22,408 nt of DNA, taken from positions 1 to 22,408 of the IMG/VR virus record IMGVR_UViG_3300035034_000360. One strand, written 5' to 3'. Shown here in pieces: positions 1 to 22,408 of this stretch. Position numbers and translations under genes: made by a program. Source of the stretch: a virus. The notes under the pieces were generated by a model. That model was not told the origin of the DNA and ran no database searches. It was given only the letters and a program-made list of their open reading frames with translations. The first letter of the stretch is position 1. The number at the start of each line of letters is the position of its first letter.

Positions 1-1
1 A

Positions 2-541
2 CTATCAGTTGCAAACGCCTCACTTGGTGAGATGAAAAACGTGACTGAAATAGCAAACGCTTTAGCAACCGTAATCCTAGATAGAAACCTGTCAATGGAC
101 ATCGGGAATAAGCGTTATGTTTTTGTTGAAGGCTGGCAATTGGCTGGGGCATACTTTGGCATTGTGCCGATTATAAAGTCGCTTGAGCAAATGGAAACCC
201 CAGACGACACTATCAAGTATCGTGCTGAAGTTCAGCTAAGAAATGTCAAGACTGACGTAGTAGTTGGGTTCGGTGTAGCCATATGTACGAACAAGGAAAA
301 AGGCAAGACCGACTTTGACGAGTTCGCAGTAGCGTCAATGGCGCAGACACGTGCCGTTGGTAAGGCGTACCGCCTGACACTAGGTTGGGTTGTAAGACTG
401 GCTGGCTATGAAGGCACACCAGTAGAAGAAATGGACGGCAGTGAAAAAGTATCAACTACACAAGCAACCGATGAAGACAAAACTAAGGCTTTTGCTGAAG
501 CAAAGGCTAGAAGGAATGGAGCAGAAAATGGCAACGAATAA
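2..541 (+). CDS. Single-strand annealing-like recombination protein (5' incomplete)
   Basis: The frame is open from base 2 to the stop at 541, so the gene probably starts left of the window; an ATG at 32 is the first internal candidate and would give 169 residues. Counting from that ATG, the core holds a 'VEGWQLAGAYFGIVPII' segment near residues 32-48 and an 'ASMAQTRAVGKAYRLTLGWV' segment followed by 'LAGYEGTP'. This combination is familiar from a conserved family in phages and archaea with EGW, SMAQTRA and LAGY-TPAEEM blocks, often found in recombination cassettes and suspected to be Rad52/ERF-like annealing proteins. The C-terminal 35 residues are charged and probably disordered. The next gene overlaps the 3' end. 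The family recognition is fairly good; the biochemical role is inference. Confidence 0.6.
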   Translation, partial: LSVANASLGEMKNVTEIANALATVILDRNLSMDIGNKRYVFVEGWQLAGAYFGIVPIIKSLEQMETPDDTIKYRAEVQLRNVKTDVVVGFGVAICTNKEKGKTDFDEFAVASMAQTRAVGKAYRLTLGWVVRLAGYEGTPVEEMDGSEKVSTTQATDEDKTKAFAEAKARRNGAENGNE

Positions 542-779
542 AGTTGACGAGAACGTGAAAGTGGTATACGTGCTAGACAGTGGTGAAGACTACAAGCTAG
601 GCACAGGACTTGCAGAGGTCTTTGAAGACGGCAGTATCACTATACCTACAGAGAATGGAACTATTCAAAAGCGAGCTGGCGAGTGGTTGACTTACCTCAC
701 ATTCAAAAAGGCAAGCAACACCATGTACACAAAGGCTGTGAAGCTTGCAAAAAAACGATACGGCAAGGACGCAAAGTAA
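528..779 (+). CDS. Small basic protein of unknown function
   Basis: This 83-residue frame begins at an ATG overlapping the previous gene by 14 bases, with a purine-rich AAGGAATGGAG stretch just upstream as ribosome binding site. A longer reading from an ATG at 441 would lie wholly inside the previous gene and was not chosen. The N-terminal half looks like beta strands (KVVYVLDSG, then SITIPTENGTI), and the last 25 residues are strongly basic (KAVKLAKKRYGKDAK), which would fit nucleic-acid binding, though that is inference. It sits between the annealing-like protein and another small gene in the same tight operon. No family is recognised. Confidence 0.7.
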   Translation: MATNKVDENVKVVYVLDSGEDYKLGTGLAEVFEDGSITIPTENGTIQKRAGEWLTYLTFKKASNTMYTKAVKLAKKRYGKDAK

Positions 780-1195
780 TGGCTACAATCACACTCGATA
801 CACAAGAGATTGCCCGACTATCAAAAGAGGGTGGCAAGTTTGCAATGAACGCAGAGTCCGAAGTTGCACTAGCACGCCTGTTGTTTATACGTGAAAAGAT
901 TGACGAGTTCATAACTGAAGCAAAAGCTGAGATTGAGAAGTCAGCACTTGACCTAGACAAAGACTTCACTGGCTTGAAGGGTGACAAGATAAAGGTTGAG
1001 TACCGTGCCTTTGGTGCTGAGTACAAAATAGCTGAAGACCCGAACCTTGTGCCTAGAGAGTTCATAAAGTCAAAGACAATGTACTCATTGGTGACTAGTG
1101 CAATCAAAGAACACCAGAAGAACACTGGTATGTTACCGATTGGCGTTGAAGCAGTTGAGCGCAAGAAACAAATCAGTATCAAGGCAATAGCCTAA
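779..1195 (+). CDS. Unknown protein with helical N-terminal half, recombination cassette
   Basis: This 138-residue protein starts at an ATG sharing bases with the preceding stop (TAATG), a sign of translational coupling. Residues 1-60 look like a long amphipathic helix or coiled coil (ARLLFIREKIDEFITEAKAEIEK). Residues 60-95 look like a small beta domain (DKIKVEYRAFGAEYKIAED). The C-terminus ends in a basic strand (VERKKQISIKAIA). Small helix-plus-beta proteins of this sort are common beside phage annealing proteins, and some are accessory or nuclease-inhibitor proteins, but no diagnostic motif is visible. The family is not recognised; only its reality as a gene and its place in the operon are well supported. 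Confidence 0.75.
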   Translation: MATITLDTQEIARLSKEGGKFAMNAESEVALARLLFIREKIDEFITEAKAEIEKSALDLDKDFTGLKGDKIKVEYRAFGAEYKIAEDPNLVPREFIKSKTMYSLVTSAIKEHQKNTGMLPIGVEAVERKKQISIKAIA

Positions 1196-1262
1196 TGACC
1201 AAAGAAAAAAATGCACAAGAAGTAGATAAATAATCGCTTGAAAAGAGAAAGAAATAACGGAA

Positions 1263-1739
1263 ATGAGTAACTATACAAAAGCAAACCGAGTTGAAAATCG
1301 CAAGAAATACCACCACCTAAATGAAGAAGAGTACCGCAAAATAAAGCTGTTGGCTGACGGCGGTATAAACGCAAAAACAATCTGTGAAGTAATGAACAGG
1401 TTATCGTCAACGGTGAAGGACATCAGTACCAGCAGTAGCTTTGAAGACTACAAACAAGGCATACGTCAGCGTCTTGCTGAGTCAAACATGCGAAAGCTTG
1501 AAAAACAGCTAGAGGCAGAGATAACCGCCTTGAACGATGACGTGCCAGTAGATGTAGCTGTTGAAGATACTCGCACCAGTGAGGGCGAAGCTCAAGAGGT
1601 TGCTAAAGAAGATAACAAACCACGCTCACACCAGTTCGTACAGTTTGAGCTATCAGACAAGAACCTTGACCAAATTGCACAGACTGTACTAAACAAGATT
1701 GAAGCAACGTACAAGCTCAAGAAACGGAGTCAAAAATAA
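1263..1739 (+). CDS. Putative helix-turn-helix protein with charged C-terminal region
   Basis: A 158-residue protein starts at an ATG preceded by a weak purine-rich leader (AGAAATAACGGAA). Residues 18-55 (LNEEEYRKIKLLADGGINAKTICEVMNRLSSTV, given here in part) have the shape of a homeodomain-like helix-turn-helix, with the turn near GGINAKT. This is followed by a helical stretch to about residue 90, an acidic low-complexity linker (DDVPVDVAVEDTRTSEGEAQE) and a basic C-terminus. A 67-base gap separates it from the previous gene. DNA-binding regulator or replication accessory are both possible; the helix-turn-helix call is a pattern judgement and no named family is recognised. Confidence 0.7.
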   Translation: MSNYTKANRVENRKKYHHLNEEEYRKIKLLADGGINAKTICEVMNRLSSTVKDISTSSSFEDYKQGIRQRLAESNMRKLEKQLEAEITALNDDVPVDVAVEDTRTSEGEAQEVAKEDNKPRSHQFVQFELSDKNLDQIAQTVLNKIEATYKLKKRSQK

Positions 1740-1972
1740 TGGCTGGCACACGAGCTGGAGGTATCAAAGCCTCACAAAAGAACCTTGAACGTGACCCAGA
1801 CTTTTACAACAAGATTGGCGCTATCGGTGGACGCAACGGACACACTGGCGGTTTCGCTAGTAATACAGTGTGCGATTGCCGACAGATACGTGGTATGCAC
1901 TTCAAGCAACAGTGCGCTGGTAAACGAGGCGGTGCGAAGAGCCGAAAAACTAAAGTCGATAAAACGGTGTAA
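1739..1972 (+). CDS. Small KGG/glycine-rich phage protein
   Basis: This 77-residue basic protein starts in a TAATG overlap with the preceding gene. It carries GGRNGHTGGFASN at residues 30-42 and CAGKRGGAKSRK at 59-70. This resembles small phage proteins built from 'KIGAKGGRNGHTGGFA ... GRKGGxxSRR' blocks related to the KGG repeat seen in stress-associated bacterial proteins; their function is not established. Unlike the copies I recall, the central part here holds three cysteines (45, 47, 59) and 'VCDCRQIRGMHF', which may form a metal site; that is inference. A second glycine-rich protein of similar flavour lies at 4567-4776. Confidence 0.72.
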   Translation: MAGTRAGGIKASQKNLERDPDFYNKIGAIGGRNGHTGGFASNTVCDCRQIRGMHFKQQCAGKRGGAKSRKTKVDKTV

Positions 1973-1973
1973 A

Positions 1974-2231
1974 ATGGTGTACATGATATTCAACGAGAAA
2001 AGACTACAAGCGCTGGTCAAACAGCAAGTCCGAGAAGTTTTAGAAGATGAAAATATACAACGCCGTATTGCTATGGAGTACCTAGTTGGACTCAAGCGAA
2101 GTAACCTGACACGCTTTCTTGAAGCGGTTGAGCTACGAAGGCAAAGTGACGACAAGCTGGCGAAGTTGGACAAGACTGACCCAGATGTTGACCACATATC
2201 AGAAACGATTGACGAACTAAAAGAAACCTAA
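1974..2231 (+). CDS. Small helical protein of unknown function
   Basis: An 85-residue frame begins at ATG 1974, two bases after the previous stop; a second in-frame ATG at 1983 is equally possible, since neither has a strong Shine-Dalgarno. The protein is almost entirely charged helix (EKRLQALVKQQVREVLEDEN, then MEYLVGLKRSNLTRFLEAVE), which suggests a coiled-coil or helical bundle. No catalytic motif or family is recognised. It is the last gene before a palindrome at 2234-2249 and a short gap, so it may end a translation-coupled group. Confidence 0.65.
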   Translation: MVYMIFNEKRLQALVKQQVREVLEDENIQRRIAMEYLVGLKRSNLTRFLEAVELRRQSDDKLAKLDKTDPDVDHISETIDELKET

Positions 2232-2233
2232 TT

Positions 2234-2249
2234 TACACGAAATCGTGTA
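2234..2249. promoter_or_regulatory. Perfect 7+7 palindrome, possible operator or short hairpin
   Basis: TACACGA-AA-TCGTGTA is an exact inverted repeat with a 2-base centre, lying in the 35-base gap between two genes and just upstream of a purine-rich ribosome binding site (GAGAAGAAGAAATG). As DNA it could be an operator for a dimeric repressor; as RNA it would form a 6-base-pair stem with an AAAT loop. There is no following T-tract, so it is not an intrinsic terminator. Confidence 0.4.
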
Positions 2250-2266
2250 GAAAGCGAGAAGAAGAA

Positions 2267-2662
2267 ATGGCAACGGAATACCCTATGGGAATGGAAGAGT
2301 CAATGTACCGAAAAACAATTGAAATAATCGCTAAAGACAGAAGCGTGCCAGAAGAAGATGTTGACGTTGATAAAGAAGGTTACATCACTATCAAAGGCAA
2401 GTTCGGAGTGCAGGGCAAAATCAAAGTAGAAGACATGACAAAAAGTAAAAGCCGTTTTGAAAAGATTGAAAAAGACGGCGAAACCTATATCAAAGCCAAA
2501 GACGTGAGAGATATGTTCTTGGAGTACAAGAAAATCAACGTTGAAGTAAACGAAGCCAGCCTTGAAGCGTTTGACCATATGATAAATCACATGCAGGAAA
2601 TGCGTGACGAACTTGGAAAGCTTGTAAAAAAGCACGCCGAAACAGACCCTATTGGACTGTAG
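2267..2662 (+). CDS. Unknown acidic/basic phage protein, 131 aa
   Basis: ATG 2267 follows a strong purine leader (GCGAGAAGAAGAA). Residues 30-60 look like beta strands (VDVDKEGYITIKGKFGVQG, then KIKVEDM), residues 60-75 are lysine-rich and residues 90-125 form a long helix (ASLEAFDHMINHMQEMRDEL). The stop overlaps the beginning of the promoter at 2664, so this gene closes the first transcription unit. No known family, signal peptide or membrane segment is seen. The coding call rests on an open frame, a good ribosome binding site and packing with its neighbours; function is unknown. Confidence 0.68.
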   Translation: MATEYPMGMEESMYRKTIEIIAKDRSVPEEDVDVDKEGYITIKGKFGVQGKIKVEDMTKSKSRFEKIEKDGETYIKAKDVRDMFLEYKKINVEVNEASLEAFDHMINHMQEMRDELGKLVKKHAETDPIGL

Positions 2663-2663
2663 C

Positions 2664-2692
2664 TTGACACCATAAAGCACGTATGTTATAAT
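2664..2692 (+). promoter_or_regulatory. Consensus sigma70 promoter P1
   Basis: TTGACA at 2664-2669 and TATAAT at 2687-2692 are both perfect consensus hexamers separated by the optimal 17 bases, with TG one base before the -10 (extended -10). The spacer includes CATAAAGCACGT, also present in the spacer of the promoter at 4887. It would drive the gene at 2732 and those after it. Confidence 0.88.
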
Positions 2693-2731
2693 CAGGGTAG
2701 GAATAAAAACGGAATGGAATAGGAGCATAAA

Positions 2732-3181
2732 ATGCCAGACAAAGAAAAACAGACTTGTACGTGCGATACGTGTGGACACACACACGTTGTAAGCCCACGT
2801 AAGATACACGTAACCAAAGACATGGTTCGTGGGTTGGTTGAAGTGTACAAACACTGTGAGAGCAAGCGAGATTGGCACTTCACACGAAAAGAAGTAAAGC
2901 CGTTGTTTGCTGGTAGCGAAACATTGACCGCAACCTTCGGCAACTGGGTGTACTTTGGTGGCTTGCTATTCAAGCCCGAAGGCAAGCGTGGACACTGGGG
3001 CATGAACATGGAGCGCACCAAGAACTTTTTACTGGGCGACCTGTTGATACCAGACTACGTAGTGAAAGACCCTGTGACTAAAGAAGTGACACAGAGCCTC
3101 AGCCGTGTGAGCGTGAAGAGTGTGAAGGGCGTAGGGGCATTTTTAGACGATGACGGCAATTATGTCGTGGAGTACCTATGA
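2732..3181 (+). CDS. Zinc-finger-like conserved phage protein, 149 aa
   Basis: ATG 2732 has an excellent AGGAG ribosome binding site (2721-2725) and is the first gene after promoter P1. The N-terminus holds a Cys/His cluster (Cys9, Cys11, Cys14, His16, His18) suitable for binding zinc. Residues 45-110 (RDWHFTRKEVKPLF, FGNWVYFGGLLFKP, GHWGMNMERTKNFL) resemble a hypothetical phage protein in which aromatic strands are followed by a 'G-H-x-G-x-N-x-x-R-x-x-x-F' block. Its molecular function is not known to me. The stop at 3181 precedes the nuclease start at 3231. A role in DNA or RNA handling is inference from the metal cluster. Confidence 0.75.
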   Translation: MPDKEKQTCTCDTCGHTHVVSPRKIHVTKDMVRGLVEVYKHCESKRDWHFTRKEVKPLFAGSETLTATFGNWVYFGGLLFKPEGKRGHWGMNMERTKNFLLGDLLIPDYVVKDPVTKEVTQSLSRVSVKSVKGVGAFLDDDGNYVVEYL

Positions 3182-3230
3182 TAAACCTCTGCTTACATAT
3201 ACTGGGCTGGAAAGAGGGAGAGAAGTCAGC

Positions 3231-3815
3231 ATGAAACTAAAACTCTCATACAGCGTCATAAACCTATGGCTCAAAGGTCAGACCAGCGAAGCAATCGAAG
3301 CCTTGAACGGACACTGGCAACCACCAAACGAGTATATGCTCGCTGGCATAAAGTTGCATAAAGAGTGGGAGCAAGAGGTTCAAGTAACTGGCAACCTACC
3401 CACCGTGTTCAGTTCAACCCCGATAAAGAACCCCCAGACTGAGAAATACCACAAGAAGCAGATACTTGATTGGCTATGGCTGAGTGGTATCGTTGACTTG
3501 CAGTATGAAAACGAAGCTGGAAAGACGGTGCTGGTTGACTACAAGAGCGGTAAAGGTACAGCTAACAGCTACACTAACAGCCTTCAAGCGCCCCTGTATA
3601 AAATACTCGTGCCTGAAGCAAACATGTTTCGATACTTGTGCTACAACCAGTACAACGAAAAAGTGACGAGTAGCTTTATGCACCTTACTGACGAAACGCT
3701 GGACAAAGCCCTTGAGAAGCTGATTAGCGTGGCTTGTGATATACGTGCCACGTTGGAGCAAATGGGCTATGAAGACTTTGACAACGTAAACAAAAGCTCA
3801 AGGAGCAAGAAATAA
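3231..3815 (+). CDS. PD-(D/E)XK nuclease, Cas4/RecB-like
   Basis: A 194-residue protein with the signature order of the RecB/Cas4 nuclease fold. It opens with SYSVINLWLKG (residues 6-16), the 'S-x-S' opening helix, then has His43 in GIKLHKEWE, Asp89 in SGIVDL, Asp103-x-Lys105 in VLVDYKSG and Gln119/Tyr123 in LQAPLYK, the motif IV helix. Such enzymes cut or resect DNA, with metal held by the Asp/Glu residues and lysine assisting catalysis. I see no four-cysteine iron-sulfur cluster as in Cas4, only single cysteines near residues 166 and 177. ATG 3231 was chosen for its upstream GAGGGAG; the frame stays open to an earlier ATG at 3150, inside the previous gene. It may act with the annealing-like protein in phage recombination. 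Confidence 0.85.
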   Translation: MKLKLSYSVINLWLKGQTSEAIEALNGHWQPPNEYMLAGIKLHKEWEQEVQVTGNLPTVFSSTPIKNPQTEKYHKKQILDWLWLSGIVDLQYENEAGKTVLVDYKSGKGTANSYTNSLQAPLYKILVPEANMFRYLCYNQYNEKVTSSFMHLTDETLDKALEKLISVACDIRATLEQMGYEDFDNVNKSSRSKK

Positions 3816-4081
3816 TGGGTGCTATGCTAAGCAACAACAACGGTTCGTACGCCAGCAAACACGTTACTCCTGACACAAACGGACTAGGTGAATACTCAGA
3901 CCGTGAACTTGTGGCAGAACTGGTGGTACGTGGTGTCATTGCAAAGATAATCACACCTATACAAATCAGAGTACAGAGAAGTGATGACTATGAGCCTGTT
4001 GACCAGAGAGTTTACTTGGAAAATAATCTAAAGTCAAAACAACTGTCAATAGTAAATCACATATTGCGAGGTGAAAAATAA
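3815..4081 (+). CDS. Small protein of unknown function, 88 aa
   Basis: The ATG at 3815 shares its A with the preceding stop (TAATG), implying translational coupling to the nuclease. The N-terminal 25 residues are Asn/Ser/Gly-rich and probably flexible. Residues 27-60 (YSDRELVAELVVRGVIAKII, then TPIQIRVQR) suggest one helix followed by strands, and the C-terminus is a basic helix. No motif or family is recognised. Its stop also overlaps the next start (TAATG), so it is embedded in one polycistronic message. Confidence 0.7.
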   Translation: MGAMLSNNNGSYASKHVTPDTNGLGEYSDRELVAELVVRGVIAKIITPIQIRVQRSDDYEPVDQRVYLENNLKSKQLSIVNHILRGEK

Positions 4082-4353
4082 TGTTTGACGGCACAATTTT
4101 TGAAACAAGCGTGAAGAAATGGGATTACGAACAGCAAGCCTACTCACCGCACGAAAGTCCTGAAAGTTGGGTAACACCACTGACCTGTCTTGATATGGAG
4201 TTGGTAATCAATTGTATCAACTGTGGTAAAGAGATTGACTTTGGTAGCACTTACACATCTCAGGTGTATCACAACAGTTACGGTATGGGCTACAACGTCT
4301 GTACTGACTGTCACGAAGCTGAGATAAAAGAAAGGTCACGACATGGCAAGTAG
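4081..4353 (+). CDS. Zinc-ribbon protein of unknown function, 90 aa
   Basis: The protein starts in a TAATG overlap. Two CxxC knuckles, Cys45-x2-Cys48 and Cys74-x2-Cys77, are 25 residues apart (INCGKEIDFG ... NVCTDCHEAE), typical of a treble-clef or zinc-ribbon fold that binds one zinc. The first 40 residues are aromatic and acidic with no motif seen. Small zinc-ribbon proteins are common in phage early regions, where they may bind nucleic acid or host proteins; the partner here is unknown. Its end overlaps the membrane protein gene by 11 bases. Confidence 0.75.
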   Translation: MFDGTIFETSVKKWDYEQQAYSPHESPESWVTPLTCLDMELVINCINCGKEIDFGSTYTSQVYHNSYGMGYNVCTDCHEAEIKERSRHGK

Positions 4354-4567
4354 CGACAAGCAACTTACTCGAAAAGCCACAATACGTGTGTACATCAACC
4401 TCTTGCTCACACTGGCTATGATTGTGTTCACGATATACACTATCGTTGAAGGCGCTGACCCACGAACTATGTGGCTATGGCTATGGGTGATAGTGTTGTG
4501 GTTCTTGGGAGTACCGACAGAAGAAGAAACTGAAGCAGTAAAAAATTATTATGAAAGGAAAAAATAA
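4343..4567 (+). CDS. Two-helix membrane protein, 74 aa
   Basis: ATG 4343 overlaps the previous gene and follows an AAAGG ribosome binding site at about 4331. Residues 16-35 (VYINLLLTLAMIVFTIYTIV) and 42-57 (TMWLWLWVIVLWFLGV) are hydrophobic and should span the membrane, joined by a short polar turn (EGADPR). The N-terminus is basic and the C-terminus charged. A holin has this size and topology, but there is no endolysin nearby and the position among early genes argues against lysis. Superinfection exclusion or another envelope role is equally possible. Confidence 0.72.
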   Translation: MASSDKQLTRKATIRVYINLLLTLAMIVFTIYTIVEGADPRTMWLWLWVIVLWFLGVPTEEETEAVKNYYERKK

Positions 4568-4776
4568 TGACTGAACAAGAAAAGAAGCCAAGAGGCTGGA
4601 ACTTTAGAAAAGGTAGCAAAGACGCTCCAACCGCACAGGAGCTTGCAGGGCGAGGCAAAATTGGTGGACGTGTTGGTGGACTCGCTAAAGTGCCGAAGGG
4701 CTTTGCTGACGTTGACGTGCAGGCTAGTGCGCAACTATCACGCAAGTTAGCTGAAGCCGAACGAGCCAAGAAATAG
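4567..4776 (+). CDS. Small glycine/lysine-rich protein, KGG-like
   Basis: This 69-residue protein starts in a TAATG overlap with the membrane protein. It is basic and contains GRGKIGGRVGGLAKVPKGFA at residues 28-47, resembling the glycine-repeat phage proteins also seen at 1739. The C-terminal third is an alanine-rich helix (VQASAQLSRKLAEAERAKK). Function is unknown; nucleic-acid binding is possible from the composition. Its TAG stop is only two bases before the tmRNA-like RNA at 4779, so that RNA is probably released from the same transcript by processing. Confidence 0.7.
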   Translation: MTEQEKKPRGWNFRKGSKDAPTAQELAGRGKIGGRVGGLAKVPKGFADVDVQASAQLSRKLAEAERAKK

Positions 4777-4778
4777 TT

Positions 4779-4881
4779 GGGGCTGAAATAGTATCGACTT
4801 CTAGTGAAGTGGGCAAACGGCTCAAAGACAACCACGAAGTAGCTAGAAAGGACGTGGGCGCAATACCCACCAGCTCCACCA
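4779..4881 (+). ncRNA. Compact tmRNA-like RNA with encoded CCA (103 nt)
   Basis: Both ends match tmRNA. The 5' end GGGGCTG (4779-4785) pairs over 7 positions with CAGCTCC (4871-4877), including a G3.U70 wobble (4781/4875) and discriminator A73, the identity elements for alanyl-tRNA synthetase; CCA is encoded (4879-4881). After the 5' strand comes a D-loop-like stretch ending ATCGAC (4793-4798), as in tmRNA. GGAC (4850-4853) directly precedes the T stem GTGGG/CCCAC (4854-4858/4866-4870). CTTCTAG (4798-4804) pairs with CTAGAA(A)G (4843-4850), standing for helix H2. The remaining loop could encode GCA AAC GGC TCA AAG ACA ACC ACG AAG TAG (4813-4842). Oddities: only 103 nt against the usual 300-400, no room for four pseudoknots, and a T-loop (CGCAATA) lacking the canonical TT. 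It could be a minimal tmRNA, a tRNA-like decoy or a decayed gene. Confidence 0.72.
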
Positions 4882-4886
4882 AAAGC

Positions 4887-4915
4887 TTGACACATAAAGC
4901 ACGTTGTGCTATATT
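4887..4915 (+). promoter_or_regulatory. Sigma70 promoter P2, near-duplicate of P1
   Basis: TTGACA at 4887-4892, a 17-base spacer and TATATT at 4910-4915 preceded by TGC (extended -10). The spacer contains CATAAAGCACGT, shared with P1 at 2664, and AGCAC-GTT-GTGCT (4898-4910), a 5+5 inverted repeat overlapping the -10. It starts six bases after the tmRNA-like RNA and would drive the gene at 4960 onwards. Confidence 0.85.
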
Positions 4916-4959
4916 GATAAGGTAACAAAACAAAAGCACCGAAAGGAAGAACGGAACGT

Positions 4960-5211
4960 ATGGAATACGAACAGACAAAACCAAAAAAATATAACCAAAT
5001 CAAAATAAAAAAGAACGGAACAAAAATGTTTTTCATCAAAGTAAACACCAAGAAGACCAAAGCTAAAGAAACCTATGGTAAAGCAAAAGCCGAACACAAG
5101 GCTGAAATCAAAAAGCTGAAGGCTACAATAAAATCAGCCAAAGGCGACATCAAACGGCACAAGCTGTTGAAGAACCAAGCGAAGACAATTTATAAACTTG
5201 CTAAAGTATAG
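4960..5211 (+). CDS. Lysine-rich coiled-coil protein, 83 aa
   Basis: ATG 4960 follows GAAAGGAAGAACGG and is the first gene after promoter P2. Lysine makes up roughly a third of the residues. Residues 35-83 form a continuous amphipathic helix (KAEHKAEIKKLKATIKSAKG and onward), and the N-terminus is a basic beta-like segment. Such a composition fits a DNA-, RNA- or ribosome-binding protein, but no family is recognised. It is the immediate downstream neighbour of the tmRNA-like RNA, so a link to RNA function is an open possibility with no direct support. Confidence 0.7.
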   Translation: MEYEQTKPKKYNQIKIKKNGTKMFFIKVNTKKTKAKETYGKAKAEHKAEIKKLKATIKSAKGDIKRHKLLKNQAKTIYKLAKV

Positions 5212-5238
5212 CAATAACAACGGAACGGAGAGAACAAA

Positions 5239-5562
5239 GTGGAAGGTTTGAAAAGAAGTGATGACAAAGATTTTAGACGAGCGCAGTTTTACTTTGCTGA
5301 ACACTCAAAGACCAAGACCGCAAGTTACGGGACAGCACTCTCTTTACACGTCAGGTACTTGAAAGATGATGACGCTGACCTTACGGTTGTTGTTGGTAAC
5401 AACTACAAAAGAAGCGTGCCGTACTGGGAATACGGCGGTGAGTGGGCAACGCAGTTTGAAGACCTTGAACACTACCTACTTGATAACGGTATTCAACATG
5501 GCGATACTGCTGAGTTGCTATATCAGGGTTTAGTGTATAATGAAAATAAAATAAGGAAGTAA
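5239..5562 (+). CDS. Unknown phage protein, 107 aa (GTG start)
   Basis: The frame starts at GTG 5239, with CGGAG nine bases upstream as ribosome binding site. The sequence alternates strands (TALSLHVRYL, ADLTVVVGN) with an acidic C-terminal helix (EWATQFEDLEHYLLDNGIQ), suggesting a small compact alpha/beta protein. No catalytic residues or known family are recognised. It lies 27 bases after the lysine-rich protein and eight before the next gene, in the unit driven by promoter P2. Confidence 0.68.
   Translation: MEGLKRSDDKDFRRAQFYFAEHSKTKTASYGTALSLHVRYLKDDDADLTVVVGNNYKRSVPYWEYGGEWATQFEDLEHYLLDNGIQHGDTAELLYQGLVYNENKIRK
5515..5541 (+). promoter_or_regulatory. Possible promoter inside the 3' end of the preceding gene
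   Basis: TATAAT (5536-5541) is a perfect -10, with TTGCTA (5515-5520) as a partial -35 at a short 15-base spacing. It lies within coding sequence, so it may be chance. If active, it would reinforce the gene at 5570 and the ParB-like gene. Confidence 0.35.
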
Positions 5563-5569
5563 TAGCAAA

Positions 5570-5845
5570 ATGGACTCAAACAACAAACACGCTGAAAGAG
5601 AATATGGCAAACCGATACCAGACTTCCCGAAGTTTTGCAGGTTGTGTGGGGGCGCTATGGACGCTATTGAGTCCGATGTTATTGCCTACGATATCTTTAC
5701 TAAGGAACCACGAACGACAAAGTACCTGTACGCTTGTCGCAGAAGCCTTGAACACACAAAGCTTGTGGTAGTTGATACACCAGCACGCAAGTTTAGAGCA
5801 GTGATACGTGAAGACCGCTTTGACGAAAGCCGTGTACGGCGCTGA
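5570..5845 (+). CDS. Small cysteine-containing protein, partial zinc knuckle, 91 aa
   Basis: ATG 5570 follows AAGGAAGTAATAGCAAA. Residues 20-30 contain CRLCGG (Cys23, Cys26) and residues 56-62 contain Cys56 and His62 (YACRRSLEH), which together could complete a zinc site of the CxxC...CxxxxxH kind. The C-terminal 25 residues are basic (ARKFRAVIREDRFDESRVRR). The domain is too small and divergent to name. It lies 24 bases before the ParB-like gene, apparently in the same transcript. Confidence 0.7.
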   Translation: MDSNNKHAEREYGKPIPDFPKFCRLCGGAMDAIESDVIAYDIFTKEPRTTKYLYACRRSLEHTKLVVVDTPARKFRAVIREDRFDESRVRR

Positions 5846-5869
5846 TAAAAAACAAGAATGGAGTAGGAA

Positions 5870-6412
5870 ATGGGAAAACAAGCAACGAGGGTAGAGATTG
5901 TTTCGATAAAGGACATCAAAGAGAACCAAAAGAACCCACGTATTATCAGAGATAAGAAGTTCAGCGACTTGGTGAAGAGTATAAAAGACTTCCCTGAAAT
6001 GCTGGAAGCCAGAGAGATTGTCGTGAACACAGACATGGTTATCTTGGGCGGAAACATGCGACACAAGGCTTGCATTGAAGCTGGTATTGAAAAAGTACCA
6101 GTAAAAATTGTTGACTGGACTCAAGAAAAGCAAGACGAGTTTGTAATCAAAGACAACGTGAGTGGCGGTGAGTGGGACTGGGACGAGCTTGCGAACGACT
6201 GGGACAACGAACTGCTGGAAGATTGGGGAGTAACTGGAGTGCATGGTGACTTCAAGCCAAAGTTCAACCCAGACTCAACCTTTAGCACGACCAGCGAAGA
6301 TGATATGGGTAAAGCCCCTGCTAAAATGCAGAAAGACTTTGACGGAAACGGCAATGCCAAAACAACCGTCTTGTGTCCGTTCTGTGACGAGGAGTTTATG
6401 GTAAATGAATAA
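5870..6412 (+). CDS. ParB/Srx-fold protein with C-terminal zinc knuckle
   Basis: A 180-residue protein with ATG at 5870 behind GGAGTAGGAA. Residues 8-85 are a ParB-type domain: an N-terminal strand, KNPR (residues 21-24), the helix SDLVKSI, VILGGNMRHKA (57-67, corresponding to the ParB GG/GE-x-x-R box) and the strand KVPVKIVDW. Residues 97-121 form the acidic tryptophan-rich tail common in phage ParB-like proteins (EWDWDELANDWDNELLEDWG). The end adds CPFC (Cys169, Cys172), half of a zinc knuckle. Chromosomal ParB proteins are CTP-binding partition factors; phage versions beside terminase are often labelled ParB-like nucleases, though their role is usually unproven. The position just upstream of the packaging genes suggests DNA handling before packaging. 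Confidence 0.85.
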   Translation: MGKQATRVEIVSIKDIKENQKNPRIIRDKKFSDLVKSIKDFPEMLEAREIVVNTDMVILGGNMRHKACIEAGIEKVPVKIVDWTQEKQDEFVIKDNVSGGEWDWDELANDWDNELLEDWGVTGVHGDFKPKFNPDSTFSTTSEDDMGKAPAKMQKDFDGNGNAKTTVLCPFCDEEFMVNE

Positions 6413-6473
6413 CATGCCAGATAAAAAAAGAGCGTGAGTATAAAGAGCAACAGCAGGGGAAGTAACTGAACCT

Positions 6474-6501
6474 TTGACTGGTGGTAGTATAGTGGTATAC
6501 A
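6474..6501 (+). promoter_or_regulatory. Probable promoter ahead of terminase genes
   Basis: TTGACT (6474-6479), 16-base spacer, TATACA (6496-6501) with TGG immediately before it as an extended -10. It lies in the 120-base gap before the terminase genes, so it probably starts the late transcript. The string GGTAGTATAGTGGTA here resembles a tRNA D arm, but no tRNA can be folded around it. Confidence 0.55.
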
Positions 6502-6532
6502 GACAAAGCAAAAATGGAAAGGTGACACATTT

Positions 6533-6919
6533 ATGGGAACTAGCAAGCAAGTTGGAAGCAAAAGAGTACCGAACCCTACTGGCAAGGGTGGCTTTCGAGA
6601 ACGCCCACAAGACCGACACAATGGTGTTTGGAAGAAAGAAGATACACCACGCTACAAGCTTGAGTTGATGATGAACATGTCAGAAGCAGAGCTACGCAAG
6701 GTAGCTGAAGACAAAGAAGCCCCACTGTTTGAACGGAAGCTTGCTACCCTGATACGCAAGGGCGAGTGGAAAGAGATTGAAGGTATGATAAATCAGGTGT
6801 ATGGCAGACCACTTGAAAAGATTGACGCACATATTGAGGGCAAGTTCTCAACGATGTCAGATGATGAGCTAAAGAAGATTGTGGCAACTGGCGCACGGCT
6901 ATTCAAAGACGAAGAGTAG
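6533..6919 (+). CDS. terS: Terminase small subunit-like protein
   Basis: A 128-residue protein directly upstream of the large terminase, where the small subunit normally lies. The start at 6533 has GGAAAGG about 10 bases upstream. Residues 10-30 (KRVPNPTGKGGFRERPQDRH) form a basic glycine-rich N-terminal tail like those of DUF5681-type phage proteins. Residues 40-100 are helical (MSEAELRKVAEDKEAPLFER, then a helix with KGEWKEIEGMINQVYGRPLE). The 'EGMINQVYGRP' block is familiar from small terminase subunits. The protein would form a ring that recognises phage DNA and hands it to the large subunit. The call rests on position and these pieces. Confidence 0.68.
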   Translation: MGTSKQVGSKRVPNPTGKGGFRERPQDRHNGVWKKEDTPRYKLELMMNMSEAELRKVAEDKEAPLFERKLATLIRKGEWKEIEGMINQVYGRPLEKIDAHIEGKFSTMSDDELKKIVATGARLFKDEE

Positions 6920-6928
6920 GGTTGACGC

Positions 6929-8314
6929 ATGGTTGACGGCACAACACTAGGGGCAATGATTGAACTGAGCCGCAGGAAGAGCAAAGAGCCTGACACTGGC
7001 TTCCTTTGGTTCGTGGACAATATCTTTAGCGCCAGCTTTGATGAGTTTGTGTCTGGTAAATACATTGAAGAGGTGGCTTGCGTCATGGCAGAGAACCGTT
7101 GGACAATGGACATCTCAGCACGTGACCACTTCAAGAGTACCCGACTGTATGCCGAGATTATGTATGACATCTTTGTAACTGAAACTAACATTGAGTGCCA
7201 CTACTTCAGCTATCAACAGGGAATGAGCGCATACCACCTTGAGAAGCTAAAGAAGATGATACAAGCCAACCCTTTCTTTGCAACCTTTACCGACCTATCA
7301 CCGATGTCACTGTCAAGTATTCACTATCACAATGGCAGAGCAGTGTACCAAGCGAAGCCACAGGGCTTGCTGTCTTTCAAGCGTGGTATTCACGCCGAAC
7401 GTATTTACATTGATGACCCTTTGAAAGACCCTGAGAACAAGCTTGCACCAACGGTAATCTACAAGATAAACAACATTATCAAGACCGAGGTGTACGCAAT
7501 GGTCAAGAAGGGCGGTATATGTCGAGTGGTAGGCACGCCACAGACAAACAATGACTTCTTCTTTGACGAACTGCTACAAAACAAGTTTGTGGTAACAGTA
7601 CGACCAGCAATCACTGACGAGCTAAACAAGATTGTCATATTCCCTGAGTGGAAATCATACGATGAACTGGTTGAGATACGTGACACAATTGGCGATAAGG
7701 CGTTCAACCAAGAGTACATGACCAAGCCTACCTACAGCGAGAACAGCTATGTAGACCGCAAAGACCTTGAAAAGGTAGTAGATGTGCTGTTGAAGCAAGA
7801 AACGTCATACAGGGGCGCTGGTGACGTTGTAGCAGGGTTCGACATAGGCAAGAAGAGTCACCCAGCCCACCTAGCTATATACAGACGGCACAGAAACGGT
7901 GAGGGCAAGTACCAGTACGTGCAGTTATTGAGTAAATGGTTTGACGGCGTTGAGTATAAAACCCAGCTTGAGTTCTTGTTATACGCAATTGAAGAGTTTG
8001 GCATTGATAAACTACGGTATGACAACACTCGTGGTGAGTTTGAGGGCTTTGCCGAACAAGGTCTATTGCCACGCCAGATGATACCAGTGGTTTTCAGCAT
8101 GAAGACAAACAACTCTATGGCTGTATCACTCAACACGGTAATCACAGAAGACAGGGTGTCAATCATAAACGACGTGCGACAGATTGACCAGATACTACAG
8201 GTAAATAACGAACTACAAGCCATTGAAAGCGCTATGGGACACGGTGACAGCTTTTGGAGCAATGCAATGGCTTTGTGGGAAGAAAGAGAGAATAGGTATG
8301 GCGTACGAAGCTAA
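6929..8314 (+). CDS. terL: Terminase large subunit (packaging ATPase/nuclease)
   Basis: A 461-residue protein of usual TerL length. The ATPase half has a deviant Walker A, ARDHFKST (residues 64-71), of the 'aRdhgKS' type, a Walker B, IYIDDP (159-164), and a coupling motif, VVGTP (200-204). The nuclease half has RNase-H-like acidic residues: Asp305 in AGFDIGKK, Asp365 in RYDNTRGE and Asp440 in HGDSFWSNA. It would power DNA translocation through the portal and cut concatemers. The start at 6929 has TAGGG upstream and lies nine bases after the small subunit. The motif set is complete, so it should be active. Confidence 0.95.
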   Translation: MVDGTTLGAMIELSRRKSKEPDTGFLWFVDNIFSASFDEFVSGKYIEEVACVMAENRWTMDISARDHFKSTRLYAEIMYDIFVTETNIECHYFSYQQGMSAYHLEKLKKMIQANPFFATFTDLSPMSLSSIHYHNGRAVYQAKPQGLLSFKRGIHAERIYIDDPLKDPENKLAPTVIYKINNIIKTEVYAMVKKGGICRVVGTPQTNNDFFFDELLQNKFVVTVRPAITDELNKIVIFPEWKSYDELVEIRDTIGDKAFNQEYMTKPTYSENSYVDRKDLEKVVDVLLKQETSYRGAGDVVAGFDIGKKSHPAHLAIYRRHRNGEGKYQYVQLLSKWFDGVEYKTQLEFLLYAIEEFGIDKLRYDNTRGEFEGFAEQGLLPRQMIPVVFSMKTNNSMAVSLNTVITEDRVSIINDVRQIDQILQVNNELQAIESAMGHGDSFWSNAMALWEERENRYGVRS

Positions 8315-8531
8315 GAAAATCAAACACATAACGGTAATCGTTGAAATGGCTGACGGTGTGACAGAAGAGCTTTGCTACCAAGAGAACAGTTACCCCAATG
8401 ACACGGCTATTCTGGCTGATGTTGCAGTAGACGTGCAAGCCAAAATGAAAGAAATCAAGAAGGGCGGTAACATTGTTGGCACTATTGGTGGACAGGTTGA
8501 CTTGTATGAACTACTAAAGGGACAGTCGTGA
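8298..8531 (+). CDS. Small protein between terminase and portal, 77 aa
   Basis: ATG 8298 overlaps the end of the terminase gene by 17 bases and follows GAAAGAGAG. It looks like a small alpha/beta protein: strand KHITVIVEMADG, helix DTAILADVAVDVQAKMKEIK and a glycine-rich ending (GGNIVGTIGGQVDLYELL). No family is recognised. Its position suggests a packaging or head-assembly accessory, but that is inference from gene order only. An in-frame reading to an earlier ATG at 8223 lies inside terL and was rejected. Confidence 0.68.
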   Translation: MAYEAKKIKHITVIVEMADGVTEELCYQENSYPNDTAILADVAVDVQAKMKEIKKGGNIVGTIGGQVDLYELLKGQS

Positions 8532-8537
8532 TACAAT
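8529..8537 (+). promoter_or_regulatory. Extended -10 promoter element, copy 1 of 3
   Basis: TGA-TACAAT, followed by AAAACCAACAATG, upstream of the portal gene at 8589. The same TGATACAATAAA plus CAACAA block appears at 11264 and 16398, each about 45-60 bases before a structural gene. No good -35 is seen, in keeping with an extended -10 promoter or one helped by an activator. Confidence 0.6.
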
Positions 8538-8588
8538 AAAACCAACAATGAAAACAGCAGTCTAACCGCACGGAAAGGCGCACACGGT

Positions 8589-10730
8589 ATGCCACAAAAG
8601 AAAAACAGAGCCACACTGGGTATGAGAATAAAATCGTTCTTTGAGAGCGGTAACTTTATACCACCACTAGAAAATCACATAGGCAGTGGTCTTGAAGCGA
8701 TGACAGTTGAAGAGTACAAAACCAAGAAATCACAACTGAACGCAAACATCGGTTGGGTGTACACCGCAAACCAAGCTATCTCAGATGACGCTGGTGCAGT
8801 AAAGATGAAGCTATACAAGCAAAAGAAAGACGGCGACCAAGAAGAGGTCTTTGAACACGAGATACTTGACTTGATAAACAACCCGAACAACGCACTGACC
8901 AGCAAACAGTTTTGGAGCTTATACCAGAGCTATCTGAACCTAACAGGCGAAGCGTACATTTTGAAGTTGGACAACAAGGGCAAGCCCCAGCTTGACACCA
9001 ACAAGCTACCGAGCGCACTCTTCCCTATTCCTTCACACTTGGCTACGTTCAAGATTGGCAAGAACTCTTGGGAAGAGAGCATTATTCAGTTCAACGGTGT
9101 TGACTACCCTATCAATGCAATCTTGCGTGATATAAACCCAGACCCAGAAAACCCTTACTACGGCATGAGCATTGTACGTAAAGCCAGCCTTACGATTGAC
9201 ACAGACGTACAGATGAAGCGTTGGAACAACAAGCTGTTTCAGAACGGCGCACGACCTGGGGTTGTTGTTGAAGTGCCAGACCGTATGTCAGACGAAGAGT
9301 ACAAGCGCTTCAAAGAAGAGTTTGATAGTAACTATTCAGGCACAGACAACACGTTCAAGCGACTTATTTTAGAGGGCGGTGCTAAGGCAAAACCTTTCAT
9401 GCTCAACACTCAAGACCTTGACTTCTTGGAAAGCAAAAAGTTCTCACGTGATGAAATCTTGGCTATGTTCCGTGTATCAGCGAGCAGTATAGGCATTACT
9501 GAAGATGTAAACCGTGCCAACGCTGAGGCTCAGGAGTACCAGTACGCCAAGCGCCTTATCAAGCCACGACTACAACAGCGCATTGACTTTCTAAATGCAC
9601 GCTTCATAAAACCTATATACGGCAATGAGTTTGTTCTCAGCTTTGAAGAGATAGTCCCAGAAGACCGAGCGCAACGATTGTCTGAAGCTACTGGCTCAGT
9701 GAACAAGTGGCTTACCATTGACGAAGTACGTAACCTGTACGGCTACGAGCCATTACCTGACGGACAGGGTACTGAGCTATACGTACCAGTAAACCAGATA
9801 CCACTCAGTGCAATCAGTGAGCTTGTGAACGCCACAACCGATACGGACGGTGAAGAGGACGCTGACGACACACCAGCAGGTGACAGCGAGGACAGCAAAA
9901 GCACAAACCCAAAAGTTGACGATACTCGTACCAAAGAGATAAACGGTGAGCTAAAGGTCAAAGACTACACGCTCAAATCTCTTGCATACGAGCGCAGTAT
10001 GGTACGGCTATCACGAAAGATGTTCAACCAACAGAAGGCTGACGCATTGCTATGGTTGAACAGGCGTGAAGAAAAAGGCTACATCAAGGGCGTTGACCTA
10101 CGCAAAAAAGACTGGGCTGATGATATGGTTGACTGGGACAAGTACAAGCGCCAGTATCAGAAAGACTTTGAGAAGCTTATACAGACAATCATTGATGAGA
10201 TTGGTGAAGAGGCATACCGCCAGATAGTCAACGACGGTGGCTTTGAGCCGTTTGCACCTGAGATACAGAAGTACGTGCAAGAAGCCTCATTACGAGTAGC
10301 AGTTGGTGTGAACGATGAAACCCAAAAACAAATACGTGCCACGCTTGCACAGGGCTTACGAGATAACGAGAACGTACAGGAGCTATCAGCACGTGTTTCA
10401 CAAGTCTTTGGCACAGCCAGCACCAACAGAGCCTACGTCATTGCACTAACTGAGAGCGCAACAGCACAGAACACGGCTGACGTGTTTGCATGGGGACAGA
10501 CTGGCGTTGTCGAAAGCAAGGAGTGGTACACGGCTGAAGATGAAAGGGTTTGTGTATTCTGTAACGATATGAACACAAAGTCAATACGGCTCAATGAAAC
10601 CTTCTTTGATAAAGGTGACAGGCAAGTGATTGGTCAAAGCACCATGAAGCTAGACTACCGCTCAATTGGTGAACCACCACTACACCCACAGTGTCGTTGT
10701 GTCTTATTGCCAGTCTTGAGGGAAGTATAG
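8589..10730 (+). CDS. Portal protein fused to MuF-like domain
   Basis: A 713-residue protein. Residues 40-400 are an HK97-type portal (NIGWVYTANQAISDDAG, LTGEAYILKL, YYGMSIVRKA, FSRDEILAMFRVSASSIGI), which forms the dodecameric channel at the head vertex. An acidic linker follows at about 414-450. Residues 460-713 are a phage Mu gpF-like domain: ALTESATAQNTADVFAW, Cys655-x2-Cys658 in VCVFCNDMN, and the terminal PPLHPQCRC with His699, Cys702 and Cys704, a probable metal site. Portal and MuF are usually separate genes; here they are one chain. MuF is a minor head protein sometimes carrying exported toxin domains, and none is seen here. The start at 8589 follows GGAAAGG. Confidence 0.93.
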   Translation: MPQKKNRATLGMRIKSFFESGNFIPPLENHIGSGLEAMTVEEYKTKKSQLNANIGWVYTANQAISDDAGAVKMKLYKQKKDGDQEEVFEHEILDLINNPNNALTSKQFWSLYQSYLNLTGEAYILKLDNKGKPQLDTNKLPSALFPIPSHLATFKIGKNSWEESIIQFNGVDYPINAILRDINPDPENPYYGMSIVRKASLTIDTDVQMKRWNNKLFQNGARPGVVVEVPDRMSDEEYKRFKEEFDSNYSGTDNTFKRLILEGGAKAKPFMLNTQDLDFLESKKFSRDEILAMFRVSASSIGITEDVNRANAEAQEYQYAKRLIKPRLQQRIDFLNARFIKPIYGNEFVLSFEEIVPEDRAQRLSEATGSVNKWLTIDEVRNLYGYEPLPDGQGTELYVPVNQIPLSAISELVNATTDTDGEEDADDTPAGDSEDSKSTNPKVDDTRTKEINGELKVKDYTLKSLAYERSMVRLSRKMFNQQKADALLWLNRREEKGYIKGVDLRKKDWADDMVDWDKYKRQYQKDFEKLIQTIIDEIGEEAYRQIVNDGGFEPFAPEIQKYVQEASLRVAVGVNDETQKQIRATLAQGLRDNENVQELSARVSQVFGTASTNRAYVIALTESATAQNTADVFAWGQTGVVESKEWYTAEDERVCVFCNDMNTKSIRLNETFFDKGDRQVIGQSTMKLDYRSIGEPPLHPQCRCVLLPVLREV

Positions 10731-11156
10731 GTGGAGCGTGATTTCATTGACTACGACCACTTACTGTGGACGAAGCCTCAATGGGAACACAGCAAAGCCA
10801 GCAAAGCACTCAGGCGACACCCAGCCCTAATTAGACCACTCGATAGACTCGTACACGAAGAGAAGCACCGTGAAACGCCACCAGTACCCCTTCTTGGTCA
10901 TTACGCCATTACACGTACGCTCAGTACGTTCAAGGGTGGACACACACCACTACAAAGCATTGATAGCTTGCAGATTTCTATTGAAGAAGCCAGCCGAAAC
11001 CCCAAAGCGCACGTCATTGAAAAGCACTTGGCAGAGCTTGTTATATGGACGCTTGACTTGGCGAAGCCGTACTGGGCTACATCACCAGATGAACCGCAAA
11101 GAACTGTGGTAGACTTGGGACAACACAGGCAACAAAGAAATGAAACCAAGACTTGA
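10731..11156 (+). CDS. Conserved head-module protein of unknown function, 141 aa
   Basis: The frame begins at GTG 10731, immediately after the portal stop, with AGGGAAG just inside the portal gene as ribosome binding site. Residues 28-70 (HPALIRPLDRLVHEEKHRET, then PPVPLLGHYAI) and 80-125 (a helix with EEASRNPKAHVIEKHLAELV, then DLAKPYW) are helical and histidine-rich. They resemble an uncharacterised phage protein family with 'PPVP-L' and 'H-LAEL-I-A-DL-KP' blocks found next to portal/MuF genes. Function is unknown; a minor head component or assembly factor is a reasonable inference. A downstream ATG in another frame (10870) was rejected because it breaks this pattern. Confidence 0.72.
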   Translation: MERDFIDYDHLLWTKPQWEHSKASKALRRHPALIRPLDRLVHEEKHRETPPVPLLGHYAITRTLSTFKGGHTPLQSIDSLQISIEEASRNPKAHVIEKHLAELVIWTLDLAKPYWATSPDEPQRTVVDLGQHRQQRNETKT

Positions 11157-11263
11157 ATATACCTATGTATCACGTTGGGAACTACATTGTTTCAGCTATG
11201 GGTATGGTAGCCAGCGAACATTACTTTAGAGTTGGTGACGGTTCAGACCACTAGCATAGTTTG

Positions 11264-11272
11264 TGATACAAT
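11264..11272 (+). promoter_or_regulatory. Extended -10 promoter element, copy 2 of 3
   Basis: TGA-TACAAT followed by AAAATCAACAACG, upstream of the gene at 11316 and the protease-capsid genes. It matches the copies at 8529 and 16398 over more than 20 bases, including the transcribed part. It would give the capsid genes their own promoter. Confidence 0.62.
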
Positions 11273-11315
11273 AAAATCAACAACGAAGTTCAAAATAGCA
11301 AGGAGAACATCAACA

Positions 11316-11540
11316 ATGGCAATCCACTATGAAGGCACAGAGGTAATCAACGGTGTGCGCCGTGTAGTTATCGACCACTCGCCTAAGACAAAACAAATCA
11401 CCAAACGAAAAATCAACAAATCAGCAAAGACTGGCAAGACTGTCAGCGAAGAAAAAACTGAAGAGTACACAAGCCCTACCTACGAAACTGAAGTAGACGC
11501 AACACCAGAAGAGGAAGACGACAATGCGAAAGATAACTAA
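11316..11540 (+). CDS. Small charged protein before the protease, 74 aa
   Basis: ATG 11316 follows a strong AAGGAG site (11300-11305) downstream of the promoter element at 11264. The N-terminus forms short strands (MAIHYEGTEVINGVRRVVID). The middle is lysine-rich (KTKQITKRKINKSAKTGK), and the end is a run of acidic residues (ATPEEEDDNAKDN), so much is probably disordered. Its end overlaps the protease start by 17 bases. No family is recognised; a head-assembly accessory role is possible from position alone. An upstream in-frame ATG at 11232 lies before the promoter and was rejected. Confidence 0.7.
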   Translation: MAIHYEGTEVINGVRRVVIDHSPKTKQITKRKINKSAKTGKTVSEEKTEEYTSPTYETEVDATPEEEDDNAKDN

Positions 11541-12462
11541 ATTATTCAGCAACCAAGCAATCCGTTCTATTGACGAGAAGACACGTACGGCTGAGTACAT
11601 CATCTCAACTGATGACAAAGACCGTATGAACGAAGTTGTTGAACAGTCATGGGACTTGGACAACTACAAAGCCAACCCTGTTGTACTGTGGGGTCACGAC
11701 CCTAGCAACCCTGACAACGTACTCGGTAAAGCTATTGAAATTGTCACTGAAAAAGAGGGTGACAGGAAAATCACCACAGCCAAGGTACAGTTTGCAGAAG
11801 AAGGTACATCACGTGGCGTTGACGTTGTGTGGTCACTTATAAAGCAGGGTATCTTGAAGACAGTATCAGTTGGCTTTATACCCCACACCTTCAAAGACGG
11901 TGACGCAGACAGTGGTATTCAGCAAATCCTTGCAGACAACGAACTGTTGGAGTTCTCAATTGTACCTATTCCAGCTAACCCTAACGCTGTAGCGCTTGCC
12001 TTTGGTGATGAAAGTATTGGTGAGAAAGACGCAAAGTGGCTTGTCAAACAGTACAAAGCCGAACAGACATTCCTTGAAAAAGCTATGTATGATAGTATAA
12101 AGTCAAACCAAGCAGACAAAAACAACGATAAAGGAGCGAAAGCAATGACCGATGAAGAAATTACTAAGCTTGCAGAGGCACTCGGTGTAGCCGTTGCTGA
12201 CGCAATCAACCCAAAACTTGAAGAAATCCTTACAGCCGTAACTGGTGAAGAAGCCGAAACCGAAGAAGAAGAAGAAGAGCTTGACGAAGACGCAAAGTCA
12301 AGTAAGAATAAAGACAACGACTCAGCTAACTCCGAGCAAGATGACGAGGACGGCGCTGATGATGACTCAGAGGACGTTGACACAGAAGTTGACAAAGAGG
12401 CTGAAAAAGCTTACCTCGAAAAACTGGAAAAAGACTTTAGTGAACTCGAAGGAGAGAAATAG
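11524..12462 (+). CDS. HK97-type prohead protease with scaffold-like C-terminus
   Basis: A 312-residue protein. Residues 10-165 are the U35/S78 prohead protease, a serine protease of herpesvirus-assemblin fold: His58 in VVLWGHDP, Ser115 in LKTVSVGF and Glu143 in ELLEFSIVPIPANPNA, the last block being highly typical. It trims capsid and scaffold inside the procapsid. Residues 165-207 are a linker. Residues 208-312 are helical and extremely acidic (EEEEEELDED and similar runs), like a scaffold or delta domain. The capsid protein's own delta domain is short, so this tail may supply scaffolding. A strong internal ribosome binding site and in-frame ATG at 12145 could express the tail alone. Confidence 0.92.
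   Translation: MRKITKLFSNQAIRSIDEKTRTAEYIISTDDKDRMNEVVEQSWDLDNYKANPVVLWGHDPSNPDNVLGKAIEIVTEKEGDRKITTAKVQFAEEGTSRGVDVVWSLIKQGILKTVSVGFIPHTFKDGDADSGIQQILADNELLEFSIVPIPANPNAVALAFGDESIGEKDAKWLVKQYKAEQTFLEKAMYDSIKSNQADKNNDKGAKAMTDEEITKLAEALGVAVADAINPKLEEILTAVTGEEAETEEEEEELDEDAKSSKNKDNDSANSEQDDEDGADDDSEDVDTEVDKEAEKAYLEKLEKDFSELEGEK
12145..12462 (+). CDS. Possible nested scaffold protein from an internal start
   Basis: Within the protease gene, AAAGGAG (12130-12136) lies eight bases before an in-frame ATG at 12145, a better ribosome binding site than many true starts here. Translation would give the last 105 residues: helix MTDEEITKLAEALGVAVADA and then an acidic helical region. The arrangement mirrors lambda, where the scaffold Nu3 is the C-terminal part of protease gene C made from an internal start. 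The site is seen directly; expression and scaffold role are inferred. Confidence 0.6.
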   Translation: MTDEEITKLAEALGVAVADAINPKLEEILTAVTGEEAETEEEEEELDEDAKSSKNKDNDSANSEQDDEDGADDDSEDVDTEVDKEAEKAYLEKLEKDFSELEGEK

Positions 12463-12465
12463 ATT

Positions 12466-13527
12466 ATGAAAACTCGTAAACAAATTATGAAAGAATTTCT
12501 TGACGCAAAAGCTAAGAGCGCAGTTGTAACATCTGACACTCAAGTTGACGCTAAGAAAGAAACAGAAAACGCACGTGTTGAATTGAACGCAAAGTTCTTT
12601 CAGGCTGTTGCTAACAAAGACACACAAGCACTACGTGCAATGCAAGCTGACATCAAAGAGGAATACAAAGCCCTCGGTGACGGTCAGAATGTAACTACTG
12701 ACGCTGACGGTGGCTTCCTAGTGCCGATTGATGTATCTAACCAGATTATTGACCGCTTGGAGTATCTCTCACCTATTCGTCAGTACGCAACCGTATTGAA
12801 CCTTGGTGCTAAAACTAAAATCAACATTGCCGACGGCAAGCCTACAGCTTACTGGGTTGATGAAGGTGAAATTATCACCCGAAGCAAGGCAACCTTCTCA
12901 CAGAAAGAGCTGACCCTCGAAAAGGTCGCTGGACTTGGTGGAATGAGCTACGAAGCTTTGAACGACACAGTTTCAACACCTGACTTGCAGACATACGTTG
13001 TCAACGCCTTTGCTGAAGCAATCTCAGACAAGGAAATTGAAGCGTTTGTAAACGGTGACGGAACTAAGAAACCTTGGGGCTTCCGCTCAGGCGACATCAC
13101 ACCTGTTGCTAAGGTATCAGCAACCTTGGACTTCAAAGCACTTGTGTCATTGAAGTACGGCTTGAAGAAAGCTTACCGTGACCGAGGCGTGTTTATGGCT
13201 GGTAGCGGTGCTATCGAGAGCCTAGTTGGATTAGAAGACTCACAAGGACGACCAATCTTTGTAAGTGGCTTGCAAGAAAACGAGTCAGATGTACTCCTTG
13301 GACGACCTGTTGTCGAAGTAAACGAAATCCCTGCTAACGAAGTATGGTACGTTTACCTTCCTGACTACATCATCGGTGAAGGTGGTGCGCTCCGTGTTGA
13401 CTTCGGTACTACTGGTGACGACTTCGAAACTGATAAAATCAGCGTTCGTGTCATTCACCGTGTTGCTGGACGACCTACACTCAGCGACGGTTTCGCAAAG
13501 CTTACACTCTCAGACGTGTCAGTGTAG
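12466..13527 (+). CDS. Major capsid protein, HK97 fold
   Basis: A 353-residue protein three bases after the protease stop, with AAGGAGAG upstream of ATG 12466. Residues 1-70 are a helical delta domain, shorter than HK97's roughly 100 residues, probably removed by the protease. Residues 75-353 are the HK97 capsid domain: GGFLVPIDVSNQIIDRL, SPIRQYATV, AYWVDEGEI, LGGMSYEALND, then IEAFVNGDGTKKPWGFR and the C-terminal ISVRVIHRVAGRPTLSDGFA. Several hundred copies would form the icosahedral shell. A strong terminator follows directly, so capsid expression is separated from the tail genes. Confidence 0.95.
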   Translation: MKTRKQIMKEFLDAKAKSAVVTSDTQVDAKKETENARVELNAKFFQAVANKDTQALRAMQADIKEEYKALGDGQNVTTDADGGFLVPIDVSNQIIDRLEYLSPIRQYATVLNLGAKTKINIADGKPTAYWVDEGEIITRSKATFSQKELTLEKVAGLGGMSYEALNDTVSTPDLQTYVVNAFAEAISDKEIEAFVNGDGTKKPWGFRSGDITPVAKVSATLDFKALVSLKYGLKKAYRDRGVFMAGSGAIESLVGLEDSQGRPIFVSGLQENESDVLLGRPVVEVNEIPANEVWYVYLPDYIIGEGGALRVDFGTTGDDFETDKISVRVIHRVAGRPTLSDGFAKLTLSDVSV

Positions 13528-13547
13528 CCTAACCTACAATAAACATC

Positions 13548-13576
13548 AGCCCCTTGAAAAAGGGGCTTTTGTTTTT
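13548..13576 (+). terminator. Intrinsic terminator after the capsid gene
   Basis: AGCCCCTT (13548-13555), GAAA tetraloop and AAGGGGCT (13560-13567) form a perfect 8-bp stem with a stable GNRA loop, followed by TTTTGTTTTT. It lies 20 bases after the capsid stop and directly before the leaderless promoter at 13578. Confidence 0.93.
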
Positions 13577-13577
13577 G

Positions 13578-13586
13578 TGCTATGAT
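13578..13586 (+). promoter_or_regulatory. Extended -10 promoter for a leaderless gene
   Basis: TGC-TATGAT (13578-13586) is an extended -10 only six bases before ATG 13593. Transcription normally starts about 6-8 bases downstream of the -10, which would place the start at or beside the ATG, leaving no room for a 5' leader or Shine-Dalgarno. No -35 is evident, since the upstream DNA is the terminator. Confidence 0.6.
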
Positions 13587-13592
13587 AAAAAT

Positions 13593-14399
13593 ATGATTGT
13601 TGTTGGTACAAAAGACAGGCGTTATAAATCGTGGCGAGAGTCCCAAGGTATAACACGCAATAACGGCTCGTACTGGTACGCCAAAGAACTTGAAGACATT
13701 ATCTTACCAGCCCTGAGCGACTTGAATTGTATGGTGGTGACTGTTGGCGCAGCTCTGTTTGACGTACAACAGATAAAAGACGGCGCTGTGATTGTATGTC
13801 ACGATAACCGAAGCACGGTTGAGAACTACGGCAAGTGGTTCAAGCGTGGCATGATTTGGGTATGTTCTAAGAAATCCACTCAAGAAATACTGCTGTCACG
13901 TGGTGAAACAGCCTACTACATACCTTTGAGTGTTGACACGGCTTATGTTGCACAATACAAGCGCAAACGGCGCTCTGGCACGGCATACGTTGGCAATGCG
14001 TGGCAATTCAAAGCTGAGTATCTAGCCACATTGCCGAAGAAAGTCAAGCAACTGAGTGGCATGGAGCGTGATGAGTTGCTGGCTGATATGTCGAAGTATA
14101 AGCGTGTGATTGCCGAAGGGCGTTGCCTCATGGAAGCTAAGGTGTTGGGAGCTGAGGTAGAAGTACCACAGTATAAAGCACTTGAAGCTGTAATGGTGGA
14201 CGTTCTTGACAGTCGTGACGCAATTCCGTTGTGGCGTGAGGTGCTGACGAAAGCACCTACATTTACTAGGGTAAAGTTCTTGGTGGACTTGTACCCCTAT
14301 TGTATTGGCGATACCCCTCTGTTGGACAGTGAAGAGTTGGAGCGTGTGAACGCAATAGCCTTCAAGAGAGGTATCGCACAACCACACAAACATCTGTAA
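13593..14399 (+). CDS. GT-B glycosyltransferase-like protein (moron)
   Basis: A 268-residue protein between the capsid and connector genes. IPLSVDTAYV (residues 110-119) resembles the 'IPNGVD' segment of GT-B enzymes. VGNAWQFKA (133-141) fits the start of the donor-binding domain, and VIAEGRCLMEAKVLGAEVEV (172-191) matches the acidic donor-site helix 'E-G-x-x-x-x-EA-x-x-x-G', two residues shorter than the classical EX7E spacing. It probably adds a sugar from a nucleotide sugar to a protein or to DNA. The adjacent capsid protein is an attractive but unproven target; phage glycosyltransferases are known to decorate virion proteins. The gene has its own promoter, is flanked by terminators on both sides and seems leaderless: the layout of a moron inserted in the late region. 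An earlier in-frame ATG at 13554 lies inside the terminator hairpin. Confidence 0.72.
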   Translation: MIVVGTKDRRYKSWRESQGITRNNGSYWYAKELEDIILPALSDLNCMVVTVGAALFDVQQIKDGAVIVCHDNRSTVENYGKWFKRGMIWVCSKKSTQEILLSRGETAYYIPLSVDTAYVAQYKRKRRSGTAYVGNAWQFKAEYLATLPKKVKQLSGMERDELLADMSKYKRVIAEGRCLMEAKVLGAEVEVPQYKALEAVMVDVLDSRDAIPLWREVLTKAPTFTRVKFLVDLYPYCIGDTPLLDSEELERVNAIAFKRGIAQPHKHL

Positions 14400-14459
14400 A
14401 AACAGACACACAACCCTCGCAACCACCGCAACTACACATACTCCACTTTCATAAACCAA

Positions 14460-14490
14460 CCCCAGTCTGTCCACTGGGGCGTTTATTTTT
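14460..14490 (+). terminator. Intrinsic terminator after the glycosyltransferase gene
   Basis: CCCCAGT (14460-14466), loop CTGTCC and ACTGGGG (14473-14479) form a 7-bp stem followed by CGTTTATTTTT. It closes the moron unit before the next promoter. Confidence 0.9.
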
Positions 14491-14496
14491 GTTACG

Positions 14497-14505
14497 TGGT
14501 ATGAT
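14497..14505 (+). promoter_or_regulatory. Extended -10 promoter for the connector/tail operon
   Basis: TGG-TATGAT (14497-14505) directly follows the terminator and lies 26 bases before ATG 14532. TTACGT just upstream is also found upstream of the element at 16398. No clear -35 is seen. Confidence 0.6.
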
Positions 14506-14531
14506 ATAGGAAAGATGAAAGGGAAATAAAT

Positions 14532-15128
14532 ATGGCACTCATAACACTCTCAGAACTAGGCAATCATATCGGTAAGACACTCACAGGTGACACACGTGCA
14601 ACTCAGATTGTTGCCTCTGTAAACGAACAAGTAGCCAACTACATCGGGCGACTGTTTGGCACTGAAGCAGGTGGCGAAACAGTAACAGAAACACTGGATT
14701 ACAAGCCAGTCATTTTCTTGAAGTACCTTGACGTGAAGAGCATTACTAGCATAAAGGTTGAGGGAAATACCTTGACTGAAAGCCAGTACACGCTGAACAA
14801 AGACATCGGACGTATTGTGCTATCTACAGGGGCAAACCCTGCTTCAAGCACTCGTCAAGGTTATGACGCTGTTGAATTAGAATACAAAGCTGGTGTTGAA
14901 ACCACGCCAGCAGACCTAAAGCTCGCTTGTCTACAGCTTGCCAGCGATAACTACAACAAGAAGGACACAGTAGATAGCGCAGGAGTCACCAGCGCCAACG
15001 TGGGGGGCTTGAGCCTGAGTTTTGGTACATCAACGCAAGCTGGCAACAGAACCTCACCTGACGGCTCTCACAGCGTTGCAGACTATGTATCAATCCTGAA
15101 TTATTATCGAAGGCGACGGTTGAGCTAA
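14532..15128 (+). CDS. Head-tail connector (gp6-like adaptor)
   Basis: A 198-residue protein beginning at ATG 14532 behind GAAAGGGAAA. The N-terminal helices (TLSELGNHIGKTLTGDTRAT, then VNEQVANYIGRLFG) are followed by strands (DVKSITSIKVEG, TESQYTLNKDIGRIVLS) and a C-terminal helix (PADLKLACLQLASDNYNKKD). This layout is typical of HK97 gp6/SPP1 gp15-type adaptors, which bind beneath the portal. The C-terminal 50 residues are Ser/Gly-rich. It lies first in the connector-tail operon, the expected position. The family call rests on architecture and gene order. Confidence 0.82.
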   Translation: MALITLSELGNHIGKTLTGDTRATQIVASVNEQVANYIGRLFGTEAGGETVTETLDYKPVIFLKYLDVKSITSIKVEGNTLTESQYTLNKDIGRIVLSTGANPASSTRQGYDAVELEYKAGVETTPADLKLACLQLASDNYNKKDTVDSAGVTSANVGGLSLSFGTSTQAGNRTSPDGSHSVADYVSILNYYRRRRLS

Positions 15129-15454
15129 TGGCTGTACCACTCCTACTCCACACTACAAATATACGGCGCAAGCAAAAAGTAGCTGGCAAGGGTGTGTCAA
15201 GCCAGTACGTGAGCATTGCAACTGGCGTGAAGTGTTTGGTAATCCCACAGACCGACAACTACAACATCACACGTGACTGGGTGTTTGGTCAGGACTACAT
15301 TGCTATCTTTGACGTTGATATTGACGTAAAAGCTGGTGACAGGCTTGAAGCCTCAACAGGGGTAAACCTTGTAGTGAGTGGACGACCAGCAGTGTACAAA
15401 GACGTGCCACTGGTTGCTCACATTGAGTGCGCCTGTACCACAGAAGGGGCATAA
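15128..15454 (+). CDS. Head closure/head-tail joining protein
   Basis: A 108-residue beta-rich protein starting in a TAATG overlap. The sequence is a series of short strands (SQYVSIATGVKCLVIPQTDN, QDYIAIFDVDIDVKAGDRLE, GVNLVVSGRPAVYK, PLVAHIECACTTEG), as in head-tail joining or stopper proteins of the HK97 gp7/SPP1 gp16 type. 'IDVKAGDRLE' followed by a strand pair is characteristic of such barrels. It sits exactly where the stopper gene is expected, between adaptor and gp10-like protein. Sequence identity to a named family is weak, so the call relies on fold impression plus order. Confidence 0.72.
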   Translation: MAVPLLLHTTNIRRKQKVAGKGVSSQYVSIATGVKCLVIPQTDNYNITRDWVFGQDYIAIFDVDIDVKAGDRLEASTGVNLVVSGRPAVYKDVPLVAHIECACTTEGA

Positions 15455-15455
15455 T

Positions 15456-15911
15456 ATGGCAAACCTAAGCATTACAGTTGATAGCTCAGACCTAAGAAGG
15501 GCGTTGCAGATAGCCCCTCGTGAGATAGTGCTGTCAATCAACACAAGCTTACGGCGCAGTGCCGTCTTTACACAACGCAAGTTCAGACAAGAGTTGCCAG
15601 TCGGCACATCAGGTGGCTTGCGAAGAAGCGTGCAGTACGGCTTCAAGTCTATGACAGAGGTAGAGATTGAGCCAAAGGCAAAGCACGCACGATACATTGA
15701 GTACGGTACGAAGCCTCACTGGACATCTGTGAAGAACCTTGAGCGTTGGGCGAGGAGCAAAGGCATAAACCCCTATGCTGTTCAACGTGGTATCGCCAAA
15801 CACGGTACACGACCACAACCCTTTTTGCACACGGTGCTTACTTCAGCCGACCAATTCGCAGGTGATGATATGACTAAATCAATCAATAAGACAGTAGACA
15901 GGGTATTATAG
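15456..15911 (+). CDS. HK97 gp10-like tail/neck protein
   Basis: A 151-residue protein from ATG 15456, two bases after the previous stop. It shows the HK97 gp10 family pattern: an N-terminal helix with REIVLSINTSLRRSAVFTQR, 'LPVGTSGGLRRSVQY' (residues 47-61), 'HARYIEYGTKPHW' (76-88) and the C-terminal 'RPQPFLHTVL'. The 'A-YIEYGT' block is the family hallmark. These proteins act at the head-tail junction. A longer in-frame reading from 15378 overlaps the preceding gene and was not used. Confidence 0.88.
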   Translation: MANLSITVDSSDLRRALQIAPREIVLSINTSLRRSAVFTQRKFRQELPVGTSGGLRRSVQYGFKSMTEVEIEPKAKHARYIEYGTKPHWTSVKNLERWARSKGINPYAVQRGIAKHGTRPQPFLHTVLTSADQFAGDDMTKSINKTVDRVL

Positions 15912-15915
15912 GATT

Positions 15916-16389
15916 ATGACTAAGACAATCTCATTACAGGTAAAAGAAGCGATGAAGGTGGCGCTTGAAACACTGGGTGCTACCAACGACGGCACAGAGG
16001 TGCTTCAGGTAATCACAAGTGGTGAAGACCAGTTTGATGAGTACCCGACAATCCGTATATTGCCACAGGACTACAACCGTTCAATTGACGCTGAAAACCG
16101 TGAGTACATGTACACGATGTCTTTCGTGGTTTCTATATACCTTGAAATTGGCGAAGAGGGTGCAACCCCACAGAACGAAATCATTGACGCAATGCAAGAG
16201 CTGGTTGACATGACCTTTGAGAAGCTTGACGAAGGTGATTGGCTGGACACAGTCACGTTGCCTTCTACTGGCAGTATATTCACGGCGCAAAACGACTCGC
16301 CAGTGGTTATTGATGTTACAGCGAGCCAGACTGGTATTGCCTTGTATGCTGACATCTCATATGGCGTAACGTACAAGAAGTCATTTTAG
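15916..16389 (+). CDS. Tail terminator/completion-like protein
   Basis: A 157-residue protein directly before the tail tube gene, the place of lambda gpU/HK97-type tail terminators. Helix EAMKVALETLGATN, strands YPTIRILPQDYNR and YMYTMSFVVSIYLEI, the helix EIIDAMQELVDMTFEKLDEG and the C-terminal strands VVIDVTASQTGIAL, YADISYGVTYKK fit that alpha/beta fold. The protein would cap the tail tube and set the junction with the head. The ribosome binding site is weak (a distant AGGG), so coupling with the previous gene is likely. Assignment by gene order and predicted fold. Confidence 0.78.
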   Translation: MTKTISLQVKEAMKVALETLGATNDGTEVLQVITSGEDQFDEYPTIRILPQDYNRSIDAENREYMYTMSFVVSIYLEIGEEGATPQNEIIDAMQELVDMTFEKLDEGDWLDTVTLPSTGSIFTAQNDSPVVIDVTASQTGIALYADISYGVTYKKSF

Positions 16390-16397
16390 TTTACGTA

Positions 16398-16406
16398 TGA
16401 TACAAT
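16398..16406 (+). promoter_or_regulatory. Extended -10 promoter element, copy 3 of 3
   Basis: TGA-TACAAT followed by AAAGCCAACAACGG, upstream of the tail tube gene at 16464. Two TACGTA hexamers flank it at 16392-16397 and 16424-16429, 32 bases apart (about three helical turns), which could be operator half-sites. An extra promoter here fits the high demand for tube protein. Confidence 0.62.
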
Positions 16407-16463
16407 AAAGCCAACAACGGAAATACGTATTTTCAAAACCTAAACATAAAGGAGAAAAAAATT

Positions 16464-16919
16464 ATGGCAGGTGTACGCTCAATGGGAACAAAGCTATTTC
16501 AGAACACTGGAACTAGCGGAAGTCCTACATGGACAGCAATCGCCCACCTTACCTCAATCGGTGAGATTGGACTAGAAACAGACGAAATTGATGTGACTGA
16601 CCTTGATAGTCCAAACAACTTCAAGGAGTTCATCGCAGGTACAAAAGACGCTGGTAGCATTGACATCGCAGGAAACGTAGTCGGTGACGCTGACGTTGCA
16701 ACTCTTTACGCACTAGCAAACGCTGGTACAGTAGAGGGCTTCAAGGTTGAGTTCCCTACGCTAACTGGTCAAGACACTCCAGCGACTTGGGAGTTTGACT
16801 CTTACCTTGCTTCATTCAAGGAAGGCGAAAGCTCAACAGACAGCCTACGTACCTTTACAGGTAGCCTCCGAGTGTCAGGCGCACCGACATTCACACCAGC
16901 TACAGTGGCTTCAGCCTAA
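16464..16919 (+). CDS. Major tail tube protein
   Basis: A 151-residue protein with an AAAGGAG leader and ATG at 16464. 'HLTSIGEIGLETDEIDVTDL' (residues 28-47) followed by 'NFKEFIAGTKDAGSIDIAGN' (residues 51-70) is the classic siphophage tail tube pattern, and the C-terminal 'TFTGSLRVSGAPTFTPA' closes the beta sandwich. Hexamers of this protein would stack to form the tail tube around the tape measure. It is preceded by its own promoter element and followed by the tail chaperone genes, the usual order. No extra Ig-like domain is present. Confidence 0.93.
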   Translation: MAGVRSMGTKLFQNTGTSGSPTWTAIAHLTSIGEIGLETDEIDVTDLDSPNNFKEFIAGTKDAGSIDIAGNVVGDADVATLYALANAGTVEGFKVEFPTLTGQDTPATWEFDSYLASFKEGESSTDSLRTFTGSLRVSGAPTFTPATVASA

Positions 16920-16955
16920 TAGCACAACAATAATAAAACTGTACGGAGAACTATA

Positions 16956-17237
16956 ATGTCAGCAGATATTCAACTAAAAGCAACTGTATCTAACATCGTA
17001 AGGTTTGAACGTGAAACAGGGCTATCGCTCATCACAGCGTTCAACGCCGAGAACATGTCAATCACAGTGGTCATTGACCTCGTGAAAGCACTCAGCAACG
17101 CCAGTGATGAACAGATTGATACTTTTGTAGCGGAAGAAGGGTTTGAAGCGCTATCAGTCAAGATGACTGAAGCACTGAAAGACGGAGGTTTTTTACCGAA
17201 GGAAGAGCAACCAGCTCAGACACTCCCGAAGAAATAA
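16956..17237 (+). CDS. Tail assembly chaperone, zero-frame product (gpG-like)
   Basis: A 93-residue mostly helical protein from ATG 16956 behind ACGGAGAAC. It has the features of tail chaperones: an opening strand (IQLKATVSNIVRFERETG), a helix (SITVVIDLVKALSNASDEQI) and a negatively charged helical end. It lies between tail tube and tape measure, where lambda has G and GT. Near its end is a U UUU UUA slippery heptamer (17189-17195) that would shift a share of ribosomes into the longer second frame. It helps assemble the tail around the tape measure and is not part of the virion in lambda. Confidence 0.88.
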   Translation: MSADIQLKATVSNIVRFERETGLSLITAFNAENMSITVVIDLVKALSNASDEQIDTFVAEEGFEALSVKMTEALKDGGFLPKEEQPAQTLPKK

Positions 17238-17641
17238 CCGTTGCAGACAATAGCCAACAGTTTAGCACCTTTACAGAGTTATGGGAGGCAGGTGTCGAGG
17301 ACGCTTTGACAGTAGGCGTACCTTACGACTTTTACTGGGGTGACTCTATGACCCCAAAGTTGTTCAAGAAGTTCCTCAAGGCGTACAGAAAGCGCCAGAA
17401 ACACCAGTTGAACATCTTGGACACCGCCAACCACGTACTCGGAACGTACATACGCATTGCAGTTGGTGACGTACTGGGTGGAAAAAAGAACTACCCAGAC
17501 GAACCACTTATTGAAAAAGCAGAGCGCAAAGCTCATCAGGCTGACATGACTGACCTTGCAATGATACGTATGGCAGAACGGAACACGGCAATACTCTCAG
17601 GCATAGCTCACGAAAGAGCCAGAAAGATGAAAAATGGCTAA
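16956..17641 (+). CDS. Tail assembly chaperone, -1 frameshift product (gpGT-like)
   Basis: Reading is joined at the slippery site: bases 16956-17195, then -1 to 17195-17641, about 228 residues. After the shift the frame runs without a stop through 'FSTFTELWEAGVEDALTVGV' to the end. The extension includes 'VPYDFYWGDSMTPKLFKKFL', resembling the usual 'fw-Ltp-el' start of T-domain proteins, then a basic helical segment (KAYRKRQKHQL). Before the first ATG of the second frame (17342) there is only a TTG at 17303 and no good ribosome binding site, which supports frameshifting. The stop overlaps the tape measure start by eight bases. Confidence 0.85.
17189..17195 (+). other. Programmed -1 frameshift site, TTTTTTA
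   Basis: In the zero frame the bases read GGT TTT TTA CCG, so the heptamer is T TTT TTA with the canonical X XXY YYZ phasing. Slipping back one base joins the gpG-like frame to the open frame ending at 17641, and the overlap of open frames covers 17195-17237. The product order matches G/GT of lambda and most siphophages. Confidence 0.88.
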
Positions 17642-20471
17642 AGACGTAAAAATCAATATAAAGGCTAGTAACTCTCAGGTTGATAGAGTCATTGACGATA
17701 CGGCAAAGTCACTGAACAAACTTGAAGGCAAAGTCAACGCTACAAGCAGAACTACCAGCGCTGGTTTCAACAAAATAGGAACTGGCGCTATTGCTATGGG
17801 AAACCTTATTGCAATCGGGGTTGGAAAAGGTATCGAAGCTATCACATCATCACTTGGTGGTGCGGTAAAGCGCTTGGACACACTCAACAACTACCCGAAG
17901 GTAATGAGCAACCTAGGTATTGGTACTGACCAAGCCAACGCCTCGCTTACTGAGTTGAACCAAAACCTCTTGGGACTACCCACAACACTAGATGACGCTG
18001 TATCAAGCGTACAGCGCCTTACAAGCGCTAATGGCGACATAGAAGAGTCCACAGACATCTTCTTGGCTTTGAACAATGCAATTCTTGCTGGTGGTGCTGG
18101 CATGGTAATACAAAAGTCAGCGCTTGAACAAATGTCACAGGCTTACAGCAAGGGCAAGCCAGACATGATGGAGTGGCGAACCGCATTGACGGCAATGCCA
18201 GCTCAGTTGAAACAAGTAGCTACGGCTATGGGCTTCGCCAACAGCGCAATGCTCGGTGAAGCATTGACCAATGGTCGTGTATCAATGGAACAGCTTATGG
18301 ACACAATCATACGCCTGAATGGTGAGGGTGTTGACGGCTTCAAGACTTTTGAAGAGCAAGCACGGAACGCTACTGGTGGTGTCGCAACTAGCATGGTACT
18401 TGTAAAGACCGCTATAACACGTGGTATCGCTGACATTATGAACGCTGTAGGGCAAGCAAACATAGCTGGCTTCTTCCAGTGGACAGCTAGAGTCATTGGA
18501 CAGGTAGCAAGCAACATAGTTGGCTTTGTGAAAATCATCATAGGTGCAATAAATGCTATCGCTGGTGCAGTCGGAGCGGTAAACAACTTCTTCCGAGGTA
18601 TCTTTGGAATGAGTACACAAGCTAAAGCCACACAAGGTACGACACAGAAGACGGCTGGCAATATGGCTAGTACAGCAGGGAGTGTGCAAGACGTTGCTGA
18701 GGGGCTAGGTAGCGCCAACAAACAAGCCAAAAAGCTGAACCAGCAACTAGCTGGCTTTGATGAAATGAACGTGGTACGTGAACAGTCCTCTTCAGGAAGC
18801 ACATCTGGCTCTGGCGTGAACGGAATTGACATGTCTGGCTTTGAAGGTATTGATGACGCTGTTGTGGACTTGAGCGCATTGACTGACGGTATTGACAACG
18901 TAAAAGACGCAATCAACAACCTGACACCAGCACAAAAGATACTTGCTGGCGTTGTCACAGGGCTGATAGGGCTTGCGACTGCTCGCTTTGCACTGGCTGG
19001 CTTATTGCCTGTTCTGGCGTTCATAGGGCGTGCTGGTGGCTTTATACGTACCGCCTTCACCCTCATTGGGCTTGGTATGGCTGGAGCGTCCGTTGAAGGT
19101 GGCTTGTTCTCACGTATTATGCTAGGGATTGGTCGGGCTATTGGAACAACAGGAGCTTGGGTAACGAGTGCTATTGCTTGGTTTGGAGAGCTTGGACTTG
19201 GTGGCGCACTACGTGTAGCCTTCTTATGGATTGGTCGTGTGGTTCAAAAGTTTGGTATCATCGGTGGGGTTATCGGTACGGTTATACTTGGAATTATTGC
19301 ACTGATTGACAACTGGGAAGCTGTAAGCAAGTGGGTGAAGGAAGCGATAACAAACGTAGGCAACTTCTTTGGCTCAATTGGCACGTGGCTCAGTGAAGCT
19401 ATGGAAAACATCGGTATGTTCTTTGCAGGTATCTGGGAAGCAATAGTGAACTTCTTTACACCGATTGGCGAAGCAATTATGGGCTTCCTGACTCCTATCA
19501 TTGACTTCTTCTCTACGGTGTTCAATGTAGTCTGGCAGATTGTAAGCTCAATAGTAATTCTGGTGGTTGCACTCTTTGCAATCATCGCTGAGTGGCTGTT
19601 CAAGAACTTTATAAAGCCACTGGCTAAGGGCTTTGTAGACCTTTGGAACGGTATAGTTGAAACAGTAGAGATTGTATGGGACGGTATTGTTGAAACATTC
19701 ACAATAATCGTTGACTGGTTGACAAAGAACGTCATTGAACCGATAGCTGAATTCTTTACCGAACTTTGGGAAGGTATCGTAAAGGGCGTACAAAATGTTT
19801 GGAACGGAATTGTGAAGTGGTTTGCACCTATTGGGGCTTGGATTGACCGAAACATCATCAAGCCTGTCAGCAACTTCTTTGCTGGACTATGGAACGGCGT
19901 TGTGAAGGGCGTTACAACAGCCGTAAACGCCGTGAAGAGTGTATTCAATACTGTGAGTTCGTGGATTGCACGCAACGTAATCAACCCTATCGCCAACTTC
20001 TTCACTGGGCTATGGGCTGGTATCACCAACGGTATCAATGCACTGGTCAACAACATAAAGCAGATATTCAGAACTATTGTAAACATCATCAAAATGCCAA
20101 TCAACGGTATCATAGACGGTATCAACGGTGTTCTTCGTGGACTGAACGACATAAAAGTACCCGATTGGGTTCCAGGTCTAGGCGGACAAAGCCCTAACTT
20201 CCCACTCGTGCCTAAGCTGGCTCGTGGTGGTGTCGTTGACCGTGCAACTATGGCAATCATAGGTGAGTCTGGGCGTGAAGCAGTCATGCCACTCGAAAAC
20301 AACACTGGTTGGATTGACGAAATAGCTGGTAAGCTCGCCAACAGCGGTAGTGGAGGTGGCGGTTTCGGCACAATCGTGGTAAAAATAGGGGAAGAAACAA
20401 TTATAACTAAAGTCATTGACGGCATAAACGATAGAACTAGCATGTCTGGTCAAAACACAATCATCGTATAG
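17634..20471 (+). CDS. Tape measure protein
   Basis: A 945-residue protein, the longest in the window. Residues 1-300 match tape measure N-terminal domains (GNLIAIGVGKGIEAI, LPTTLDDAVSSVQRLTSANG, FLALNNAILAGG, the MEWRTALTAMPAQLKQVATA segment, and TFEEQARNATGG). Hydrophobic stretches lie near residues 290-325 and 430-560, likely the part that enters the membrane during DNA ejection. Residues 560-810 hold tryptophan-rich repeats (FTELWEGIVKGVQNVWNGIV, FFAGLWNGVVKGV, FFTGLWAGITNGI). The C-terminus has the typical GGVVDRATMAIIGESGREAV segment. At about 0.15 nm per residue the tail would be near 140 nm. Weak own ribosome binding site; probably coupled to the chaperone frame. Confidence 0.95.
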   Translation: MAKDVKINIKASNSQVDRVIDDTAKSLNKLEGKVNATSRTTSAGFNKIGTGAIAMGNLIAIGVGKGIEAITSSLGGAVKRLDTLNNYPKVMSNLGIGTDQANASLTELNQNLLGLPTTLDDAVSSVQRLTSANGDIEESTDIFLALNNAILAGGAGMVIQKSALEQMSQAYSKGKPDMMEWRTALTAMPAQLKQVATAMGFANSAMLGEALTNGRVSMEQLMDTIIRLNGEGVDGFKTFEEQARNATGGVATSMVLVKTAITRGIADIMNAVGQANIAGFFQWTARVIGQVASNIVGFVKIIIGAINAIAGAVGAVNNFFRGIFGMSTQAKATQGTTQKTAGNMASTAGSVQDVAEGLGSANKQAKKLNQQLAGFDEMNVVREQSSSGSTSGSGVNGIDMSGFEGIDDAVVDLSALTDGIDNVKDAINNLTPAQKILAGVVTGLIGLATARFALAGLLPVLAFIGRAGGFIRTAFTLIGLGMAGASVEGGLFSRIMLGIGRAIGTTGAWVTSAIAWFGELGLGGALRVAFLWIGRVVQKFGIIGGVIGTVILGIIALIDNWEAVSKWVKEAITNVGNFFGSIGTWLSEAMENIGMFFAGIWEAIVNFFTPIGEAIMGFLTPIIDFFSTVFNVVWQIVSSIVILVVALFAIIAEWLFKNFIKPLAKGFVDLWNGIVETVEIVWDGIVETFTIIVDWLTKNVIEPIAEFFTELWEGIVKGVQNVWNGIVKWFAPIGAWIDRNIIKPVSNFFAGLWNGVVKGVTTAVNAVKSVFNTVSSWIARNVINPIANFFTGLWAGITNGINALVNNIKQIFRTIVNIIKMPINGIIDGINGVLRGLNDIKVPDWVPGLGGQSPNFPLVPKLARGGVVDRATMAIIGESGREAVMPLENNTGWIDEIAGKLANSGSGGGGFGTIVVKIGEETIITKVIDGINDRTSMSGQNTIIV

Positions 20472-20492
20472 GGAAGGGAAACAAACATAGAA

Positions 20493-20873
20493 ATGGAACT
20501 TGTGGTCGGACTAACTTCAGCTATATCTGGTATCGTTGTTGCCACAATCACCGTACTTGGTAACGTCTTTGTACGTAAAAAAGATAACATCGCACACAAG
20601 GTTACTCTAATGAACAAAAAGCTCGACAAAATTGGTAAAGGTACGGCTCAAAGCCTGAAGACCGACTTACAACGGCTACACGAACGTCAACAGTCAGCCA
20701 TACTCAACGGCTCTTGGTCAGGTGATATTGACACCGTGTTTCGTGAAAGCTACTTTGCTTATAAAGCGCTGGGTGGCAACAGTATCATTGACCGCTTGCG
20801 CTTTGACATGGACAAGTGGCGTGAAACATACAACTCAGATATCTATGAAGACGGCAAAAAGAACCACAAGTAA
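20493..20873 (+). CDS. Single-helix membrane-anchored protein, 126 aa
   Basis: Residues 3-26 (VVGLTSAISGIVVATITVLG and flanks) form one transmembrane helix, followed by RKK, which suggests the rest is cytoplasmic. Residues 35-126 are helical and charged, with 'NGSWSGDIDTVFRESYFAYK' and 'DRLRFDMDKWRETY'. Small phage proteins of this kind between tape measure and distal tail genes are uncharacterised; holin, spanin-like or tail accessory are all possible. ATG 20493 follows GGGAAGGGAA at a rather long distance of about 12 bases. Function unknown. Confidence 0.7.
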   Translation: MELVVGLTSAISGIVVATITVLGNVFVRKKDNIAHKVTLMNKKLDKIGKGTAQSLKTDLQRLHERQQSAILNGSWSGDIDTVFRESYFAYKALGGNSIIDRLRFDMDKWRETYNSDIYEDGKKNHK

Positions 20874-20914
20874 CGCTCTTGAGCTATACTGATAATAAAG
20901 AAAGGTGAAACACT

Positions 20915-21286
20915 ATGGCAATAACTGGAACACTACTCACAGTTGACGGCTTGGCACTGACCCACCTGAAGAAGTTTGAGGTTGAGTACAACAAGCTATG
21001 GAAAGACGCTGACCGAAATATGAGTGGCGACGTGCGAGCCTCTTTGATTGGTGTGTTCCCTAAGATTGTCGTTGAAACAAACAAGATGACTGAAGCTCAA
21101 ATTGAAGCCTTGAGTGCAAAACTTGATATGGCATTTTTCTCTGTGACCTATCGTGACCCTGCTAACGGTGCAAACAGAACAGCGAACTACTACGCCAGCG
21201 ATTACAAAGTAATGCTGGAAGAGCGAACCACTGAACGCTTTGGTGAGGTTGCGTTCAGTTTAGTACCGCTGAGTCGGAGGGCGTAA
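20915..21286 (+). CDS. Small tail protein (DUF6711-like)
   Basis: A 123-residue protein with AAAGGTG upstream of ATG 20915. It runs GTLLTVDGLALTHLKKFEVE, then an insert with NMSGDVRASLIGVFPKIVVE, then a helix (EAQIEALSAKLDM) and strands (FFSVTYRDPANG, YYASDYKVMLEE, FGEVAFSLVPL). This follows the layout of small beta-rich phage proteins placed between tape measure and distal tail genes (DUF6711-type), which resemble tail tube folds and may form the first ring of the tail tip. It ends in the overlap with the next start (TAATG). The family call is moderate. Confidence 0.7.
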   Translation: MAITGTLLTVDGLALTHLKKFEVEYNKLWKDADRNMSGDVRASLIGVFPKIVVETNKMTEAQIEALSAKLDMAFFSVTYRDPANGANRTANYYASDYKVMLEERTTERFGEVAFSLVPLSRRA

Positions 21287-22408
21287 TGATAACAGCTAGT
21301 GCTGACTACAAGACCAGCGCCGAAGCACCTGTAAAGGTAACAAATGTTATCGTCACACAACAGGTAGAAGATGACCCCTTCGTATACACCAGCGGTGACG
21401 ACCTACTGAGTGTCAAAATTGATAGTATTGGTATGTTCTTGGGAACAACCACGAAAAAAGCGGTCATAAAGCTGATTGGCATACACAACGTGTTCGCTGA
21501 ACAAACGGTTGATATTCAACTTGGGTTGCAGAACTCTAGCGATGATACTTGGGACTACATTGACTTGGGTATGTTCAACACGTACGAGGTTGACTTGGAT
21601 TATGAAGCAGACCAGACCACCGTGACCCTGTATGACGCTATGTGGCGAGCTACAAGCACCCGATACACGACAAGTGACATCACTTACCCTATTACAGTCG
21701 AAGAGCTTGCTGAGGCGGTTGCAGAGGGTATTGACGCTACTTTGATGAGTGGCTTTGCTGACTTGCCGAACGCTGACCACGAAATTACAGAAGACCTGTA
21801 TGCACTTATTGACGGCTTTACCTTGCGAGATGTCATCAATGAGATAGCTCAGGCTACTGGTACGACAGCAATTATCAGTGGCGACACCCTAAAGTTCGTG
21901 GAGTTTGAAGTAAGCGATGAAACACTGACCAGCGACAACCTGAAGAAGCTAACAATTGGTGAAGAATACGGCGTTATAAACAGCGTAGTGCTGGCTCGTG
22001 TACCACAGGAAGACAACATCGTTGAAAGCGACGGCACGAGCATTGACGCAAATGGACTCACTGAGTTCAAAATTGCCAACAACGAAATACTTGATGATGA
22101 CCGTGAAACACTGATTGTACCTATCTTTACAGCCCTAAACGGTATTGAGTTCAATGGTGTTGACGCAAGCACTGAAGGACATGGCTGGTATGAAGTAGGT
22201 GACGTTATTACAATCACGCAGGGAGCTGACAGCTATCAGCCCTACATCACAGAGATACACCTGACACTTGACGGTGGTATAACTGAGAAGATTATCTGTA
22301 CACCGCCTGACCCTACAAAAACGAACTACGCAAGTGCTGGTGGTATCTTGAAGACCATATACAACACTGAGCTAAAGACTGACAAACAAAATCAAGAGAT
22401 ATTGGCGG
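21286..22408 (+). CDS. Tail-tip/baseplate hub-like protein (3' incomplete)
   Basis: An uninterrupted frame runs from ATG 21286 (overlapping the previous stop; CGGAGG is nine bases upstream) to the right edge, 374 codons so far. Residues 25-125 form a beta domain (LLSVKIDSIGMFLGTTTKKA, IQLGLQNSSDDTWDYIDLGM, YEVDLDYEADQTTVTLYDAM). Residues 178-205 (FTLRDVINEIAQATGTTAII, then LKFVEF) and the later GWYEVGDVITITQGA and YQPYITEIHLTLDGG resemble hub proteins such as Mu gp44/phage Tal N-terminal domains, where 'L-D-I-A-x-x-xG' precedes a split barrel. It would crown the tail tip below the tape measure. The C-terminal part is not visible, so peptidase or fibre domains cannot be judged. Confidence 0.8.
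   Translation, partial: MITASADYKTSAEAPVKVTNVIVTQQVEDDPFVYTSGDDLLSVKIDSIGMFLGTTTKKAVIKLIGIHNVFAEQTVDIQLGLQNSSDDTWDYIDLGMFNTYEVDLDYEADQTTVTLYDAMWRATSTRYTTSDITYPITVEELAEAVAEGIDATLMSGFADLPNADHEITEDLYALIDGFTLRDVINEIAQATGTTAIISGDTLKFVEFEVSDETLTSDNLKKLTIGEEYGVINSVVLARVPQEDNIVESDGTSIDANGLTEFKIANNEILDDDRETLIVPIFTALNGIEFNGVDASTEGHGWYEVGDVITITQGADSYQPYITEIHLTLDGGITEKIICTPPDPTKTNYASAGGILKTIYNTELKTDKQNQEILA

Follow-up and report, generated by a model that had tools for sequence, protein, structure and literature searches.

What would a phage gain from an RNA that has both ends of a tmRNA and seems to lack the message between them? The window, a linear virus record of 22.4 kb, carries portal, protease, capsid, tail tube, and tape-measure genes, and at positions 4779 to 4881 it contains an element that the original prediction took to be a reduced, phage-supplied tmRNA with alanine identity. 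Judging from its sequence and that of its relatives, we find that the element is very likely a tagless tmRNA-type RNA.

RESULTS

The element has the ends and helices of a tmRNA

Every sequence feature named in the original prediction is present where it was placed. The element and its surroundings are organized as follows.

4567-4776, + strand: small ORF of 69 aa with no family match, its stop codon 2 nt before the RNA
4779-4881, + strand: putative tagless mini-tmRNA, tRNA-like domain closed by P2 (R1, 51.2 bits; RF00023 end to end, 37.4 bits)
4779-4785, + strand: acceptor stem 5' strand GGGGCTG, with G3 of G3.U70 (column pairs covary in the family)
4786-4798, + strand: D-loop-like segment AAATAGTATCGAC, without an anticodon arm, AG replacing GG
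4798-4804, + strand: P2 5' strand CTTCTAG (P2 covaries in the family)
4805-4842, + strand: P2 loop of 38 nt, where the tag-coding and pseudoknot region would be
4809-4812/4832-4835, + strand: possible hairpin GTGG/CCAC in the P2 loop, from folding
4810-4814/4820-4824, + strand: possible hairpin TGGGC/GCTCA in the P2 loop, by inspection
4813-4842, + strand: suggested resume codon GCA with the ANGSKTTTK tag and stop, found in the sequence but unsupported
4843-4850, + strand: P2 3' strand CTAGAAAG, one A bulged
4850-4853, + strand: GGAC preceding the T arm
4854-4870, + strand: T arm GTGGG-CGCAATA-CCCAC, G55 accompanying the AG D loop
4871-4877, + strand: acceptor stem 3' strand CAGCTCC, with U70 (G3.U70 in 99/99 aligned members)
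4878-4881, + strand: A73 and encoded CCA (ACCA, found in 56/126 family members)
4887-4915, + strand: sigma-70-like promoter TTGACA-17-TATATT (11/12), just after the RNA, probably serving the next genes

Standard one-piece tmRNA (ssrA, RF00023) shares with the element the G3.U70 acceptor, A73, a D-like loop ending in ..UCGAC, P2, GGAC, and the T arm, and it too has no anticodon arm. The acceptor stem here has 7 bp including G3.U70, the T arm has 5 bp, and the D-like loop ends in ..ATCGAC at 4798. P2, of 7 bp plus one bulged A, takes the place of the anticodon arm and joins the tRNA-like domain to the rest of the molecule. The D and anticodon arms with an alanine anticodon that define tRNA-Ala are absent from the element. 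Compared to standard tmRNA, however, the element is about 250 nt shorter and has no supported resume codon, tag, or set of four standard pseudoknots; only 51 nt separate CGAC from GGAC, and PK1 to PK4 are absent from that interior. The folding energy of the element is ordinary (z -0.88).

Covariance model R1, built from 20 family members with the window excluded, gave a single match in the 22.4-kb window, at 4779-4878 with 51.2 bits (E ~6e-10). On control sequences, ordinary tRNAs scored at most 29.6 bits and normal tmRNA 3' ends at most 38 bits. The family ranges from 46.6 to 83.3 bits, and the window element lies near the bottom, mostly, in our reading, due to its longer loop and the AG/G55 elbow described below. 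RF00023 is a model for sequences of about 350 nt, and its positions 1-374 aligned exactly on 4779-4881 in a search of the whole record, at 37.4 bits, below the gathering cut-off of 47 bits. No ordinary tRNA scored above 20.6 bits in that search, and 45 of 49 representative related records exceeded the cut-off. We rely on bits since the RF00023 E-values are optimistic, archaeal controls also matching at E up to 1. A permissive Rfam scan of the short stretch matched only parts of the element, and RF04321, the two-piece model, matched the window only in part; the gene order is standard, not permuted. Of the searches that the original prediction proposed as a check, RF00023 gave the end-to-end alignment below its cut-off, ARAGORN called neither a tRNA nor a tmRNA in the element, and Rfam at its gathering cut-offs returned no match. 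ARAGORN does not report tagless tmRNA, and such RNAs are therefore usually missed by annotation.

The proposed tag is at chance level

The loop was proposed to hold a resume codon and a mini-tag, and the frame from GCA to TAG at 4813-4842 does encode ANGSKTTTK with a stop before the 3' strand of P2. Nevertheless, shuffling the interior of the window element produced a frame of at least nine codons in 16% of cases (a chance probability of 0.16). Across the family, frames from GCN to a stop of at least four codons occur in 13 of the 25 members whose interiors are at least 45 nt, against 12.5 (sd 2.2) in dinucleotide shuffles. Interiors shorter than 45 nt, too short for a real tag, characterize 101 of 126 elements, and 4 of these 101 have such a frame. 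Neither in the window nor in the family does a resume codon with a tag frame rise above chance.

Related elements occur in many viral records

A first family pattern, with tmRNA-like ends and no tag region, was scanned on viral contigs of one collection and matched 16 stretches. Thirteen of these, representing ten distinct sequences, have fully paired acceptor and T stems. The 13 that were kept are neither two-piece nor normal tmRNAs; two two-piece tmRNAs (L024 and L027) and one normal tmRNA (L033) were taken out. Longer, relaxed, and shorter versions of the pattern enlarged the family to at least 124 unique viral elements, which with the window and one bacterial genome give a set of 126, 59 to 136 nt long (median 78), in more than 160 viral records. 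No viral record searched had a tmRNA match other than its mini element or elements. A tRNA lies within 1.5 kb of 25 of the 126. One record (L264) holds two separate mini-tmRNAs (G050:C1 42520-42602 and 109671-109753).

Other searches contributed little. An earlier narrow pattern returned two near-identical stretches (L002 and L003) that were chance matches in protein-coding DNA, and nearly all matches in a genome scan were normal tmRNA 3' ends that happened to have GGGG upstream, with an acceptor of 5-6 of 7. Searches with the terminase and with the 69-aa upstream protein found remote relatives only, in which the RNA was not found beside either gene, and no DNA match to the window was present in the phages or plasmids searched.

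Ten unique elements from two phage groups (L162, L163, L171, L172, L177, and L254; L188, L193, L216, and L244) lie inside the 3' end of an ORF that we read as portal-like, and both groups encode a C-terminal DGGSTPP(A/D)S tail. These may be RNA genes that overlap the ORF or coding look-alikes, and their P2 pairs seem by eye to be kept. They are the least certain members, and without them about 116 unique elements remain, the window included. Members of 73-136 nt (e.g., L170, L158, L034, and L285) have a recurrent inner motif, UAAARCC-loop-GG or, in larger members, AAAGCCCA, and by inspection one pseudoknot is possible in several of the larger members (L156 and L158-L161). In the 78-nt class, by inspection, the inner motif did not fit a kink-turn consistently across members.

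The stems covary and the tRNA elbow is kept

In an R1 alignment of 99 members, which was fitted to the structure and hence is biased toward it, standard pairs fill 97.6% of pair cells against 68.2% after shuffling, and the covariation score, 0.725 for the alignment as made, falls to 0.140 with shuffling and to 0.06 to 0.10 with sliding. Covariation is strong in the acceptor, P2, and T stems; many bases of the tRNA-like domain were fixed in the patterns, and their conservation is thus partly ascertained. Two kinds of evidence agree with the fitted alignment. Acceptor pairs 5:68 and 6:67, which the patterns left free, show all four Watson-Crick types, and true P2 halves have a mean pairing score of 6.7 against 3.3 for mismatched halves. 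The original prediction had named as a check whether other phages carry the element with compensatory changes, and the answer was strongly positive.

The T loop CGCAATA had been considered a noncanonical oddity with an effect of its own. Across the family, D-loop and T-loop types combine as 97 GG/U55, 9 AG/G55, and 3 GG/G55, and the last three also read AG one base upstream. The window element is one of the AG/G55 cases, and the association of AG with G55 and of GG with U55 is strong (Fisher P 2.7e-6, for members that are not fully independent). Thus, the CGCAATA loop is explained by a tertiary contact in which G55 goes with the AG of the D loop, as expected of a kept tRNA elbow, and the view of the loop as an oddity that acts by itself is corrected.

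Alanine identity is strictly kept

G3.U70 is present in 99 of 99 aligned members, but the patterns demanded it, so that its conservation among pattern matches is ascertained; two of the 99, from Streptomyces phages, were found by BLAST instead. A G3-C70 version of the first pattern had 0 viral matches, compared to 16 for G3.U70. Moreover, in three phages found by BLAST (LuckySocke, BRock, and Alone3), pair 4-69 changed from G-C to U-A while G3.U70 was kept. A phage-supplied, reduced tmRNA with the alanine identity of G3.U70 and A73 is therefore supported. So strict a G3.U70 argues for charging and for action on the ribosome rather than mere sequestration.

Neighbors, carriers, and possible partners

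The upstream ORF ends so close to the RNA that RNase P or a similar activity would have to generate a mature 5' end. Six cultured Streptomyces phages (LuckySocke, GiJojo, pSt2308, Shaeky, BRock, and Alone3) carry the element, where it sits within tRNA clusters. No feature is annotated at it in LuckySocke, pSt2308, Shaeky, BRock, or Alone3, and in GiJojo, found by BLAST only, a hypothetical protein is annotated across it. Elsewhere, type II hammerhead ribozyme arrays lie between small phage genes (L029 9828-12349 and L032 517-2359), and one gap of the arrays holds a mini-tmRNA, as if the processing signals were interchangeable.

A cellular family is disfavored. Under strict filters that may lose weak matches, the mini form was found in 1 of 287 Patescibacteria and 0 of 296 Actinomycetota. 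The one patescibacterial carrier, a metagenome-assembled Uhrbacteria genome, has a mini-tmRNA (L057 1414-1524; G014:C17:97414-97524) upstream of a holB-like gene and a normal 392-nt tmRNA on another contig.

Two phage-borne partners were considered and set aside. SmpB was found in none of the 14 records of one search and none of the 48 of another, many of them fragments, and its absence from the carrier records means that a host partner would be needed. Release factors with an RF-1 domain were found in 3 of 46 viral contigs and in one cultured phage that is not a confirmed carrier, and as RF-1/ArfB-like proteins are absent from most records, they are not a general partner. In Tunturiibacter phage Tunturi_4 (L314 618-965), a gene for an RF-1-domain release factor lies just upstream of a tmRNA 3' end.

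DISCUSSION

Tagless tmRNA has precedents. Mycobacteriophage DS6A is the one named phage with a "TLD only" tmRNA (tmRNA Website; PMC4131195, PMC11915505), and the other precedents are organellar forms and a few bacterial ones. A 2025 database holds 97,179 tmRNA sequences, phages contributing 79; 9 forms are tabulated as "standard, no CDS," and DS6A is the one phage form of this kind that the text mentions (PMC11915505). Like DS6A, the window element is a phage-borne tRNA-like domain in standard gene order with no supported tag frame. DS6A, compared here by description only, is a single sequence with little beyond that domain, whereas the window element combines a P2 loop of 38 nt with an AG/G55 elbow and is one of a set spanning more than 160 viral records. 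Mitochondrial and plastid tag-less tmRNAs (RF02544) also have a tRNA-like domain without a tag frame, and those of Mallomonadaceae are about 65 bp (PMC11915505); the mitochondrial forms are usually permuted, unlike the element. Two-piece phage tmRNAs (Pelagibacter phage HTVC008M; OM43 phage Melnitz, PMC9004378) are phage borne too, and that of HTVC008M has a GCAATA-type T loop in common with the element, but they are permuted, unreduced, and carry a complete tag. Since tagless phage tmRNA has one published precedent, the window element is no new category and is instead a variant, with a long P2 loop and an AG/G55 elbow, within a broad family. A broad phage family of this kind was not reported in the literature searched, which covered few subscription papers and preprints, so that its breadth appears to be unreported there and priority is not certain.

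How might such an RNA act? The transcript is predicted, from sequence and covariation, to fold as a tmRNA-type tRNA-like domain with G3.U70 and A73 and no anticodon arm. Enzymes of tRNA processing would release it from the operon transcript, host AlaRS would load it with alanine, and with host SmpB and EF-Tu it would then enter ribosomes stalled without a stop codon. The mini-RNA would take over the nascent chain or at least tie up SmpB. Lacking a message, it would add no degradation tag, so that host tmRNA would be outcompeted and stalled chains would escape SsrA tagging, after which the ribosome would be either freed by drop-off or left blocked. Such charging, binding of SmpB and EF-Tu, and entry into stalled ribosomes would together put the RNA in competition with host tmRNA. 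That a charged tagless tmRNA competes for SmpB and stalled ribosomes is the reading toward which we lean, if only somewhat, and we give about an even chance to the wider proposal that many unrelated phages use an alanine-charged tagless tmRNA to divert stalled ribosomes from the tag-and-destroy pathway. The suggestion that the element acts as a decoy drawing AlaRS, SmpB, or EF-Tu likewise stands as a candidate, with the tag-less tmRNAs of organelles as a parallel. A DS6A-like RNA with the tRNA-like domain only strongly inhibits endogenous tmRNA in E. coli, according to the passages of PMC4131195 and PMC11915505 that cite Mao et al. 2009. Titration of SmpB is reported to be effective even with uncharged RNA (PMC4131195), and thus titration would not explain the strict alanine identity, which action on the ribosome would explain. 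Counting against competition are the RNA-processing-type positions of some elements (the hammerhead arrays of L029 and L032, and the tRNA clusters) and the inner motifs of larger members (such as AAAGCCCA), which it leaves unexplained.

The RNA might instead help. Charged and working with host SmpB, it could free stalled ribosomes without tagging, as proposed for mitochondrial tmRNA without a tag frame: the chain would be moved onto the mini-RNA and dropped off or hydrolyzed, sparing unfinished phage proteins and keeping ribosomes in use. Strict alanine identity suits a ribosomal role of this kind as well, tag-less tmRNA in mitochondria is found together with imported SmpB (PMC11915505), and a few large carrier phages encode the RF-1-domain release factors noted above (3/46 viral contigs). 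The E. coli result, in the passages that relate it, nevertheless describes the DS6A-type RNA as an inhibitor, and RF-1-domain proteins are missing from most records, leaving no general partner. We consider tagless rescue rather unlikely.

A role as punctuation is less probable still. Here the fold would be a site for RNase P and tRNA 3' maturation that cuts the phage operon transcript, and charging would be irrelevant. The window RNA does begin 2 nt past a stop codon within an operon, and the L029 and L032 elements occupy intergenic slots of arrays that are otherwise split by hammerhead ribozymes. Cutting, however, has no need of G3.U70 and A73, of a missing anticodon arm, or of tag loss, as ordinary tRNAs would suffice, and G3.U70 never gave way. 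Translation of the frame at 4813-4842, by which a minimal but complete tmRNA would add ANGSKTTTK, is very improbable: the frame exists and stops before the 3' strand of P2, but frames are as common as expected by chance (13/25 against 12.5), 101 of 126 interiors are under 45 nt, and the window's own frame has a chance probability of 0.16. ssrA is a common integration site, and phages can contain ssrA 3' ends, one of which lies next to an integrase in a Moorella phage. Descent from a host ssrA gene, as its decayed remnant or its attachment site, is nevertheless the least credible source of the element and seems largely refuted by covariation, as both ends and three helices are intact and covary across records, no integrase was recognized in the window proteins scanned (which cover the phage in part), and the cultured Streptomyces phages hold the element inside tRNA clusters.

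More than a hundred similar RNAs in many other phages, nearly all of them without annotation, suggest that the host's tag-and-destroy ribosome rescue is a target of phage interference. If their action matches that of the DS6A-like RNA in E. coli, it would be a common phage strategy to block or divert trans-translation, and why phages meddle in ribosome rescue could be tested in culturable phages with an RNA of about 78 nt. The family also shows how little of a tmRNA suffices to keep contacts with AlaRS, SmpB, and the ribosome under selection, and it suggests dropping the tag requirement from tmRNA finders. We note that ARAGORN and Rfam both detect two-piece tmRNAs in Pelagibacter phage HTVC008M, Xanthomonas phage Rb1, Caulobacter phage CcrPW, and Pseudomonas phage PaMx31 (L017-L020), at sites where no tmRNA feature is annotated.
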